DNA from: Ruminococcaceae bacterium YAD3003
Lineage (GTDB): Bacteria; Bacillota; Clostridia; Saccharofermentanales; Saccharofermentanaceae
NCBI GenBank assembly: GCA_900107185.1
Contig: FNPA01000010.1
Coordinates: forward strand, 62,001-126,000
Length of the DNA stretch: 64,000 bases
Reading direction: 5' to 3'
The notes under the pieces are model-generated. The model had not been told where the DNA came from. It searched no databases and saw only the letters and a program-made list of their open reading frames with translations. A program made the translations under genes and the position numbers. Shown one piece after another: positions 1-64,000 of the stretch; the stretch's first letter is position 1, and every line of letters starts with the position of its first letter.

Positions 1-732
1 TTCAGGACCACAGCTGTTCCACGCTTCGCTCAGACCGATCGAATAGTGCTCGCAGGGAAAGCCTGCCATGGCATCAGGTGTATAAGGCTTTGCTTCATTG
101 GTTCTGTAATCCTTCAGAACCGATAACAGGAGCTTATCTGATGCCAGCTGCTTACTGGCAACAACAGGAAAGTCATCAACCTGGTATTGGAATAATGCAC
201 TCATATTCTGCCTTCTGTTGTTTTCGACATAATGCGCATTAAGACGGCTGTATGTGAACACATCGAAAGTAAACACAGGAACGTAGATTCCATAGAACTT
301 ACCTAACTGTGCATTAGCAGCAAGCTTCTCAGGAGCTAAGAATCTGTCCTTGATCCAGTCCTTAAAAATGTAATAAGCTCTCTTCTCAGTGATCTTAAAT
401 GGAATGATTCCCTGGGGTGCCATTATGTCCTGAGCAGGGTCTGCTGCATCAACAGTTGTTGAACCGCAGAACGGGCACAAACCTGATAACTGGAGTTTAT
501 TCTGGATCGTTTCCGCACCGCACTGTTTGCATTGGACGATCTTTGCCTCCATACCCCAGTCGTGACTGGCAGTGTTTTGCGCAGTAAGGAAATCCATCTC
601 TGTAACCGGAGTCTTGGAAACGAGCTCAGGAATAATCTCGTTATGGCCACATGACTGGCATATGAGGCTGTCGAATCCGGGATTGAAGATCAAGGTACCG
701 CCGCATGACGGACACTTCTTTGTCTGTTCCAT
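1..732 (-). CDS. Zinc-ribbon protein, C terminus cut by window edge
   Basis: The reading frame starts at the ATG at 730-732, which is preceded by a GGGAGG ribosome site, and stays open for 244 codons to base 1, so the C terminus is missing. Two four-cysteine zinc ribbons are visible: C7/C10 with C25/C28 and C68/C71 with C86/C89. The remainder looks soluble, with no signal peptide or membrane segment. Proteins of this layout are common in Clostridia and are often labelled TFIIB-type zinc ribbon; I do not know a function. An extended -10 (TGTTATAAT, 764-772 read on the minus strand) is the likely promoter. Confidence 0.8.
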   Translation of the reverse strand, partial: MEQTKKCPSCGGTLIFNPGFDSLICQSCGHNEIIPELVSKTPVTEMDFLTAQNTASHDWGMEAKIVQCKQCGAETIQNKLQLSGLCPFCGSTTVDAADPAQDIMAPQGIIPFKITEKRAYYIFKDWIKDRFLAPEKLAANAQLGKFYGIYVPVFTFDVFTYSRLNAHYVENNRRQNMSALFQYQVDDFPVVASKQLASDKLLLSVLKDYRTNEAKPYTPDAMAGFPCEHYSIGLSEAWNSCGPE

Positions 733-856
733 AGCAAATCCTCCCTTATCCTTATTCTTTTCAATTATAACATCGTTCGTCAGTATGATATTTATTGTTT
801 TCATTATGTATAAGAGATATGTTTGACAACGAAATGCCTAATGGCTCTGAACGTGC

Positions 857-862
857 TATAAT
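857..862 (+). promoter_or_regulatory. Extended -10 promoter of the 953 gene
   Basis: TATAAT at 857-862 is preceded by TG one base upstream, giving a TGnTATAAT extended -10. A perfect TTGACA at 823-828 lies 28 bp away, too far to act as its -35. Transcription would start near 869 and leave a leader of about 84 nt. Confidence 0.5.
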
Positions 863-952
863 TACTACATCTTGAGGTTGTTATCTATATTATCGTCACG
901 TAAAGACGATGTGTGTGCTTCGTATATAAAATCTTGCAAAGGAGTCACCCTT

Positions 953-1399
953 ATGAGCAAGGAAAATAAAGAACAACAGATAGATCAGTTATTAAGAGGC
1001 ATCTACAGGATGTGTATTAACAGGGACGATTGTAATGGTTGTCCTTTCTATATTACCAAGTGTACATTTGAAGAACCCAGGCCCAGCACATGGTTTGATG
1101 AAGAGACCATCGTAGTTGTTGAGGCTCCTGCTGCTAAGACTGAACAGCCTGTTGTTGAAGAGACTCCTGAACAGATCGAAGAACCCGTTGCCGAAGAAGC
1201 AGCACCTGAAGCAATCGGCATGCAAAAAGAAGACGATAATTCTACAGGCACCTGGCTCGTCAGCACTGCACAGGGCGGCGTTTTTACGAAGTATGTTTTC
1301 ATCTGCTCAAAGTGCGGATATAAAAAAGAGTCTCTGTTCTCTATCACACCGATGACTGTTTGTCCCGAGTGCGAGAAGAGAAAGAACGCAGAGACTTAA
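953..1399 (+). CDS. Small Cys-rich protein with C-terminal zinc ribbon
   Basis: A 148-residue protein of unknown function. I chose the ATG at 953 because AAAGGAG sits about 10 nt before it; upstream in-frame codons have no ribosome site. The N-terminal 40 residues hold a cysteine cluster (C22, C28, C31, C37). The middle is a low-complexity Glu/Pro/Ala/Val segment that is probably disordered, and the C terminus has a CSKC...CPEC zinc ribbon. There is no signal peptide. It could be an adaptor or a nucleic-acid-binding protein; nothing in the neighbourhood settles this. Confidence 0.75.
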   Translation: MSKENKEQQIDQLLRGIYRMCINRDDCNGCPFYITKCTFEEPRPSTWFDEETIVVVEAPAAKTEQPVVEETPEQIEEPVAEEAAPEAIGMQKEDDNSTGTWLVSTAQGGVFTKYVFICSKCGYKKESLFSITPMTVCPECEKRKNAET

Positions 1400-1422
1400 A
1401 ACCCGGAAAAGATTCACTAGTG

Positions 1423-2262
1423 TTATAAGTTCTCAATCCAGGAATAGAACTTGTCGAGTGTCTTGTTTTCCTGCCTGGTTAAAACGAAGTAACCTGCCGT
1501 GTACCAGGAGTGTGTATCATGTTTATCCGTGACGGAATATATCTCGCATTTGTTGCCGAGTTCATCCGCCCTTTTTTTGAAATCTTCTGCGCACGCAAAT
1601 TCGATGAGGCCGTCGTGTTTACTCTGGATAAGAAGAGACGGTATATCGTTTTTAGTCATGAGTGATACGGGCTCTGCCAATTTACGGTCGAACCCCTTAC
1701 TCATCAACTGGCTCAAGAGAATGCTTAAGGTCTTCGTCTGGTCAGGCCTGAAACTATATGGACCTCCGAACCCCACAAAACCGATAACGTGCGAGATATC
1801 CACGCTATATTTCTCCTGATCTTTGCCGCTGTAGCAGAGGATGGAAGATAAATGCGCGCCGGCAGAAGGGCCAACGACAACAATCTCTGACGTGTCGATA
1901 TTTTTCTTTTGCAGGAATTCTATTGCTGCGTTATAGCAAGCTGCAACATCTTCTGTCTGCGCGGGATATTTATTCTTAGGCGAGAGCCTGTAACCGAATG
2001 AAACCACGCGGTATCCTTCGTGCGAAATACTCTGGCCTACGTAGTCGAAATATTTCGGATCGCCCGCGTTCCATCCGCCGCCATGGATCCAGAAGATAAT
2101 CTTGCTGCTGGTTATTTTTTCCGGTTCAAAATACAGAAAATACTGGTTCTTATCAGGTCCGAAACTTTGGTATTCGGGCGTGGTATATTTCGGATATTTC
2201 TTGACCAGTCTGTTCAAACCGGAATAACTGGTCATCTCTCTCAAGTAATCTCTCATTCCCAT
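1423..2262 (-). CDS. Alpha/beta hydrolase, esterase/lipase-like
   Basis: A 279-residue cytoplasmic alpha/beta-hydrolase of the hormone-sensitive-lipase/BD-FAE type, expected to cleave carboxyl esters. The oxyanion-hole HGGG is at residues 60-63, the nucleophile elbow GPSAG at 131-135 (Ser133), and candidate Asp and His are in HDGLIEF and DKHDTHSW near the C terminus. There is no signal sequence. A GGGGATAG ribosome site precedes the ATG. The Nudix gene lies just upstream on the same strand (24 bp), so the two may be cotranscribed. The natural substrate cannot be read from the sequence; deacetylation of sugars or xylan is one possibility. Confidence 0.85.
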   Translation of the reverse strand: MGMRDYLREMTSYSGLNRLVKKYPKYTTPEYQSFGPDKNQYFLYFEPEKITSSKIIFWIHGGGWNAGDPKYFDYVGQSISHEGYRVVSFGYRLSPKNKYPAQTEDVAACYNAAIEFLQKKNIDTSEIVVVGPSAGAHLSSILCYSGKDQEKYSVDISHVIGFVGFGGPYSFRPDQTKTLSILLSQLMSKGFDRKLAEPVSLMTKNDIPSLLIQSKHDGLIEFACAEDFKKRADELGNKCEIYSVTDKHDTHSWYTAGYFVLTRQENKTLDKFYSWIENL

Positions 2263-2286
2263 TTTTAATCTATCCCCTTTATTAAA

Positions 2287-2769
2287 TTACCGCTCTGAGA
2301 AAACCTTCAGCGCGAGGTGTTCACGTTTGTAGAGACCGTAGTCAGCTATGTTCGTCTGGTGGAATTTCTCATAATCGCCAAAGATCTTTATAGCCTCATC
2401 AAGAGGAACCCATCTGTAAGACAGACCCACTTCCTTCTCGGCATCAGTCAGACTGACGTTGCCGGTCTCCTCTACGAGCTCACATATGAAATAGTGGTTG
2501 ATGTGTCTCCAGTCACTGAAGAGCTCTTCGATCTCTAAATATTCTTCAGTCGTTCTGACCTTCATGCCGGTCTCTTCGAGCATCTCCCTCACACATGCCT
2601 GTGCGCAGGTCTCCCCCTCTTCCACGCCGCCGCCCGGGATCAGGTATTTGCTCTCGAGTGTTTCATAACTCAAAAGAATATTTCCATCCTTAACGAGTAC
2701 TCCCCTGGAGGCGTGACGGAGATGATTTACGTGACCTTTATAGTCATCATTGATTAATTGAACGTGCAT
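2287..2769 (-). CDS. Nudix hydrolase
   Basis: A 160-residue Nudix pyrophosphohydrolase. The complete Nudix box (G-x5-E-x7-REUxEExGU) spans about residues 47-69, with REMLEETG as its core, so the metal site is intact. Such enzymes hydrolyse nucleoside diphosphates linked to another group (NDP-sugars, oxidised nucleotides, ADP-ribose); the substrate is not predictable here. The start ATG has AAGGAAG upstream. It is transcribed toward the esterase gene 24 bp downstream. Confidence 0.9.
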   Translation of the reverse strand: MHVQLINDDYKGHVNHLRHASRGVLVKDGNILLSYETLESKYLIPGGGVEEGETCAQACVREMLEETGMKVRTTEEYLEIEELFSDWRHINHYFICELVEETGNVSLTDAEKEVGLSYRWVPLDEAIKIFGDYEKFHQTNIADYGLYKREHLALKVFSER

Positions 2770-2846
2770 TCTATTCTTCCTTTTTATCCCTGAAATCCGT
2801 TTTCAATTATATCACCTAATTTCCCGAAAACCCTTATTTTTCAAGG

Positions 2847-2867
2847 ATGGGACATGCCTTGTCCCAT
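2847..2867. repeat. Perfect 8-bp-arm palindrome
   Basis: ATGGGACA (2847-2854) and TGTCCCAT (2860-2867) are perfect inverted arms around the 5-nt spacer TGCCT. It lies in the divergent region between the Nudix gene and the small membrane protein gene. It may be an operator for a dimeric repressor, possibly the XRE protein encoded 300 bp downstream, or a REP-like hairpin. Confidence 0.5.
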
Positions 2868-2958
2868 TATCAGAACCCTCAAATGGTCGGTCAGTGTCCT
2901 TCAGTTGATGCTTTCGGGAGGTTACGATGCAATCATCAAAAGCACGGAGGATTCAAAA

Positions 2959-3156
2959 ATGAAAAACACAAAAATCACAGCATTGGACATTATCAGAATC
3001 GCTGCAGGTGTCGTAGCAATCTGCTTTTTCTTGATCTCAATGTTCGTTTCCACTCAGCCTTATCTGATGATCGGTCTGGGCCTGGTTGCAATCGAGACGG
3101 TAATCAATGTATTGCAAAGGTGTAAAGGTTATAATAAGCCGAAGAAAGAGAACTAA
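2959..3156 (+). CDS. Small two-helix membrane protein
   Basis: A 65-residue protein with two predicted membrane helices (about residues 12-30 and 36-52) and a basic, lysine-rich tail. I chose the ATG at 2959 because ACGGAGG is 8 nt before it; the frame is open further upstream but without a ribosome site. The stop is 21 bp before the XRE-membrane regulator, so the two genes very likely form an operon. The role is unknown; a partner of the regulator is a reasonable guess. Confidence 0.7.
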   Translation: MKNTKITALDIIRIAAGVVAICFFLISMFVSTQPYLMIGLGLVAIETVINVLQRCKGYNKPKKEN

Positions 3157-3177
3157 CCCTTCGGAGGATTGGATAAT

Positions 3178-3696
3178 ATGGATCAGGTCAAAATCGGTGA
3201 ATTCTTAAGAGAATTGCGTAAAGAAAAAGATCTCACCCAGGAGCAGCTCGCTGACAAACTTAATGTCTCGAGACGAACAGTATCCAGGTGGGAAACAGGC
3301 AGCAACATGCCTGACCTCGACATCCTGGTCGAGCTCGCCGATTTCTATGACGTTGATCTCCGCGATATCTTTAACGGACAACGGAGGGAAGAAAAGATGG
3401 ATAACGAATTAAAAGATACACTGCTCCAGGCAGCTGATTATACACATGAACAGGCAAACCGCAGCAAGAAGAGAATCAACCTCATGTTCCTGGCAGGCAT
3501 AATCGCCCTGATCGCATACACGGTCGTAATCGTTGTTATGGACGAACAGGATACTTTCATGTGGGGAATGTTAAGGGGCGTTATGTATGGCGTAACACTC
3601 GGCCTTCTGACCATCGGTTTCATAATCACGAGCCCGTTCGCAGAAAAATTCCAGAAGATCTGCGAAGCAAAGAGAAAGCTCTTAAAGAAAGAATAA
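3178..3696 (+). CDS. XRE-type HTH regulator with two C-terminal membrane helices
   Basis: A 172-residue protein. Residues about 4-60 form a Cro/C1-type helix-turn-helix (LTQEQLADKLNVSRRTVSRW), followed by a linker and two hydrophobic segments near 97-118 and 125-150, so it is probably a membrane-anchored DNA-binding protein. I chose the ATG at 3178 (GGAGG 10 nt before) over a TTG at 3169 that abuts the ribosome site. The N-terminal domain closely resembles that of the gene at 53797-54906 (ADFYDVD and VSRWETG shared), so the two are paralogues. It probably regulates its own operon. Confidence 0.85.
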   Translation: MDQVKIGEFLRELRKEKDLTQEQLADKLNVSRRTVSRWETGSNMPDLDILVELADFYDVDLRDIFNGQRREEKMDNELKDTLLQAADYTHEQANRSKKRINLMFLAGIIALIAYTVVIVVMDEQDTFMWGMLRGVMYGVTLGLLTIGFIITSPFAEKFQKICEAKRKLLKKE

Positions 3697-3699
3697 CCG

Positions 3700-4350
3700 T
3701 TATTTAAGTCGTATCATAATAATGAACTCTACGATCCATGCGATCGCAAATATGGCCGTGTAGATCATGCCCAGGAACAGACCCAGATAAGCGAACCCCA
3801 GGCTGGTCAGAGTATTATCGATAACAGCATATATCAGCAGGCTCGACATGATCACCGAACAGACTATTCCGGCGATATCCGTAATCTTCGAGAGCTTCGG
3901 ATATATCTTGCGGACTTCTTTGGTCTTTTTAATGGTTAAAAGGAAAGTCACCAGCAGGACAGCAGCTATTGCCACTGTGTGAATGCCGAAGTTGTTATCG
4001 ACGGCCTTCATGAACCTGCCGCCAAAGGTGGTGCATGCCTTGAGGTCCTCAGCATCGCCGGGTGTTTTGTAGTATTTACCGTCCCTTAAAATGACCGTTA
4101 TCGTGTCACCGGGTTTGCTCGTAACAGGAGCATGCACATAATCTGTTTTGCCGTTAATATCGCTCTCAAAGGCGTGATATTCGTCAGGATAAGAGCTGTG
4201 GACTTCTTCCCCCAGGGTTACCTCTGCAGATGTGAAACTGTGGCTGAATTCCCGGATGAGCAAAGCACTTACCAAGACAACAAAAGGAATAAGCATCCAC
4301 GTAGCGATAAGCTTAAACCCGTAAGCGAACTGTGCAGATTTTCTCACCAT
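3700..4350 (-). CDS. DUF3592-like membrane protein
   Basis: A 216-residue protein with an N-terminal membrane helix (about 13-33), an extracytoplasmic domain of about 90 residues, then three helices from about 112 to 210. The domain between helices (PVTSKPGDTITVILRDGK) resembles the SH3-like part of DUF3592 proteins, for which no function is established. The ATG is preceded by GGGGGTG. It converges with the XRE gene, ending only 3 bp from it, with no room for a separate terminator. Confidence 0.65.
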   Translation of the reverse strand: MVRKSAQFAYGFKLIATWMLIPFVVLVSALLIREFSHSFTSAEVTLGEEVHSSYPDEYHAFESDINGKTDYVHAPVTSKPGDTITVILRDGKYYKTPGDAEDLKACTTFGGRFMKAVDNNFGIHTVAIAAVLLVTFLLTIKKTKEVRKIYPKLSKITDIAGIVCSVIMSSLLIYAVIDNTLTSLGFAYLGLFLGMIYTAIFAIAWIVEFIIMIRLK

Positions 4351-4521
4351 GGTGCACCCCCTTTTGAAAGAAGCACAAGAGACCTATACAATACTATGTT
4401 ACCGTGAATTGCTTTGATTATCAAACTAATTTTAGGTAAAAGTCGGGCATTTGCAAGGGTTACCTCGTGGGGGAAATGACGGCCGCAGCGAACCCCGGCA
4501 CCACCCCGCAAACCCCAACAA

Positions 4522-4549
4522 AAAGGATGCCCCACACGGGACATCCTTT
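4522..4549 (-). terminator. Rho-independent terminator after the CNB gene
   Basis: Inverted arms AAAGGATG (4522-4529) and CATCCTTT (4542-4549), extended by a G/C stem with one mismatch, followed on the minus strand by a T-rich run. It sits 22 bp past the stop codon of the gene at 4572-5492. The remaining 170 bases up to the DUF3592-like gene show nothing further. Confidence 0.8.
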
Positions 4550-4571
4550 CATTTCAATTAACCGTAAGTTA

Positions 4572-5492
4572 TTAGTCCTCTGATCTCTGTGAAACTTCGC
4601 AGATTTCCTTGCAAGCCTTGAAGTACTCGTAAGTGATGCTTCTCAAACGGTATGAGAGGTTCTTGAGGATCATGTCGATCTTCTCAGGGCTGTTCTTGAA
4701 GAGTGACTCGAGGTCTTCAGGAAGGATAATCTCAACACGTGTATCGCCTTCTTCGCAAACTGCTGTTGTGTCACGCGGCTCGTCAGAGAGCATGCCCATC
4801 TCACCGAAGCATGCAACAGGGTTAACCTCTGAGAGTCTTACCTCGTTTACGGCACCGTAGTTGCTGTAGAGAGCAACCTTACCGCTGTGAACGATGTACA
4901 TGCACTTACCGATATCGCCTTCCTTGAAGATGATAGTTCCGTAGTTGTATGTCTCACCATCGTTGCTGTTCAAACGGGAAACTGCCTCAGATGCTTCACG
5001 GAGAGCCTCAACGCTGGGTCTCTCGAGTCTGAAGTTCTTTGAAGACAGATAGATTGACTGCTGGATCATGTTTGTGAAGAAGCCGTCGTACTTGTTGTTG
5101 GAGCTGGACTTACGTAATTCATCAAGTACTTTCTTTGCTTCGTTGTAATCTTCTGTTGTTGTCTTGATTCTTGTGCCGAGGAGCTTCATGATAGCGAGAA
5201 TCTTATCAGGGTTCTGAGTAAAATACTCGTTGAGCTCGTCTGCAGAAATCTCTGCAACCTTAGCCTCACCGTCAGCAACTACTGTTGTGCTTCTGGGATA
5301 TGACTTCTCGATAACAGCCATCTCACCGAAATACTGTCCGGGACCCAAAGTAGCGATTGTTACCTCGTTCTTCTGGCTGTAATTCTTGTAAACTGTAGCG
5401 TTGCCTTCCAAAAGCTGGAAGAAAGTATTACCTGAATCTCCCTCTTTGATGATGATCTCGCCGCCGGCAAATGTCTTCTCTACTGTACTCAT
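4572..5492 (-). CDS. Tandem cyclic-nucleotide-binding-domain protein
   Basis: A 306-residue soluble protein made of two Crp-type cNMP-binding domains, about residues 5-105 and 175-290, joined by a helical linker. Each has the phosphate-binding-cassette pattern (GQYFGEMAVIEKSYPRSTT and CFGEMGMLSDEPRDTTAV), with the Glu and Arg usually needed to hold cyclic nucleotide. There is no helix-turn-helix, kinase or channel part, so it is not a Crp-type transcription factor; eukaryotic PKA regulatory subunits share the two-domain layout. The ATG has GAAAGGGGT upstream. The gene stands alone, and its ligand and output are unknown. Confidence 0.9.
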   Translation of the reverse strand: MSTVEKTFAGGEIIIKEGDSGNTFFQLLEGNATVYKNYSQKNEVTIATLGPGQYFGEMAVIEKSYPRSTTVVADGEAKVAEISADELNEYFTQNPDKILAIMKLLGTRIKTTTEDYNEAKKVLDELRKSSSNNKYDGFFTNMIQQSIYLSSKNFRLERPSVEALREASEAVSRLNSNDGETYNYGTIIFKEGDIGKCMYIVHSGKVALYSNYGAVNEVRLSEVNPVACFGEMGMLSDEPRDTTAVCEEGDTRVEIILPEDLESLFKNSPEKIDMILKNLSYRLRSITYEYFKACKEICEVSQRSED

Positions 5493-5580
5493 TGTGTGAC
5501 CCCTTTCGGAAAGCTTAAAACTTAATCTGTTTATTTTATTAGATACAGTTGATTCTATTTTTATTAAAGGATTTTGTCAA

Positions 5581-6822
5581 TCAGCCGTATGTGGCAATAA
5601 GGTCGCCGCAGGTCGATGCAAAGTCCATCAGATACTTACAATCCAGCTCTTCTCCCCGGTAAGATTCTATATAACTGCCGTTCAGCATGATGATGAATTT
5701 GCCGTCTTTGCTGTAGAAAAACGTGCGGATATCGTCCTGGACATAATCACCGCCGTCGTAAATGACCTTTTCAACGAGATAGTATGTTCCACGCTCTTCC
5801 TGTTCATATTCGTAAGGATACGTGCTGTTTTCTGTTGTCCTGTAAATCGTGACATTCAGGCCGTCTATGTATTTATAATCACCATTTATCGCGTCTTTGA
5901 CCGTAGACTTATCCAGTCCGAATCTTGCGGCTACGTCTTCCGCAAATTTCTGATATTCAGCATCAGTGCTCTCAACGCTCTGGATCTCTCTGGGAAGAGT
6001 CCTGAAGAAAGGCCAGTACGACATGATGAACTCATCTTCGAACAGGTAATGCTCCTTTTTCTCCCTATAGCCGTTCTCGTGCTCGTAATAGCCTGAACCT
6101 GTAGCGAGCCTGTTCATGAGAGTGTAAACATCGTAAGGATAGAACTCAAGGAAATCCTCAATGCTGCCGTCATTTACCGTTTCATCCGTGAAGCCTGAGA
6201 GTTTCATATAGAGATCTGTTGACCATTCCAAAGGCTCACCAAGGATGATGGTTTCTTCCCCACAGTCCTCATTTATGGTGTCGATGAACTCCTGGTAACC
6301 TTCAGGGAACTCGTCGAAAATTTCCACTGCAAAAAATTTGCCTGCATTTGCAGATCGGTTCGGCCCGGCTTTATCGTATGTGTAATAGGCAATCTCTACC
6401 CTGCCCAGATAAGTATGTCCTTCGTATTCTTCAGGGCTGAGGATCTCATCGCCTGAATATCTGAAAGTATCAGGAACATCAGCGGTCTCAAGGTATGAAA
6501 CGATGTAATCAATTTTCTCTCTGGAGATATCGATGTAATAGGAATTATCGTCGTTTTTGTCATCACATCTGTTATATCTTAATTCCTTGAAATAAACTTC
6601 ATTCGGAGTATCAGTAGCATTAATGATATTGACATCCAGGTATTCCTCATAAGGGATTCCAGTGGGATAAGCCGAATGGTCTGTATCATCGGTTTCTGTG
6701 GTGGAAACAGAAGTATCCGGAGCGGATTCACCGGTATCTGACGGTGTAATATCAGGATTCTTTTGGCATCCGGAGAAAACAACAGATGTCAAAAGAGTCA
6801 GTGCAACGAGTTCCTTCTTCAT
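5581..6822 (-). CDS. Lipoprotein of unknown function
   Basis: A 413-residue exported protein. The signal peptide ends in the lipobox FSGC (Cys about 19), followed by a Thr/Ser/Asp-rich linker to about residue 50. The mature part is acidic and rich in Tyr; I recognise no enzymatic motif. Downstream residues look like alternating beta strands. It is expected to be anchored on the outer face of the membrane. It is transcribed alone, 68 bp downstream of the GH127 gene on the same strand. Confidence 0.75.
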   Translation of the reverse strand: MKKELVALTLLTSVVFSGCQKNPDITPSDTGESAPDTSVSTTETDDTDHSAYPTGIPYEEYLDVNIINATDTPNEVYFKELRYNRCDDKNDDNSYYIDISREKIDYIVSYLETADVPDTFRYSGDEILSPEEYEGHTYLGRVEIAYYTYDKAGPNRSANAGKFFAVEIFDEFPEGYQEFIDTINEDCGEETIILGEPLEWSTDLYMKLSGFTDETVNDGSIEDFLEFYPYDVYTLMNRLATGSGYYEHENGYREKKEHYLFEDEFIMSYWPFFRTLPREIQSVESTDAEYQKFAEDVAARFGLDKSTVKDAINGDYKYIDGLNVTIYRTTENSTYPYEYEQEERGTYYLVEKVIYDGGDYVQDDIRTFFYSKDGKFIIMLNGSYIESYRGEELDCKYLMDFASTCGDLIATYG

Positions 6823-6890
6823 AAATATAATCCCCCCATTTTATTCAGATACCTTAAATACAGATAAAAAAAGAAGAATGTTGCAATCCG

Positions 6891-8906
6891 TCAGACAGAA
6901 TAGTTAAAGTACACGCTCATCTCGCCTTCACCCCTGTTGGCCCAGAGCGAATAAGGAATGAGTCTCAAGATCTTTTCTTCTTCTGCCACATCCTCAAAAT
7001 TCATATAGAGACTGCTCTCCATAAACTCTGAACCTGACGGCATCAGTCTATATGCCTCAAGATCAAGGGCCACAGTATCTGTTCCGAATTCCGATATGGT
7101 GCTCTCAGAGATCTCAAATGGCCTTTTTACGATAATGCCTTTGAGATTCTTGCCGTTATCTTTTTCTTCGGCGCAATAGACCACAGGGCCTCTCATAACC
7201 GCTATCCTGTTCGCATCTTCCGTTACTTTTCTATCAGCGAAAACAACCCTCGGTTTCATCTCCAGTTCAAGACTGATGTGATGTGTATCGCCCGTAAATC
7301 CATTCAGGTAAATATAGCCGTTTATAAATTCATAGGTCTCAAGGCCGTCAGTCTTAATTGCATATTTTCCTTCTGCCCATCCCGGTATACGAAGTGCCAG
7401 TTTGAAATCTGTGCCGGCAGCACCTGTCACATCTATCTTGATATTTCCCTTATCAGGATAATCAGTAGCGACATCGACTCTTACTTCTTTTCCGCCAACA
7501 TCCTTAACCAGGTGTGAACCCATATAAAGATGCACAAAGAGAGTATCGTCACTCTCGGAATACGCGTATTTGCTAATCGAGGAAACCAGCCTTGCTATGT
7601 TAGGCGGACAGCAGGCACAACCAAACCACTTTTGTCTTATGGGTTTGACATGCTCTTTTCTCTCATCCTTCTTACACGCTTCGGGTAAAACTTCCAGTGG
7701 ATTAACGTAAAAGAAACTCTTTCCATCCAGTGCCATTCCGCTCAGGATGCCGTTATACAGGGCCAGTTCCATGATGTCGGAATACTCGCGCGACGGCTCG
7801 ATCCTGAGCATTCTTTCTGCAAAGAAAACGAGTCCTATCGAAGCACAGGTTTCCGCATAGGCAGTATCGTTAGGCAGATCAAAAGGAAAAGAGAACGATT
7901 CTCCGATATGAGTTCCTCCGATTCCTCCCGTGATATACATCTTCTCATTTACGATGCTGCTCCAAAGAGCCTTACATGCATTAAGGAGCTCCTTATCACC
8001 AGTGAGCCTTGCCATATCTGCCATGCCGCTGTACAGATACACGGCTCTGACTGCATGTCCTACTGCCTCGCGCTGCTCCCTGACAGGGATATGTGCCTGA
8101 TGGTAATAATCAGGCTTGCCCTTCATCTCGGGATGTTCCTGTTCAAAATAGAGAGGCGCCTGGCCACGCTGGTCAATAAAGTATTCGGCCAGTTCTTTAT
8201 AGCGGTTCTCGTGGGTTACGTCAAAGAGTCTGAACAGCGCCATTTCAGCTATCTCGTGGCCGGGATAACCTTTTATTTTTCCTTCCTCTTTGCCGAATAG
8301 ACCGTATACATAATCGGCAAATCCTTTCGCTGCGTTCAAAAGCTTATCTTTGCCGGTGGCTTCGTAATAAGCGATTGCACCTTCTATCAGATGACCCATG
8401 CAATAAAGTTCATGGTGGTCCCTTAGGTCAGTGAAACTCTTATCCATTCCGTTGATTATGTAATACGTATCGAGATAACCGTTCGGGAGCTGGGCCGCGC
8501 ACACGATATCGATTGCCTTGTCAGCAATATCTTCGAGTACCTTATCGGGATGCGTTGCGAGGCTGTATCCTACCGCCTCGATCCATTTGGAGAAATCGCT
8601 GTCCTGGAAAAGGAAACCGTAGAATTCATCGTCTTTGGCGTCTTCTCTTTTGTCAGGGAAAACGGCGAATCCTCTGTATGTGTATTTCGGAGGCTCGTAA
8701 GCAGACCCTTCAGTTTTCATGCGCTTATTAAGAAGCCCTGCGGCCCTGAAATTGTGCATGCAAAAACTGGGGTTGGCGTCAGGCACCCGGTCGTTCAGTA
8801 TTTCCCACTGATAAGGAATGACCTCTTTTCTGACCAACTCTGTCTTAGAAGACCAGAACCTGTCATCAACGGAAACTTTCTTAATATCAAACGGTCTGAT
8901 ATCCAT
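6891..8906 (-). CDS. GH127 beta-L-arabinofuranosidase
   Basis: A 671-residue glycoside hydrolase of family 127 (DUF1680). In the family prototype the zinc-bound cysteine nucleophile site is formed by Glu-x-Cys plus a Cys-Cys pair; the same pattern is present here as E352-T-C354 and C432-C433 within GCACCPPN. The helical toroid is followed by beta-sandwich regions, as usual. There is no signal peptide, so it would act on imported arabino-oligosaccharides, for example those released from hydroxyproline-rich plant glycoproteins. The start lies 9 bp after the stop of the TPM-like gene with no clear ribosome site, so translation may be coupled. No sugar transporter is adjacent. Confidence 0.93.
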   Translation of the reverse strand: MDIRPFDIKKVSVDDRFWSSKTELVRKEVIPYQWEILNDRVPDANPSFCMHNFRAAGLLNKRMKTEGSAYEPPKYTYRGFAVFPDKREDAKDDEFYGFLFQDSDFSKWIEAVGYSLATHPDKVLEDIADKAIDIVCAAQLPNGYLDTYYIINGMDKSFTDLRDHHELYCMGHLIEGAIAYYEATGKDKLLNAAKGFADYVYGLFGKEEGKIKGYPGHEIAEMALFRLFDVTHENRYKELAEYFIDQRGQAPLYFEQEHPEMKGKPDYYHQAHIPVREQREAVGHAVRAVYLYSGMADMARLTGDKELLNACKALWSSIVNEKMYITGGIGGTHIGESFSFPFDLPNDTAYAETCASIGLVFFAERMLRIEPSREYSDIMELALYNGILSGMALDGKSFFYVNPLEVLPEACKKDERKEHVKPIRQKWFGCACCPPNIARLVSSISKYAYSESDDTLFVHLYMGSHLVKDVGGKEVRVDVATDYPDKGNIKIDVTGAAGTDFKLALRIPGWAEGKYAIKTDGLETYEFINGYIYLNGFTGDTHHISLELEMKPRVVFADRKVTEDANRIAVMRGPVVYCAEEKDNGKNLKGIIVKRPFEISESTISEFGTDTVALDLEAYRLMPSGSEFMESSLYMNFEDVAEEEKILRLIPYSLWANRGEGEMSVYFNYSV

Positions 8907-8915
8907 AACAGAATG

Positions 8916-9968
8916 TCAGATGAGCTGGACGACGTTGCCCTGTGCATCCTTTATGTAGTGATGGGCAGGCAGTGCTGCGCCGCAGTGCGGACAGGTCGTA
9001 TGCATTCCGATGATGAAAATACCTCCGCAGAAGTTACAAGGCTCCTGATAGACCGCCGTGAGCTCGCAGACCTGGGCATTCTTGTACTCCTCAGGTACTT
9101 TCGCAGGTTTATATGCGACCGCAAAGCAATACCAGGAAATAAAGGCCATCATGAGAGTCAGGAACGCACCCATTGCGAACATGGCACCGTTCATCGTGAC
9201 CTTCATCATCTTAGGTGCATGTTCTTCGAGCGTCAGGCCTATTGCTGCATCAACGGAATATTTGTCGCGCTGCAACAGTTTCTCGTGGAGTGCTACGGTA
9301 AAGTCGTTCGCACGGCGCTCCGTCAAAACAGGATCAGTATCATTTCCCTGCATTCCTTCCCAGTACCAGTCGTTGAAACCGTTATCCTTAATGGATTCGG
9401 AGTAAACGATGAGCCAGTGGACTTCGTCGTCGAAACGGTTAAGGTAGAGGTCGTATGCGTAATTCTCGAGACTCGTATAATCTTCATTCCAGTCTTCGTT
9501 ACTTACCGTAATTACTGCAGGAATGATGCCTGTCGTGTCGTAGAAATCCTCCATCGACTTTTTCAGCTGCTTCTTATCTTCGATAACGCCGATGTTATCT
9601 TCTACAATGAACTTCGGATTCTTATTGTATTTGTTCTCGATTCTTTGCGGAACCTTAAATGCAGCGATCATGCAGAAAACTCCGCCTAATATACACGGTA
9701 ATAAGAAGAAGAAAAATACGATAAACCCAACTATGCGCGGCGAGTTGTCGGGTTTGCGGATATCGTAGTTGGTATAGATGAAATACGGCTTGTTATTTCT
9801 GTAGTAGAGATATCTCTTAGAACCGGGAAACGGCTGGCCGGAACTGCGTCTGTTAGAGAAACCGCCGCCGCTGCTGCTGCCGCCTGATGAACGGCTGCTG
9901 TGTGAACTGCTGTGAGAACTGCTGTGGCTGCCGCCTGAATGTGAACCGCCTCCGGATGAATGTGGCAT
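8916..9968 (-). CDS. TPM-like membrane protein with Ser/His/Gly-rich N terminus and zinc ribbon
   Basis: A 350-residue protein. Residues 1-45 are a Gly/Ser/His-rich low-complexity stretch, followed by a membrane helix near 80-102, a domain of about 150 residues resembling TPM (from KQLKKSMEDFYDTTGIIPAVIT onward in short motifs such as TGIIPAV and EVHWLIVY), a second helix near 260-285 and a C-terminal zinc ribbon (CNFC...CPHC). TPM proteins usually carry their Gly/Ser-rich tail at the C terminus; here the order is reversed. Such proteins are implicated in membrane-protein quality control, but the role here is unknown. It is immediately upstream of GH127, which probably reflects shared transcription more than shared function. 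Confidence 0.7.
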   Translation of the reverse strand: MPHSSGGGSHSGGSHSSSHSSSHSSRSSGGSSSGGGFSNRRSSGQPFPGSKRYLYYRNNKPYFIYTNYDIRKPDNSPRIVGFIVFFFFLLPCILGGVFCMIAAFKVPQRIENKYNKNPKFIVEDNIGVIEDKKQLKKSMEDFYDTTGIIPAVITVSNEDWNEDYTSLENYAYDLYLNRFDDEVHWLIVYSESIKDNGFNDWYWEGMQGNDTDPVLTERRANDFTVALHEKLLQRDKYSVDAAIGLTLEEHAPKMMKVTMNGAMFAMGAFLTLMMAFISWYCFAVAYKPAKVPEEYKNAQVCELTAVYQEPCNFCGGIFIIGMHTTCPHCGAALPAHHYIKDAQGNVVQLI

Positions 9969-10179
9969 CTCTTATCTCCTTATCCCTTATTTGTTATGAG
10001 TTTTCGAACAGATAAATAATAACATTATTTTGATTACTCTTAAATATAGACTGTTTTCCCAAGCATCAATTCGGCATAAGTTTCGTGTCTTTTTCCGCAT
10101 TTCAGATGCAAAACCTTAAAAATGCTTTACAGTATAGATGGTAATAGGATTTTTAGTGTTCGCTTCAGGGGGAAAACGT

Positions 10180-12570
10180 ATGCCGAACAAAAAGACGATT
10201 GCATTAACATTGGCCGTTTCCATGCTCGCGCCAATGTTGATGTCATGTGCGAGAAACAGCGCGAAAGACATAACGGTCAAACCGGATGATCCGTGGTATG
10301 AAACTGTCAGGTTTGATCTGGAAATGGACAGGAAACCGGCAGAGTTAGTAGACAGCAGTGTTGTCACTTATGGAAATGACAGGTTATATCACCTCTATAG
10401 TCTCTGTAATCTGGCTGACTATACCAATTACAGAAGGTCCATGCTCGACACATATGACAGCAACGGAAACCTGTTGAGCAGTGTGAAGATAACAGATCCT
10501 GCGGGCTATACGATCAACTGCATCCGGGGAATAAAGCCGGGCAAAGAAGGAAACAGTGCAGAAGTAATAATGGAACTCTTCGCACAGGGCGGATTTGAAA
10601 CCGCACTTCTCACAATCGACCTGTCGAGCGGTGAAACGGGCGAACCGGAATTCTTCAGAACCAAAGACGGAAAAGAGTTGGAAATCCAGATCACCGAAAC
10701 GAGTTCAACAGGTGTGTCGGAAGTGTATTCGGCGGGAGATTATTATTTTCCTGTCATCTACACATTTGGTGAATCAAGCGGCTCATCCACACATATTTAT
10801 TCCTATAGAGGAAGCGAATACATATGCGAGTTTGACCTGTCAGGTTTGCCCACGATCTTTTCTTTGGAGGAATTCTCGTTTGACCGGAAGAGCAACACTG
10901 TTTTCACAATCGGTTACACGGCGACTGAAGGTCCGCTGGTTTTAGAACTCGACCCTGAGAACGGAAATGTCGTCAGCAAAGAAAAATATAATCTGCAGAA
11001 TAACACCGGAGCAAATCTCGCCGACTTCAAGGCAGACACTTCAGGAGAACTGTATAAGATCGACATGCTCGGAAATATCACGACACTGGATATGCAGACA
11101 CGCGAAGCGAAAACTGTCATCGACAACAATTGGTATTCGCCTTATTTCTCAGACTTCTCGCGTGAAGAAGTAATGCTCGTTTCATGCGATGAAAACTGCG
11201 CGGTCATCTATTCAAATAAGCAGGCTGATTATTCAATGTTTTTCGCAGGAACAAATGAGACCGTAACCATTCTCAAAAAGACGGATAAGAATCCGCATGC
11301 AGGCAAGAAAGTAATCGAACTGGCAACACCAATCGATACTCCGATTACGGAATATCTCTCGAATGCGATTTTTGAATTTAACAGGACTGACAGCGAATAT
11401 CTCATCAGGGTCTGGAGCAAATACAACACCGGAATAAAGGCAGGAAGAGACCTCTCGATTCTAAATGAGGACGATGAGAAAGTGTATACCATGATCCAGG
11501 AATTGAACGGATCGGATGCGCCTGATATCGCAATCGGAATTCAGAAAAAATACGCAATGCGTGATGACGTTTTTGAAGACCTCACAGGATATCTCGATCA
11601 GGATGTAATGGATAAACAGTTCACGAATATCATCGACGCATCGAAGATCGGCGGCAAGCTGTACTTCCTCCCTGTCACGCTGGAGATTGAAGGGCTCGTA
11701 ATCAACACTTCGTTAATCGATGATGGCGCGTGCGGGATTACTTTCGAAGAGTATAAGGAAATGGTAAAGAACGATCTGGACGGCTTCTCGCCTTACGATT
11801 ATCCGCTCTCGACATACGATTATAAAAAGGATTTCCTGCTGTCGTGCATTGATACAAAATCCGCCATCGAAGGCAGCAATGTTGAGTTCGGAACGGACCA
11901 GTTCTACATGGCAGTTGAGATGTCGAATGAGTTATTCGCTGAAGACGGATTCACAAAACCTGACGATTATGTCTGGGAAGATGAATTAAAGAGAACGCGC
12001 AGCGAATGCCGTTATGACAGGATAGGCAGCTACATTGATTTTGTCTACGCGTGCAGGTCTGACAGCGGCGATTACACGATAATCGGAACACCGTCCGTCG
12101 ATGCCTCAGGTCCCAGATTCAGGGCGCTGGAGACTGTATCGGTCACGTCAGTATCTGACAGAAAAGAAGGATGCAAAAAATTCCTGAATTTCCTTTTCTC
12201 CGGTGCGGGATACAGTGGCTCGTCCAAAGAATTCCATAACATCGTCACCAACAAAGATGTGATGTCCCGGAATATCTCACTGATTACGGAGAAGAACAAT
12301 TCAATCCGGGATCTCGACAACGAGATGTCGTCAGACATTCTGGGATTCAGCGATTTTACGATTGTATATGGTTACAAATACGCGACTGAATCAATGGAAG
12401 AGGGCATGATGAACAGCCTCTCGTCCATCTCGATCTACTACTACGATGATCCGGTAATTACAGCATTCCTGGTTGAAGAGATTGCACCTTATTACGCGGG
12501 CGACAGGTCGCTGGAAGATGCGGTCAGGATAATCAACGAGAGAGTGGAGAAGTATACGAAGGAGATGTAG
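10180..12570 (+). CDS. Lipoprotein: propeller-like N-terminal half plus ABC solute-binding domain
   Basis: A 796-residue exported protein. I chose the ATG at 10180 (AGGGGG 8 nt before), which gives a short signal peptide ending in the lipobox LMSC (Cys23); an upstream in-frame ATG at 10138 lacks a ribosome site. Residues about 45-370 consist of repeated strand patterns such as YGNDRLYHLY and DTSGELYKID, like a beta-propeller. Residues about 385-790 look like a family 1 extracellular solute-binding protein (FEFNRTDSEYLIRVW, PDIAIG, YFLPVTLEIEGLVINTSL). No permease or ATPase gene is adjacent, so it may be an orphan receptor or sensor. The sugar is not predictable. Confidence 0.75.
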   Translation: MPNKKTIALTLAVSMLAPMLMSCARNSAKDITVKPDDPWYETVRFDLEMDRKPAELVDSSVVTYGNDRLYHLYSLCNLADYTNYRRSMLDTYDSNGNLLSSVKITDPAGYTINCIRGIKPGKEGNSAEVIMELFAQGGFETALLTIDLSSGETGEPEFFRTKDGKELEIQITETSSTGVSEVYSAGDYYFPVIYTFGESSGSSTHIYSYRGSEYICEFDLSGLPTIFSLEEFSFDRKSNTVFTIGYTATEGPLVLELDPENGNVVSKEKYNLQNNTGANLADFKADTSGELYKIDMLGNITTLDMQTREAKTVIDNNWYSPYFSDFSREEVMLVSCDENCAVIYSNKQADYSMFFAGTNETVTILKKTDKNPHAGKKVIELATPIDTPITEYLSNAIFEFNRTDSEYLIRVWSKYNTGIKAGRDLSILNEDDEKVYTMIQELNGSDAPDIAIGIQKKYAMRDDVFEDLTGYLDQDVMDKQFTNIIDASKIGGKLYFLPVTLEIEGLVINTSLIDDGACGITFEEYKEMVKNDLDGFSPYDYPLSTYDYKKDFLLSCIDTKSAIEGSNVEFGTDQFYMAVEMSNELFAEDGFTKPDDYVWEDELKRTRSECRYDRIGSYIDFVYACRSDSGDYTIIGTPSVDASGPRFRALETVSVTSVSDRKEGCKKFLNFLFSGAGYSGSSKEFHNIVTNKDVMSRNISLITEKNNSIRDLDNEMSSDILGFSDFTIVYGYKYATESMEEGMMNSLSSISIYYYDDPVITAFLVEEIAPYYAGDRSLEDAVRIINERVEKYTKEM

Positions 12571-12601
12571 TCTTATTTCCCGGTCGGGACGACGCATGGC
12601 T

Positions 12602-12714
12602 GAAAATGCGTTAAAAAGTCTGGCTACTGACACATGTTTTGACGCACTTTTGGCGGGAAAGGGCAGAAAATGCGTTAATAGATGTGGCTGCTGACACATG
12701 TTTTGACGCACTTT
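12602..12714. repeat. Tandem 64-bp direct repeat with internal inverted arms
   Basis: Two units start at 12602 and 12666, exactly 64 bp apart. GAAAATGCGTTAA opens each unit, and a 24-nt block (12627-12650 and 12691-12714) is identical in both, ending in GACGCACTTT. AAAATGCGTT and ACGCACTTT are near-complementary, so each unit can fold into a hairpin. It lies between two convergent genes. It is similar in style, though not in sequence, to the TACTACAC elements elsewhere. Confidence 0.75.
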
Positions 12715-12730
12715 CGAGATGAAAACAAAA

Positions 12731-12758
12731 CAGGGTGCCTCGCGATTGAGACACCCTG
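12731..12758. terminator. Bidirectional terminator
   Basis: CAGGGTG (12731-12737) and CACCCTG (12752-12758) flank a further CTC/GAG stem. A T run follows on the minus strand (TTTTGTTTT) and a shorter one on the plus strand. It serves the oxidoreductase gene ending at 12772 and possibly the lipoprotein gene from the other side. Confidence 0.85.
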
Positions 12759-12771
12759 AATTTTAGTGAGT

Positions 12772-14259
12772 TTATTTACACTCAACGCCCTCTTTTTTGC
12801 AGATTCTCCAAGCGGCGTATTTACCCTGGGCTGTTGCCGGCGGAAGTCCGCCTGAACCCATGAGCCACTGGCCTGCGAGGAAGACGTTCTTGAGCTTCTT
12901 AATGACACCGGGCGTAGTGACTGTCTTCGTATCCTTGTCTGCAACGAAAGCCATGTAGGCGCCTCTGTATGCGTTGCAGTGCTTAGCGTATGAAACAGGT
13001 GTCCATGCATCGAGGAGCTTGATCTTACCCTTTGTCTCAGGGAACTTCTTCTCAACCTCAGCCATGAGTGCGTTGGCAACTTCCAGCTTCTTTGCTTCGT
13101 ACTTCCCGGGATCTTTAGCGAGATCAAACCAGTTGTCGACTTCCTTGCCGTACTGGAAGAGCTTCATCTGGATACTCGTCTTGCCCTCAGGTGTGAGAGT
13201 CGGATCGTAATCGTAGCAGATGAATCCGATATCCTTGATCTCTCTGTCCCAAACCTTGATTCCGTCGCTCTCCCAGCATGTTGTGTCAGGATCGACATTC
13301 ATCTTGCCGTCAACTATGAATGCAGCGTGATACTTACTGAATACAGAGAAGTGATCCTTATCGTCAAAGCACTTCTTGAGCTTCTTGGGCATAAATTCAG
13401 CAGGAAGAAGATGTGTGAAAGTGTGGTTTGCATCTGTTGCACAGATAACGTAATCTGCCTTAACCTCTGTGCCGTCTTCGAGGACGATGCCTTCAGCAAC
13501 CTTGCCGTTGAGCTTTACGTTCTTAACGGGGCAGTTGAGGTGGATCTTACCGCCCTTCTCCTGATATCTGTTCGCGATTCTTAATGCAGCTGCGAGGGAG
13601 CCGCCTTCCGGGATGTCTCCGCTGCCTGAAGTAACCATCGCGTATGACATAACGAATGAATATGCCTGTGTTGTCTCAGGGTGTGTGAGCATAACAGAGC
13701 TTCTTAATACAGGATTCTTGAAGCTGTCACCAAGATCCTTAACGCTTACGCCCTTGTAAGCCTTCTGTGCGGCAGGAACGTTCTTTACGAAATCGCCGAG
13801 TTTCATGAAGTCTCTGGGGCCCATCTTATCCATCGGCTTGTCGAGAGGCATGATCATGGACTCTGCTCTCTTTACGTTCTCGAAAAACTTCTCGATAACA
13901 TCCTTATCTTCAGGAGAGATCTCGAGCATCTCGCGCTTTGTTCTCTCCTTATCTCTCCAGTAAGTGATCTCCCCGCCATGTCCTTTATATGTGAAGAAGC
14001 GGTCCTTGGAATACATCTTTACGCTGTCGTCGAGCATTCCGATCTCGTGCCAGAGCTCATTCATAGCGCTTCCCTTTTTACTGCACATAATGTAGTTGAT
14101 GCAGTTATCGATGTAAACGCCGTCGCGCTTCCATCCGGTGAGCTCTCCGCCAGGCACAGCATTCTTCTCGTAGATCTCGGTCTCAAAACCGGAATTTTGC
14201 AGGATAATACCCGCAGTCATTCCGGAGATTCCGCCTCCGACAATGATTACTTTTTTCAT
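12772..14259 (-). CDS. FAD-dependent oxidoreductase, phytoene-desaturase/carotenoid-isomerase-like
   Basis: A 495-residue flavoprotein. The N terminus has the dinucleotide-binding motif VGGGISGM (about residues 6-13) and the ribose-binding Glu in EIYEKN, followed by PGGELTG, the layout of the CrtI/amine-oxidase superfamily. The C terminus has a second FAD contact (LAGQWLMGSGGLPPA). It probably reduces, desaturates or isomerises a lipid-like polyene. No other carotenoid genes are in the window, and members of this family are widespread in anaerobes that make no carotenoid, so the substrate is open. It stands alone with its own terminator. Confidence 0.85.
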   Translation of the reverse strand: MKKVIIVGGGISGMTAGIILQNSGFETEIYEKNAVPGGELTGWKRDGVYIDNCINYIMCSKKGSAMNELWHEIGMLDDSVKMYSKDRFFTYKGHGGEITYWRDKERTKREMLEISPEDKDVIEKFFENVKRAESMIMPLDKPMDKMGPRDFMKLGDFVKNVPAAQKAYKGVSVKDLGDSFKNPVLRSSVMLTHPETTQAYSFVMSYAMVTSGSGDIPEGGSLAAALRIANRYQEKGGKIHLNCPVKNVKLNGKVAEGIVLEDGTEVKADYVICATDANHTFTHLLPAEFMPKKLKKCFDDKDHFSVFSKYHAAFIVDGKMNVDPDTTCWESDGIKVWDREIKDIGFICYDYDPTLTPEGKTSIQMKLFQYGKEVDNWFDLAKDPGKYEAKKLEVANALMAEVEKKFPETKGKIKLLDAWTPVSYAKHCNAYRGAYMAFVADKDTKTVTTPGVIKKLKNVFLAGQWLMGSGGLPPATAQGKYAAWRICKKEGVECK

Positions 14260-14335
14260 GTGAATAATTCCCCCGGTTAATTTGTGTCAGAATGACACTC
14301 CGGTAAGTATAACACTAAATATGGGAATTGCTTTA

Positions 14336-15730
14336 TCAGAGTGACTCGAGCTTAATGATGTCGCAGCAGCCTTCAATGGTCGTTGCCCTGTCTTCTTCGA
14401 GGAGCTCGATCATCTTGCCGACATCAGAATAATTCTGGTATTCCTTGGGCACCATCGTCTCGTATTTACGCATCTTCGAAATATCTTCCTGATAGAGGTC
14501 GATCATTCTCTGATTCTCGAGACCCTTCTGGTATCTCTCATTTACCATGTTATTCATGTACTCAGCATTGCTGTTGAATTCTCCCTGCTTTCTTCTGCAG
14601 ATGATGATACCGAAGATGATGATCGCTGCAGCAACGATGATCGCAACGGCAATTCCGCCCATGAGATCGCCCATGATGCTGGTAACCGCAGCACGTGCTG
14701 CCTCCGCATCCAGTCCCATCTGGGCCTTAGCCTTAACAGAGCTCATCATGATTCCATATGAAATGATATAGATGAGATATCCTGCCACAGGAGCAGCAAC
14801 AACGAACGGCCAGAAGTACTTGATGAAGGATCTCTTCTTGTACATCTCTTCGTTTGACTTAGGGAATTCGCTCTGGGGCTTGATCTTTGCCTTGAGCTCT
14901 TCAGTTTCAGAGATGAGCTCTCTGTAGTCCTTGAGATCTCTTAAGAGGGTGTTCTTACCTAACGTAGCAGCAGAAGCCGCACCGAAAGGTGTAACGCTGT
15001 CGTTATTTGCATTGTTGTTAGCTGCCGCGCCGAACGCACCGCCGAACGCACCGAATGCAGCAAACGGATTATTCTGATTGGGTTTTGCAGCCGGTTCAGG
15101 AGCATTGTTAGCGCCGAATGCACCAAAAGGCCTGTTGTTATTAGGCTTTTCTTCTTCTGCTGCTTTAGGAGCAGCTGCAGGAGCAAACGGTTTAAAAGGA
15201 TTACTCTCCTTAGGCTTTTCTTCAGCTGCAGGAGCGGAAGTATTAACAGCACCGGTGAATGGTTTAAACGGATTGCTCTCCTTGGGCTTTTCCTCTGCGG
15301 GAGGATTGGGAGCAGCAAATGCACCGGGCCTGTTGTTATTGGGCTTTTCTGCTGCTTTAGGAGCAGCTGCCGGAGTAAACGGTTTAAAAGGATTGATAGC
15401 GTTAGCATTATTTGCTGCAGGAGGATTTGCCATACCGAACGTTCCAAAAGGATTGTTCATGTTGGACTTTTCAGGTGCTGCGGGAGCTGCCGGTCTCTCC
15501 TCTTTATCTGAATTGTCGGAAGGCTTTGCTGCACCAAACGATCCAAAAGGGTTAGCAGCATTAGCATTATTTGCAGCGGGAGCATTAGCCGCACCGAACG
15601 CACCAAATGCACTAAACGGGCTGGGTGAATTGGGTTTTGCTGCATTTGCATTTCCGTCGTCCCTGCCACACTTAGGGCAATTACCCCCAACGAAAGGGAT
15701 GATGGAACCGCATTTCTTGCACGTCTGCAT
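14336..15730 (-). CDS. Zinc-ribbon membrane protein with NPF-rich repeats
   Basis: A 464-residue protein with four parts: an N-terminal zinc ribbon (CKKCGS...CPKCGR, residues 4-23); about 230 residues of Asn/Pro/Ala/Phe repeats (units such as NPFGAFG and NPFKPF alternating with EEKPKES); a helical stretch; and two membrane helices near 310-335 and 355-375, followed by a C-terminal helical tail. The repeat region must be disordered. The function is unknown. Zinc-ribbon plus membrane proteins of this type are frequent in Clostridia. A weak variant of the shared TTAAG-type motif lies upstream at 15806-15820. Confidence 0.75.
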   Translation of the reverse strand: MQTCKKCGSIIPFVGGNCPKCGRDDGNANAAKPNSPSPFSAFGAFGAANAPAANNANAANPFGSFGAAKPSDNSDKEERPAAPAAPEKSNMNNPFGTFGMANPPAANNANAINPFKPFTPAAAPKAAEKPNNNRPGAFAAPNPPAEEKPKESNPFKPFTGAVNTSAPAAEEKPKESNPFKPFAPAAAPKAAEEEKPNNNRPFGAFGANNAPEPAAKPNQNNPFAAFGAFGGAFGAAANNNANNDSVTPFGAASAATLGKNTLLRDLKDYRELISETEELKAKIKPQSEFPKSNEEMYKKRSFIKYFWPFVVAAPVAGYLIYIISYGIMMSSVKAKAQMGLDAEAARAAVTSIMGDLMGGIAVAIIVAAAIIIFGIIICRRKQGEFNSNAEYMNNMVNERYQKGLENQRMIDLYQEDISKMRKYETMVPKEYQNYSDVGKMIELLEEDRATTIEGCCDIIKLESL

Positions 15731-15854
15731 AACTGACCTCCTCCTAATCGTATGTCCTTATTCCACAGAACAGGTCTATTTTAACAGGATTTAGTCAAAA
15801 AATCTTTAACATATTTTTAATAAATACGCGATTAAGGATAAAAATCCCCTTTAA

Positions 15855-17174
15855 TTACTTGCCAAGCAGCGGGCTGATGCTCTTCCAGACGTTCTCCGGA
15901 CTCTTATCTCCTACCGCCGTAAACATTATCACGTAGTAGCGTTTTCCGTTCTGCTCGAAAACATAATTGTGCCCGTGGAAAGCAAACGTATCGCTCTCGC
16001 AGTGGTACAGGCCGTTTGTTTCAACTGTCCATCCGCCGGCATATGTGTCGGCCGGAGTGAGAAAAACTTTCGATGTGTCAGACTTAAGGAGCTTGCCTCC
16101 GAACAGCGCACGGTCGAAATTCAAGATGTCGGTAACGGTCGAGTGAATGTCTTTCGCGCCCATGGAACCCTCGAAAGGATTATAGAAAGTATCTTTGGGG
16201 AGCGCCGCAGTAATATCACCATAGGCCATCGATGAAGAAGAGGTCATAGCGCAGGGCGTCAGGATCACCTTATTTACGTAATCCTCATAAGGCATACCTG
16301 CCACGTCTTCGACGATCAGGGCGAGGATGTAGTAGTTGGCATCAGCGAATTCATACTGCGTGCCGGGATCAAAGCCGAGCTCACATGAGAACAGGCACTC
16401 CATATATGTCTTGCCTTCAACCTTCTTATAGAAATCACGCTGACTCTCTTCGGGAGTGCGGTTCTCATCCTGAACATAGCTCAGCGCGAGATCCACGCCG
16501 AAGAATTTGACCGGATCGTCCGGAATGCCCGAACGCATATAGAAGAGGTCAGATACAGTGATCTTCGAATTCTTATCAAACCTCTTACAGTTTTTGTACT
16601 CGGGGAAGATCTCGCCCAAGGTGGTGTTCAGCGTGAGTTTACCGTCTTCAACGAGCTTCATTATGCAAACAGCGGCAAAAGATTTGGAGATCGAACCTGC
16701 CTCGTAAGTCGTATAAGGCGTGACCTCTTTACCGTTGATATCTTTGAGACCCGTGCCTGATGCGAAGATTACATCGGTATCGGTGGCGACGATGAGGGAA
16801 CCGCTGATGGCGCCCTTATCAGTCTGCTTCAGGAGTTCATTAACGACGGCTGAATACTGCGCGTCTTCGTTGATCCAGACATTGCCGTTAACGTTTTTGA
16901 GCTTACTTATCTCGTCGTTTGCAGGAAGTGCGGCAGTTGTCTCTGATGTGGTCGCAGAAGTTTCTTCGGTAGCAGTCGTTGTTGCTTCGGTCGTTTCTGA
17001 AGTTGTGGTAGCCACAGTAGTTTCTGTTGTTTCAGTCGTGGTCTCGCTCGCAGCGGTCGTCTCCTCAGCCGCAGTCTCAGTCTGAATGAACGTACATGAT
17101 GAGAGAACCATTGCTGATATCAATGTTGAAGCCGTAACCAGGCTCAGTACTTTTCTGAATTTCGCGTTATTCAC
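15855..17174 (-). CDS. Serine hydrolase lipoprotein (class C beta-lactamase/DD-peptidase fold)
   Basis: A 439-residue exported protein. The signal peptide ends in lipobox LSSC (Cys27); residues 30-85 are an almost pure Thr/Glu/Ser/Ala linker that would lift the enzyme off the membrane. The catalytic S-x-x-K is S161-I-S-K164. The second motif, normally Tyr-x-Asn, reads FAD (in EFADANYY), a variant that may lower beta-lactamase-type activity. HGHNY near the C terminus takes the place of the KTG-like motif. It probably acts as an esterase or peptidase on cell-wall or D-amino-acid substrates rather than as a resistance enzyme. Confidence 0.85.
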   Translation of the reverse strand: MNNAKFRKVLSLVTASTLISAMVLSSCTFIQTETAAEETTAASETTTETTETTVATTTSETTEATTTATEETSATTSETTAALPANDEISKLKNVNGNVWINEDAQYSAVVNELLKQTDKGAISGSLIVATDTDVIFASGTGLKDINGKEVTPYTTYEAGSISKSFAAVCIMKLVEDGKLTLNTTLGEIFPEYKNCKRFDKNSKITVSDLFYMRSGIPDDPVKFFGVDLALSYVQDENRTPEESQRDFYKKVEGKTYMECLFSCELGFDPGTQYEFADANYYILALIVEDVAGMPYEDYVNKVILTPCAMTSSSSMAYGDITAALPKDTFYNPFEGSMGAKDIHSTVTDILNFDRALFGGKLLKSDTSKVFLTPADTYAGGWTVETNGLYHCESDTFAFHGHNYVFEQNGKRYYVIMFTAVGDKSPENVWKSISPLLGK

Positions 17175-17322
17175 TATCTATCCCCCGCGTAATTTTGATG
17201 TATGCATAGAGTACTCCTAAACAGGCGGAGGGACAACAAGAGAGATATAATGAATACTCCACAAGAAATATCAAAAATCACCTTATGCCCTCTGATATTA
17301 TCGTCGCATAAGGAGGCAGGAC

Positions 17323-17415
17323 ATGAACGAATACACTAAAGCGGTTCAGTGCATGATCGATTGGATTGAGGACCATATCGATGAGAAAAAAGTACTTACG
17401 TTCCTTCATCGTTAA
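17323..17415 (+). pseudogene. Truncated AraC-type regulator remnant
   Basis: Thirty codons beginning MNEYTKAVQCMIDWIEDH follow a good ribosome site (AAGGAGG, 17311-17316). This resembles the first helix of AraC/XylS HTH domains that sit at the N terminus, but the frame leaves the family pattern after IDEK and stops at 17413-17415. The rest of the HTH is absent, so this is probably the stump left by a deletion. An inverted repeat CCTTATGC/GCATAAGG (17281-17288, 17306-17313) overlaps the ribosome site. Confidence 0.5.
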
Positions 17416-17503
17416 TGTAGTCAGGGAAGCTGTCGTATTTGTCGGTATAAATATCGACGATCTTATCCCATCCGTCCCAGAAACACTCTGTGTAGAGATT
17501 CAT
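17396..17503 (-). pseudogene. 35-codon ORF, probable gene remnant
   Basis: ATG at 17501-17503 with GGGGAG upstream begins a frame rich in aromatic and acidic residues (ECFWDGWDKIVDIYTDKY), ending at 17396. It overlaps the 3' end of the AraC-like fragment on the opposite strand. The composition looks like genuine coding sequence, but no full-length family can be recognised; it is most likely the 5' stump of a gene broken by the same rearrangement, though a true small protein is possible. Confidence 0.35.
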
Positions 17504-17551
17504 TTAAGGCTCCCCTTTCCCCATATTTTTCTGTATTCTAACACAATGAAA

Positions 17552-17578
17552 AGAGGCACCCCTATGTGGGATGCCTCT
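17552..17578 (-). terminator. Terminator of pheST
   Basis: AGAGGCA (17552-17558) and TGCCTCT (17572-17578) form the stem, extended by CCC/GGG, followed on the minus strand by TTTTC. It lies 22 bp past the pheT stop. Confidence 0.85.
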
Positions 17579-17600
17579 CCTGATCTTAACTGTAAAATAC

Positions 17601-20018
17601 TTACGCTCTCAATGTTGCGCCGTACTTTTCCTTGAGGTTTGTGAGGATCGTATCAACGAACCCGTCGATAACTTCAGGCTTGAACTCCTCGTCCTTAGGA
17701 GTGAAGACTACGCTGAATGCGAGGCTCTTCTTGTTAAGGCCGAGCTGGATTCCTTCGTAGATGTCGAAGAGCTCGATCTTTGTGATGTACTCACAGGAAG
17801 CAGCGATCTCCTTCTCAATCTGTGCGCAAGTAATCTCCTTGTCCATAACGAAGCAGAAGTCACGCTTCTCTTCGAGGAACTTCGGAAGCGGAATGAACTT
17901 TCTGTCCTTGCCGTAGTACTGTGAAAGTGTTCTTAAGTCGATCTCTGCAACATATGCAGGAACTCTCATGTCGAGCTCATCACAGATTTCGTAAAGAACC
18001 TGACCGAGGTAACCGACTTCCTCACCGTTGCAGATAACCTTTGCAGTTCTGCCGGGATGGAGGAATGTCTTTGTATCCTTCTCGTAATCGAATTCAACAT
18101 CGAGTGAAGCTGCGATTACATCAACAAGGCCCTTCAATGAATAGAAGTCCTCATCCTCACCGAAGACACCGATGCAGATCGTCTCACGCTCATCAGGATA
18201 TTCAGTAAGAGGCAGGCTCTTGGGAAGGAACTTGTTGCCCATCTCATAGATACGGCCTGTGAGGATTCCGTTCTTCTGGTTTCTTGCCATTGCCTTGATC
18301 ATCTGGGGCGCAAGTGTTGTACGCATGAGTGACAGGTCAATGTTGATAGGATTCATGATCTTGATCGCGAATCTCTCGGGAGCATCCTCAGGGAGCTTCA
18401 GGAGGTCAAAATCAGAAGGTGAGAAGAATGAATAATGTACACCTTCGTTTGCGCCTGCTGCACAGAGATCACGCTTGATCTTGAGCTCTGAACGCTGCTT
18501 AAGATTATAACCGCCGGAAGTTACTTTCGCTGTGGGAATGAATGTAGGCGTGATGTGATCGTAACCATACATACGGATAACTTCTTCAGCAACATCCTGG
18601 TAAGACTCCATGTCTACACGGTAACCCGGAATTGCGATCGTCAGTTCGTCACCACCCAGTTCAGGTGCGAAGTTGAGGTTTGTAAGGATCCTTACGATGT
18701 CCTCATCAGGAACCGTGATTCCCAATACGCCATTCACCTGCTTAACGCTGACAGTGAGTTTTCTGGGCTCTATGGAGTTGCCTGTATTCACATCGAAAGA
18801 TGTCTTTGATACCTTACCGCATCCGAGTTCTTCGATGAGGTGCAGCGCACGCTTCATTGCCATAACAGTTGTGTATTCATCAACGCCCTTGGAGAATCTC
18901 ATTGAAGAATCAGATACCTGACCCAGAGCCTTGGAACTCTTACGGATGTTGTCGTGAGCGAACTTTGCAGCTTCGAACATAACAGCATTTGTTGAATCCA
19001 GGATCTCTGAATTGAGACCGCCCATGATGCCTGCCAGTGCAACAGGCTTCTTGCCGTCGCAGATAACGAGGTTGTCTGATGTGAGAGAGAATTCCTTCTC
19101 GTCGAGAGTAACGATCTTCTCGCCGTTCTCAGCGCGGCGGACGTGGATCTCACCGCCTTCAAGATAGTTGAAATCGAATGCATGCATCGGCTGGCCGAGC
19201 TCGTAGAGAACGTAGTTTGTGATATCAACTACGTTGGAAATTGCAGAGCAGCCAACGAGAGCCAGACGACGCTTCATCCACAGAGGTGACTCACCAATCG
19301 TAACGTCTGAAACGTAGTGACCGATGTATCTCGGGCAGAGGTCAGGAGCAGAAACTCTGATGTTGAAATCGATTGCAACATCACTCTCTGTGTAATCGAG
19401 AGCGGGTTCCTTGATCTCCTTGCCGAGGACTGCAGCAACCTCTCTTGCAATACCGAAGATGGACTGGCAGTCAGGTCTGTTTGCCGTGATTGAAACGTCG
19501 AAAATATAATCGTCCAAACCTAAGATAGGCTTAACATCTGCACCCGGAACGGAATCAGCAGGAAGAACCAGAAGTCCGTTGTAACCTGCACCGGGGAACA
19601 TGTCCTCAGTAACACCAAGCTCAACACCGGAGCAGAGCATACCAAATGAATCGTAACCTCTGAGCTTACCCTGACCGATGGTCATGAGACCTTCTACTGT
19701 TACGTGGTCTTTAGCTGTTGCGTAAACCTGTGCGCCAATAAGTGCCAACGGATATTTGCCGCCTGCAGCGACATTATCTGCACCGCAGCAGATCTGGAGG
19801 ACACCATTCTCACCTGCATCAACTGTGCAGAGGTGGAGATGTGTGCCTTCGATAGGTTCGCAAGTCTTAACTTCGCCGACAACGACTTTCGAGATGTCTT
19901 TGCCTACTTCATACTTTTCCTCTACTTCGAAACCGCAGCTGAAGAGTTTTTCTTCGAGCACGTCCGGAGTAACGTCAATATCTACATAATCTTTAAGCCA
20001 ACTTAATGGTACTAACAT
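17601..20018 (-). CDS. pheT: Phenylalanine-tRNA ligase beta subunit
   Basis: An 805-residue protein of standard length. The domains in order are: N-terminal B1 region (MLVPLSWLKDYVDID); EMAP/OB-fold tRNA-binding domain (residues about 40-150, EGTHLHLCTVD); B3/B4 editing domain; B5 domains; the catalytic-like core; and the C-terminal ferredoxin-fold anticodon-binding domain (FLEEKRDFCFVMD to the end). With PheS it forms the alpha2-beta2 enzyme that charges tRNA-Phe. The gene begins 20 bp after pheS, behind AAGGAGG, and shares its T-box control. Confidence 0.98.
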   Translation of the reverse strand: MLVPLSWLKDYVDIDVTPDVLEEKLFSCGFEVEEKYEVGKDISKVVVGEVKTCEPIEGTHLHLCTVDAGENGVLQICCGADNVAAGGKYPLALIGAQVYATAKDHVTVEGLMTIGQGKLRGYDSFGMLCSGVELGVTEDMFPGAGYNGLLVLPADSVPGADVKPILGLDDYIFDVSITANRPDCQSIFGIAREVAAVLGKEIKEPALDYTESDVAIDFNIRVSAPDLCPRYIGHYVSDVTIGESPLWMKRRLALVGCSAISNVVDITNYVLYELGQPMHAFDFNYLEGGEIHVRRAENGEKIVTLDEKEFSLTSDNLVICDGKKPVALAGIMGGLNSEILDSTNAVMFEAAKFAHDNIRKSSKALGQVSDSSMRFSKGVDEYTTVMAMKRALHLIEELGCGKVSKTSFDVNTGNSIEPRKLTVSVKQVNGVLGITVPDEDIVRILTNLNFAPELGGDELTIAIPGYRVDMESYQDVAEEVIRMYGYDHITPTFIPTAKVTSGGYNLKQRSELKIKRDLCAAGANEGVHYSFFSPSDFDLLKLPEDAPERFAIKIMNPINIDLSLMRTTLAPQMIKAMARNQKNGILTGRIYEMGNKFLPKSLPLTEYPDERETICIGVFGEDEDFYSLKGLVDVIAASLDVEFDYEKDTKTFLHPGRTAKVICNGEEVGYLGQVLYEICDELDMRVPAYVAEIDLRTLSQYYGKDRKFIPLPKFLEEKRDFCFVMDKEITCAQIEKEIAASCEYITKIELFDIYEGIQLGLNKKSLAFSVVFTPKDEEFKPEVIDGFVDTILTNLKEKYGATLRA

Positions 20019-20038
20019 TGTTCTTGCCTCCTTTAACC

Positions 20039-21082
20039 TTAGTCATCGATCTGTTCAAGTACGCGGAGATCAGACTCAAATAAGAGCTTGATGTTGTTGA
20101 TGCCGTACTTGAGCATGGCAATACGATCGATTCCGATACCGAAAGCCAGACCGCTGTATTTGTCACTGTCGATTCCGCAGCCTTCAAGAACCTTCTTGTT
20201 AACTACGCCTGCACCGAGAACCTCGATCCAGCCTGTTCCCTTACAGAGCTTGCATCCCTTGCCGCCGCACTGGAAGCATGAAACGTCAACCTCAACAGAA
20301 GGCTCTGTGAACGGGAAGTAAGAAGGTCTCAGACGTGTTCTTGTCTCTTCGCCGAAGATTTTCTTAACGAACACATCGAGCATTCCCTGGAGGTCGCATA
20401 GTGTGATGCCCTCGTCAACAACGAGTCCTTCCATCTGGGAGAACATCGGTGAGTGAGTAGCGTCGTCGTCAGATCTGAAAACCTTACCTGGTGAAATGAT
20501 CTTGATCGGCGGCTGCTGTGACTCCATGACGTGAACCTGACCTGCAGAAGTCTGTGTTCTCAAGAGGAACTCAGGACTCAAATAGAAAGTATCCTGCATG
20601 TCACGTGAAGGGTGATCTTTCGGAATGTTAAGAGCCGTGAAGTTATAGTGATCTGTCTCGATCTCATTACCCTCGTAGACTGAGAAACCCATAGAACCGA
20701 AGATGTCTACAATCTGGTTTCTTACCTGTGTATTGGGATGGAGATAACCCTTCTTGAGCTTCTTTGAAGGGAGAGTTACGTCGATCGTCTCGGCATCATA
20801 TCTCGCCTTCTGCTCTGCAGCCTTGAATTCTGCATCCAGAGCATCGAACCTCTCTGTTGCCCAGTTTCTGATCTCGTTGACCATCTTGCCGTAGTCGGCC
20901 TTGAGCTCCTTCGGGATCTTGCCCATTTCCTTCATGAGGGATCCGATCTTACCTTCCTTTGAGTCCATGACGCTCTTTCGATATTCGAAAACGCCCTTGG
21001 AGCTCTTGATCTCGGTAAGGTCTGATTCGATCTTTGCTTTGATCTCTGATAACTTTGCGCTTAATTCACTAAGTTCAGCCAT
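20039..21082 (-). CDS. pheS: Phenylalanine-tRNA ligase alpha subunit
   Basis: A 347-residue class II synthetase catalytic subunit. The N-terminal coiled coil (residues about 1-90) binds tRNA; class II motif 2 ([17 protein letters not shown]) and motif 3 ([14 protein letters not shown]) are intact. A CxxC...CxxC cysteine group ([12 protein letters not shown]) sits in an insertion near residues 275-290, as in many bacterial PheS. The start ATG has AGGAGG upstream. It forms an operon with pheT. Confidence 0.98.
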
Positions 21083-21105
21083 GTTTTCCTCCTTGTTATT
21101 TCCGC

Positions 21106-21387
21106 TGGCAAATAAAAAGCCCGCGGCAATTGTTCATTGCCACGGGACGAATTCGCTGTTAAAAGCACCTTCGCGGTACCACCCATGTTCAGGAAACCAC
21201 TATAGTTACCTGCTCTTGTTCTCGCGCTGTAATGCCGCCGCACGCATCTGCTTAATCAGTAAAACCGTTTTCGACAGAAGCTCCAGTGTTGAAATTCGTC
21301 CTAGCGCCCTTCGGATCGTGCTCTCAGCCCAAGACACGACTCTCTGTTCCGGCCAGCAGTAAGACTACTTACGCACCTTCATTGCAG
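21106..21387 (-). ncRNA. T-box riboswitch controlling pheST
   Basis: Read on the minus strand, the leader contains the canonical T-box GGGTGGTACCGCG (around 21172-21184), which pairs with the acceptor end of uncharged tRNA. The terminator stem is CCCGTGGCAA/TTGCCGCGGG (21120-21146), followed by a T run. In stem I a TTC (complement of 21291-21293) in the context GAATTTCAAC is a good Phe specifier codon. An antiterminator can form between the T-box region and the 5' arm of the terminator. Phe starvation should therefore raise pheST expression. Confidence 0.93.
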
Positions 21388-21393
21388 AGCACT

Positions 21394-21423
21394 ATTTTAC
21401 ATACTTATATTGGAGAAAGTCAA
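21394..21423 (-). promoter_or_regulatory. pheST promoter
   Basis: On the minus strand, TTGACT (complement of 21418-21423) and TAAAAT (complement of 21394-21399) are separated by 18 bp. The start would be near 21387, just before the T-box leader. Confidence 0.75.
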
Positions 21424-21456
21424 GTTTGGCGAGGGGTTCTTATACGTTGGTGTATT

Positions 21457-21562
21457 TTTTGTGCAGTAAAACCCTCGATTTACTACACAAAAAACTACAC
21501 TTTCGCGAAAAGTGCAGTAAAAAGTGTAGTAAATCACCCGATTTACTACACTAATTTCGCAC
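21457..21562 (-). repeat. TACTACAC multi-hairpin element, copy A
   Basis: Read on the minus strand: hairpin GTGTAGTAAAT-CGGGTG-ATTTACTACAC (21524-21551, perfect 11-bp arms), then a middle hairpin around TTTTCGCGAAAG, then GTGTAGTAAA-loop-TTTACTGCAC (21461-21488). T runs follow the stems. It separates the 3' end of the C1 peptidase gene from the pheS promoter and could terminate the former. Confidence 0.85.
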
Positions 21563-21590
21563 TCGTTCATTTACCTCGCGAAAGCACCCC

Positions 21591-23075
21591 TCACAGATAC
21601 AATACTGTAATGCACGGATCGCCGATCGAATCGAAACCTTCAGAACCGGGGAGGTCATCTAATCCCAGCTGCGAGATGATGTCAGGCTCAGTAACATCAA
21701 CCCATTTGCCGTCGATCTCAATAAAAGAGCGGCCGGGCGCCGTCTTCGCCTCGTAATGCGCGGCATGTTTGTTGGTGAGTGACAACACTGTGCACTCTTC
21801 GGATTCACCTTCGAAATAACCCGTTCCGGGTGTCTTAACGACGACTGTAAAACTCTTCACGTGGAGATGTTCATCGAGCTTCACCGTGTGATAACCGGCA
21901 TACTCAAATGACCCGCTGACAGTCGCCAGAACTTCTCCAAATTCACCGTCAAGGACCTGGATCTCGTAATTCTGGCCAGGTACCTCGGTCCAGAATCCGA
22001 TTGCACCGATTGTGCCGCTTTTGTTGTAAACAGAGGCATATGTAACATTGTTACAGCTGTTTATCCGGTCCGCTGTGACGTGGTCAGGGTCTTCATTCTG
22101 AGCTGCGATTTCAATGAGATCAGATGAAGGCAGAATGACCTGGTCGTATCTGCCATAAGAGACTCCGAATTTGTAATCTCTGGTGACGCTCATGGTGTAA
22201 AGTGCCGGGATCGCCATATCGAAGGACACCCAGTAGAAACCCATGTTGCCCCAGTATGTTCCGAATGAATTCTGGACGAGCCATGCTCCGTCACGGCTGG
22301 CAGGTGTCTTAAATCCTTCGGCAGGGAAATTGTCATCCCAGCCGACGATTACCGCAACGTGATCCACGTCGGTTGCGTTGTCCGCATAATTCTGTGTGTA
22401 ATAGCCGTTAACCATCTTACAGTCTTTCTTGTAGTTGACAGTAAGACAGACCGCACCGAAATTTTTTATCGCATCCTTGACCTCATCCTCCGATACTTCA
22501 TAAACGCCGGAAACTTCGCAGTTGTAACAGCCGATGACATTGGTCTCTGAAATGAGATATCCGTTCAGAGGATCAGCGCACATAGAGCCCGTTACCTGGT
22601 CGTAACCTCCGCCTAAATCAGTGACGCTAGCGTTGTAAACATAGTACTTTTCATCGTCGAAAACCATCTCGCCGTCTTCACCCGTCTCCGGAACCTCATA
22701 GATCCTGTTGATAATGTCGACAGGATTAAGGTCGATCAGTTTGCCGTGAACCATAAGGTAATTTGTCTGGATCGCAGAAACCGATGCGTAGGAATAGCAT
22801 CCGCCCATGCCCTGTTCCCTGACAGGAACACCGTAGCATTCGTTGATCGAACAGTAACTGTGCTCAGGATCTGCAAACGGAGTAAAGAACTCTTTGTCGC
22901 CCTGTGGAAACAGTTCATCAGTGTCTTCGACAGGCACCTCAGTCGTCTCAGGAGTACCGGTGGAATCCTCTGTTTCTTCTTCAGTTGAATTGATGTTAAC
23001 GTTGCAGGCGGTTGAAAATACAAGGGTCAATGCTACTGCGGCGGTTAATACTTTCGGGAGTTTTAAATGTTTCAT
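21591..23075 (-). CDS. Papain-like (C1 family) cysteine peptidase lipoprotein
   Basis: A 494-residue exported protease. The signal peptide ends in lipobox STAC (about Cys24) and is followed by a Thr/Glu-rich linker. The catalytic Cys is in EQGMGGCYSYASVSA, the His in DVDHVAVIVGWDD and the Asn in WLVQNSFGTYWGNMG, all in family order. A C-terminal beta-rich region of about 130 residues follows. It probably digests extracellular protein or trims surface proteins. Its ATG overlaps the stop of the upstream diguanylate cyclase gene (ATGA), so the two are translationally coupled, linking this protease to c-di-GMP synthesis. Confidence 0.92.
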   Translation of the reverse strand: MKHLKLPKVLTAAVALTLVFSTACNVNINSTEEETEDSTGTPETTEVPVEDTDELFPQGDKEFFTPFADPEHSYCSINECYGVPVREQGMGGCYSYASVSAIQTNYLMVHGKLIDLNPVDIINRIYEVPETGEDGEMVFDDEKYYVYNASVTDLGGGYDQVTGSMCADPLNGYLISETNVIGCYNCEVSGVYEVSEDEVKDAIKNFGAVCLTVNYKKDCKMVNGYYTQNYADNATDVDHVAVIVGWDDNFPAEGFKTPASRDGAWLVQNSFGTYWGNMGFYWVSFDMAIPALYTMSVTRDYKFGVSYGRYDQVILPSSDLIEIAAQNEDPDHVTADRINSCNNVTYASVYNKSGTIGAIGFWTEVPGQNYEIQVLDGEFGEVLATVSGSFEYAGYHTVKLDEHLHVKSFTVVVKTPGTGYFEGESEECTVLSLTNKHAAHYEAKTAPGRSFIEIDGKWVDVTEPDIISQLGLDDLPGSEGFDSIGDPCITVLYL

Positions 23076-24238
23076 GATTGTTTTGCACCGCTGCGCGCTG
23101 CCTTCTCCTTGTAAAGTGCTTCGTCTGCTTCGCTCAGAGCAGTCTGGAAATCTTCGAGATCGCCCGAATAGCCGGCATATCCGATGCAGGCAGTAAGTTC
23201 ATATTTTGAGCCCGCCTCTTTGTTTAAGCGGATCAGCGTATTCTTAATGTCATCGCACAATGTCTTTACGAGCTCCTCGTCGGAAGTCTTGGCGATGATG
23301 ATGAATTCGTCGCCGCCGTATCTGGCAATGAATGTCTTGAGAGTATTCTCGCCGCACGCAAATTTGAGGGCATCGGCCGTACGTCTTAAGGCGTTATCAC
23401 CTTCAATGTGGCCGTACTGGTCGTTAATGCTCTTGAACTTGTTGAGGTCGATCATGAGCACATAACGGGCGGTTTTATCCGTGCCCTGTCTGGAGTGCTC
23501 GTTTGTGATGTATTTCTTGAGTTGAGTTCTGTTGTTGAGTTTCGTGAGCTCGTCTATAGATACCTGGTCATTAAGTCTGATGACATAAACATAGAGCATC
23601 ATGATAGAGCACCCGAAACAGAAGAGCGGTGCCGAGAGCCAGATTACCTGCAATATTCCGAAGAAAGAGATTATCAGAGGATAGATTGCACAGGCAATAT
23701 ACTGACCTCTGACGGCGAAATTTTCCCTGCGCATCGCCCTGATAAAGCCCCTTACTGAACTGATAATGATGTAGAAGATCGGAACCGCAAGGAATACAAC
23801 ATAATAAACCGGTGTCACGTTGCCCTTCTCATCCATAACCACTCCGGGGAACAGGACGAACAGAAGAAGCATGACGACCGTTTCTGCCATGGCAGGAATG
23901 AGCGTATAAACCCTTACTCTCGCCTTGACCAGATATTTCTCGCCCTGAGACAACTCAACGTAAACGAACCAGAAGCCGGTCAGAGCACTGAGCAGCACGG
24001 CATTTGAATAATTGACGATAGATGCCGATAACTGATTATGCGGAATGTAATCAGCGAGAATCAGTACCCATACAATATCACTTACAAAGTACAGTATGTG
24101 GCAAACCATGATATTGATGAATAATAACTGCTTTGTCTGTCTGCCGACAGATCTCATCTCGCGAAAGAACATCATCGCGAAAATAATTATGCAGATAATA
24201 TTCGCCTCTACATAGAAAAATGTATAGTTCATTTCCAT
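23072..24238 (-). CDS. Membrane-bound diguanylate cyclase
   Basis: A 388-residue protein with about seven N-terminal membrane helices (residues 5-215) and a C-terminal GGDEF domain with an intact active site, GGDEF at 308-312 (ARYGGDEF). It would make c-di-GMP from two GTP. I see no RxxD inhibitory site five residues before the motif. The start codon has no ribosome site; instead an extended -10 (TGATATAAT, TATAAT complement of 24246-24251) lies only 7 bp upstream, so the transcript may begin at the ATG. The gene overlaps the C1 peptidase by 4 bp. Confidence 0.92.
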   Translation of the reverse strand: MEMNYTFFYVEANIICIIIFAMMFFREMRSVGRQTKQLLFINIMVCHILYFVSDIVWVLILADYIPHNQLSASIVNYSNAVLLSALTGFWFVYVELSQGEKYLVKARVRVYTLIPAMAETVVMLLLFVLFPGVVMDEKGNVTPVYYVVFLAVPIFYIIISSVRGFIRAMRRENFAVRGQYIACAIYPLIISFFGILQVIWLSAPLFCFGCSIMMLYVYVIRLNDQVSIDELTKLNNRTQLKKYITNEHSRQGTDKTARYVLMIDLNKFKSINDQYGHIEGDNALRRTADALKFACGENTLKTFIARYGGDEFIIIAKTSDEELVKTLCDDIKNTLIRLNKEAGSKYELTACIGYAGYSGDLEDFQTALSEADEALYKEKAARSGAKQS

Positions 24239-24274
24239 AAGGGGAATTATATCACGGTAATTTGATAAATATTG

Positions 24275-26236
24275 TTAAGCGCCTGTAGACTTAATGTGAC
24301 TTTTTATGTCGGCAGCCTTCTTCTTGTGCTTACGCTTTTCTTCGTACATGGCCTTGTCGGCGAGCTTAACATACTTCGAGAACAGCTGGTAATCGTCGAG
24401 TCTCTTCTCCTTCTTGTCTTTCGAAGGGTTGGCAATATAGACACCGACACTGACGACTATCTCGTAGTGCTTGTTCTCGGTCTTGGTCTTCGCTGAAATG
24501 TAATCCCTGACATTCTTGATATAGTCATCGGCTCTGAGCTGGTCGTAATTTTTAGCGAGGACAACGAATTCGTCGCCGCCCGACCTGGTGCAGATCTCAT
24601 CGTCGCCTGACACAGCCATCATAGCTGACGCGATCGCCTTTATTGCGTAGTCGCCTTCATGGTGACCATAGTTATCGTTTATCTGTTTGAGGCCGTCCAT
24701 GTCAATGATTATGACCGCGAGCCCCTTCTTGTTCTCAACACATTCATCGAAGAAGTTGCTGAAGAATTTCTCAACACCATATCTGTTATAAAGACCCGTA
24801 AGCATATCCCTGCTGTACAGGAATTCCAGTCTGTTTACTGAAGACTGCAGATCTCTCTGGATCCTTCTGTTCTCAAATATCATTCCCAGGTCAACGAGCC
24901 ACGACTGCTGCATATCCTGCTCTTGGAATTCAACGTCCGGATTAACTATCAGATAACCCATGTAATACTGCAAATGGTGGATCGCAAAGATGTAATACGG
25001 ATTGGGATCTTCGAGCAGTTCTTTGGGAAGGATATTTTTCTTGCGGAATGTCTGCGCCGGAACATCCTTGTCACCGATATAACCGGTAACAACTGTCATG
25101 TCTTCATCGACCTTCGAATAGTCGCTGCCGACAACCCTCTGCTGGTCCCATCCGGGTGCCAGGCAAAGGAGCATATCCTTATAACCTGCGTTCCATTTAG
25201 CATTCTCTCTTACCGCCTCGAAAAATTCGGGCAGCGTCTCAGCAGCTGCAACACTCAGCATCAGGTTCGTTGTTGACTGTGCAATATTCGTAGTGTTCTT
25301 CAGTCTCCTGAGATAGATATCTCTGACATCCTGAATGTTATCGGCAGTCACAGGTTTGCATCCGCATGACTGGTTAGGCATAAAGTCAGCCAGAATACGG
25401 ATCGTCTTCGGAATTTCCTTACCATCGAAAATCTCAGTAAGAGCCAGAACAGCAGAGTAACCTGAGTTATAGAAAGGCTGTCTGGAAGTTGTAATTGTCG
25501 GGAAACCGTTTACCGCATCATCGACTCCGTCAAAGCCCGTAACGATAAGATCATCAGGAACTGTTATTCCTCTTTTCCTGCACGCGATAATGAGACCGAT
25601 TGCGCTGTAATCGTTCGCGCAGACGACCGCATCAGGCAACTTCTTACCGTTCTTTTTGCAGTTCTCGAGTATGTAATCGAGCGCATCATCACCACAGTCA
25701 CGCCAGAGTGTTCCGTAGTATACCTTCGACTCATCGAAATCAATATCGTGACCCATGAGAGCACTCTTATAAGCTTCGAGTCTCTCCTGCGTGTAATGCT
25801 TACCGGGAATACCTGCGAGGTGGTAAATATCCTTGCAGTTATGCTTCTCGATGAGGTGCGAAACTATCTCATTAAATGAATGTGTGTCATCGCACACGAT
25901 GTTCATGTAGTCGGGATCAAAACCACCGATGTTGATTACCGGCTTATCAGTTTTCGAGAGGATCTGTTTGAGGTGGACCTTAACGGATTCACTGAAGTAA
26001 GTACTGATCTTGATGATACCGTCAAAATCATTCAGATCCGGAATGTCGAAAGAAACATTGTCGCCCTGGTCGTATTTGTTGTACTCGACATAGCTCCTGC
26101 CGCTGTACGAATCACTGAAACTGGAGAAATAGATAACCTTAACACCGCAATCCAAAGCTGCAGCATTAATGCCTTTCTGCGTCATTGCGCACATAGGCTC
26201 ATAAACATGAGATGTAAATACGGCGATCTTTTTCAT
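24275..26236 (-). CDS. LacI-type sugar-sensor/GGDEF fusion diguanylate cyclase
   Basis: A 653-residue cytoplasmic protein. Residues 1-290 have the periplasmic-binding fold of LacI/PurR regulators (IAVFTSHVYEPM, VVCANDYSAIGLI, VTGFDGVDDA) but no helix-turn-helix. A middle region of about 170 residues resembles a linker/GAF-like domain, followed by a coiled coil and a GGDEF domain with intact SGGDEF (GGDEF 553-557). It is expected to couple binding of a sugar or other small molecule to c-di-GMP synthesis. AGGGGAT precedes the ATG. It is 36 bp upstream of the next diguanylate cyclase gene on the same strand. Confidence 0.92.
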   Translation of the reverse strand: MKKIAVFTSHVYEPMCAMTQKGINAAALDCGVKVIYFSSFSDSYSGRSYVEYNKYDQGDNVSFDIPDLNDFDGIIKISTYFSESVKVHLKQILSKTDKPVINIGGFDPDYMNIVCDDTHSFNEIVSHLIEKHNCKDIYHLAGIPGKHYTQERLEAYKSALMGHDIDFDESKVYYGTLWRDCGDDALDYILENCKKNGKKLPDAVVCANDYSAIGLIIACRKRGITVPDDLIVTGFDGVDDAVNGFPTITTSRQPFYNSGYSAVLALTEIFDGKEIPKTIRILADFMPNQSCGCKPVTADNIQDVRDIYLRRLKNTTNIAQSTTNLMLSVAAAETLPEFFEAVRENAKWNAGYKDMLLCLAPGWDQQRVVGSDYSKVDEDMTVVTGYIGDKDVPAQTFRKKNILPKELLEDPNPYYIFAIHHLQYYMGYLIVNPDVEFQEQDMQQSWLVDLGMIFENRRIQRDLQSSVNRLEFLYSRDMLTGLYNRYGVEKFFSNFFDECVENKKGLAVIIIDMDGLKQINDNYGHHEGDYAIKAIASAMMAVSGDDEICTRSGGDEFVVLAKNYDQLRADDYIKNVRDYISAKTKTENKHYEIVVSVGVYIANPSKDKKEKRLDDYQLFSKYVKLADKAMYEEKRKHKKKAADIKSHIKSTGA

Positions 26237-26314
26237 GATTATCCCCTGAACAAAGTGCTCATAGTTTACCCGAAACTACAATTTAGATTATAAAGTGATT
26301 TTATGACTATTGAA

Positions 26315-26329
26315 TTAAGTGAATGTTAA
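26315..26329. promoter_or_regulatory. TTAAG-N5-GTTAA motif in a divergent promoter region
   Basis: TTAAG-TGAAT-GTTAA, with the TTAA cores 11 bp apart, lies between the LacI-GGDEF gene and the serine hydrolase gene. The same pattern occurs at 36142-36156 and, on the minus strand, at 46440-46454. An 11-bp direct repeat is typical of OmpR/PhoB-class response-regulator sites. Confidence 0.45.
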
Positions 26330-26348
26330 TTATGAGGCCGTCTCGCAT

Positions 26349-26377
26349 TTGTAGTTTGTTTATTTAATTGTTAGAAT
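26349..26377 (+). promoter_or_regulatory. Promoter of the serine hydrolase gene
   Basis: TTGTAG (26349-26354) and TAGAAT (26372-26377) are 17 bp apart, with TG one base before the -10 (extended -10). The TTAAG motif is 20 bp upstream of the -35. Confidence 0.6.
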
Positions 26378-26407
26378 CGTTGGAAGTATTGAGGCAGAGG
26401 TGTTCCA

Positions 26408-28261
26408 ATGAATAAATATCTGAGAGCTTTGGCAGGAATTATATGCGCATCTTCCGTCGTCTTAAGCGGCGTTACGGTTTTTGCGGCAGACGATAAATAT
26501 ACTCCCACAGGAATTGCTTATGGTGAAATCGGCACTTCCATTGAGAAATGGGCCGGTGATAATCCCAACGAATATGTTTCTTTCGTAACCTCTGTTTTCG
26601 ATAAGGATGAGATCCTGTATGAGGGCGCATTCGGATATTATGACCGCGAGAGAAATCTTGCCGCTGACATCGATTCAGTCTACGAATGGGGCAGCGTAAG
26701 TAAGCTCACAGTCTGGGTCAGCGTCATGCAATTGTACGAACAGGGCAGGATCGACCTCAACGCCGACGTCCGCACCTATCTGCCCGACGGATTCTTCCAA
26801 AATCTTAAGTACGATGACCCTGTAACAATGTTAAATCTCATGAACCACAACGCAGGATGGGGTGAATGCACCTGGGCGCTGCAGACCGCCGATCCGGCAC
26901 AGATCGTGTCATTAGGAGACGCCCTGAGAGCTACCGAACCACCTCAAATGTACCGTCCGGGTGAGGTCATGTCCTACTCGAACTGGGGCGCCGCTCTGGC
27001 AGGTTACATCGTCGAGTGCATCACGGGTCAGTCCTATGCTGATTATGTGCACGAGAATATTTTCGAACCTCTGGGAATGGAGCATACTGCGATCCTTCCT
27101 GATCACAGCGATAATCCCTGGGTTAAGCAGCAGCGCGAAAGTCTTATTTCCTACAACTTCGACGGCTCTGCCTGGAACGGCAACGGAAGCCAGCTCATTT
27201 ACATAAACATCTACCCTGCAGGTGCTGTCACGGGAACAATTTCCGATATGGCTAAATTTGCACAGAGCTTTGTAAGTGACGACTGCCCGCTGTTTGAAAA
27301 ACCTGAGACACGAGAATTACTCCTCTCACCTTCCGAATATTTGGGAGACACCGACATAGCAGTCTGCTGTCACGGTCTGTGGATCGATGAATATGAGGGC
27401 GCTACTCTGATCGGTCACGATGGAGGCACTAATTCATGCTCATCTAAGCTCTATTTCGATATGAAAACAGGCCTTGGCTTTGTCTCCATGACTGCAGGCG
27501 GCAGGCCTGCCGTTGCATCAATTCTCTTCGGAGAACGGGCAACTATAGACCTCTCAGCGTATTCTTCTGCCATCTCTAATCCCGGCGGAATCGCAGGCAT
27601 GTACACGGGAACCAGATCCATTCGCAGAGGCATCTATAAGCTCTACGGTTATCTTAATCTGATGCCTGTTTCTTATACTGCTGATAACACCTATGATGTA
27701 GGCGGGCTCGCAACCATTAAACAGTATTCTGACAACATTATCGTGATGACACAGAGCGCTGATTATCCCGGCTACGTATATGAGACCGGTGACGGAACGA
27801 AGATAATAACACTGGGCAGCCAGAGTTTTGCTGAAGATAACATGATAATTCCTTCAGCAGTGCTGCTCGTAATATTCATCGTAATGTCTGCAGCTGGCGT
27901 ATTCATGCTGCTGTTCAAATTCATCGGACTGATCTCAAAAAGACATGAAGGTTACAAGGGTTCTGTCTTGATCACGCTGTCACAGGTGTTCAGGATTTTC
28001 GTGCTGATCCCTCCTGTTGCATTGATCACTAAATACTCCGAACAGTATGGCCTCACACATACACAGGGTTATATCTTCTTCGGTGTCGAGATGGCTTGTT
28101 TCCTGGTCTTTGCGGCGACTCTCATCTCTTCTGTTTTGGGACTCATCACAAAGAGCGAAGATGCAGCTCCGAAGTGGAAATACATAATGAGCATCCTGGG
28201 CAACGTCGTAGCTATTACCATGATGCTGCTCCTCGAATTCCTTAACATATGGGGTATCTGA
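26408..28261 (+). CDS. Serine hydrolase with C-terminal membrane helices
   Basis: A 617-residue exported protein of the class C beta-lactamase/penicillin-binding fold. A signal peptide (residues 1-26, ending VFAAD) is followed by the catalytic domain with SVSK (in WGSVSKL), the canonical Tyr-x-Asn as YSN (in SYSNWGAALAG) and the third motif HDGG. From about residue 480 there are four hydrophobic helices. It probably acts on peptidoglycan peptides or D-amino-acid esters at the outer membrane face. Unlike the hydrolase at 15855, all three motifs are standard. The GNAT gene starts 1 bp after its stop. Confidence 0.88.
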   Translation: MNKYLRALAGIICASSVVLSGVTVFAADDKYTPTGIAYGEIGTSIEKWAGDNPNEYVSFVTSVFDKDEILYEGAFGYYDRERNLAADIDSVYEWGSVSKLTVWVSVMQLYEQGRIDLNADVRTYLPDGFFQNLKYDDPVTMLNLMNHNAGWGECTWALQTADPAQIVSLGDALRATEPPQMYRPGEVMSYSNWGAALAGYIVECITGQSYADYVHENIFEPLGMEHTAILPDHSDNPWVKQQRESLISYNFDGSAWNGNGSQLIYINIYPAGAVTGTISDMAKFAQSFVSDDCPLFEKPETRELLLSPSEYLGDTDIAVCCHGLWIDEYEGATLIGHDGGTNSCSSKLYFDMKTGLGFVSMTAGGRPAVASILFGERATIDLSAYSSAISNPGGIAGMYTGTRSIRRGIYKLYGYLNLMPVSYTADNTYDVGGLATIKQYSDNIIVMTQSADYPGYVYETGDGTKIITLGSQSFAEDNMIIPSAVLLVIFIVMSAAGVFMLLFKFIGLISKRHEGYKGSVLITLSQVFRIFVLIPPVALITKYSEQYGLTHTQGYIFFGVEMACFLVFAATLISSVLGLITKSEDAAPKWKYIMSILGNVVAITMMLLLEFLNIWGI

Positions 28262-28262
28262 T

Positions 28263-28700
28263 ATGAGCGTTGATTACACGATAACCTACAACATTACACC
28301 AGAAGAATACATGGCAATGCGTGAAGCTGTCGGCTGGGGTTTGTTCCCGTTGGAACAGGCCGAAGCAGGCATAAAGAATTCCTATATCTGGTGCCTCAGA
28401 GAAGGTGAATGCATCGGCGGCCGTCCTATCGGTCTTGGCAGACTCATATGGGACCACGGCTATGTTATGTACATCGCTGACATTATTGTAATGCCTGAAT
28501 ATCAGGGCCAGGGATTGGGCCGCGTTCTCATGGAAGAAGTGCTGGCATTCATCCGCGAACAGTTAAAACCCGGCTACCGTTTCATGGTTTCACTCCAGAG
28601 CGCGAAAGGTAAAAATACCTTCTACGAGAAATTCGGTTTCATCTCAAGACCGGACGAAAACCACGGCCCGGGAATGCATCAGTGGTTCTCAGCAGAATAG
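28263..28700 (+). CDS. GNAT N-acetyltransferase
   Basis: A 145-residue GCN5-related acetyltransferase. The acetyl-CoA-binding motif A is clear (VMPEYQGQGLGRVLMEEV, with Q/R-x-x-G-x-G/A), and a C-terminal FYEKFGF completes the fold. The substrate is unknown; small amines, amino acids or protein N termini are typical. The ATG lies in TGATATG directly after the serine hydrolase stop, so the two are cotranscribed. A terminator follows. Confidence 0.9.
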   Translation: MSVDYTITYNITPEEYMAMREAVGWGLFPLEQAEAGIKNSYIWCLREGECIGGRPIGLGRLIWDHGYVMYIADIIVMPEYQGQGLGRVLMEEVLAFIREQLKPGYRFMVSLQSAKGKNTFYEKFGFISRPDENHGPGMHQWFSAE

Positions 28701-28728
28701 CCCCACTTTCAAAATTGTGAAGCTTAAT

Positions 28729-28752
28729 CAGGTCCCCTCTCCCGGGGGCCTG
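28729..28752 (+). terminator. Terminator of the hydrolase-GNAT operon
   Basis: CAGGTCCCC (28729-28737) and GGGGGCCTG (28744-28752) pair with one G-T; TTCTGTTT follows. Its position inside the frame that would lead into the next gene fragment supports reading that gene as 5'-truncated. Confidence 0.75.
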
Positions 28753-28754
28753 TT

Positions 28755-29116
28755 CTGTTTGGTAAGTTTCCAAAAGTCAAATGCGATCCGCAAAGGCTAC
28801 ATCGTAAACGTCAACTATAATGCATCACAGAAAGCATTCCTGCTGTCAGATAAGATCATTGATTCCACTGCAACAAGATTCAAGGGTCAGGGCGCATACG
28901 CAGACAACAATCCTTTCATCGGAACAAACTGCCCGACATGTGCAGCAGCGCTGAAGATACGTGCAAACACCTTAGGCACATGTACCTTCTGCGGAAAAGA
29001 GTTATTCGTGCCTTATTCAGTGCAGGAAACAACGGGGATTAAAAGCTGAATGGTACTACGAGATCTACGACATCGCCGGCTGCGACTTGAACAAAGCCGG
29101 CGGCTGGATCCGCTGA
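28755..29116 (+). pseudogene. Decayed zinc-ribbon protein gene (5' truncated, frameshifted)
   Basis: From about 28755 a frame encodes a soluble sequence with a zinc ribbon (CPTC...CTFCGKE) up to a stop at 29047-29049. In the +1 frame, convincing coding sequence continues (AEWYYEIYDIAGCDLN) to a stop at 29114-29116. A single indel near 29035-29050 would join them. No ribosome site or start codon is visible upstream, where the preceding operon's terminator lies. I infer a broken gene of an unknown zinc-ribbon family. Confidence 0.6.
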
Positions 29117-29141
29117 CAGTTAAAGATCTATGGAAAACAAA

Positions 29142-29169
29142 CACCGTCTGAACACGTTTCAGATGGTGT
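29142..29169 (+). terminator. Terminator after the zinc-ribbon remnant
   Basis: CACCGTCTGAA and TTTCAGATGGTG pair almost completely around CACG and are followed by TTTTATTT. Confidence 0.8.
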
Positions 29170-29297
29170 TTTATTTGAGCAAAGGTGCGTAAACACTGCA
29201 TTTCAAGCATCAATTGATATATAATCAGACATAGGAAAAACATTTCAACTCGGTTTCAGGAAGGGCAGATAAGATATCCTTAAAAAGGAGAATGCTC

Positions 29298-29972
29298 ATG
29301 AAGATTTTAATCGCAGAAGACGAGATTTCCACAGCGAAAGCGCTGAAGGTAATATTGGAAAAATCAAAGTTTTCCGTCGACATCGTTCACAACGGCAATG
29401 ACGCCTGGAATTATATCCAGGCCGGTCCTTATGAGGTCATCGTCCTCGATATTATGATGCCCGGCATGAACGGCCTCGAAGTCCTCGCAAAACTCCGCGC
29501 GAACGACATCAAGACTCCCGTCCTTATGCTCACTGCCAAAGGCGAACTCGAAGACCGCGTAGCAGGTCTCGAGGCAGGCGCTGATGACTACCTGCCTAAA
29601 CCTTTCGCGAGTGCAGAATTAATAGCAAGGGTTAAGGCATTGGGTAGAAGAAGTGAGATATATTCTGACTCAGTAAAGCAGGCCGGAAATCTCATTCTCG
29701 ACAGCAATAAATATGAGATGCGCGTAGGCTCTGACGCTGTCTCACTCACCAATAAAGAATACCAGCTGATGGAGCTCTTCATTCTTCATCCGGGATTCGT
29801 TTTCTCAACCGAACACCTCATGGAAAAGATCTGGGGACTGGATTCTGAATCCTACATCGATGTTGTCTGGACACACATCGGGTTCGTGCGTAAAAAGCTT
29901 AAGTCTTTAAACGCTAATGTTGAGATCAAAACGATCCGTGGCGCAGGCTACTCATTGGAGGTAATCAAGTGA
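29298..29972 (+). CDS. OmpR-family response regulator
   Basis: A 224-residue regulator. The receiver domain (residues 1-115) has the acidic pocket EDE near 7-9, phosphoacceptor Asp51 (VLDIMMPG) and Lys in YLPKPF; the C-terminal winged helix (about 125-222) has the usual NKEYQLMELF and IRGAGY. I chose the ATG at 29298, with AAAAGGAG 7 nt upstream; an in-frame ATG two codons earlier abuts the ribosome site. The TATAAT at 29220-29225 is a likely -10. The stop overlaps the start of the sensor kinase gene, so this is a two-component pair. Confidence 0.95.
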   Translation: MKILIAEDEISTAKALKVILEKSKFSVDIVHNGNDAWNYIQAGPYEVIVLDIMMPGMNGLEVLAKLRANDIKTPVLMLTAKGELEDRVAGLEAGADDYLPKPFASAELIARVKALGRRSEIYSDSVKQAGNLILDSNKYEMRVGSDAVSLTNKEYQLMELFILHPGFVFSTEHLMEKIWGLDSESYIDVVWTHIGFVRKKLKSLNANVEIKTIRGAGYSLEVIK

Positions 29973-31228
29973 TAAAGAAACTCCGCTGGCGTTTTATATC
30001 CACCGCAATGCTCGCGTTCTTCCTCGTGATCGCACTGATCGCGGGCTTTGTAAACGCCGCATACTATTGCGTGGAAACCAGAAGGATCGATAAGACACTC
30101 GATTCCATTATCAGTTACGACGCATATCAGCCGCGCTTCGACGGACACGGAGGCGGCCCTGGCGGTCCCGGCGGCATGGGAGATATGAACCCGATGGAGC
30201 CCTTCAGGGCGCTTCCTAACGAAGAAGAAAACTACATGACACGTTTCTTCATCGTAACGCTCGATGAGAACAACATGATCGTCGAATCCTCTCTCGATTT
30301 CATCGCTTCCATCGATGAGGATGACCTCATCTCCTACACTGATTCCGCACTGTCCAAAAAGGCTGACAGCGGCTACGTGAACGGCTACCGCTATATGCGT
30401 TCCTATGCCGATGGAGCAACGATAATCACGTTCCTGAACTGCGAGCGCGAACTCCAGTCCATGAGAACGATCCTCGCCATGACTCTCCTGATCTCAGGTG
30501 TGGCAATTATCCTCGTATTCATACTGGTTCTCCTATTCTCTAAAAAAGCGCTCCAGCCGATCGCGCAGAACATCGAGATCCAGAAGCGCTTCATTACCGA
30601 TGCAGGCCACGAGTTAAAGACACCTCTGACTTCCATCTCCACGAGCCTCGACGTCATCGAAATCGATAAAGGTGAAGACGAGTGGACACAGAATATCCGT
30701 TCGCAGGTTAACCGCATGACCGGTCTGGTCGGCGAGTTGGTCGCGCTCTCAAAGCTCGATGAAGTGAAGCCTGTTCCGGCGAAGGAAACTTTCGATCTGT
30801 CAGGTGCCGCATGGGAAATCATCGAGGTCCATATGCCTCAGGCAAAGGCGCGTGGCAAAGAAATAATGACTGATATCCAGAACGGCGTCACTCTCTTCGG
30901 CGAGAAGGCCTCCATCCAGCAGATGCTCTCGGTCCTCATCGACAACGCCATCAAGTATTCTGACGATAACGGCAGCATCGTCGTTACCATCAACAAGGTG
31001 AAGAACAAAACGCGCATCGAAGTCTTCAACACTTGCAACTATTCGACAGCGCCTGACTGCAGCCGTCTCTTCGACCGCTTCTACCGTCCTGACGAATCCC
31101 GCAACACCTCCACCGGCGGCAACGGTATCGGCCTGGCGATCGCAAAGGCTGTTGTCGAAGCCCACGGCGGCAAGATTTCCGCGAAGTGCCCCGACGGCAA
31201 GTCAATGACGATAACAGTGGAGCTGTAA
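29969..31228 (+). CDS. Sensor histidine kinase
   Basis: A 419-residue membrane kinase starting at a GTG that overlaps the regulator stop (GTGA). Two membrane helices (about 12-35 and 170-192) enclose an extracellular sensor with a Gly/Pro-rich stretch (GGGPGGPGGMGDM). The HisKA phosphoacceptor is in DAGHELKTPLTS, and the ATPase domain shows the N box (LIDNAIKYSD) and G boxes (GGNGIGLAIAK). No HAMP domain is evident; the HisKA domain follows the second helix closely. The signal is unknown. Repeat element B, not a simple terminator, follows the gene. Confidence 0.95.
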   Translation: MIKKLRWRFISTAMLAFFLVIALIAGFVNAAYYCVETRRIDKTLDSIISYDAYQPRFDGHGGGPGGPGGMGDMNPMEPFRALPNEEENYMTRFFIVTLDENNMIVESSLDFIASIDEDDLISYTDSALSKKADSGYVNGYRYMRSYADGATIITFLNCERELQSMRTILAMTLLISGVAIILVFILVLLFSKKALQPIAQNIEIQKRFITDAGHELKTPLTSISTSLDVIEIDKGEDEWTQNIRSQVNRMTGLVGELVALSKLDEVKPVPAKETFDLSGAAWEIIEVHMPQAKARGKEIMTDIQNGVTLFGEKASIQQMLSVLIDNAIKYSDDNGSIVVTINKVKNKTRIEVFNTCNYSTAPDCSRLFDRFYRPDESRNTSTGGNGIGLAIAKAVVEAHGGKISAKCPDGKSMTITVEL

Positions 31229-31261
31229 TCCACTCTGCTATCCGCCCTGCAGATTCCAGCG

Positions 31262-31374
31262 TGTAAATTTAGTGTAGTAATCGGCCCGTGTTACTACACT
31301 TTTTTTGCACGTTTGTTCACAAGTGTAGTTTTACGTGTAGTAATTGAACCTATTTACTACACATAATTTGCACG
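31262..31374 (+). repeat. TACTACAC multi-hairpin element, copy B
   Basis: AGTGTAGTAA (31271-31280) pairs with TTACTACACT (31291-31300), then T7 and GCACGTTTGTTCACAAG, then GTGTAGTAA (31335-31343) with TTACTACAC (31354-31362), ending ATAATTTGCACG. A middle ACTACACTT/AAGTGTAGT pairing (31293-31301, 31321-31329) is an alternative fold. Copy C, in the same orientation, lies 1.2 kb downstream. Confidence 0.9.
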
Positions 31375-31523
31375 CAGCAAAATACTTCTCTTCGCACGGC
31401 TGGTTGTAATAATTTAATTATTTTATTATTCCCCTCGAAATCCATGTTTTCGGGCGTTTTTTGCTTGTCGCTTTTGTCGTATTTTGTCGTGTTTGTTTAC
31501 ATAATTCCGACAAACGGTCCGCA

Positions 31524-31538
31524 TATAATCGGATCATG
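31524..31538 (+). promoter_or_regulatory. -10 box 6 bp before the start codon (possible leaderless start)
   Basis: TATAAT at 31524-31529 is followed by six bases and then the ATG at 31536. No ribosome site precedes the ATG. TTTACA at 31496-31501 is a -35-like word but 22 bp away. Confidence 0.5.
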
Positions 31539-32345
31539 GAAATAATTAACAAGCACATCATGCAAGAGTATCTCGCCCTCAAGATCAATTATTGCCGCAA
31601 GCAGCTCGAAAGGCTGCCTGAGATTAAGCTGCAGACTCACAACAAGAACTCGGATTCTAAAGACGTGATTCTTGTATACGGTCACAGATACAGAGCTAAC
31701 TCTACCAACGGTAAGCGGTATGCCAAGCTCCTACAATATAAGGAGACTCTCCAAAGGAAACTCGAATACTACGAGTCTGTCTGGAACTGCAAGTACAAAG
31801 ATATCCCATTCCCCGAATGTGAACCACACAGAGTTATCCGCACACTGCTATCAGCTAATGGGACCAGGATCGTCATGAACAAGGAATTTTTCGACAGCCT
31901 GAAAAATGATGCGAACACAAAATACCCGAAGCCAACCAGTTATCCGTTCAACGGGATATACTACCGTTCAGCTGCAGAACGCGAGATAGCTATCTTCTAT
32001 ACGGAGACGGGCATTCAATTCAAGTATGAACCCGAGATGACGATAATGGGAGTACCGGGATTCATCTACCCGGACTTCGTAATATACATTCCCGAACTGG
32101 ATAACTGTAAGATCCACGAGCACTTGGGAATGAAGGACTCTTCCAGGTATCTCCAAATCACCTGTACCAAATACCATAATTACACTAATGCAGGTCTGGT
32201 TCCTGAACTTGATGTCATATTCACCCATGACATAGAAGAGATTCCGTTCGACGTAAGAGCCTTATCATCCAAACTGAATACCTCGATCTACACAACAATG
32301 ATCGGAACCAAGCAACCCATTAATACTCAACAAACGGGATCGTGA
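31536..32345 (+). CDS. PD-(D/E)XK-like nuclease-fold protein of unknown role
   Basis: A 269-residue soluble protein. The N-terminal 80 residues are helical, probably a coiled coil. Residues about 140-215 match the pattern of a restriction-endonuclease-like core: E150 (SAAEREIA), E165 (KYEPE), D180 (YPDFVIY), E195 (HEHLGM) and K212. This pattern is known from uncharacterised clostridial proteins; I infer a DNA nuclease fold, not a proven activity. I start it at the ATG at 31536, which lies 6 bp past a TATAAT. It is bracketed by repeat copies B and C in the same orientation, and no methylase or partner gene is adjacent. Confidence 0.7.
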   Translation: MEIINKHIMQEYLALKINYCRKQLERLPEIKLQTHNKNSDSKDVILVYGHRYRANSTNGKRYAKLLQYKETLQRKLEYYESVWNCKYKDIPFPECEPHRVIRTLLSANGTRIVMNKEFFDSLKNDANTKYPKPTSYPFNGIYYRSAAEREIAIFYTETGIQFKYEPEMTIMGVPGFIYPDFVIYIPELDNCKIHEHLGMKDSSRYLQITCTKYHNYTNAGLVPELDVIFTHDIEEIPFDVRALSSKLNTSIYTTMIGTKQPINTQQTGS

Positions 32346-32359
32346 TATGCGGGGTCGGG

Positions 32360-32464
32360 GAACCGGCCTCTTGGTCACCAAATAAGTACCTGTATGCTGG
32401 CAGTCAAGGACGACCAAAGGTCGAACATTGTGATCCTTGACGGCCATGTAAAGCAGGTGCTATT
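32360..32464. other. Noncoding stretch with several hairpins
   Basis: Between the nuclease-like gene and repeat C there is a TTGGT/ACCAA hairpin, then GTCAAGGA (32403-32410) pairing with TCCTTGAC (32434-32441) around an inner CGACC-AAA-GGTCG hairpin (32411-32423), then a GTAAAG/CTTTAC pair. No T run follows the large stem, so it is not a classical terminator. It may be a structured RNA or a recombination site. Confidence 0.4.
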
Positions 32465-32479
32465 TCTTTACATGAATAC

Positions 32480-32596
32480 GTGTGCAAATTTTTTGTAGTA
32501 AACACGACTCATAACTACACTTTTTTTGCACGTTTGTTCACTAGTGTAGTTTTTCGTGTAGTATTCGTGACAATTTACTACACTTTTTTCGCACAC
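32480..32596 (+). repeat. TACTACAC multi-hairpin element, copy C
   Basis: GTAGTAA...TAACTACAC (32495-32520), T7, then a core nearly identical to copy B (GCACGTTTGTTCACTAG, 32528-32544), then GTGTAGTA (32556-32563) with TACTACAC, a T run and CGCAC. The loop sequences differ from copy B while the stems and core are kept. Confidence 0.9.
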
Positions 32597-32646
32597 CCTT
32601 TTTGAGCAAGAGTTTGTGCTATTCTTATCTTCAAAGGGAGCGGCCC

Positions 32647-33093
32647 ATGAAACAAGCCTATGAGATGACATATACGCACAAGACGGACGAGCGCACTTCG
32701 GTGCGTTTGATTCCGTATGATTCCATATATCAGGACCAGTACCGGAAACTCTACAATTCCTGCTACCACGAGATGCGTGAGGCGCTAGGGATCAGGCCGT
32801 ATGACTTCATTCAGGACGATTCTTTCTTCGATGAAGGAATGGATGAAGTGTATATTCTCGTCGAAGATGGCGAGCTCATCGGCAGCGTTGCACTCAAGGG
32901 CAACGAGATCGACGACCTGCTGGTAGCCATTAAACATCAGGGCAAAGGTTACGGCAAACAGATCCTCTTGTGGGCGCTCGGGAAAATAAACAGCGACAAC
33001 ATAATCCTGCACGTCGCGGAATGGAACGCGCGAGCGGTCAGGCTATATAAGAGCGTCGGATTTGAAGTCACAAAAACAATCGAGATCAAGTGA
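32647..33093 (+). CDS. GNAT N-acetyltransferase
   Basis: A 148-residue acetyltransferase. Motif A is present (VAIKHQGKGYGKQILLWAL), with the C-terminal VRLYKSVGFEVTK typical of Rim-like/YesJ-like GNATs. I chose the ATG at 32647, behind AAAGGGAG. The substrate is unknown. The ProC-like gene starts 10 bp after its stop, so the two form an operon. Confidence 0.88.
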   Translation: MKQAYEMTYTHKTDERTSVRLIPYDSIYQDQYRKLYNSCYHEMREALGIRPYDFIQDDSFFDEGMDEVYILVEDGELIGSVALKGNEIDDLLVAIKHQGKGYGKQILLWALGKINSDNIILHVAEWNARAVRLYKSVGFEVTKTIEIK

Positions 33094-33103
33094 GGAAATT
33101 AAC

Positions 33104-33898
33104 ATGAAAATTGGAATTATCGGTTACGGCAGCATGGGCAAAATGCTCCTGTGGAAGTTTGCAGAGAAAGGTTCAATTGCTAAGCAGGACCTGTATGTTT
33201 TTAACAAAACGATTGAAAAGTGCGACGAGGCAAAAGACATCGCACAAATCGTTTCCGCAAAGGAAATTGCGGCAAATTGCGACATCACTTTCGTCTGCGT
33301 CCGCCCTGCCGACATCAAGGTTGTTTTGGAAGAGATCAAAGATTCCGTCAAAGAGGGCACACTCATCGTATCGCTCAACGGCAGCGTTTCGTTTGAATCA
33401 ATCGGCACTGTTATCGATTGCCAAACAGCGAAAGTCATCCCGAGCCTCACTGCTGAGATTGGAAGATCGCAGACTCTCGTGTGCTACAACGGAAAAGTAA
33501 CAGAGACAAAAAAGAACGCTCTTAAGACTCTTCTCTCCTCTATCGGCGATGTCATCGAACTGCCCGAAAATGAGATGGGGATGGGTTCTGAACTCGTCAG
33601 CTGCATGCCCGGATTTATCGCATCGATCTTCGATGTCATCTGCAATTCCGCAAAAAAGCACACGTCGATACCGGACGATCAGATCGTGAGAATGGTGCTC
33701 CAGACAATGAGCGCGACCGGTGACCTGATGCTGCAGAAGGACATGACTTTCGAGGATGTTGTAACGAGAGTCGCAACACCGGGCGGCATCACTGAAGAAG
33801 GCACAAAAGTTGTGTACGAAGGCTTCCCTGAAACAGCAGATCTTCTTTTCGAGAAGACATTGGAGAAGAGACGCCAGACGGCTGCTAAAAACAAGTGA
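33104..33898 (+). CDS. Pyrroline-5-carboxylate reductase-like protein (ProC/ComER type)
   Basis: A 264-residue protein with an N-terminal Rossmann fold (IGIIGYGSMGKMLL, residues 3-16) and the C-terminal dimerisation helix region of ProC (TPGGITEEGTKV near 225). ProC reduces pyrroline-5-carboxylate to proline with NAD(P)H. The divergence from typical ProC (for example VSLNGSVSFESIG) and the operon with a GNAT fit the ComER branch, whose biochemical role is unclear. TGAGGAAA precedes the ATG. Confidence 0.8.
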   Translation: MKIGIIGYGSMGKMLLWKFAEKGSIAKQDLYVFNKTIEKCDEAKDIAQIVSAKEIAANCDITFVCVRPADIKVVLEEIKDSVKEGTLIVSLNGSVSFESIGTVIDCQTAKVIPSLTAEIGRSQTLVCYNGKVTETKKNALKTLLSSIGDVIELPENEMGMGSELVSCMPGFIASIFDVICNSAKKHTSIPDDQIVRMVLQTMSATGDLMLQKDMTFEDVVTRVATPGGITEEGTKVVYEGFPETADLLFEKTLEKRRQTAAKNK

Positions 33899-33899
33899 G

Positions 33900-33916
33900 A
33901 GCAACAACGCGTTGCT
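33900..33916 (+). terminator. Short terminator hairpin after the ProC-like gene
   Basis: AGCAAC (33900-33905) and GTTGCT (33911-33916) pair over a 5-nt loop; TGTTTTC follows. It is a weak but plausible terminator. Confidence 0.5.
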
Positions 33917-33977
33917 TGTTTTCGAGTTGGGGTGAACGGATAATGAAACCATCAACCAGTTTAAAGGAGTAAGTAAG

Positions 33978-34421
33978 ATGGAAACCAAAGATGTACTTAA
34001 GAAGATTCGTGAAGACAATGGCCTCACACAGGATCAGATGGCCGAGAGGATCCTCGTATCGAGACAGGCGGTAAGCCGCTGGGAAACGGGCGAGACACAG
34101 CCTAATACAGAGACACTGAAGATCCTTTCCAAAGAATTCAACGTATCGATCAACACGCTGCTCGGCAGCCCCAGACAGCTCATCTGCCAGTGTTGTGGAA
34201 TGCCGCTTAACGAGGACATCAACATCAGCAGAGAACCCGATGGCGAATTCAACGAAGACTACTGCAAGTGGTGCTACACAGACGGCGACTTCGTCTACCA
34301 GTCCAAGGATGCGCTCCTCGACTTCCTCATCGAACACATGCCGAATCCTGAGAACCTCCCTTATGACGTTCTGCGCAATCAATATGACGGCTACTTGTCA
34401 CAGTTAGAGCATTGGAAATAA
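33978..34421 (+). CDS. XRE regulator with C-terminal zinc-ribbon domain
   Basis: A 147-residue protein. Residues 5-60 form a Cro/C1-type HTH (LTQDQMAERILVSRQAVSRW). Residues 70-145 form a cysteine-containing domain (CQCCGMPL...CKWCYTDG) known as a putative zinc ribbon that also occurs as a free-standing protein. AAAGGAG precedes the ATG. Such fusions are common in Firmicutes; the DNA targets and signal are unknown. Confidence 0.88.
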   Translation: METKDVLKKIREDNGLTQDQMAERILVSRQAVSRWETGETQPNTETLKILSKEFNVSINTLLGSPRQLICQCCGMPLNEDINISREPDGEFNEDYCKWCYTDGDFVYQSKDALLDFLIEHMPNPENLPYDVLRNQYDGYLSQLEHWK

Positions 34422-34446
34422 AGCCCGACCAATGTACGATTGAGTC

Positions 34447-34602
34447 ATGGGGAATGAAACAACTGTACAGGAAACGGCTTCGCAAGAGTCCAAGTGGAAT
34501 AAGATAAGATTCATTAACAGAGACATGCTCAAATACATGGCTCTGTTTTTGATGGGCGGCGGACACCTAATCATCTATATCGGCATCACGCAGTATTCGT
34601 AG
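34447..34602 (+). pseudogene. 51-residue membrane-protein stump
   Basis: The frame from ATG 34447 encodes a hydrophilic leader, then RDMLKYMALFLMGGGHLI, and stops at 34602 after one hydrophobic helix. The RDMLKY-plus-helix start resembles the N terminus of TraX-like or acyltransferase-like multispanning proteins. The ribosome site is poor. I think it is a truncated gene; a real single-helix small protein is the alternative. Confidence 0.4.
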
Positions 34603-34664
34603 TAAAAATGCTGATCGGATAAATGCCCGGGAACTTCCCGCCGCAATTAGTCAAGAATCAAGGC

Positions 34665-36074
34665 TTAGCCTTTTTCAGTACAACGTCTGCTCCATTCATA
34701 TTCCGGATGACGTCTGTAATATGCTTCCTTATCCTCATACATCCTTGTATCTGCTATCTGCATTGATTTCTTAACATCGCGGGCATTTTCGCTGAAGCAT
34801 GAACCGACGGCATAATGCGCTCTGCCCTCGCGTTCACAGTCATCACGGAGATTCTTATCGAGCATCTCAAATTCTTCCTTGCTGGTTCCTTCAACGATAA
34901 CCATGAACTCATCGCCGCCTACACGGTAGATTTCACCCTTTTCAAAATGTTCCTTCATGGTAACGGCAACATCTTTCAAGAGGTTGTCACCTGCGAGGTG
35001 ACCGTTAGTATCGTTAATGGTCTTAAGTCCGTTTACATCAATAAAGAAGATTCCGTATGGCTCAGTGATAGGACGTTCGCCATTGTCGTGATCCATGATG
35101 CGGTTATTCATGGCATTACGGTTCATAACACCGGTAAGAAGATCGGTGGAGCTCAGGATCTTCATTCGCTTGATCATCTCGTGGCTCGCGATCTCAGATG
35201 AAAGAATGAATGTGGTAATCTCAAGGATCTCCTTAATCTTGGTGATGTTAGCAGCATCGAAATTACCTGCCCAGATATAACCGATCGTCTCGTCTCCTGC
35301 CTTCAAAGCATAGATAACAAGCGTTTTAATTTGGGCCAGGCGGAGTGATGCTGCCCATTCGGGTGCGACCTCATCGACTCTCTTCATATCCTCTTCGTCG
35401 CTGATCAGGAAGCAGTTGCTGCCATCGATCAGGCGCGGCCATGTCTCGACGATATCATAGAAGTGCTCATCCATATAATAATCCATCGGAAATTCATTCA
35501 CATGATCTGTATAGTTCTCGCAAAGGGCAGAACACTTTCTGTTCTCTTTATCCAGGAGAAGTATTGTGCATCGCTTTGCATCACAGGATTCTCTGATATC
35601 GGCAATGACCGTATCCATAGCTTCCTGGAAATCTGAGGTGCCGTGGAGTCTTAAACATGTCTTCAAAACGTGGAGTGCTGAATCAGCATTGATATCCACC
35701 ATCTTATCAACATCTGCCCTTGGCGTCATGTTATATGAGAACAGGCAGTATCCTGTATTCTTATCAGATGAAATAAGCGGGAACATGTAAATGTCCAGCC
35801 AGGAATTGAAAAATGCAGCATCAACATATGCGTGAACCGGCTGTTTCTTTGTAACGCACTCTTCGACCATCTTCTCGAAATTATGGTCTACTCGGATATA
35901 TCTCGAATAAGGAACATTACACTCAAAATCATTAAGATCCTTTACTACAGTTCTTTTGTACGCTTCGTTGGCGTCCACAACCTTGTAACTGTCACTGCTC
36001 TTTATATCATTGAGGTCCAAAGACAATATGGCTGCCAGCTGCGCAAAAGAATCAACTAAATTCTTGTAATCCAT
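34665..36074 (-). CDS. Diguanylate cyclase with N-terminal sensory region
   Basis: A 469-residue soluble protein. Residues about 1-140 look PAS-like, about 150-300 GAF-like (DTVIADIRESCDAKRCTILLL style), and the C-terminal GGDEF domain has an intact RVGGDEF (386-390). It should synthesise c-di-GMP in response to a cytoplasmic signal. I chose the ATG at 36074, behind AAAAGGA, over an upstream in-frame start at 36122 without one. It is divergent from the GGDEF-EAL gene; the shared region carries a TTAAG motif. Confidence 0.9.
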   Translation of the reverse strand: MDYKNLVDSFAQLAAILSLDLNDIKSSDSYKVVDANEAYKRTVVKDLNDFECNVPYSRYIRVDHNFEKMVEECVTKKQPVHAYVDAAFFNSWLDIYMFPLISSDKNTGYCLFSYNMTPRADVDKMVDINADSALHVLKTCLRLHGTSDFQEAMDTVIADIRESCDAKRCTILLLDKENRKCSALCENYTDHVNEFPMDYYMDEHFYDIVETWPRLIDGSNCFLISDEEDMKRVDEVAPEWAASLRLAQIKTLVIYALKAGDETIGYIWAGNFDAANITKIKEILEITTFILSSEIASHEMIKRMKILSSTDLLTGVMNRNAMNNRIMDHDNGERPITEPYGIFFIDVNGLKTINDTNGHLAGDNLLKDVAVTMKEHFEKGEIYRVGGDEFMVIVEGTSKEEFEMLDKNLRDDCEREGRAHYAVGSCFSENARDVKKSMQIADTRMYEDKEAYYRRHPEYEWSRRCTEKG

Positions 36075-36141
36075 AGTGTCCTTTTCATTCCTTAAAAATA
36101 TTTTGACAGTCACATTATACAAGACAAAATACCGGGTGGTG

Positions 36142-36156
36142 TTAAGAGAATGTTAA
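36142..36156. promoter_or_regulatory. TTAAG-N5-GTTAA motif between divergent c-di-GMP genes
   Basis: TTAAG-AGAAT-GTTAA, preceded by G so that GTTAA repeats at exactly 11 bp. It matches the site at 26315-26329 in 14 of 15 positions. Confidence 0.5.
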
Positions 36157-36268
36157 ATACGAGTCCATTCCGTAAATAAAAGGTTAGTATTTGGCAACAT
36201 GCCTTTTTATTGATTTTATGCGTGATAGAATGGCTTTATGGTAATTCTATCGGGGTGAGGTAGAAGGC

Positions 36269-38002
36269 ATGACAAGATCAGAAACAAGACAGACCAGAAA
36301 TAATATGGATAAGGTAATGAGAGAATTATCTCTCAAAAAGGAGGCGCCTAAGAGTGCGTTTATTCTCCTTGTTATCCTTTACATTATTGCTACCGTTTTT
36401 ACAGTAATCGCTTCCAGGAGCGAGGGCTATACCACTTTATTCGACAACAGAGTCCAGTATGCATCTTTTGCAGGTGTATTCTCTTCACTGTCCAACATGT
36501 GCATTATCTGTCTTGCAGTTCTGTTCAGAAGAGTCGGATTTATTACGGCCCTGATCTTCCAGTTGCTGCAGGTTCCGATGATGATCATCAACATCTTCGT
36601 GCGTCACGTAACAACCAACCTCCCCGGATTGTTCATGAATTTCTTTACTCTGGTAGCCGTAATAGTTATTTATCTTTCCTATCAGAAAGTACTCCGCTAC
36701 CAGCAGAACATCCGTGACCAGGCAGTCAGAGACCGACTCACAGGCCTGCCTAACAGATTTGCTATCAGCGAGTTTATGGAAGACCTCATTAAGCATAATG
36801 AGAAATTTGCCGTTGTTTCCATCGACCTCAACGATTTCAAGAGCATCAACGATACCATGGGTCACGAGACCGGTGACATCGTTCTCTGCGAAGTTGCAGA
36901 CCGTTGGGCAAGACTCAGTGAGCTGATGAAAGGTTCGATCAATGTTTTCGTTGCAAGGATCACAGGTGACGAGTTCATGTTCATCATCAGAGGTTATGAA
37001 GACGAGGCAGATGTCGAGAAAACAATCATTACCTTCAGAACAGAACTCGAGAGAAAAATGACAATTGATGACTGCGACTACTTCATTACAGCATGTTACG
37101 GTTACGCACTCTGCCCTACAGACGGACGTAATATTGACTCTATGTTTGCATATTCCAATGCAGCTTTGCACGAAGCAAAGCGCATGAGTATCAGCAATTA
37201 TATTCTTCATTTCAAGGCTGACACTCTTAACTCCGAGAAGAGTAAGGAAACGGAGCGAAAGGTCCGCGAGGCTCTAGAGAACAATTCTATTTCCTTTAAT
37301 CTCCAGCCCCAGTACGATATAAATCACAAGCTCCGCGGCTTCGAAGCTCTCGCACGTATGAAGGATTCCGAAGGCAACATCGTTTCACCTGCTGAGTTTA
37401 TTCCTGTAGCTGAGAAGGCCGGCCTTATCGACCAGGTCGACATGAGAGTTTTCGAGCAGGCTATGGAATTCCTCTCTGACGTCCTGAGAGCAAAAAAGGA
37501 TTCCGACATCATCATCAGCTGCAACGTATCTGTAAGACATCTTATGAAGAATAACTTCATTGATGAGATCAAGAATGTCATCGTTAAGTATCAGGTCCCT
37601 GCCAGCCACATTGAGATCGAAATCACAGAATCCATCATGATCGACTCCCTCGAGAAGGCATTGCAGAGAATCGATGAGATCAAGGAGATGGGCATGAAGG
37701 TAGCTATCGACGACTTCGGTACCGGTTACTCTTCCTTGAGTTACCTCAACAACTTCCCGTCTGACCTGCTCAAGATCGACAAGTCTTTCATCGACCTGAT
37801 GAACACAAGCGATTCTTCGAAGCAGTATGTTGCAACAATCATTTCGATCGGCCACATCCTCAACCTCAACGTAATCTCTGAAGGTGTTGAAGACGAGGCG
37901 CAGATCGAGACCCTAAAACAGATCGGCTGCGACTACATCCAGGGCTATGTCTGGGGCCGCCCGATGCCAAAGGACGAAGCATTGGAGATTGTATTCTCCT
38001 GA
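36269..38002 (+). CDS. Membrane-bound GGDEF-EAL protein, probable c-di-GMP phosphodiesterase
   Basis: A 577-residue protein. Three to four membrane helices lie in residues 30-140, followed by a GGDEF domain whose motif reads TGDEF (232-236) and an EAL domain (about 320-575). The EAL motif is intact (GFEALAR), as are the metal and catalytic residues in CNVSVRHL, EIEITESIM, DDFGTGYSSL, KIDKSF and EGVED. The first Gly of GGDEF is replaced by Thr, so the cyclase half is probably inactive and may bind GTP as an allosteric switch. It is predicted to hydrolyse c-di-GMP, opposing the three cyclases nearby. Confidence 0.92.
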   Translation: MTRSETRQTRNNMDKVMRELSLKKEAPKSAFILLVILYIIATVFTVIASRSEGYTTLFDNRVQYASFAGVFSSLSNMCIICLAVLFRRVGFITALIFQLLQVPMMIINIFVRHVTTNLPGLFMNFFTLVAVIVIYLSYQKVLRYQQNIRDQAVRDRLTGLPNRFAISEFMEDLIKHNEKFAVVSIDLNDFKSINDTMGHETGDIVLCEVADRWARLSELMKGSINVFVARITGDEFMFIIRGYEDEADVEKTIITFRTELERKMTIDDCDYFITACYGYALCPTDGRNIDSMFAYSNAALHEAKRMSISNYILHFKADTLNSEKSKETERKVREALENNSISFNLQPQYDINHKLRGFEALARMKDSEGNIVSPAEFIPVAEKAGLIDQVDMRVFEQAMEFLSDVLRAKKDSDIIISCNVSVRHLMKNNFIDEIKNVIVKYQVPASHIEIEITESIMIDSLEKALQRIDEIKEMGMKVAIDDFGTGYSSLSYLNNFPSDLLKIDKSFIDLMNTSDSSKQYVATIISIGHILNLNVISEGVEDEAQIETLKQIGCDYIQGYVWGRPMPKDEALEIVFS

Positions 38003-38029
38003 TAAATAGAGCGCTATGACAATGAACAG

Positions 38030-38055
38030 CGGCGGTAGGAATAATCTTACCGCCG
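38030..38055 (+). terminator. Terminator of the GGDEF-EAL gene
   Basis: CGGCGGTA (38030-38037) and TACCGCCG (38048-38055) form the stem; TTGTAGTTTTTA follows. Confidence 0.85.
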
Positions 38056-38099
38056 TTGTAGTTTTTACAGGGCATGCAATCGAATAACCTCTGTCCGTC

Positions 38100-38108
38100 T
38101 GTTATAAT
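38100..38108 (+). promoter_or_regulatory. Extended -10 promoter of mnmA
   Basis: TGTTATAAT (38100-38108) is a perfect extended -10, 32 bp before the start codon. No convincing -35 is seen. Confidence 0.65.
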
Positions 38109-38140
38109 GCATACGTTTTAATCAATAAGGAGTTTGGAGC

Positions 38141-39199
38141 ATGGCTAAAGTAGTAGTCGGAATGTCAGGCGGCGTAGACAGCGCAGTTGCAGCATACCTT
38201 CTGAAACAGCAGGGGTATGAGGTACTGGGCCTCACTATACGCACATGGAATCCAGACGCAGGTTACAGCAAATGCTGTGAGATCGACGATGCCAGAGAAG
38301 TATGCCGCAAACTCGATATTCCCTATCACGTTTTAAACTGCGAGAGTGCCTTTAGAGAGTACGTAACAGAACCGTTCATCAAGTGCTATCTGGACGGCAA
38401 AACTCCTAATCCCTGTGTCGGATGCAACCTCCATGTTAAGTGGGAGAGAATGATCTACTGGGCCGACATTATGCAGGCGGAATTCGTCGCAACGGGCCAC
38501 TATGCATACATCATTAACAAGGACGGCAGATACACCGTAAAGACTGCTGAGCACGCTGAGAAAGACCAGAGTTACATGCTCTATCAGCTCCCTCAGGAAT
38601 ACCTCGCCCGCACTCTGATGCCGCTCGGAGATTACGATAAAGACACCGTTCGTTCGATCGCAGCAGAGGCCGGAATTCACATCGCGAACAAAGGCGATTC
38701 GCAGGATATCTGTTTTATTCCTGACGGAAACTACACTGACTATATCCGTGAGAATGCGGACACTTCCAACGTTAAGGAAGGTAATTTCGTCGACAGCGAC
38801 GGCAACATTTTGGGCACTCACAAGGGCATAATTAATTACACCGTAGGCCAGCGTAAAGGATTGGGAATCGCACTGGGTTACCCTGCTTTTGTTAAACATA
38901 TCGATGCAGAGAAAAACGAGATCACGCTGTGCGGTGAGAAGGCAATCTACGCATCTTCTGTTAAGTGCAACCAGTTAAATTTCATGAGCATTCCCGCACC
39001 CGCTGCCGGTGAGGAGATCCGCTCCAATGTAAAGATCCGTTACCATCACAGGGCGCAAAGCGCGACTATGACGTTAACGGATGAAGACACTTTACTTATT
39101 CAGTTTGACGAGCCTGTAAAAGGACCCGCACCCGGCCAGTCAGCAGTCTTCTATGACGATGACGGCTGCGTTATGGGCGGCGGAATTATTTTGGCGTAA
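38141..39199 (+). CDS. mnmA: tRNA-uridine 2-sulfurtransferase
   Basis: A 352-residue enzyme that puts sulfur on C2 of wobble uridine 34 of Lys, Glu and Gln tRNAs. The PP-loop SGGVDSAVAA (residues 8-17) binds ATP; the catalytic cysteine pair is C98-area (NPCVGCN) and the later DICFIPD cysteine; the C-terminal beta-barrel is complete (TVGQRKGLGIA). AAGGAG lies before the ATG. It stands alone between two terminator-like regions; no cysteine desulfurase gene is adjacent. Confidence 0.95.
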   Translation: MAKVVVGMSGGVDSAVAAYLLKQQGYEVLGLTIRTWNPDAGYSKCCEIDDAREVCRKLDIPYHVLNCESAFREYVTEPFIKCYLDGKTPNPCVGCNLHVKWERMIYWADIMQAEFVATGHYAYIINKDGRYTVKTAEHAEKDQSYMLYQLPQEYLARTLMPLGDYDKDTVRSIAAEAGIHIANKGDSQDICFIPDGNYTDYIRENADTSNVKEGNFVDSDGNILGTHKGIINYTVGQRKGLGIALGYPAFVKHIDAEKNEITLCGEKAIYASSVKCNQLNFMSIPAPAAGEEIRSNVKIRYHHRAQSATMTLTDEDTLLIQFDEPVKGPAPGQSAVFYDDDGCVMGGGIILA

Positions 39200-39217
39200 A
39201 TCAGCGTCCTGAAATAC

Positions 39218-39345
39218 CCGTGCAAATTTTGTGCATACTTGGCTGTGTTTTTTGCACGGAATTTTGCATTTTCCTTTAAATTTGCAAATTTAGTGCAAGT
39301 TTTGGCCTGAAGTTTGCACAAAAATTTGCACTTCCGAAACCGGCC
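39218..39345. repeat. TGCAAA-rich hairpin cluster between convergent genes
   Basis: CCGTGCAAA (39218-39226) and TTTGCACGG (39251-39259) are perfect inverted arms; a central AAATTTGCAAATTT palindrome (39279-39292) and a GTGCAAA/TTTGCAC-rich third part follow. It shares the T-run-plus-GCACG style with the TACTACAC elements but has different stems. It fills the gap between mnmA and the CPBP protease gene. Confidence 0.65.
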
Positions 39346-39348
39346 TTT

Positions 39349-40137
39349 TCATTTTGAGGTAGCTCTCGCTTCTTTCCTTATAAACACTATCGTCAGAGGA
39401 ATCATCACCGACATCGTACTCATCACAAAAACTACGCTAAGTGCAGGATGGATTTTCGCTGCGATAAGAGGAACATATGCGCAGTAAATATTCGACAGTG
39501 AGTGCAAAATGATCGCCGGCCAGAGTTTACCTGTCTTGATCGTGATATAGCCCCATACCAGTCCCAACGCGAAAGTGAAAAACATCTGGGCTACTCCCTG
39601 CGAATAAACGTGAGGCAGTGCAAAGAGTATCGCAGAGCATATTATCGCGCCCTTGGTTCCGAGGCAGGACAGACGGCTCATTATCATCTTCCTGAACAGC
39701 AGTTCTTCGAATACCGGATTGAAGATAAGCAGCAACACGATATAGAACCAGAAGTTGCCGAACAATTCGTCAGCGGTGATCGCATTTGAGTTCACACCGG
39801 CAACAGTCAGCACAGCGTTTATCACAACCATTACAGGAAACGATAAACCGGTCTGGATAACGAAGTATTTCATCAGCATTCCTATGCCGGGTTTTACTCC
39901 ATCGCGGGAAGAAATACTTTCGCGATGCATACCGAGAGTAACCAGGCAGAATGCGCCTAAACCGAGCGTATATGGAACTACCATCGACGCCAGAATCATA
40001 CGGATTACAGACGGCAAAACGCCTGCTAACAGCGGATCTGCAAATACTCCATATAACTTATAAACCAAAAACCAACAAACAAGTCCTAATGTAACCCTGA
40101 CAACGGTTAAAACCTTATTCCTGTTCATTTCCTCCAT
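39349..40137 (-). CDS. CPBP-family intramembrane metalloprotease
   Basis: A 262-residue protein with about seven membrane helices. The CPBP (Abi) motifs are present: EELLFRK (the EExxxR motif) and FALPHVYSQG with the second-motif His. These are membrane proteases related to Rce1; in bacteria they often trim peptides or regulators. The ATG at 40137 overlaps the upstream DUF3021-like gene by 23-26 bp; an alternative ATG is at 40128. It belongs to the LytTR operon, which suggests a role in peptide processing or signalling. Confidence 0.88.
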   Translation of the reverse strand: MEEMNRNKVLTVVRVTLGLVCWFLVYKLYGVFADPLLAGVLPSVIRMILASMVVPYTLGLGAFCLVTLGMHRESISSRDGVKPGIGMLMKYFVIQTGLSFPVMVVINAVLTVAGVNSNAITADELFGNFWFYIVLLLIFNPVFEELLFRKMIMSRLSCLGTKGAIICSAILFALPHVYSQGVAQMFFTFALGLVWGYITIKTGKLWPAIILHSLSNIYCAYVPLIAAKIHPALSVVFVMSTMSVMIPLTIVFIRKEARATSK

Positions 40138-40573
40138 GCTCCTTCAAAAAGATTTCCAGAGCATCGTTTATTTTGTCAGTCTTCTTCTTTGCTGCGAAAT
40201 ACACAATCGTCTGCATTACCATGAAAACAATAAGGAACAGCAAACCCATTCCAACCAGTAATACAACGTCAGCGCCGCCCATGATGACAATTACGGTTAT
40301 CAGCGCAATAACCAGATATATCGGCGCAAAGATAAAGTTCTTTACCACACTGGGTTTGGACATAGCCCACTTGCTGTTATCGATATAAGCGCGGAAGAAA
40401 TTAATTATGCCGATCACCACAAACATTCCGAAAATATAGAGAATGTGAAACGGGCTAATCAGACTTCCGTCTATAATCGATCCGACTGCAAACAAAACAA
40501 TGCTCAATATGAAGAGGCCTGCCGTGAATGGAGCAGATCTGAAAAAAGCAATCTTCGCTCTCGAACTATTCAT
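40115..40573 (-). CDS. DUF3021-like four-helix membrane protein
   Basis: A 152-residue protein with four predicted membrane helices (about residues 14-34, 42-62, 78-98 and 102-124) and a charged C-terminal tail. I chose the ATG at 40573, which overlaps the LytTR stop by one base (TGATG) and has GGGAGG upstream. The family name is inferred from the helix pattern and from its position directly after a LytTR gene, where DUF3021 proteins normally act as membrane partners that restrain the regulator. Confidence 0.65.
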   Translation of the reverse strand: MNSSRAKIAFFRSAPFTAGLFILSIVLFAVGSIIDGSLISPFHILYIFGMFVVIGIINFFRAYIDNSKWAMSKPSVVKNFIFAPIYLVIALITVIVIMGGADVVLLVGMGLLFLIVFMVMQTIVYFAAKKKTDKINDALEIFLKEHGGNEQE

Positions 40574-41028
40574 CACGCATTACCTCCCTTCATTCCTATG
40601 GCAGTCTTGAAATCGTTTGCATAGCTACGGGATACGATGAGATATTCTCCGTTTTTCAGGAGAAGCTTTATCCTTCTGAAGTCTTCGGGCGCGACAGATC
40701 TGACGGCCTTGATGTTTACGATAGTGCTTTTCGAGATCCTCACGAAAAACTTTTCTTTCAGGTCATCTTCGAGCTCGTAAAGAGTCTTCCTGATCTTATA
40801 AACACCGTCAGCCTTATACGCGAAAACATCACGGTCCACAGCCTCAATATAAAGTATCTGCGAAATGTAGATCATCTCCGTGTCGCCTTTGTCATTGATC
40901 CCGGGAATCGAATCGGCTGATGAGCTGATGACTCTCACGAGATTGTCGACTTCATTATCTCTTTCACGGTATCTGACTTCGACTTCCGTTTCAGAGATAT
41001 CCGGGATTTCCCGTAAAAACAATTTCAT
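40573..41028 (-). CDS. LytTR-family DNA-binding regulator
   Basis: A 151-residue protein without a receiver domain. The LytTR DNA-binding domain covers about residues 45-148 (YISQILYIEAVDRDVFAYK, FVRISKSTIVNIKAV). It is typical of single-domain regulators that pair with a membrane inhibitor (LytTR regulatory systems), here the next gene. AAGGAGG precedes the ATG. Two 9-bp direct repeats 21 bp apart upstream (41088-41117) are a good autoregulatory site. Confidence 0.92.
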   Translation of the reverse strand: MKLFLREIPDISETEVEVRYRERDNEVDNLVRVISSSADSIPGINDKGDTEMIYISQILYIEAVDRDVFAYKADGVYKIRKTLYELEDDLKEKFFVRISKSTIVNIKAVRSVAPEDFRRIKLLLKNGEYLIVSRSYANDFKTAIGMKGGNA

Positions 41029-41087
41029 TTACTGCCTCCTTCATGGAGCATTATTGTCTGCTGCATATTAGATTACAACAAAATCGG

Positions 41088-41117
41088 AATAAGGTGGCCA
41101 TTTAGGCGGATAAGATG
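41088..41117 (-). promoter_or_regulatory. LytTR-type operator (two direct repeats, 21-bp period)
   Basis: AATAAGGTG (41088-41096) and GATAAGATG (41109-41117) are 9-bp direct repeats whose starts are exactly 21 bp apart. LytTR proteins are known to bind such paired 9-bp repeats separated by about 12 bp. The site is 60 bp upstream of the LytTR gene and near a candidate promoter (TTGTTG-N17-GACAAT on the minus strand). Confidence 0.65.
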
Positions 41118-41146
41118 CATAGTCACATATGAAAATCCACACAAAA

Positions 41147-41170
41147 AGCAGCCCTGAACACAGAGCTGCT
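41147..41170 (-). terminator. Terminator of the M13-ABC operon
   Basis: AGCAGC (41147-41152) and GCTGCT (41165-41170) form the stem; TTTTTG follows on the minus strand. It separates the ABC operon from the LytTR operon. Confidence 0.8.
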
Positions 41171-41203
41171 CTTCGTTTTTATAGAGGGGTCATAAAGTAG
41201 AAA

Positions 41204-41878
41204 TTATCCGACTGTCTTACCGTCTTCCAATCTGATGATCCTTGTACCGTATTCAGCACAAGCTTCAGAGTGTGTAACCTGAAGGATCGTCATGCCCTTC
41301 TCCTGATTGAGCTTTCTGAACAGTTCCATGATCTCTTCAGTGGAAGCGGAATCGAGGTTACCTGTAGGCTCGTCAGCGAGGATGATCGAGGGATTGCCTA
41401 AAACCGCACGTGCGATGGCAACTCTCTGCTGCTGACCGCCTGACAAGGTGTTAGGCATTGCCTTGCGCTTTGCTGTAAGTCCTGTGATCTCCAAAATCTC
41501 ATCGAGAGCACCCTTCAATTCTGACTTCTTCTTGCCGTTCATTGTCTGAGGAAGAAGGATGTTGTCCTGGACGTTAAGATTCATTACAAGGTTATAGAAC
41601 TGGAATACGAATCCCATGTTCTTGAGTCTCAGATCTGACAGAGCCTTATCCTTCAATGAACCGATATCCTGACCGCATACTGAGATGTTGCCGTCAAATC
41701 TTCTGTCCAAACCTCCGATGAGGTAAAGGAGTGTTGACTTACCTGAACCTGATGCGCCCATGAGGGAAACAAACTCTCCCTGCTCTACGGACATTGATGC
41801 ACCGTTTAAAACCTGGTTTATATTTTCGCCCTTACCAAATGTCTTGCTGACGTTATTTACTTCAATGATCTTAGCCAT
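41204..41878 (-). CDS. ABC transporter ATPase, MacB/LolD type
   Basis: A 224-residue ATPase with Walker A GASGSGKS (about residues 40-47), Q-loop, signature LSGGQQQR, Walker B IILADEP and the H-loop histidine. It has the short form that partners large FtsX-like permeases in export, lipoprotein or peptide-resistance systems. It begins 19 bp after the permease gene with GGAGG upstream. It drives the permease at 41898-44357. Confidence 0.95.
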   Translation of the reverse strand: MAKIIEVNNVSKTFGKGENINQVLNGASMSVEQGEFVSLMGASGSGKSTLLYLIGGLDRRFDGNISVCGQDIGSLKDKALSDLRLKNMGFVFQFYNLVMNLNVQDNILLPQTMNGKKKSELKGALDEILEITGLTAKRKAMPNTLSGGQQQRVAIARAVLGNPSIILADEPTGNLDSASTEEIMELFRKLNQEKGMTILQVTHSEACAEYGTRIIRLEDGKTVG

Positions 41879-41897
41879 TTTATTATCCTCCGTTAGG

Positions 41898-44357
41898 TTA
41901 TTCGTACTTGATCTGTTCGGATATCTTCATCTTCCTCAGATTCTTGATCGGGAAGAGAACCGTTAACGTGAACACCAGTGTAAGAACGACAAAGAAGATT
42001 GCGTTAATAGCAGGGTTTACGGTGATATCCATTACGAGTGATTCTGCGTTCTTCAGTGCGGCACTTATGACGAATGTCAGTACCGAACCGACGATCACAC
42101 CCATAGCCGATGCTGTTATTGAAGTTATGAGAACTTCCTTGAAGAGAATGCCGGAGAGCTTACCTCTGCCCATTGCTGTTGAGAGGAGAACTGCGCACTC
42201 CTTCTTACGGCCTTCAAAACCGATGAGCTGGTTAGAGATCATGCCGATTGCGGTCATGCCTACCGCGATCGTGATGATCGTAGTTATTATTGCTCTTGTC
42301 TTTGCATTATCACTTCTGTTCTGTTCAATAAGTCCTTCCTTTGTATAAATCTCTGAATATGCGCCCTTTGCATATGTTGAGAGCTGGTCAGAGATGGCAT
42401 CAGGATCTTCACATGAGATCAGGACCATTCCGGGATAATCGAGGAAGAGAGCCTTGTATTCGGACTCAGAAACGATGAGGGACTCGATGCCTCCGTCATA
42501 TGAATTGCTCTCTACGATTGCCTGTACGGTGTATTTACGCTCCTTAGGGAAAACACCTGTAGGGTTGATCGTGACAGTGATCTCGTCTCCTTCAGAAATA
42601 CCCTTTCTGTTTGCGAGTTTCTTGTCGACAAGAACATTTCCGTCTTCGATCTTCTCAGTGTAATCAAATCCTGTGAAGTATTTGTATCCCTCATCAGGAA
42701 GAGCGTAGAAGTAACCGATGATGAATGTTTCTTCTTCGTTGATCGTGAACTCCTGCATTGAGAAGTAAAGGGGTTCAACATCTGTTACGCCGTCCATATG
42801 ATCGATGTATGAGTAATACTTCATAGCCTTTGTGCTGCTCATTACTACATCACAGTCATAAGGAACGTCTGCAACTGTTGCGCCCATTGCTGTTGCGACT
42901 GCATAAACGATGATGCACATTGCTGCAGCAGTAGCACTCAGGACGCCGCTTCCGACGGTGCTCTTGCGTGAGATGGCCTCAGAAGCTGCGAGTGACCATG
43001 CTGCCTTATCATGCTTATCAGAAAATTTCTTGATAAGTGTTGTAACGAGCTTCAGAACTCTCGGGAAGAGGAATGCCAGAGCTGCAACTGCAGTGATGAG
43101 GCAAATGATCGCCGGGAAAATTTTCGATCTGAAGAAGAACGTTACGATTGCGATTGCGAGGCTGACGAGACCCAGGATAAATGTTGATCTGCTGAATCTG
43201 TATTCTGTGTCTCTGTTGTCGAAAATAATGTCTCTGATAGATGTCTTGAGAGCCTTCATGATCGCCTTAAGAGGGATGAGACACTCGATGATGATGGCCA
43301 TCAGGATAACGCCTGCAACGAGTGCACCTGAGAGCGGAGGAATCTGGAATACAGAAGCTCCGGACTCATCTTCTAATGTGAATAACGCACCGAGCATTGC
43401 ATCTCTTATGAGCGAATACAGTCCAACTGCGGGAAGGCTGCCGAAGAGAGCATAGATAACGTTCTCCAAAAGAAGGATCCTTGCCGTACGGGAGGTGCTC
43501 ATACCAAGGCTTCTCAATGTTCCGATGAATGACATTCTCTCATTAACGATTCTGTTGCAGATGGATGCTGTAACGAAGATAACGAGGAGGAATGTGATAA
43601 CGAACATAAGATAGAAAACTGCCTTGATCTCGTCTAACAGTTTCATGTCTGAATCGCTTAAGAAGAGGTCCTGTGTTGATACATCAGCATACGTATCAGT
43701 AAACATCTTCTTTGCATCTTCGATCTTTGTATTGTCATGAACATCAACGAAGATGTAGTTGATCCTTGTATCACCGCAGGCAAGTTTTACAGCAGTGTTC
43801 ATGTTAACGACTGCACTTTTGCTCTGGAGAATAGGATTCTTCATGCTGTCGGGGAAAACTCCTCCGATAGTGAGTTCAACTTCTTCCTTGTTTCTGTCAT
43901 GAACAGTGATCTTATCGCCTGCCTTATATCCGTATGCATCAGCGAAATCTTTGGAGACATACATCTCATCGTCAGCGATATCGATCTTAGCCATGAACTC
44001 CATGTCTTCAGCTTCATCAACATTGAGTCCGTAGATGCTCAGATAATCTGTTGTTACGAAGCAGTATTCACCGTCGATTTCTTTATAAAGCATCTCGGAA
44101 TTTCCGATGATGTTTAATGTATCTGCTTCAGGGAAACCGTCAGGTAAATTACTTAGATCGCTGCCTGTTGAAGTTGCTAGAAAATCTGCTCTGGAAACGC
44201 TGCTCAGATATCCTGTAAGGATCTTTGTCAAACTTCCGCCCATATCAAAGCAGAGCATTGCGCAAAGGCAGCACATGAAGATCGCAAAGCCGACGAGCAG
44301 TGTCCGGAACGGCTTTCCGAAAATATTCTTCAATGAATTCTTAAATATAATATTCAT
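41898..44357 (-). CDS. FtsX-like ABC transporter permease
   Basis: An 819-residue membrane protein. It has an N-terminal helix, a large extracytoplasmic MacB-PCD-like domain (about 45-230), three helices with a first FtsX domain (about 250-380), further helices, a second extracytoplasmic domain and a final FtsX domain (about 690-810). This is the ten-helix layout of mechanotransmission-type transporters. GAGGTGAT precedes the ATG. It lies 15 bp after the M13 peptidase gene. The cargo is unknown; export of a peptide or surface lipid is possible. Confidence 0.93.
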   Translation of the reverse strand: MNIIFKNSLKNIFGKPFRTLLVGFAIFMCCLCAMLCFDMGGSLTKILTGYLSSVSRADFLATSTGSDLSNLPDGFPEADTLNIIGNSEMLYKEIDGEYCFVTTDYLSIYGLNVDEAEDMEFMAKIDIADDEMYVSKDFADAYGYKAGDKITVHDRNKEEVELTIGGVFPDSMKNPILQSKSAVVNMNTAVKLACGDTRINYIFVDVHDNTKIEDAKKMFTDTYADVSTQDLFLSDSDMKLLDEIKAVFYLMFVITFLLVIFVTASICNRIVNERMSFIGTLRSLGMSTSRTARILLLENVIYALFGSLPAVGLYSLIRDAMLGALFTLEDESGASVFQIPPLSGALVAGVILMAIIIECLIPLKAIMKALKTSIRDIIFDNRDTEYRFSRSTFILGLVSLAIAIVTFFFRSKIFPAIICLITAVAALAFLFPRVLKLVTTLIKKFSDKHDKAAWSLAASEAISRKSTVGSGVLSATAAAMCIIVYAVATAMGATVADVPYDCDVVMSSTKAMKYYSYIDHMDGVTDVEPLYFSMQEFTINEEETFIIGYFYALPDEGYKYFTGFDYTEKIEDGNVLVDKKLANRKGISEGDEITVTINPTGVFPKERKYTVQAIVESNSYDGGIESLIVSESEYKALFLDYPGMVLISCEDPDAISDQLSTYAKGAYSEIYTKEGLIEQNRSDNAKTRAIITTIITIAVGMTAIGMISNQLIGFEGRKKECAVLLSTAMGRGKLSGILFKEVLITSITASAMGVIVGSVLTFVISAALKNAESLVMDITVNPAINAIFFVVLTLVFTLTVLFPIKNLRKMKISEQIKYE

Positions 44358-44372
44358 CCTGTTATCACCTCA

Positions 44373-46367
44373 TTAATACCAGCGGGAGATTCTGTTCTCC
44401 GGTGCAACGTACATGCCGTCGCCTTCCTGGATATCGTATGTCTCATAGAAAACATCGAGTGTTGAACAGACCGCATTGACTCTTATGATCGCCGGGCTGT
44501 GCACATCGTATGCGACCTGGTCGATGATCTGTTCATCAGTGCAGATCTGGCACCAGATGGTTGCAAAACTCTCGAAAAGTTTTTCTCTGTCTTCCTGAGT
44601 TGTAGCCAGAGAAGATACACACTCCATGGCGCCTAAGTCGGCGTAGTTCTCGCCTAATGTCTGCTCACCGTCAACGTGGTAAACACCGAAGAAAACAAAG
44701 CTCTCGAAATACTCCACTGCCTTATCGTTACGTGCAATGAGAGTATCCATATCTTCTGTCTTGATCCATGAAGGATCGTATTCACCCTTTGAATTAAAGA
44801 GGATGCAGTTTGAATCAAATGCGTGACCCATCTCGTGTGCGATAACCATTCCGAGACCGCCGAGATTTGTATAGTAGTCAGCATTAACATCGAAGAACGG
44901 AGCGTTTGTGATTGCTACCGTAATCGTGATGTTGTTAAAAGAAGGATTGTAGCATGCATTAAACATCTGCATCGGCATTAAGATATCTTTTCTGGATACG
45001 GGCTCGCCGAGGCTGTCGATCTGCTCCTTCACGGAAATCTTGTGATAAGACAGACAGAACTTGAAATAGTTTTCTGTATTTAAATTCTTGTATTCAGCTG
45101 TATCGTGTCTCTCAAGATCCATACCTGTTACATAGACGATGTTCTCGAGCTTTCTTAACAGCTCGTCTCTTGTCTCCTGGCTGAGCCATGTGGCATTGGA
45201 GATTATCTCTCTGTAACCTGCTCTGATATCGTCACACATACCTATTAATGCGTCATCCATTTCCTTTGAGTAATGACGCTCAACATAAATAGGATCTGTC
45301 TCACTCTCGAAAACATTACTGATCTCTCTGACAGCCTTGTCATGATCAGAAGAATAATCTCTTCCGATGTAACCTGCCATCTGTGTGTAGTGAGGGGAAA
45401 TATACTTCCCGTACTGTGTGATCAGGTTTCCGAGTTCCCATGTCTTAAGAGCATTGAGGTTATCTTCTGTAAATATTGCATTCAGAGCAACGAGCTGATC
45501 GTCATCACTTACACAATATGAATCAACCTTTGAAATATCGAAGCCAATCTCCTTGAGATAAGCATCGATATCAACGTTTGTGAATACATCATCTACCTGT
45601 GATTTAGAGTAGATGGAGCAATATTTGAAACTCATGGGATCTTCAAAAGCTTCGAGATCTGTTGCGGAGAAGAGGTCGATCGCAATGTTTGCGAGTTCAG
45701 TTCCGTATTTACCCGCTGTATCCTCATCGCAGCCTCTTACAGTAAGGATAAGGATCGCATCATCTCTTACACTGTCGATAGCATAGAGCTGGTCTCTCAT
45801 ATCCTGGAAAGATACACCCATAACTCCGTTCAGAGGTACGAATGTCATGACTCTTCTTGTCGGATCGAAAGGATCGACGTCCGGACCAACATTTAAGAAA
45901 CCTGATAATCCGTAATCTCTTACGAGCTTTGCATCGATCTGCATGAGTTCTTCAATAGAAGAAGCATTCTGGATCTCATCCATCAGCTCAACGAGTTCTT
46001 CCGGTATCGGTTCGTTCTCGAAATCGTAAGCTGAATACAGGTCATATGCATTCTTGATGATGTATTCCTCGCTGCCTTTCTCGTATCCGCTGCCGGCAAC
46101 AACGTCATCGATAATTTCCTCGATCTGGTCATCGATCAGCTTCTGGTCAAAAGCAGCCCTTGCCGTGGATGTACCATACTCAAACTCAACGTCTTCAAAA
46201 CGCTCTTCGTTGACGTATCTGTAAAAATCATCCTTGGGACTGGCCGGTCCTAATTCAGGAACCGTTTCCGTACTCTCGGTAACTTCCGGAAGCGGTGCGC
46301 CGCACCCGGTCACAACTATGGACAAAACCATAGCAGCCGCCAGTGATGTCACTGCGAACTTTTTCAT
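44373..46367 (-). CDS. M13 (neprilysin-like) metallopeptidase lipoprotein
   Basis: A 664-residue zinc endopeptidase. I chose the ATG at 46367 (GGGAGTAGGA upstream), giving a signal peptide with lipobox VTGC (Cys22) and a short Glu/Thr linker. The active site is complete: HEMGH with the third zinc ligand Glu in ENYADLGAM, and the substrate-binding NAPFF. M13 enzymes cleave oligopeptides outside the cell. As first gene of an operon with the FtsX-type ABC transporter, it may degrade or mature the transporter's peptide. Three AACCTTAA words lie upstream. Confidence 0.94.
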   Translation of the reverse strand: MKKFAVTSLAAAMVLSIVVTGCGAPLPEVTESTETVPELGPASPKDDFYRYVNEERFEDVEFEYGTSTARAAFDQKLIDDQIEEIIDDVVAGSGYEKGSEEYIIKNAYDLYSAYDFENEPIPEELVELMDEIQNASSIEELMQIDAKLVRDYGLSGFLNVGPDVDPFDPTRRVMTFVPLNGVMGVSFQDMRDQLYAIDSVRDDAILILTVRGCDEDTAGKYGTELANIAIDLFSATDLEAFEDPMSFKYCSIYSKSQVDDVFTNVDIDAYLKEIGFDISKVDSYCVSDDDQLVALNAIFTEDNLNALKTWELGNLITQYGKYISPHYTQMAGYIGRDYSSDHDKAVREISNVFESETDPIYVERHYSKEMDDALIGMCDDIRAGYREIISNATWLSQETRDELLRKLENIVYVTGMDLERHDTAEYKNLNTENYFKFCLSYHKISVKEQIDSLGEPVSRKDILMPMQMFNACYNPSFNNITITVAITNAPFFDVNADYYTNLGGLGMVIAHEMGHAFDSNCILFNSKGEYDPSWIKTEDMDTLIARNDKAVEYFESFVFFGVYHVDGEQTLGENYADLGAMECVSSLATTQEDREKLFESFATIWCQICTDEQIIDQVAYDVHSPAIIRVNAVCSTLDVFYETYDIQEGDGMYVAPENRISRWY

Positions 46368-46413
46368 AATTCCTACTCCCTCATGTTTTTTTGTAACCAA
46401 ATATTACAGATAC

Positions 46414-46454
46414 AACCTTAACACAAATGGAGTCTAACCTTAACAAAACCTTAA
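46414..46454 (-). promoter_or_regulatory. Three phased AACCTTAA repeats upstream of the M13-ABC operon
   Basis: AACCTTAA occurs at 46414-46421, 46436-46443 and 46447-46454, with spacings of 22 and 11 bp, that is, on one face of the helix. Read on the minus strand, 46440-46454 is TTAAG-N5-GTTAA, the motif also found at 26315 and 36142. It is a candidate site for an OmpR/PhoB-class regulator. Confidence 0.55.
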
Positions 46455-46586
46455 ATCGTTTTTATAAATATACTTTCGCGTTTTGTGGCTTTCGAGCGTA
46501 TACAAAAGCTAAAAAACTTGTGTATAGATAATAAATGTGTTAATTTTCTTTGCGATATCAGTATTAAGAATAAGGGGAAATTTATT

Positions 46587-47819
46587 ATGCAGCAGGTAAC
46601 TAACCAGCAAAAACTTAAGCCGTGGATGGGTTTTGCCCTCTTCGCATTTGTAATGTTATATTTCATCTTCGTATGCATACCGATGCAGAGCAATTGGGGC
46701 GTTTGGGGTCTCGTTGCTACGGAGGTTTCATTACTCATTATCGCTATCGTATACGGACTTATCTTTAAGATTCCGTTGAAGGAGATGTTCCCGGTCAAGA
46801 AATTCACCGCAAGAGATTTCTTCGGTTCGCTCTTTCTCGTAGTTGGCGGATCTCTATTCGGACTCATCAGCGTCGCACTCGTAGGTACGCTCATCCCTTC
46901 TTCAGTTGAAGGCAGTGATGTATCAGCCATATCCGAATATATTACGAATGGCCCGGGATACATTATTCTGGTGCTCGTTATGGCACTCTCACCTGCCATC
47001 TGCGAAGAAGCAATTCACAGAGGTGCTATCTTAACTAACTTCAGAAGCATAAAGAAAGAATGGGTTGTTGTGCTCATCATGGCAATCTTCTTCGGCCTCA
47101 ACCATCTGTCCGTATTAAGATTCATCAACACGGCAATACTCGGTGCTGCCCTGTCCTATATCGTGATCAAGAAGAACAATATCCTTCTGTCTTCAATGAT
47201 GCATTTCATATTGAATTTCTCTGCTTCATCGATCAGCTATATATCATCCAGATTGCTGAAGAGCATAACAGGCAGTGGTTTGTCCGGAAGCGATATCTCT
47301 AATGTTATGAACGCGGGCACAATGAAAACCGTATTGGGTACATATCTCCTTTACGGCACAGTTGCTCCTTTCCTCATCGTATTGGGACTCATGCTCCTTA
47401 ATCCCGCCGCACACAAGAAGATCAGGTTCCTCTTTGCCGGAATCGTTGCAGTTATCTGCCTCGTAAGCTCCGTCGGAATGACAGCATATAACACAATGAA
47501 CAATAAGATTGCCACAGCAAACTTCAGCTACACAGTCGTTCAGGAAAACGTAGATATGCCCGGTATCGATGTTGATATCGAGAAGGAGGGCAACTATGCG
47601 ATCGTATGCGTACTCATGAAGGCAGATGGCGAATATACTGCAAAACTCGTAGATGAGAACGGGAATGTTGTCAGCGAAGACGAGATCCCTGAAGGCTCTA
47701 TCCGCACACTCTCTGTTAACAAGCAGTTAGAGCCAGGCCACTATCAGCTGATCATGCATAACGGTAAGGGAAGTAACGGTGACACACCGGTGTTCTCGGT
47801 TCAGGTGAATAAAGTGTAA
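46587..47819 (+). CDS. CPBP intramembrane metalloprotease with extracellular C-terminal domain
   Basis: A 410-residue protein. About eight membrane helices lie in residues 12-320, with the CPBP motifs EEAIHRG (EExxxR) and FFGLNHLSV; a C-terminal domain of about 90 residues after the last helix is beta-rich and probably extracytoplasmic. I chose the ATG at 46587, behind AAGGGGAAA. It is divergent from the M13-ABC operon and shares its regulatory region, which suggests joint control. Confidence 0.88.
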   Translation: MQQVTNQQKLKPWMGFALFAFVMLYFIFVCIPMQSNWGVWGLVATEVSLLIIAIVYGLIFKIPLKEMFPVKKFTARDFFGSLFLVVGGSLFGLISVALVGTLIPSSVEGSDVSAISEYITNGPGYIILVLVMALSPAICEEAIHRGAILTNFRSIKKEWVVVLIMAIFFGLNHLSVLRFINTAILGAALSYIVIKKNNILLSSMMHFILNFSASSISYISSRLLKSITGSGLSGSDISNVMNAGTMKTVLGTYLLYGTVAPFLIVLGLMLLNPAAHKKIRFLFAGIVAVICLVSSVGMTAYNTMNNKIATANFSYTVVQENVDMPGIDVDIEKEGNYAIVCVLMKADGEYTAKLVDENGNVVSEDEIPEGSIRTLSVNKQLEPGHYQLIMHNGKGSNGDTPVFSVQVNKV

Positions 47820-47845
47820 GCAGGTTTCTTGTCCTATTATCTGAC

Positions 47846-47887
47846 TTGAAAAACCCTTTGGCCGGTATATACTGTGTATATACCGGC
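47846..47887 (+). promoter_or_regulatory. mazEF promoter with overlapping perfect palindrome
   Basis: TTGAAA (47846-47851) and TATACT (47868-47873) are 16 bp apart. A perfect inverted repeat with 12-bp arms, GCCGGTATATAC (47861-47872) and GTATATACCGGC (47876-47887), covers the -10. It is the expected site of MazE or MazEF autorepression. Confidence 0.85.
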
Positions 47888-47912
47888 TGATTCTATAAAG
47901 GGGGGATTGATT

Positions 47913-48158
47913 ATGACTGTTAAGATTCAAAAATGGGGTAACAGTCAGGGCATCAGGATTCCTAAATATATTCTTGATGAACTGACATGGAATGAGAATG
48001 AGACTGTCGACTTAATGGTTCAAAACGGAAAGATAATCATTGAACGTATTAAGCCCTCTACAAGGCAGAATATCTATGAACTGTTCGATGGATATAAAGG
48101 CAAATATGAACCTTCCGAGATTGATTGGGGCGACCCGTCCGGGAGGGAAATATGGTAA
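47913..48158 (+). CDS. mazE: MazE-like antitoxin (AbrB fold)
   Basis: An 81-residue protein. The N-terminal AbrB/MazE swapped-hairpin domain is clear (KIQKWGNSQGIRIPKYIL, residues 4-21) and would bind DNA and form dimers; the acidic C-terminal tail (EPSEIDWGDP) is the usual toxin-blocking part. GGGGGGATT precedes the ATG. The gene overlaps the toxin gene by 7 bp. Confidence 0.92.
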   Translation: MTVKIQKWGNSQGIRIPKYILDELTWNENETVDLMVQNGKIIIERIKPSTRQNIYELFDGYKGKYEPSEIDWGDPSGREIW

Positions 48159-48484
48159 AACAAGGCGACATCATCAAGGTTAATTTCAACCCTCAAAAAG
48201 GACACGAACAGGCAGGTTTCAGACCAGCTCTCGTTATCAGTAATAACGAATTCATTAAGAGGACCAGACTGGCAATAGTCTGTCCCATAACAAATACTGA
48301 CAACGGGTTTCCTCTTCATGTCAGATTAGATGGCAGAACCAAAACCGGCGGTGTGGTTTTGTGTGAACATATAAGGACTTTGGACCTTGAATCAAGACCT
48401 CATAAAACTGTTGAAAAGATTCCGGCAGATTTGTTGGAACGTGTAACTGATATTGTTTTTGCAGAAGTTGAGATAGTAAATTAA
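48152..48484 (+). CDS. mazF: MazF-like endoribonuclease toxin
   Basis: A 110-residue toxin of the PemK/MazF family. The N terminus (QGDIIKVNFNPQKGHEQAGFRPALVIS) is the conserved beta-barrel with the catalytic Arg in GFRPALV and the later Thr/Ser-bearing strand (VCPITN). It cleaves mRNA at short sequences when not bound by MazE. I chose the ATG at 48152, behind GGGAGGG inside the antitoxin gene. Confidence 0.93.
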   Translation: MVKQGDIIKVNFNPQKGHEQAGFRPALVISNNEFIKRTRLAIVCPITNTDNGFPLHVRLDGRTKTGGVVLCEHIRTLDLESRPHKTVEKIPADLLERVTDIVFAEVEIVN

Positions 48485-48503
48485 TCAGGACTTATAAATC
48501 CTG

Positions 48504-49802
48504 TTACTCTTCAATATTTACCGTGCGCACATATCTGCTCAGCGCGTATTCACCATCGTGTGATTCACCAGGGAAATATGCACTCATGTCGCCGGCTTTT
48601 GTTACACGGACAATTCCAAGACTCGTGAATAATTTTGCGAGTTCATCGCGCTCACTGTCAGGACAGATGAGACCTGCTGTCTGAAGGTAATGGCGGTGCT
48701 CAAATAATACTTTGCCGATATCTTTTTTAGACAATGGTTTAACCAGAACATTACACATCATGGGAGATAATTCGAGTGCACTGTCTGATGCAATAATTAC
48801 GCTGACACCGCGGCCTCTTAGCACGTTATCTGAAGACTTCTCTTCCTGTTCAAGATAACCCATGAGACGGCGCGTGTACGAAACCAGCGTATCGCGGGCG
48901 ACAATGCCTATCTCATTGGATGCATTCTCGTTTGCTGCCTTCTCGAGTAACGGCAAAAATCTCTCTGCAAACGCCTTAACTTCATCCATATCTTCAGTAT
49001 CTATATATATGACCTGACAGCTGCTGCAGAGGAGTTGCTTTGTGGTTGCGATATGATGTGCGAGATCATCGAGCTGTGCGTCCAGATCAGCGGTTTTATT
49101 TGCCTGAGTTATATAGCAGAAACCTAACTTCTGGCCCCACTCGATTATTTTCGCGCCGGTAGGTGCGAGACCTCTTACTGCTTCGATCGCAGCATCACTT
49201 CCCCACACGCTGATGCCGTGGCAGAGACCTGCCATTTTGCGCATACCCTGTATATCAGTCGATGACGTATCGAAAACATAAATATAATCTGCGAGTTCAC
49301 TTCTGTATTCGATCAGCTGCAAAAGAAGTTTTATTGTAAGACCGTTATCTGCAGAAGGGAGTTTTAAGATGTTGATGTTGCCTGCCAGGAGTCCTTCGAC
49401 TACTGAATATGCAGGGAGGAAATCCATGTTGCCTGCAGAGATGTGGAAGATGACGCCGAGAGGCACTTTCCTGACACGGATCTGTGAGAAACCATCAACA
49501 GGATCTGTAATGTATTCTTCAGTATCACCCAGTTCAGTCCTGATCTTTGCGCGGAGCTGCTCTCCGGATAACAGCGATACAGCCTGCTTCTTATATGTCT
49601 CAACAACGTCCTGCGGAAGGTCAGCGAGCAGATCGTTAAACTTACCGTCCAATAAATCCATTCTGAGGTGAATGACTGCATCGACAACAACTTCAGGATC
49701 GAGCGTTTTATTTGCAAGAATTCCGGGGATCTTTTCTGTCAGCTCATCTAAGAGTCTTCCCTGCTCAGAACTCTCATATGTTTTACCGTCAAAGAGGATC
49801 AT
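48504..49802 (-). CDS. Acyl-CoA/acyl-protein reductase, LuxC-like
   Basis: A 432-residue aldehyde-dehydrogenase-like enzyme. LuxC reductases turn a fatty acyl thioester into aldehyde with NADPH. Visible features are the nucleotide-binding region (FHISAGNMDFLP, about 85-96) and the cysteine-containing CSSCQVIYID (about 255), which fits the acyl-carrying Cys. The start at 49802 overlaps the LuxE-like stop (ATGA) and has GGGGGT upstream. There are no luciferase genes, so the aldehyde serves another purpose. Confidence 0.85.
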   Translation of the reverse strand: MILFDGKTYESSEQGRLLDELTEKIPGILANKTLDPEVVVDAVIHLRMDLLDGKFNDLLADLPQDVVETYKKQAVSLLSGEQLRAKIRTELGDTEEYITDPVDGFSQIRVRKVPLGVIFHISAGNMDFLPAYSVVEGLLAGNINILKLPSADNGLTIKLLLQLIEYRSELADYIYVFDTSSTDIQGMRKMAGLCHGISVWGSDAAIEAVRGLAPTGAKIIEWGQKLGFCYITQANKTADLDAQLDDLAHHIATTKQLLCSSCQVIYIDTEDMDEVKAFAERFLPLLEKAANENASNEIGIVARDTLVSYTRRLMGYLEQEEKSSDNVLRGRGVSVIIASDSALELSPMMCNVLVKPLSKKDIGKVLFEHRHYLQTAGLICPDSERDELAKLFTSLGIVRVTKAGDMSAYFPGESHDGEYALSRYVRTVNIEE

Positions 49803-50902
49803 ACATTTACCCCCTTCAGAATGTCGGCAGCACCTGCCGCACATGTCTTGATCTCAGTAGGCGCGACGCGTCCGATAATTTCCAGGTAAGGTGATTTGAC
49901 ACCGCAAGGACAGTCGCTGCCGTCGTGAAGGATGCCGAGATCGTCAGTCATAACTGACAGGATCGGCGATGCTTTGCAGAGCGGCGAGATCAGATTAACC
50001 AGGCCCGTCTTACCATTTTCCAGCGGCTCAAGATTTACCGGATCGCGGATAACGATGTTGCTGTATACGGGAACGTGGAAGTGATGTCCCGTGCATGCGG
50101 TATAAAGGATCGGATGCTCTACTGCGCCGAAGAATTCAACGATGTTTTCTTCATCGATACCAAGCGTTTTCTTGGCCATCTTATAGAAAGTCTCTTTATC
50201 TGCCGCCTCACGGTAGAACTGTTTCCATCCGCCGCCGAGCATTATTTTCGAGCCCTTGGGGAGTTTAAAATACAGTTTCTTCTCATCAAGCAACTGGAAC
50301 AGGAAAAATGTGTAGGACGGGAATCCCATGAAGCGGACGGGCGCTTTGCCTTTTTCATACTTTCGAAGTGCGGCAACGATACCTTCAAAATCAGGTTTGT
50401 AGCCGTCATGAGTATGCTTCAGGATATATTTGCGGCTGATCGCGGGAGCGAGCAAAGTCGTGAGATAAGCGGTCTTAACTACCGCAGTCTTGTTCGAACG
50501 GTGAGGCTTATAACCCATTACGATATAGCGGCACGGCTTCATGCTGATTATGCCGTGATAACGCATGAGCTTTACGGACATCTTGAGAGCGGAAATCAAG
50601 GCGCCCCACTCGAAGAAAATGTGGCTCGCGTGGCCGCTCGTTCCTGATGAAGTTGCCATAATGGTATAAGGGCCTGCTCTGAATTCGTGCTGCTTCATGA
50701 GCATCGTGGGAATGACTGGAATGTCGTGGACACTCTTAATGTCACCGGCAGAACGGATATTAAGTCCATCTGCGATCTTCTTATAGTCTTCACAATGGGT
50801 GATGAGGTGGTTGAAATTCTCTTTGCACGCGCCAAGAAACAACTCCGACCGGTTGCAGTCGTAAGGGTCCTTGCTCGAGAACAGTTTCCTGCGCAATTTC
50901 AT
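49799..50902 (-). CDS. Acyl-protein synthetase, LuxE-like
   Basis: A 367-residue member of the acyl-adenylating superfamily. LuxE activates a fatty acid with ATP and passes it to the LuxC cysteine. The adenylate-binding Ser/Thr/Gly motif is seen as ATSSGTSGHAS (about residues 84-94), with further GGGWKQFYR and EFFGAVEHPI. It forms an operon with the LuxC-like gene. Likely products are fatty aldehydes or alcohols for lipid or secondary-metabolite synthesis. A -10 (TATAAT, complement of 50952-50957) lies upstream. Confidence 0.87.
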   Translation of the reverse strand: MKLRRKLFSSKDPYDCNRSELFLGACKENFNHLITHCEDYKKIADGLNIRSAGDIKSVHDIPVIPTMLMKQHEFRAGPYTIMATSSGTSGHASHIFFEWGALISALKMSVKLMRYHGIISMKPCRYIVMGYKPHRSNKTAVVKTAYLTTLLAPAISRKYILKHTHDGYKPDFEGIVAALRKYEKGKAPVRFMGFPSYTFFLFQLLDEKKLYFKLPKGSKIMLGGGWKQFYREAADKETFYKMAKKTLGIDEENIVEFFGAVEHPILYTACTGHHFHVPVYSNIVIRDPVNLEPLENGKTGLVNLISPLCKASPILSVMTDDLGILHDGSDCPCGVKSPYLEIIGRVAPTEIKTCAAGAADILKGVNV

Positions 50903-50993
50903 ATGTGATCCCCCATCTCGAAAGTGCGTACGATTCCTATTACTTCAGACTATTATACAATACGCCGAAGGTTTCCCATACACGCATCAAAAA

Positions 50994-51015
50994 AGGGCAG
51001 TCAGAAAACTGCCCT
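50994..51015 (-). terminator. Terminator of the small zinc-ribbon gene
   Basis: AGGGCAG (50994-51000) and CTGCCCT (51009-51015) form the stem, followed by TTTTTT on the minus strand. Confidence 0.9.
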
Positions 51016-51042
51016 CTCATTTGTTCTGATTGATTGTAAAGA

Positions 51043-51408
51043 TCAGTCGAGCTTGTTTCCGCAACCATTGCAGAATTTTGCGTCACCTACGACGTAAGGA
51101 CGGCCGCAGTTCTTGCAGTAAGCAGTAGAACCGGCTGCGATAGGAGCAGCAACTGCGGGAGCTGCAGCTGCAGCAGGAGCTGCCTGTGCCGTCGGCGGAG
51201 TGGTATTAACATAATTACCATCAGCATCGATAGCGTAAGCCTCATTGTGACGAAGCGGTGAGCGGCAAGTTGCGCAATATACGAAACCGTCCGCATACCA
51301 CGGTCTGAAATCGAGCTTATCATCCTGATACTGAATTACAGTGTGGCACTTGGGACATGTCTGCCTATATGTGAGACCGCTGTGCCAGAGAGCTCTTTGA
51401 AATGCCAT
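51043..51408 (-). CDS. Small protein with several zinc ribbons
   Basis: A 121-residue protein with CPKC, CATC and a C-terminal CKNC...CNGC zinc ribbon, and an Ala/Pro-rich linker in the middle (about residues 70-92). There are no membrane helices. GGAGG precedes the ATG. The function is unknown; it resembles the zinc-ribbon adaptors found throughout this window (see 1-732, 953-1399 and 14336-15730). Confidence 0.75.
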   Translation of the reverse strand: MAFQRALWHSGLTYRQTCPKCHTVIQYQDDKLDFRPWYADGFVYCATCRSPLRHNEAYAIDADGNYVNTTPPTAQAAPAAAAAPAVAAPIAAGSTAYCKNCGRPYVVGDAKFCNGCGNKLD

Positions 51409-51441
51409 AATCTAATCCTCCTTAATTTCCTGATTCTTTAA

Positions 51442-52083
51442 TTATACCACCTGTTCCGGCGGTTCATAAGTCCAGACCGAATACCTCTGCGGTTCTTTAT
51501 GGATATGGCGTCCGTTAACGCGGTATATCTCTTCCCTTCTTATAAGATTCCAGCCGGGTCTGTCATTCAGATAGTATCCGCTCTGCGCATCGACATAGTA
51601 GTAGAGTCTGATACTGTGGACCAGCTGCATCTCAAGAAGATTCACGAACAGCTTAAAAGTGTCAGTCTCCATCGGACGGTACATAAAAAGAACCGTGTAA
51701 TCGTTGTAATCCAGTCCGAATGCATCACCCTCGATGATCTCAACATTGCGGTAGGACTTAGTCCAATCTTTCGCTACCGAAGCCACAACGGGATTGATCT
51801 CTATTCCGGTAATCTTACATTGGCACCCCTGGTCTATCAGGTGTGCAATAACGCGTCCCTTGCCGCAGCCGATATCAATAAATGAATCGTCTTTTGTCAG
51901 CGTGAGGTCTTTCATCACTTCCGCGATTCCCAGATAAGGAACGGACTGGCTGCCTGTCGAACCGTAGTTTTTGGCATAAGGCGTCGGAACAAATACACCG
52001 AGATTTCTCCCGCTGATCTTCCTGTCTTTTTTTGAATCAAACCAGCACGAGAACTTGTTTGAAATTGCTACAACCGGATTCAC
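51442..52083 (-). CDS. SAM-dependent methyltransferase
   Basis: A 213-residue class I methyltransferase with motif I (FIDIGCGKGRVIAHL) and the acidic residue ending strand 2 (GIEINPVV). The substrate is unknown. It starts with GTG at 52083, one base after the CorA stop, and without a strong ribosome site, so it is probably translated by coupling to corA. A C-terminal catalytic-like motif cannot be assigned. Confidence 0.87.
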   Translation of the reverse strand: MNPVVAISNKFSCWFDSKKDRKISGRNLGVFVPTPYAKNYGSTGSQSVPYLGIAEVMKDLTLTKDDSFIDIGCGKGRVIAHLIDQGCQCKITGIEINPVVASVAKDWTKSYRNVEIIEGDAFGLDYNDYTVLFMYRPMETDTFKLFVNLLEMQLVHSIRLYYYVDAQSGYYLNDRPGWNLIRREEIYRVNGRHIHKEPQRYSVWTYEPPEQVV

Positions 52084-52084
52084 T

Positions 52085-52996
52085 TTACAACCATTTCTTC
52101 TTCTTGAAGAACAGGAGGCTCGCGACCACGATCACGATGCTGAGGATTATGATCACGGGGTATCCCCAGCGCCATTCGAGTTCGGGCATATAACGGAAGT
52201 TCATTCCGTACCAGCCTACGATCAGTGTAAGCGGCATGAAGATAGTCGTTACGACCGTGAGAACCGTCATGATGCGGTTCTGCTTGAGGTCTAACTGCGC
52301 CTTGTAGAGGTCTCGCAGCTGCATCGTGTAGTCTCTAAGGGACATCGATGTGTCGTAGAGTCTGGATGCACGGTCAATAAATAATCTGAAGTATCTTAAG
52401 TTTTCAGGTGCAAAGAAACCGTTCTCGTTCTCCTGGAATTCCTGAGCGAGGTCCATGAGCTGCTCGTAGTGTATTCTCAGATAACGGATATCGTTTCTGA
52501 TGTCGTTAAGGCGTCCGGACGGAAGGTTCTCATCTCCGTCGATTACCTTCTGTTCCATAGCGTCGAGCTCATCCTCGTACTTCTCCATGAGTCTCAGATC
52601 TCCCTTAACGATCTGGTCCAAAAAGTCGTACAAGAATCTCTCGAGACTCGGCATCTTCCATTTCTTAGTGCGCTGGATTCCGGTAATCAGCTTCATAGCC
52701 GTATCGCCGTCGTCGATAAATATAACGCCGTTCTCATCTAATGCAAAAGCGAATTTGCGGTCTTCGCCGGAAGGATTGTTTCTGTCAGGAATTGCAAAAG
52801 AACCAGTCAGCGAATCGTAGTTTACTTCTGCCTTGGTAAGGAAGATCTCGGACAGGTCGAGATCCATGTCGATTCCCATCGTGAAACTCTCTTTGGTCTT
52901 CTGCCACTCATCGAAAGAAAGTACCGCTACATACGGCTGGCCCTTTATATCATCACGAGAAACTTTTCTTAATGTTTCCTCAATTACGAAAAACAC
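52085..52996 (-). CDS. corA: CorA-type magnesium/metal channel
   Basis: A 303-residue CorA-family protein. A long cytoplasmic N-terminal domain ends in the stalk helix, followed by two C-terminal membrane helices with the ion-selectivity motif GMN (YGMNF) and a basic tail (KKKKW). I start it at the GTG at 52996, with GAGGGGTG upstream; the longer reading from an ATG at 53032 would place the start inside the TGTTATAAT extended -10. It carries Mg2+ or Co2+ into the cell. It is likely cotranscribed with the methyltransferase. Confidence 0.92.
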   Translation of the reverse strand: MFFVIEETLRKVSRDDIKGQPYVAVLSFDEWQKTKESFTMGIDMDLDLSEIFLTKAEVNYDSLTGSFAIPDRNNPSGEDRKFAFALDENGVIFIDDGDTAMKLITGIQRTKKWKMPSLERFLYDFLDQIVKGDLRLMEKYEDELDAMEQKVIDGDENLPSGRLNDIRNDIRYLRIHYEQLMDLAQEFQENENGFFAPENLRYFRLFIDRASRLYDTSMSLRDYTMQLRDLYKAQLDLKQNRIMTVLTVVTTIFMPLTLIVGWYGMNFRYMPELEWRWGYPVIIILSIVIVVASLLFFKKKKWL

Positions 52997-53030
52997 TGTA
53001 GTGCACCCCTCAAAAAACCTTAATATCGCC

Positions 53031-53039
53031 ATTATAACA
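53031..53039 (-). promoter_or_regulatory. Extended -10 promoter of corA
   Basis: On the minus strand TGTTATAAT covers 53031-53039 and overlaps an ATG in the corA frame, which argues that this ATG is not the start. Confidence 0.6.
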
Positions 53040-53066
53040 CGCGGTATAAATATTTATAAAAGAAAA

Positions 53067-53085
53067 GCCCGGCGTGTAACCGGGC
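53067..53085 (-). terminator. Terminator of the nitroreductase gene
   Basis: GCCCGG (53067-53072) and CCGGGC (53080-53085) form the stem, followed by TTTTCTTTT on the minus strand. Confidence 0.85.
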
Positions 53086-53192
53086 TTCATATAGGGGGAG
53101 GGTATGAAAAGCTTTTTGCTTTCTGGTAGCTTAAGTATCGACCCCCAAGTTGAAATCAACCTGAAATGGCAAGAAATTTCTTTCGCGGATTA

Positions 53193-53717
53193 TCAGACGT
53201 AATAAACGTAATTGTCTTTTCTGGGTGCGGGATCTTTCAAGGGCTCAGCCGCATAACCGAGTGCACAGTGACCGATGCCTTCGTAATCGCCTTCGATACC
53301 GAGTTTTTTGAGAAGGCTCTTACCAAAATCACTCTCGAATTCTTCTTTCGCTCTGTGGATCCAGATGCTGTCAACGCCGAGACTCGCAGCCGCATTCATG
53401 AGATTGCCCATTACGAGAGAACCGTCGTAAACGTGTGTGGGAATATTCTTGTCAGCTAAAACGATGAGGATAACCGGAGCTCCATAAAAAGGATCGAAGC
53501 CTTCATCCCATCCGCCAATCTTACGGTTTTCATCAGATATCTGATCTCTCAGAGCCTTGTCCGTGACAGCGATAATGAGAGGACTCTGCTTACCCATTCC
53601 GGTTGCTGCATATGTTCCTGCCCTGACGATCGCCTTGAGATCCTCATCCTTTACCATATCAGGCTTAAAGTTTCTGCAGCTTCTTCTTGTCTCCAAAACT
53701 TTTAATGTCTCATTCAT
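53193..53717 (-). CDS. Nitroreductase-family flavoprotein
   Basis: A 174-residue FMN-dependent enzyme. The FMN-phosphate motif RRSCRNFKPD (residues 11-20) and GTYAATGMGKQSP are typical, as is the C-terminal GHCALGYAAE. It reduces nitroaromatics, quinones or flavins with NAD(P)H, and may act in redox balance. AGGAGGA precedes the ATG. The gene is transcribed alone. Confidence 0.93.
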   Translation of the reverse strand: MNETLKVLETRRSCRNFKPDMVKDEDLKAIVRAGTYAATGMGKQSPLIIAVTDKALRDQISDENRKIGGWDEGFDPFYGAPVILIVLADKNIPTHVYDGSLVMGNLMNAAASLGVDSIWIHRAKEEFESDFGKSLLKKLGIEGDYEGIGHCALGYAAEPLKDPAPRKDNYVYYV

Positions 53718-53796
53718 TGGATTATCCTCCTAAGTGTGATTTCAATTACTATTGTCCTTGAACATTAAGGCGGATGTATATCAAATGGGTGGCTTA

Positions 53797-54906
53797 TTAT
53801 TCTCCAAGCATTTCTTTTCTGTAAGGGTTGTCATTACTTGCATCAAAACCCTTAAGAAGATATTTGTCGGGCATGTATTCATGAACGTCAACATCAAGGA
53901 AATAGTTACAGAATACGATCGCAACGTAAGTAATCTTTGTGTTGCCGTCCTGGTTTTCGGGGATCATGGCATAGACAAAACCATTGTATTCATCGGAATC
54001 CATCGCAACGATATCGTAGCCGTCAGGCTCGCCGGTGACTGTGTAGATACCCTCATAATCCTCAACGCCGATCGATTCGAGCCTTGCAATCTCCGCATCA
54101 TAGGAATCGCCGTAATCAAGCGTCATGTAGACAATATACTGCGGATCCCAAGGGTTGTAATACATAAGCTGGAACTCATCTGCAGGGGCCTCAATGGTCT
54201 CGGGAAAGATATCGAAGATCGGCTGTTTGCCCATGGTGTATTCGCTGTCCGGTTTACCGTCATGAATATACGTGTTGTAATCTGATACATTGTTCGTGAC
54301 CTTTACTTTTGCCCCGTAAAAACTCAAGGCAAACATACCGATAACCAATGCGCATATGAGTATATAATGGGTCACCAGCGCCAGTAGAACGATCGTCGTT
54401 ATCTTGATCGCCTTGACCGCCTTCCTGTGTTTACTGAGCCTTTGCAAAAGTCCCGTGACATACAGGGTAATAACACACATTATTACGAAGCAAATAAACG
54501 TTGCCAGTATCGCAGTGGAGCGTCTTAAGTCCGGTTCATATGATACCGTCTGCAGCACAAGGGCGATAATAGTTACCACTATTCCCGTAATGCTCGATGC
54601 CTGTACGAACCCCAATAGTTTGCTCTTCTCATTTCCCGCATAAGCCGCCATCTTGTCAGCGACTTCTCTTGTCTCTTCATTCATCCCGCTTTTCCTCTCC
54701 CCGTCTATGATCTCCCTTACATCGACATCATAGAAATCGGCAATCTCGACCAGCAGTGAGATGTCCGGAAGATTTGTTCCGGTCTCCCATCTTGAGACTG
54801 ATCTGTTGCTGACATTAAAATGATTTGCCAGTTCTTCCTGGGTAATGTTTTTTTCCTTTCGAAGTGACTTCAAAAAAAGCCCTGTCTTCTTCTGGTCCAA
54901 GAACAT
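53797..54906 (-). CDS. XRE-type HTH regulator with membrane helices and extracellular domain
   Basis: A 369-residue protein. Residues 5-60 form a Cro/C1-type HTH (ITQEELANHFNVSNRSVSRW); three or four membrane helices follow (about 95-210), then an extracytoplasmic domain of about 150 residues rich in Asp and Tyr. It is a one-component membrane sensor with DNA-binding output. Its HTH is closely similar to that of the 3178-3696 protein. AAAGGAGG lies before the ATG. A GACATA-A-TATGTC palindrome at 54993-55005 could be its operator. Confidence 0.85.
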   Translation of the reverse strand: MFLDQKKTGLFLKSLRKEKNITQEELANHFNVSNRSVSRWETGTNLPDISLLVEIADFYDVDVREIIDGERKSGMNEETREVADKMAAYAGNEKSKLLGFVQASSITGIVVTIIALVLQTVSYEPDLRRSTAILATFICFVIMCVITLYVTGLLQRLSKHRKAVKAIKITTIVLLALVTHYILICALVIGMFALSFYGAKVKVTNNVSDYNTYIHDGKPDSEYTMGKQPIFDIFPETIEAPADEFQLMYYNPWDPQYIVYMTLDYGDSYDAEIARLESIGVEDYEGIYTVTGEPDGYDIVAMDSDEYNGFVYAMIPENQDGNTKITYVAIVFCNYFLDVDVHEYMPDKYLLKGFDASNDNPYRKEMLGE

Positions 54907-55036
54907 CTCCTCCTTTCATCCGGTGTCAGATTACAACAGACCCCTCCAAAACAACACGACACAAAGCGGGAATTGCCGTATTTTTGCTATCAGACATAAT
55001 ATGTCGGGGCCCGTCCACGAACAACATTATATAACA

Positions 55037-55064
55037 TTGAAAAAAACACAATATTTGATAAAAT
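55037..55064 (+). promoter_or_regulatory. Strong promoter of the 55147 gene
   Basis: TTGAAA (55037-55042) and TAAAAT (55059-55064) are 16 bp apart, with an extended TG before the -10 and A/T-rich upstream DNA. The transcript leader would be about 75 nt. Confidence 0.75.
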
Positions 55065-55146
55065 TTTTTAAGGAAATTGATATGTCTCTCAAGGTGTGAT
55101 CAGTTTTCAATTCGGGGAATTTCCCAGCCAAGTCTAGGAGGTTAAT

Positions 55147-55533
55147 ATGGCTTTTGGTATCAAGCAGGTAAAAGTAGAAACAAAGAACAGTTACTCAATG
55201 GAGTCTCTCTATGAGGCAATCAAGGATCACGAATTTGCACCGGGTAAGCCTGAACTCGTTAAGAACGGTTTTGCTTATGTAATCGCTTTCCCTGCAATCG
55301 ACAGAAACAATCAGTGCCAGATCACACAGGGTTGGTTCAAGGGTAAGGAAGGAAACAAGTTCACTGTTATGAGAAATGAGCAGGCTGGTACAGAGAACCT
55401 TGTTAAGAACGCTATCCTCGATGACCTTACAGGCGGTTTCTCCAGCCTTGGTAAGCTCGGCGGTAAGAACAACAAGCTCGCTCAGGAGCAGGTTGACCAG
55501 GTTGTTGCAGAGCTCAAGAGCATGGATCTCTAA
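55147..55533 (+). CDS. Small soluble protein of unknown function, probably highly expressed
   Basis: A 128-residue protein with no signal peptide, no cysteine motif and no recognised family. It begins MAFGIKQVKVETKNSYSM, has a mixed alpha/beta core and a Gly/Lys/Asn-rich segment (GGFSSLGKLGGKNNK) before the C-terminal helix. A strong promoter, an AGGAGG ribosome site and a strong terminator suggest high expression. The role is unknown. Confidence 0.75.
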   Translation: MAFGIKQVKVETKNSYSMESLYEAIKDHEFAPGKPELVKNGFAYVIAFPAIDRNNQCQITQGWFKGKEGNKFTVMRNEQAGTENLVKNAILDDLTGGFSSLGKLGGKNNKLAQEQVDQVVAELKSMDL

Positions 55534-55560
55534 TCCACTATTAACAACTGAAATTATTAA

Positions 55561-55581
55561 GGGGCTGAATTTTTCAGCCCC
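55561..55581 (+). terminator. Terminator of the 55147 gene
   Basis: GGGGCTGAA and TTCAGCCCC form a perfect 9-bp stem, followed by TTTTTT. Confidence 0.95.
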
Positions 55582-55641
55582 TTTTTTGTCTGACGGTTCG
55601 CGACGGGTTTCCCGGTTGGAACTGCCGTTTTATCTGTTGGT

Positions 55642-55768
55642 CCGCGCGTGAATATTTTGTGTAGTAAATCCTGTCTGATACTACACAAAAAACTACACTT
55701 GTGAACAAGCGTGCAAAATTAGTGTAGTAAACACCTCGAAAGCATGCACTTTTTTTGCACGCGCGTGG
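55642..55768 (-). repeat. TACTACAC multi-hairpin element, copy D
   Basis: Read on the minus strand: a TTTTTTTGCA part, AATTTTGCACGCTTGTTCACAAG (the conserved core, 55700-55722 in short), GTGTAGT, then a GTGTAGTA/TTTACTACAC hairpin (55659-55686). The outer ends carry CCGCGCGTG and CACGCGCGTGG, a near terminal inverted repeat. One stem arm has been lost. It lies between convergent genes. Confidence 0.85.
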
Positions 55769-55815
55769 AACTCACGCAAACCGTGGAGGACTTGCACAGG
55801 CACCCCTCGCATATC

Positions 55816-57267
55816 TCATCCCATCTCGAAAACTTCGTCGGCCACTGCCTCAACGAACGCCCTGTCGTGCTCAACGAAAAGCATAGTAACATCACTGTTC
55901 TTGATAAGACGTTCAATCTCTTTTCTCATATAAACGTCGATATAATTCAGCGGCTCGTCCCATAGGAAAATATCGGCCTGTTCACATAACGAGAGCGCGA
56001 GCATAACAAACTTCTTCTGGCCCAGTGACAATGCATCGACATCACGGTATAGCATCTCTTTGGTAAATCCCATCTTGACCAGGATCGTCGAGAACTGTGT
56101 TTTATCACAACCGCGTTCATCAGCGATGTCATAAAGACACCCGCTCAAAGCGGAAGTATCCTGACCGACGTAAGAAATCTTCAGGCCCTTGGCAATGTGG
56201 ATATCTCCATCGGCAGTGATGGCCGGATCAGAACCTGCAAGGAACTTGATCAGCGTACTCTTGCCACATCCGTTATATCCTTCCAAAGAAATCTTCTGAC
56301 CTTGACCGACAACCAGGTTTATTCCGCCGGCAACAAGTTCACCGTCACGGTAAACCGACACATCCTTTAACACGACAGGCGTCTTGTCGTGATGCGTACT
56401 CCCGAAGATCTTCAGCGTCTGTTCGCGCTCGAGGTCCTTAAGAAGTGACTGCTTTTCTTCCAGCTTACGCTCGTTGCGGTGCTCCAGATTCTTGGACAGG
56501 GACATAAGCTTACTGGCCTTCTTTGCTTCGAAGGCTCTGCGGAAATGATCCTCTGCACCTTTCGGATTATTACGGCTCTTGCTTGTTTCCGCTTTAGAGG
56601 ACCACTGTGCGTTTTTCTTCATGGCAGCATCGATTGATGCCATCTCTTTTCTGATCTGGTTGTTGCGCGCGAGTTCAGATTCCTGACGCTGCTCGTTGTT
56701 TTCCCACCAGGTGCTGAAGGTCGCATTTACGAGCTCGATTCCGGACCTGGTAATTACCAGAGTATGATCGGTACAGCGGTCCAGAAAAGCGCGGTCGTGG
56801 GAGATCATGATGAAGCCTTCTTTCGATGCGAGATACGATGCGACTGCCTCTCTTCCCTGACGGTCCAAATGGTTTGTCGGCTCATCGATCAGGGGATAGA
56901 TTCCATCTTCCGCAAACAGATAAGCGAGCATCAGTTTCGTTCTCTCGCCGCCTGACAGAGTGTCGATGGGACGCCACATTATGTCCGGATTGGTGCCCAT
57001 AAGATTCAATTCCTTACGGACTTTCCATTCCTCAGTATCAGGCAGATTATCCACCGGAAATTGGGCCACGGACGGAACACCGTTAATGGTTCCCTCGTGA
57101 TCTAATTCACCCTCCAGAAGTTTGAAAAAAGTCGTCTTGCCTCTGCCGTTACGTCCGGCCAGAGCGAGCTTCCATGTTGTATCAATAGTCACATTGACAT
57201 TGTTGAAAAGATTAATGTCTGAACCATCGTATCCGAAGGTCAGATCCTTGATAGTTATCATTGGCAT
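55816..57267 (-). CDS. ABC-F family ATPase, probable ribosome-protection type
   Basis: A 483-residue soluble protein with two ABC domains. The first has GRNGRGKTT, LSGGERTK and LIDEPTNHLD; a charged helical linker of about 90 residues (about 190-290) is followed by the second domain with GYNGCGKST, a variant signature LSLGQKK and LWDEPLNYID. There are no membrane helices. ABC-F proteins of this size and linker act on the ribosome, and many give resistance to lincosamides, streptogramins or pleuromutilins. The attenuator leader upstream supports that role here, but substrate specificity cannot be read. Confidence 0.9.
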   Translation of the reverse strand: MPMITIKDLTFGYDGSDINLFNNVNVTIDTTWKLALAGRNGRGKTTFFKLLEGELDHEGTINGVPSVAQFPVDNLPDTEEWKVRKELNLMGTNPDIMWRPIDTLSGGERTKLMLAYLFAEDGIYPLIDEPTNHLDRQGREAVASYLASKEGFIMISHDRAFLDRCTDHTLVITRSGIELVNATFSTWWENNEQRQESELARNNQIRKEMASIDAAMKKNAQWSSKAETSKSRNNPKGAEDHFRRAFEAKKASKLMSLSKNLEHRNERKLEEKQSLLKDLEREQTLKIFGSTHHDKTPVVLKDVSVYRDGELVAGGINLVVGQGQKISLEGYNGCGKSTLIKFLAGSDPAITADGDIHIAKGLKISYVGQDTSALSGCLYDIADERGCDKTQFSTILVKMGFTKEMLYRDVDALSLGQKKFVMLALSLCEQADIFLWDEPLNYIDVYMRKEIERLIKNSDVTMLFVEHDRAFVEAVADEVFEMG

Positions 57268-57321
57268 AAAGATTCCTCCTAATTTGAATCTTCGCCGGAT
57301 AAGCCTGTATTAAAAAAAATC

Positions 57322-57344
57322 AGCCGCGACATACGGCCGCGGCT
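57322..57344 (-). terminator. Attenuator terminator in the ABC-F leader
   Basis: AGCCGCG (57322-57328) and CGCGGCT (57338-57344) form the stem, followed on the minus strand by GA and eight T. It lies between the leader peptide and the ABC-F start codon. CGGATAAG upstream can pair with CTTATCCG downstream, and a CGCGG upstream with the first arm, as alternative folds. Confidence 0.85.
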
Positions 57345-57408
57345 AAAATATCCAAAGTAATATATCTGAACACACAAAAAAGAACTTATCCGCGAGAATT
57401 ATAAATAA

Positions 57409-57429
57409 TCAGCAGACAGTCTTCCTCAT
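57409..57429 (-). CDS. Six-residue leader peptide of the ABC-F gene
   Basis: ATG-Arg-Lys-Thr-Val-Cys-stop, preceded by a strong AAGGAGG at the right distance. It is 141 bp upstream of the ABC-F gene, before the attenuator. A ribosome stalled here by an antibiotic would alter folding of the following RNA and allow readthrough, as known for ABC-F resistance genes such as vmlR. The peptide itself probably has no other role. Confidence 0.65.
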   Translation of the reverse strand: MRKTVC

Positions 57430-57462
57430 TGGTGTTCCTCCTTGTTTAGTATTTTCGCTGTA

Positions 57463-57491
57463 ATGATACAGTATCGGATTTTAAATTACAA
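57463..57491 (-). promoter_or_regulatory. Promoter of the ABC-F leader
   Basis: On the minus strand TTGTAA (complement of 57486-57491) and TATCAT (complement of 57463-57468) are 17 bp apart. The -35 overlaps the GH5 stop codon. The leader RNA would be about 190 nt long. Confidence 0.65.
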
Positions 57492-58526
57492 GACGTCCTT
57501 AAGGCCGTTCTTGATAACAACGTTCTCAGCATCAGAGATGCCGTAATCCATGCTCTTGTAATTCCACAGAGCGCTGCCGATTCCGTATTTATGGAAAGTA
57601 ATATGAATGTCTCTTATCCAGCGGAGTGCAGCTTCTTTGTCTGCCAGATCGATAACGCCGTATTCACCGCAATACATCGGGACATCATCTTTTGTTGCCT
57701 TTTTGATCGCGGGAGCAAAGAGATCTTCAAAAAACTTCGGGCCGATCTCGCTGATGCCTTCTTCGAAAATCGCTCCTGCCATTTCCTTAGGAAGGATCGA
57801 ACTGGCCTCCTGATACTCCTTGAGAGTTTTAGGATAGTCGATACGGAAATCACGGGGCATTACATCGATCCAGTGTGCACCCTGGTGAGTGAACATCAGG
57901 GGTTCATAGCAATGGAAGTTATAGACAACATGATCGTCGACAGGAACGTCGAGCCAGGGTACACTCTTTACGCTGTTATAGCAAACACCTCCGACAACGA
58001 TGTAGGCATCAGGTGCGATACTTCTTACCAGTGCGATATATTTTGTGAGAATACCATTCCACGCATTGATGATCTCATCGTCTTCAGGAACAACTTCATT
58101 AAGAGGTTCAAAAGCAACCATATCAGTATGGTCCTTGAATCTGTTTAAGATCTCTGTCCAGAGCTTGAAGAATCTGGCCTGGAGGTCGCTGTCAAGGAAG
58201 AACTTCCTCTTATCGGTTTTCTTCATCGGATCGAAAGTATATCCATACGCCTCATGAAGGTCGATGAGCATCTTAAGGTTATATTTTTTGCACCAGAGTC
58301 TGCAGTTCTCCAGATACTGGAAACCGGACTCTTTGAGGTTACCTTCCTCATCTTCAAGAACCATGTAATCAACAGGAACACGGACGTGGTCAAAACCGAA
58401 TTCGGAAATGTTTTTGATATCATCCTCAACAATGAATTCAGCGAAATGCTTCTCATCGTATACCTTAAACTGTGAGATCCAGCCGCCGAGATTTACGCCG
58501 TTCTTATAACCTTCGAATGTACGCAT
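57486..58526 (-). CDS. GH5-family glycosidase (endoglucanase-like)
   Basis: A 346-residue TIM-barrel enzyme. The N terminus (GVNLGGWIS) and HVRVPVDYMV are typical of GH5; the general acid/base Glu is in FEPLNEV and the nucleophile Glu in CGEYGVI. There is no signal peptide, so it would act on imported oligosaccharides, for example cellodextrins or mannan fragments, or on a cell-surface glycan during synthesis. The weak ribosome site (AGG) suggests modest expression. It lies 144 bp downstream of the glycan operon on the same strand. Confidence 0.88.
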   Translation of the reverse strand: MRTFEGYKNGVNLGGWISQFKVYDEKHFAEFIVEDDIKNISEFGFDHVRVPVDYMVLEDEEGNLKESGFQYLENCRLWCKKYNLKMLIDLHEAYGYTFDPMKKTDKRKFFLDSDLQARFFKLWTEILNRFKDHTDMVAFEPLNEVVPEDDEIINAWNGILTKYIALVRSIAPDAYIVVGGVCYNSVKSVPWLDVPVDDHVVYNFHCYEPLMFTHQGAHWIDVMPRDFRIDYPKTLKEYQEASSILPKEMAGAIFEEGISEIGPKFFEDLFAPAIKKATKDDVPMYCGEYGVIDLADKEAALRWIRDIHITFHKYGIGSALWNYKSMDYGISDAENVVIKNGLKDVL

Positions 58527-58670
58527 AGGAAAACCTGCCTTGTGCTTAATTAATCGTATATTACATTAGCCCGTTTGTTTGTGGAAGAATCCAAAATCAT
58601 TATTGACCGCTTTTAAGACAAAAAAGTAATGAAAATGGCCTAAGGATTTTTTGACCCGGCAGAATGTTTA

Positions 58671-59495
58671 TTACTTCACCTTACACAAATAGAGTCTGTT
58701 GATGTCGTATTTGGAAGGCGCTGTTATAGGAAGTATCTCATCAGGATAATCTTTGCCCTCGATGAAGGTGACATCAAAACCGGCATCCGTCATGAAACGG
58801 TCGGCATTAATTCCGAAGAGCCTTACATGATCTGACTGGCCATAGCGGTGCAGGCGCTCTTCATCAGTTGTAACACTCCTATCTTCATCGACGAGATCGA
58901 TATCAGGATTTACCGGAAACGAGCAAATGAAAAAACCGCCCGGACGTATGATACGCTTCATTTCCATGAGCGCCGTCATGACATCATCAACATGCTCGAG
59001 CACATGGTTGCAGATAACAAAATCATAAGAATTATCCGGCAGACCCGTCTTCTGGATATCAAGTTTTAACTGCGCATCAACGTTATAGAGATCTGCAGTC
59101 GTAACGTCCATTTTGTTACGCTTGAGCCACTTGATCACGCAGTTCTCAGGCGCAAAATATAAGATCTTTTTTGAGGTCAGAAGTGACTTGTTACCGATGC
59201 ACCATGAGGTAAGGATCCTGTGTCTCGGGAGTGAACCGCACACGTTGCACCGGATGTCCTGCGGGACACCTTCGAACAGGGATACATCGTAAAAATCAGG
59301 AATGACATAATCGCCCCTGCCGAAATTTTTGAACCTTATTCCGCAGCACGGACAATAGAGCTCAAGCTTCTTGGAAGAAAACGTCATTATGGTCTTGTAC
59401 TTGATACGTCTTAAGAAACGCGCGAAAGAAACCATCACTTTCCACATACCGTGCGGAAGAGTGTTTTTAATTTTCCTGATGGTTTTATCGTTCAT
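58671..59495 (-). CDS. SAM-dependent methyltransferase with zinc-ribbon N terminus
   Basis: A 274-residue protein. The N-terminal part has two Cys pairs (CPCC near 50, CNVC near 86), followed by a class I methyltransferase core (FAPENCVIKWL, DLDIQKTGLPDNSYDFVICNHVLEHV). The CNHVLEHVDD motif is typical of methyltransferases that act on sugars or polysaccharide ends. It ends the glycan operon. Probable role: methylating or modifying the sugar chain built by the preceding enzymes. Confidence 0.8.
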   Translation of the reverse strand: MNDKTIRKIKNTLPHGMWKVMVSFARFLRRIKYKTIMTFSSKKLELYCPCCGIRFKNFGRGDYVIPDFYDVSLFEGVPQDIRCNVCGSLPRHRILTSWCIGNKSLLTSKKILYFAPENCVIKWLKRNKMDVTTADLYNVDAQLKLDIQKTGLPDNSYDFVICNHVLEHVDDVMTALMEMKRIIRPGGFFICSFPVNPDIDLVDEDRSVTTDEERLHRYGQSDHVRLFGINADRFMTDAGFDVTFIEGKDYPDEILPITAPSKYDINRLYLCKVK

Positions 59496-59507
59496 CCGTT
59501 ATCCCAA

Positions 59508-60467
59508 TCAATGCGCATAAACATAGAGACACAGTACCATGAGCTTGTCCTGTATACGCCTTGACTTCCTCCACAAAAGCTTCTTGTCGATCTGCTTGCC
59601 GTATCCGTATTTTACTATATTGAAACGGAATATCATGTGCAGGTATCTCTTGGTAAGATTTGCTTCGATGAGTTCCTGCAGAGGTTCTCCCTCGAGCACT
59701 TCATCGTAGTAATCGTAGAGTGCCGGATAGATCTTCATGAGCGAATCAACATGGGCCTTCAGATTCTTTGATTTAGGGTTCATGATCGAACCCTTACGGA
59801 TCCTGTAACGGTAGATCTTCTCAGGGATATAATGAATGCTCTTCGCGTTGATCATGACCTTCGGAACCCAGTATTCATCCTCGTGTATAAGACCGGGTTC
59901 AAAATAAAAACCGTTGTCAACCAGATAGCTTCTTCTGTATGCACCGAGCCATACTGTGGCGACGAAATTGCCGCTGTTTCTGATGAGCTCTTCAAGGAGT
60001 TTCTTGCCATCATATGTACGTTCTGTTTTCTCGAGTCCGGTATGCGAGAAGAAATCTTCTTTTTTGGATGCCATCGAACCGCCGTCTTCGATAGTGAGCT
60101 CGCTGTCCCACAGGAACATGTCAACATCGGAAACCACTGCGAGTTTAATTACTTTCGCGAAGAGATTGGGGACAACTTCATCATCTGAGTCGACGAAACT
60201 CACATATGTTCCGCGCGCCTCTCTGATACCGAAATTTCTTGCGGCCGAAGGTCCCTCATTATTTCTGTGGAAAACCCTGATGTTGCTGTATTCATCTGCC
60301 AGTCTGTCAGCTAACGTGCCTGACTCATCTGTTGATCCGTCATCAATAAGAATGATCTCGACTTCTTCAATACCGGAAGTTTTGAACAGCGATTCAATAC
60401 ACTTGGAAAGATAATTTTCCACGTTAAAGACGGGTATGATAACAGAGAGACTGGGATTGTCCGGCAT
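59508..60467 (-). CDS. Family 2 glycosyltransferase
   Basis: A 319-residue GT-A enzyme. The nucleotide-sugar-binding SVIIPVFNVENYLSKCI (residues 7-23), ILIDDGSTD and metal-binding DSDD (VSFVDSDDEV) are intact. There are no membrane helices. It should transfer a sugar to a glycan acceptor on the cytoplasmic membrane. It starts 13 bp after the Alg13-like gene. Confidence 0.93.
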   Translation of the reverse strand: MPDNPSLSVIIPVFNVENYLSKCIESLFKTSGIEEVEIILIDDGSTDESGTLADRLADEYSNIRVFHRNNEGPSAARNFGIREARGTYVSFVDSDDEVVPNLFAKVIKLAVVSDVDMFLWDSELTIEDGGSMASKKEDFFSHTGLEKTERTYDGKKLLEELIRNSGNFVATVWLGAYRRSYLVDNGFYFEPGLIHEDEYWVPKVMINAKSIHYIPEKIYRYRIRKGSIMNPKSKNLKAHVDSLMKIYPALYDYYDEVLEGEPLQELIEANLTKRYLHMIFRFNIVKYGYGKQIDKKLLWRKSRRIQDKLMVLCLYVYAH

Positions 60468-60480
60468 GTCGGTCGTTACC

Positions 60481-60975
60481 TCATTCGAATAACTGGTCTA
60501 CTATCTTTGTAAACTCCTTACAGAATTCAACGTTGAGCAAATCAGGTGTCGTGTGATTCATATCTTTAATTATCTCATCATAATGCTCGAGAGCATAACC
60601 TAATTTATTGATATCTTCGATCAGGATTATATTGTTTCTCTGTTCCTTGAGTTTCTTGCCGATCTCGAACTGATGGTCATCAACGTGTTCGCCGTACATG
60701 TGGCGTCTGGGTACAACGATCGGAACCTTCCCGAGTTTTAACACCTCAATGTAGCAGCAGGGGCCGCCGTGCGTAACAACGATCCGGGCATCCTGAATGA
60801 ACTGGTCCATCTCGTGCTGGAGATAAAACCTCTGCCATTTGCAGTTTTTGGGCTCGATCTTCGAATATCCGGTCTGGATTATTACTTCCTCGTCGTGGCT
60901 CGCCGCCCAGTTGTCCATATATTCGACAAGGCGGTCAAATTGTTGTTCGTGGGTTCCGACAGTAACACAGATCAT
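60481..60975 (-). CDS. Glycosyltransferase subunit, Alg13/PssE-like (donor-binding half)
   Basis: A 164-residue protein equal to the C-terminal half of a GT-B transferase. The UDP-sugar-binding pattern is seen in VTVGTHEQQFDRL, THGGPCCYIEVL and VVVPRR. It cannot work alone; the partner is the preceding gene. I chose the ATG at 60975, two bases after the partner's stop, over an upstream in-frame start in the partner gene. Confidence 0.88.
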   Translation of the reverse strand: MICVTVGTHEQQFDRLVEYMDNWAASHDEEVIIQTGYSKIEPKNCKWQRFYLQHEMDQFIQDARIVVTHGGPCCYIEVLKLGKVPIVVPRRHMYGEHVDDHQFEIGKKLKEQRNNIILIEDINKLGYALEHYDEIIKDMNHTTPDLLNVEFCKEFTKIVDQLFE

Positions 60976-60977
60976 GA

Positions 60978-61442
60978 TTAGAAAAGACTCCCTATATAAA
61001 TTGCTTTGGGGCAGATCTTTTTCATCTCTTCCCACTGGACTATAAATACATCAGCCATTTTATAGCACAATTTGCCGCTCATGGACATCTTATCGAACCT
61101 GTCGAAAGTCTCAATAAAGATAAGCTTTTTACGCATGAGTTTGCCTATAAAGAAAAACGGAACAGCCGGAGCCGCACCTGCCGAAATAATGAGATCCGGC
61201 CTCTCCTTACGGAGGATCTTAATTGCTCTGTGAGTGTTGATAATTAATGCCTTGATGCTTCTGTTAGAAGGATAATAAACAGGATATATCCGTTCTCCCT
61301 GCAGCTGGCTCCTCGCATCCTGCTTGTCAAAAGTGGCCCAAAAACGGTCCTTATCTTCCCAAAATGGTTTCAACTTATAGAGGTGGTCCAAATGCCCGCC
61401 AGACGAGCCCACCAAACATACCTTTATTTTTTTGTTGCACAT
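60978..61442 (-). CDS. Glycosyltransferase subunit, Alg14/PssD-like (membrane-anchored half)
   Basis: A 154-residue protein equal to the N-terminal half of a GT-B enzyme (VCLVGSSGGHLDHLY, then APAVPFFFIG). Such Alg14/PssD proteins recruit the donor-binding subunit to the membrane, and together transfer a sugar in polysaccharide synthesis. The start is uncertain: ATG at 61442 is in front of CNKKIKV but the AGGGG before it is only one base away; upstream in-frame codons reach 61475. Confidence 0.82.
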   Translation of the reverse strand: MCNKKIKVCLVGSSGGHLDHLYKLKPFWEDKDRFWATFDKQDARSQLQGERIYPVYYPSNRSIKALIINTHRAIKILRKERPDLIISAGAAPAVPFFFIGKLMRKKLIFIETFDRFDKMSMSGKLCYKMADVFIVQWEEMKKICPKAIYIGSLF

Positions 61443-61622
61443 ACCCCTGCTTATCGCCGCTCCCGAAAACGGCAATCACCCTTATTCCGATTTGTCTGAA
61501 ATACACCCTTCTATTCGAAACTATCCCTTTCTTTATTATAGGAAAAAAGATCTTCTTTTCAACTGCAACTTTTGGGGCCCCTTATCTGTATATATAGTAA
61601 CGAACCCACGGGAGGTAACGAG

Positions 61623-62453
61623 ATGAGGCACGGAACTCTTAAGATAATCTGTTGTACAGCGGCCGCCGCAACGGTATTAGCGTCCGTGGCAGGCTGTAAT
61701 GCTAAACCTGCAAAAACGCCTGAAACTACATCGGATACGTCTTATTCAGAAACAGAAACTTACTTAGAACCGGTTGTATCTCCTTATTCCGGTCAGTGGC
61801 CTGTGGATTCAGGTTCCCTAAACGGCCTTAAATACGACCTGGAGCCCATATCCCCTGAAAATGCGGCTCCGGCCAGAGGTTATTATGTTTACGGCCCGGA
61901 CGAAGGTGAATATCCCGTACTCATCATCATTGGTTCAGGCGAGTTCCCGACAGGCGGCTATGATGTCTGCATCGTCAATATGGAATATGACGGCAACGAA
62001 TTCACAGTTACTATAAGAGACATCGCACCAGAACCGGATGATATTGTGCCCGAGGTATTAACTTATCCCTCCATCGGAATATGCTTAAGTGATCTCCCCT
62101 CCTCTATCAGGGTCGTTGACGAGAACGGAAACGAATTAGAGCGTCTCGACACATATATCCCGGAATATGAGGTCGAACCCGGATGGATCGCGGTTATCCA
62201 AAACGGCGCCGGCGAGATCATTTATAAGACTTATGTTTACGAGACAGATGATGGTAAGTATTCCTACATCAACGTGGTCTCAACAACGATCAGCTGGGGA
62301 TCTCCGAGGTGGAGAGATGTCGTCCACGGAAGCGGTATCGTTGATACCAGATCTGACATATATGAGGTAGCAAACGAATTCGGTTCCTGTGGCTACGTTT
62401 TATACCCTGACGATACCGAACTCCACAGCATCTATGATTTTATAAATGGTTAA
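61623..62453 (+). CDS. Lipoprotein of unknown function
   Basis: A 276-residue exported protein. The signal peptide ends in lipobox VAGC (Cys24), followed by a Thr/Ser/Glu-rich linker to about residue 45. The mature domain is acidic and beta-rich, without a recognised motif. I chose the ATG at 61623, behind GGGAGG. It is divergent from the glycan operon. Confidence 0.72.
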   Translation: MRHGTLKIICCTAAAATVLASVAGCNAKPAKTPETTSDTSYSETETYLEPVVSPYSGQWPVDSGSLNGLKYDLEPISPENAAPARGYYVYGPDEGEYPVLIIIGSGEFPTGGYDVCIVNMEYDGNEFTVTIRDIAPEPDDIVPEVLTYPSIGICLSDLPSSIRVVDENGNELERLDTYIPEYEVEPGWIAVIQNGAGEIIYKTYVYETDDGKYSYINVVSTTISWGSPRWRDVVHGSGIVDTRSDIYEVANEFGSCGYVLYPDDTELHSIYDFING

Positions 62454-62490
62454 TTGGTACACTCCTTTAAAGTAAAACAGCGTACCGGAG

Positions 62491-62516
62491 GCCGGCATTT
62501 CGAACGAAGTGCCGGC
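62491..62516 (+). terminator. Terminator of the lipoprotein gene
   Basis: GCCGGCA (62491-62497) and TGCCGGC (62510-62516) form the stem; a weak T run (TTCTGGTTTT) follows. Confidence 0.7.
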
Positions 62517-62628
62517 TTCTGGTTTTCGCGAAGTCATACGAATTACCCTAAATATAATTAATTTATAAAAACATCGAAGTTGCTTTTTATTGTATATTAA
62601 GAGGGATTTCTATCGGGGGATAATTCAA

Positions 62629-63561
62629 ATGAGTACAGTTACGGAAAGCATTGTAAACGAGGTCAAGAAGGCGATCAGCGGTAAGGACCATATCATTGCG
62701 CAGACTCTGACGGCAATTCTCGCGGGTGGACACATCCTTATGGAAGACGTTCCCGGCGTTGGTAAGACCACTATGGCACTCGCATTCTCGAGAACGATGG
62801 GCCTGGATTACGGACGTGTACAGTTCACGCCAGACGTTCTGCCTTCTGATATCACGGGATTCTCCCTCTACGACAAGAAAACAGAAACTATGAAGTACCA
62901 GCCCGGTTCTATCTTCCACAACCTGTTCCTCGCAGACGAGCTTAACCGTGCATCTTCACGTACCCAGTCCGCTCTCCTCGAAGCGATGGAAGAGAGCAAA
63001 GTAACTGTCGACGGCAGCACGTATCTTCTTCCGAATCCTTTTATAGTAATCGCAACGCAGAATCCTGCAGGTTCATCCGGTACATCTCTCCTGCCTGACT
63101 CACAGGTCGACCGTTTCATGATCAGGGTATCCATGGGTTATCCGTCTGCATCGGCAGAGAAGGCTCTTATCGACGCGCGAAAGAACGGTGTAAATCCGTT
63201 AGACAGCGTAAAGCCTGTCTGCGATACCAGAATGATCCTGCAGATGCAAAATGATGTTAATAACATTTTTATCCACGAGAAGATAATCGACTATATCGTT
63301 ATGCTCGTAAACAAGACCAGAGGTCACGCTGACCTGGAACGAGGCGGAAGCCCCCGTGCCACACTGTCGCTCACCTCTATGGCCAAGGCATATGCTTATC
63401 TGTCAGGAAGAAACTACGTTATTCCTTCTGACATCCAGAAAGTATTTCTCCCTGTTATCGCACACAGACTTATCCTTACTCCCGAAGCGGAAGTAAACGG
63501 CAAGAATCCTGTTGAGATAGCCCAGGAGATCATCAAAGCAGTTCCTACTCCCAAGGTCTGA
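62629..63561 (+). CDS. MoxR-type AAA+ ATPase
   Basis: A 310-residue ATPase with Walker A GVPGVGKT (about residues 44-51), Walker B FLADELN, sensor 1 (VIATQNPAGSSG) and the arginine finger region. MoxR ATPases are chaperones that activate or assemble metal-dependent or surface complexes, usually with DUF58 and von Willebrand proteins. I chose the ATG at 62629, with GGGGGA upstream. The DUF58-like gene follows after 8 bp. Confidence 0.95.
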   Translation: MSTVTESIVNEVKKAISGKDHIIAQTLTAILAGGHILMEDVPGVGKTTMALAFSRTMGLDYGRVQFTPDVLPSDITGFSLYDKKTETMKYQPGSIFHNLFLADELNRASSRTQSALLEAMEESKVTVDGSTYLLPNPFIVIATQNPAGSSGTSLLPDSQVDRFMIRVSMGYPSASAEKALIDARKNGVNPLDSVKPVCDTRMILQMQNDVNNIFIHEKIIDYIVMLVNKTRGHADLERGGSPRATLSLTSMAKAYAYLSGRNYVIPSDIQKVFLPVIAHRLILTPEAEVNGKNPVEIAQEIIKAVPTPKV

Positions 63562-63569
63562 TCAGTCTT

Positions 63570-64000
63570 ATGCTGAGGACGTGGCTCACATACTCAGTTG
63601 CGTTAATTGGTACCTTCATCTTTTTCCTGTGTTACAAGATGTGGGTCTCATGGTATTGCCTGGTTGTACTGCTGGCCCTGCCGGTCATATCGATCATAAT
63701 CTGCATCGTTGCCGCTAACACGATGGTATGCGGTTTTAATATGCCAAAAAATCTTCGTATCGGTGACGAAGCCTATATCACGATGAAGACTTCAGGCTTT
63801 GCAACTTTCCTCTCAAACTGCAAAGTAAAGATGATCATCAGGGATGAGATGGGAGACTCCCAAAAATATGTAACTGTAAAGATCCACGATAACGGAGTAT
63901 CGAAGATCCCTCTGGATACTTCACACTGCGGCGCTTATTCATTCAAGGTAAACAAGTTGATCGTTTACGACCTCTTAGGTTTCTTCCGTCTGAGCGTTAA
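63570..64000 (+). CDS. DUF58-like membrane protein, cut by the right edge
   Basis: The frame from ATG 63570 is open for 143 codons to the end of the window. Two membrane helices are near residues 8-24 and 28-48, then a beta-rich extracytoplasmic or cytoplasmic domain of about 90 residues. The MoxR neighbour and helix-plus-beta layout fit the DUF58 family, but the diagnostic C-terminal part lies outside the window. Confidence 0.65.
   Translation, partial: MLRTWLTYSVALIGTFIFFLCYKMWVSWYCLVVLLALPVISIIICIVAANTMVCGFNMPKNLRIGDEAYITMKTSGFATFLSNCKVKMIIRDEMGDSQKYVTVKIHDNGVSKIPLDTSHCGAYSFKVNKLIVYDLLGFFRLSV

Follow-up and report, generated by a model that had tools for sequence, protein, structure and literature searches.

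Short palindromic repeats linked to a chromosomal enzyme have been described in several forms. According to passages of Bertels and Rainey (2011, PMC3116915), REPINs are extragenic palindromic doublets that form hairpins, their families are tied to one single-copy chromosomal enzyme, the RAYT, and located near it, co-evolution of repeat and enzyme has been proposed, and tandem clusters also occur. In parts of PMC3733652, GTAG- or CGTC-tagged palindromic repeats, REPtrons and TIRtrons are described, with tyrosine transposases as the enzymes; the main text of that article contains neither 'Clostrid' nor 'Firmicutes'. TIGR-Tas, as set out in passages of PMC12045711, comprises Nop-domain RNA-guided proteins and alternating 8-12-nt repeats and 9-nt spacers.

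We analysed a stretch of 64,000 nucleotides (the window; C13:62001-126000 of a 2.67-Mb, 30-contig genome), in which two copies of a palindromic element enclose a nuclease gene. With REPtrons and TIRtrons these elements share palindromic repeats that decorate the enzyme gene, species-wise families and dimers (PMC3733652, in part). With TIGR-Tas they share short repeat/spacer arrays up- and downstream of the protein gene and locus-specific repeats (PMC12045711, in part), whereas the repeats here are inverted words and no Nop match was found among the proteins. The likeness to REPIN-RAYT extends to hairpin doublets, a tie between family and enzyme, proximity to the enzyme gene, a proposed joint evolution of the two and tandem clusters. 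In contrast to REPIN-RAYT, in which the enzyme is a Y1 transposase, the enzyme is here a predicted PD-(D/E)XK-type nuclease; the elements consist of two hairpins with N10 loops and half-words one helical turn outside, no tag is common to the word families, and the enzyme segment that is linked to the word, residues 29-56, is predicted to form a beta sheet. The Y1 (RAYT) transposase family PF01797 had no match at E<=0.001 in the genome studied, whereas 5 of 14 control genomes matched. By analogy, we regard the system as one that works like REPINs and stands outside the REPIN-RAYT family.

To our knowledge, REPIN-RAYT serves as the reference case for repeat populations that persist in association with one chromosomal enzyme. 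No PD-(D/E)XK nuclease with linked palindromic repeats was found among the top-ranked matches in open-access PMC literature, and a repeat-spreading system in which enzyme and DNA word change together looks undescribed. The elements are, in our judgement, probably REPIN-like miniature non-autonomous mobile units, each family of which depends on one word-recognising chromosomal PD-(D/E)XK-type nuclease. If true, a second, unrelated enzyme class would follow the REPIN-RAYT logic, which would mean that such partnerships arise independently, and what sustains them would become a question that can be asked.

Elements in the window and across the genome

The four copies of the original prediction were found where it had placed them, each 119 nt long once put in a common orientation. 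Copy A (21447-21565, minus strand) lies between the 3' end of a C1 peptidase gene and the pheS promoter region. Copy B (31258-31376, plus strand) is a two-module palindrome with the word GTGTAGTAA and precedes the ATG of the nuclease gene by about 160 nt, and copy C (32479-32597, plus strand, orientation as B) lies about 130 nt downstream of its stop codon; the two are 79% identical in an ungapped comparison. Copy D (55645-55763, minus strand) lies between convergent genes, as does a degenerate fifth copy (L027, 39217-39334, minus strand), the word of which, approximately GTGCA, matches none of the five nuclease words of this genome. The unit reads GTGC, about 7 bases, GTGTAGTAA-N10-TTACTACAC, about 7 bases, GCAC, a spacer of about 12 nt, and then a second such module. 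Half-words lie about one helical turn outside each pair of word and reverse complement, and their spacing of about 11 bp from the word, as read from the alignments, suggests that several subunits could sit on one face of the DNA.

With regard to folding energy, seven of the eight strands surpassed 200 of 200 shuffles and the eighth surpassed 199 of 200 (z -3.75 to -8.96). On a two-hairpin score, copy B reached 27 of 27, copy A 25 and copy D 22, with 63 nt from hairpin to hairpin in all three; four other sites in the window scored 20-21, and in 20 shuffles of the window 26 hits scored 20, a single one scored 21 and none exceeded that. Copy C, in which the first hairpin is degenerate, remained below 20. 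The view that structure rather than loop sequence is kept stands in part: the loops drift, but in the first five copies it is the sequence of the arms that is conserved, and no covariation was found among these five. Copy A, said like the others to lie at a gene 3' end and outside divergent promoter regions, is also promoter-proximal, being 5' of pheS. The element at L019 lies between two gene 5' ends.

A covariance model, R1, was built from five copies, namely A (120 bits as a seed), B (128.2 bits), C (117.7 bits), D (111.9 bits) and a full copy outside the window at C18:19060-19178; the degenerate fifth window copy was matched at E=1.3e-5. In the genome from which the window comes, R1 gave 34 rows at E<=1, corresponding to at least 19 places at E<0.01 after strands and overlaps were merged, a lower bound, as 150 of 354 candidates were scored. 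The genome therefore holds considerably more than the four copies counted originally. The covariance search had been proposed with the proviso that fewer than about ten copies and no shared fold would speak against a family; this outcome was not obtained, as 19 places were found, eight of them in the GTGTAG family. The places are dispersed extragenic palindromic doublets, most of which adjoin gene 3' ends; at three of the 19 there is an overlap with a possibly spurious ORF of 100 aa or more.

Under stricter filters, R1 matched in 25 of 85 genus genomes at E<=0.1. The 49 loci inspected share one architecture, mostly of 115-119 nt, and differ in their words, the families including GTGTAGTAA, GGGAGTAA (as the pair GGGAGTAA-N10-TTACTCCC), TGGCGTTT/TGGCGTAA, GTCTAGGA and GTACAGTAA; many elements have all their words altered in concert. 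The exact form GTGTAGTAA-N-TTACTACAC was found only in the genome studied, among 59 genomes. The arms covary only across word families, where 22 of 22 pairs show two-sided changes (182 cells versus 44 in shuffles), in an alignment that is biased toward the structure of the model and that comprises 53 matches from 34 hand-picked loci, with 49 distinct rows, in which elements are often represented by both strands. The GTAG/CGTC tag that marks REPs was not found at the hairpin foot: GTAG occurs inside the GTGTAGTAA word only, and the other families read, by eye, GGGAGTAA, TGGCGTTT and GTCTAGGA instead. One locus of G027 (L037) combines a GTACAGTAA-like module with a GTGTAGTAA module, and its one-sided ortholog in G107 (L035) has GTGTAG in both; the pair is suggestive of partial word conversion and, as a single case, was left out of the evidence.

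The nuclease gene and the elements beside it

The original prediction had overlooked the gene between copies B and C (31536-32345, plus strand), the ORF translation of which, P0001, comprises 269 aa. In its AlphaFold2 model (mean pLDDT 87.9), a predicted N-terminal part (residues ~1-90) made up of a helix, a three-strand sheet and a long helix precedes a predicted C-terminal PD-(D/E)XK-type domain (residues ~115-255). The predicted sheet corresponds to codons 29-56 (31620-31703, plus strand) and is the candidate word-reading module. For the C-terminal part, the top VIA rows included Bax1 (best, Z 7.6), TnsA of Tn7 (Z 7.3) and the Holliday resolvase ST1444 (Z 6.0), and the best 25 rows included Bax1, TnsA, Can2, Holliday resolvase, MunI and PspGI at moderate Z of 5.2-7.6, all of which we take to share the PD-(D/E)XK core fold. 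Foldseek returned no PDB match at E<=0.001. The modelled C-terminal domain thus resembles a PD-(D/E)XK-type core fold, with weak fold matches and moderate Z. The likeness to TnsA covers 114 aligned residues at an rmsd of 3.4, a match of a kind that can arise by chance, whereas sequence identity is 8% and the neighbours of P0001 that were scanned include neither TnsB nor TnsC. As to the catalytic residues, E148 and D180 are invariant and E195 nearly so in an alignment of 27 rows, in which no classical catalytic lysine was identified; E195 is followed by H196 rather than by lysine. An assignment of the N-terminal fold was tried and rejected, as prefoldin and a region of the phiC31 integrase were only weakly similar (best Z 7.0).

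P0001 has no meaningful match in Pfam or NCBIfam, although homologs, close or distant, are present in 84 of 85 genus genomes, usually several per genome. Among the eight Pfam families that match any of 27 members (E<=1), Nop, RuvC and HNH are absent. All 27 homologs matched PHROG 9019, 'Holliday junction resolvase', weakly, as well as the last domain of the PADLOC candidate PDC-S68, and the sequence similarity to these phage resolvases and to PDC-S68 concerns the catalytic domain; we know of no word-linked N-terminal sheet or linked repeats in either. The scanned neighbours of P0001 comprise a histidine kinase, a response regulator, a GNAT and a P5C reductase-like gene, with no methylase among them. 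Plasmids gave no protein match, phage records one weak match and viral contigs one weak match. The genus relatives come mostly from ruminant and horse guts. Upstream of the gene (31465-31529, plus strand), TTGTCG occurs at 31465, 31474 and 31484, the inverted CGACAA at 31508 and TATAAT at 31524; no promoter was listed upstream of P0001 in a sigma-70 pattern scan. At least two TTGTCG within 120 nt upstream were found for 57 of 60 nuclease genes, compared with 1 of 845 distant windows.

The elements cluster beside nuclease genes. A de novo scan made without knowledge of the words searched 80 homolog loci (L093-L172) for pairs of hairpins that have similar 9-letter arms and lie 60-65 nt from each other, and reached a score of at least 22 in 45 of 159 flanks of 500 nt, as opposed to 3 of 406 distant segments and none of 159 shuffled flanks. 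At a score of at least 24, 28 of 159 flanks and none of 406 distant segments remained. When only non-coding gaps were considered, elements were marked in 25 of 90 close to the gene and in 0 of 59 distant ones. An earlier scan under different settings agreed with this, with 9 hits across 831 kb of shuffled DNA; simple k-mer counting around the nuclease genes proved too weak and was replaced by the two-hairpin score. By locus, an element with a score of at least 22 was present at 40 of the 80; the other 40 had none at score 22 and, by eye, show single modules or other spacings in some cases and nothing in others. At that score, the hairpins are spaced 61-63 nt apart in 31 elements of closer homologs and 62-64 nt apart in 14 of distant ones. 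Elements occur both up- and downstream of the nuclease gene, and seven loci are two-sided at score 21: four with the same word on both sides (L094, L098, L119 and L145), two with related words (L113 and L153) and one with different words (L146).

The same relation is observed within the genome studied, in which five close paralogs are accompanied by the words GTCGACG, GTGTAGTAA, GGGAGTAA, TGGCGTTT and GTCTAGGA (scores 23, 27, 26, 20 and 24). Four of the 19 places flank nuclease genes (B, C, L028 and L029), and 14 of the remaining 15 bear the word of one of these paralogs, or 8 of 9 when the GTGTAG family of the model is set aside. By word, the 14 divide into GTGTAG with six places, of which three are model seeds, GGGAGT with four, TGGCG with three and TCTAGG with one. 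When 12 of the 15 were scored against all words, 11 did best, among the five own words, with the expected one, at 3-7 occurrences, and the twelfth, L027, had none of the five; in some places (L019, L020, L021 and L025) a foreign word ties with or beats the own word. The paralog with GTCGACG has no dispersed copies among the 19 places. Of 85 nuclease loci, 15 share the same gene as upstream neighbour, yet they are spread over several clades of the tree, so that vertical inheritance and repeated arrival are indistinguishable.

Words and the variable sheet

Words are private to nuclease lineages, and the closest nucleases share words, as is apparent from a tree of 65 nucleases. Word similarity correlates with protein identity among 27 nucleases (Mantel r 0.50, 0 of 2000 permutations), a correlation that is carried by close pairs, with r 0.11 below 80% protein identity. 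Residues 29-56 are the most variable of five segments compared, and among close proteins the word differs where these residues differ. This was observed in 13 pairs with a nuclease-domain identity of at least 0.83, several of which share a member: identity at residues 29-56 was 0.89-0.96 in the 6 same-word pairs and 0.36-0.64, with no overlap, in the 7 others, two of which (L137 with L129 and L130) have related words. The partial correlation of the word with the sheet, given the nuclease domain, was 0.32 (0 of 2000). The clearest cases are L123, with the word GTGCGTAA, and L124, with TTCACGAA, between which 18 of 28 residues differ in the segment 29-56 and 10 of 141 residues differ in the nuclease domain. 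L121, the word of which was taken from an earlier scan and placed by string search, has the same word as L123 and differs from it at 1 of 28 sheet residues; from L124 it differs in word, with 96% identity in the nuclease domain and 36% in the sheet. As word and residues 29-56 change jointly over a near-constant catalytic domain, a recognition code could be derived from natural variants, which are also a potential source of new sequence-specific nucleases.

The link between nuclease and word was also followed across genomes. Hairpins of the form GTACAGTA-N-TACTGTAC occur in 4 of 85 genomes (13 in G100, 9 in G027, 8 in G061 and 1 in G107; none for the reversed control). G100 and G027 are both of the genomes that have the cognate GTACAGTA nuclease, and 3 of the 13 and at least 1 of the 9 hairpins lie in elements that flank it, while the 8 of G061 occur without a close cognate nuclease. 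L098, L124 and L103 led us to expect TTCACGAA-N-TTCGTGAA in G083, G074 and G102, where it was found with 24, 3 and 1 hairpins, of which 4 of 24, 2 of 3 and 0 of 1 flank the nuclease. Two further hairpins of this form occur in G000 and one in G063, both without a known TTCACGAA nuclease, giving 5 of 85 genomes overall.

These observations suggest a possible course of events. The sheet at residues 29-56 may read the word in DNA that is double-stranded or extruded as a cruciform, with a dimer on the W-N10-W' pair and further subunits on the half-words one turn outside. The nuclease would nick or cut at the element, and repair or strand transfer would copy the element elsewhere. Should the specificity of the nuclease change, copies with the new word would spread and the old ones would decay.

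Dispersal in relatives and competing explanations

In G083, the units have been dispersed as discrete pieces of about 112 bp. Among 13 stretches holding 14 elements, L258 is 85-97% identical to other copies over 112-119 bp and L257 85-93% over 111-118 bp, while the 60-nt flanks of both are at random level against four other copies each. Five G083 copies lie in a larger repeat of about 350 bp with 98-99% identity, and part of the spread may therefore be passive, carried by something bigger. The discrete unit in unrelated flanks matches a classical MITE, but a target-site duplication is missing: none was found in the 14 G083 copies, the two flanks of a copy sharing 3.1 letters on average compared with 3.5 between flanks of different copies. 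The suggestion of mobile MITE- or REP-like elements is hence borne out with respect to dispersal, yet the elements are not strict REPs and the linked gene is of the PD-(D/E)XK type rather than a Y1 (RAYT) transposase.

Some copies are shared between sister species, as at L038/L060, and loops are identical in G027, G100 and G061. The dispersed G000 copies and the G027/G100 copies have no common flank among the loci compared, which suggests that sites turn over. Copy A lies at a synteny junction and is not a clean insertion. The homology of the pheS regions of 26 relatives (29 fetched) stops before the element, and in the nearest relatives, G061, G027, G107 and G100, another gene, presumably metallo-beta-lactamase-like, lies directly upstream of the conserved pheS promoter region. 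An inversion mediated by the element was considered for copy A and set aside, as neither the window nor the G000 loci fetched yielded this gene. At L129/L130, what had looked like a recent relocation was rejected, since the sequences read as one locus with a lost gene.

Several other explanations have to be weighed. The elements could be domesticated binding sites, kept for autoregulation, chromosome organisation or repair and read by the nuclease through the word, and not mobilised at all. The persistence of words while loops diverge, the orthologous copies and identical loops in sister species, the presence of elements on both sides of the gene and the missing target-site duplication would all fit; however, the expansion in G083, where elements in unrelated flanks have cores of up to 97% identity, and the turnover of sites among G000, G027 and G100 would not be expected, and we consider this explanation unlikely. 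A restriction- or toxin-like defence nuclease, for which the elements would be decoys or protected self sites, is brought to mind by the similarity of the catalytic domain to PDC-S68 and by the fast change of the specificity segment. It is quite improbable, however, given how rarely the protein matches mobile sequence (nothing on plasmids, one weak phage-record match and one viral-contig match) and that no methylase is among the scanned neighbours; a decoy role would also leave the dispersal unexplained.

The remaining explanations place the function in RNA or in the hairpins as such. The hairpins could be transcribed, with a nuclease that is RNA-guided or that binds or processes hairpin RNA, and the strong hairpins on both strands, the gene 3' ends adjoined in most of the 19 places and the tandem palindrome arrays beside distant homologs are compatible with this. 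However, selection on an RNA helix would favour G.T, and the stem mismatches are without G.U bias: on the nuclease-coding strand, G.T versus A.C mismatches numbered 20 versus 31 in downstream and 28 versus 26 in upstream elements. Hairpins and outer half-words moreover change in concert, which pairing alone does not demand, so that recognition of DNA is favoured. Given also that Rfam had no match in the window at gathering scores and that Nop, RuvC and HNH are missing from the Pfam matches of the 27 members, we hold an RNA-level system to be improbable. Least probable, and to a degree that makes it very hard to maintain, is that the elements are ordinary bidirectional terminators or classical REP/BIME sequences moved by a RAYT. 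Hairpins that are rich in A+T and accompanied by T runs in the vicinity of gene 3' ends would agree with terminators, and in a pattern scan of 31200-32700 the first hairpin of copy B is one of 3 fits (1.2 in shuffles) whereas copy C does not fit; single hairpins may thus have a terminator role. Against both stand the genome without a Y1_Tnp match, the position of copy A upstream of the pheS promoter region, the linkage to nuclease genes and the privacy of words to nuclease lineages. Terminators or sources of small RNA, which the original prediction had also offered, are accordingly not retained as the main explanation, in view of the private words and the stems without G.U bias.

Beyond mobile units that depend on a nuclease, a broader proposal can be made, for which, taken as a whole, we see the chances as evenly balanced. 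It states that the elements represent a new class of intragenomic replicator, in which PD-(D/E)XK-type nucleases recognise an 8-9-bp word by means of an exchangeable sheet some 28 residues long and both maintain and propagate the palindromic elements written in that word. It includes a near-constant nuclease domain over which sheet and word are replaced jointly, which would amount to a natural and apparently evolvable DNA-recognition code, and it extends to distant homologs in other Clostridia families, in which tandem arrays would replace the two-module elements. Homologs at E<=1e-5 were found in 27 of 391 genomes of the class, in five families including that of the genome studied. Arrays were absent at the same score from L178, L180, L191, L202, L205, L207, L208, L209, L211 and L213. 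Tandem arrays of one palindromic word, with a period of ~52-54 or 73-76, flank L197, L198, L199, L200, L206 and L210, in a scan that gave no hits in 94 kb of shuffled loci, and the paralogs L181-L183 of the genome studied are flanked by tandem arrays as well, with somewhat different periods.

Upstream region and genomic site of the nuclease genes

The region 5′ of the PD-(D/E)XK-type nuclease gene in the window contains TTGTCG repeats with a spacing of approximately 10 nt (31465-31529), and these are also kept upstream of its homologs. Irrespective of the word of the associated element, 57 of 60 nuclease genes were found to have at least two TTGTCG within the 120 nt upstream, and the repeats likely point to a regulator common to these genes. 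Fifteen of the 85 nuclease loci lie downstream of one common gene, whose product we take to be oxaloacetate-decarboxylase-beta-like. These loci, which form neighbour cluster 0 (part of L099-L150, and L173), comprise nucleases of several clades with differing words. Their site could be either a hot spot or a long-held site.

Word families and dispersed copies

We also identified a palindromic tandem pair at 12598-12714 of the window, with a two-hairpin score of 21, whose copies are 64 nt apart and have ACACATGTTTTGACGCACTTT in common. As this word also adjoins a distant nuclease paralog (L179, C11:275123-275698), the pair is probably an element of the ACACATGTTTTGACGCACTTT word family. With regard to word change, the element at locus L037 of a relative (G027:C1:82347-82467) exhibits one GTACAGTAA-like module and one GTGTAGTAA module, and L035, its one-sided ortholog, exhibits GTGTAG in both. 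Judging from these modules, L037 may be an intermediate in word change. The dispersed copy L019 (G000:C13:15830-15947) lies between two gene 5′ ends and is an exception to the rule that copies are found at gene 3′ ends.

In the relative G083, a repeat of approximately 350 bp, 98-99% identical, is present at L251, L252, L260, L261 and L263. The 112-bp element lies within this repeat, which may be a mobile unit of composite type. At L197, L198, L199, L200, L206, L210 and L183, distant nuclease homologs are adjoined by palindromic words repeated in tandem arrays, the majority of these homologs being from other Clostridia families.

Other features of the window

The leader upstream of pheS (approximately 21083-21424, minus strand) is kept in many relatives, the leader and pheS gene together showing 82-91% identity among the best 30 matches of the sequence search, own genome excluded. 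No match to Rfam was obtained for this leader at the gathering score. The imperfect tandem repeats of families D1, D3 and D12 (15042-15619), which lie within the ORF at 14336-15730 (minus strand), are a predicted repetitive segment of the encoded protein.
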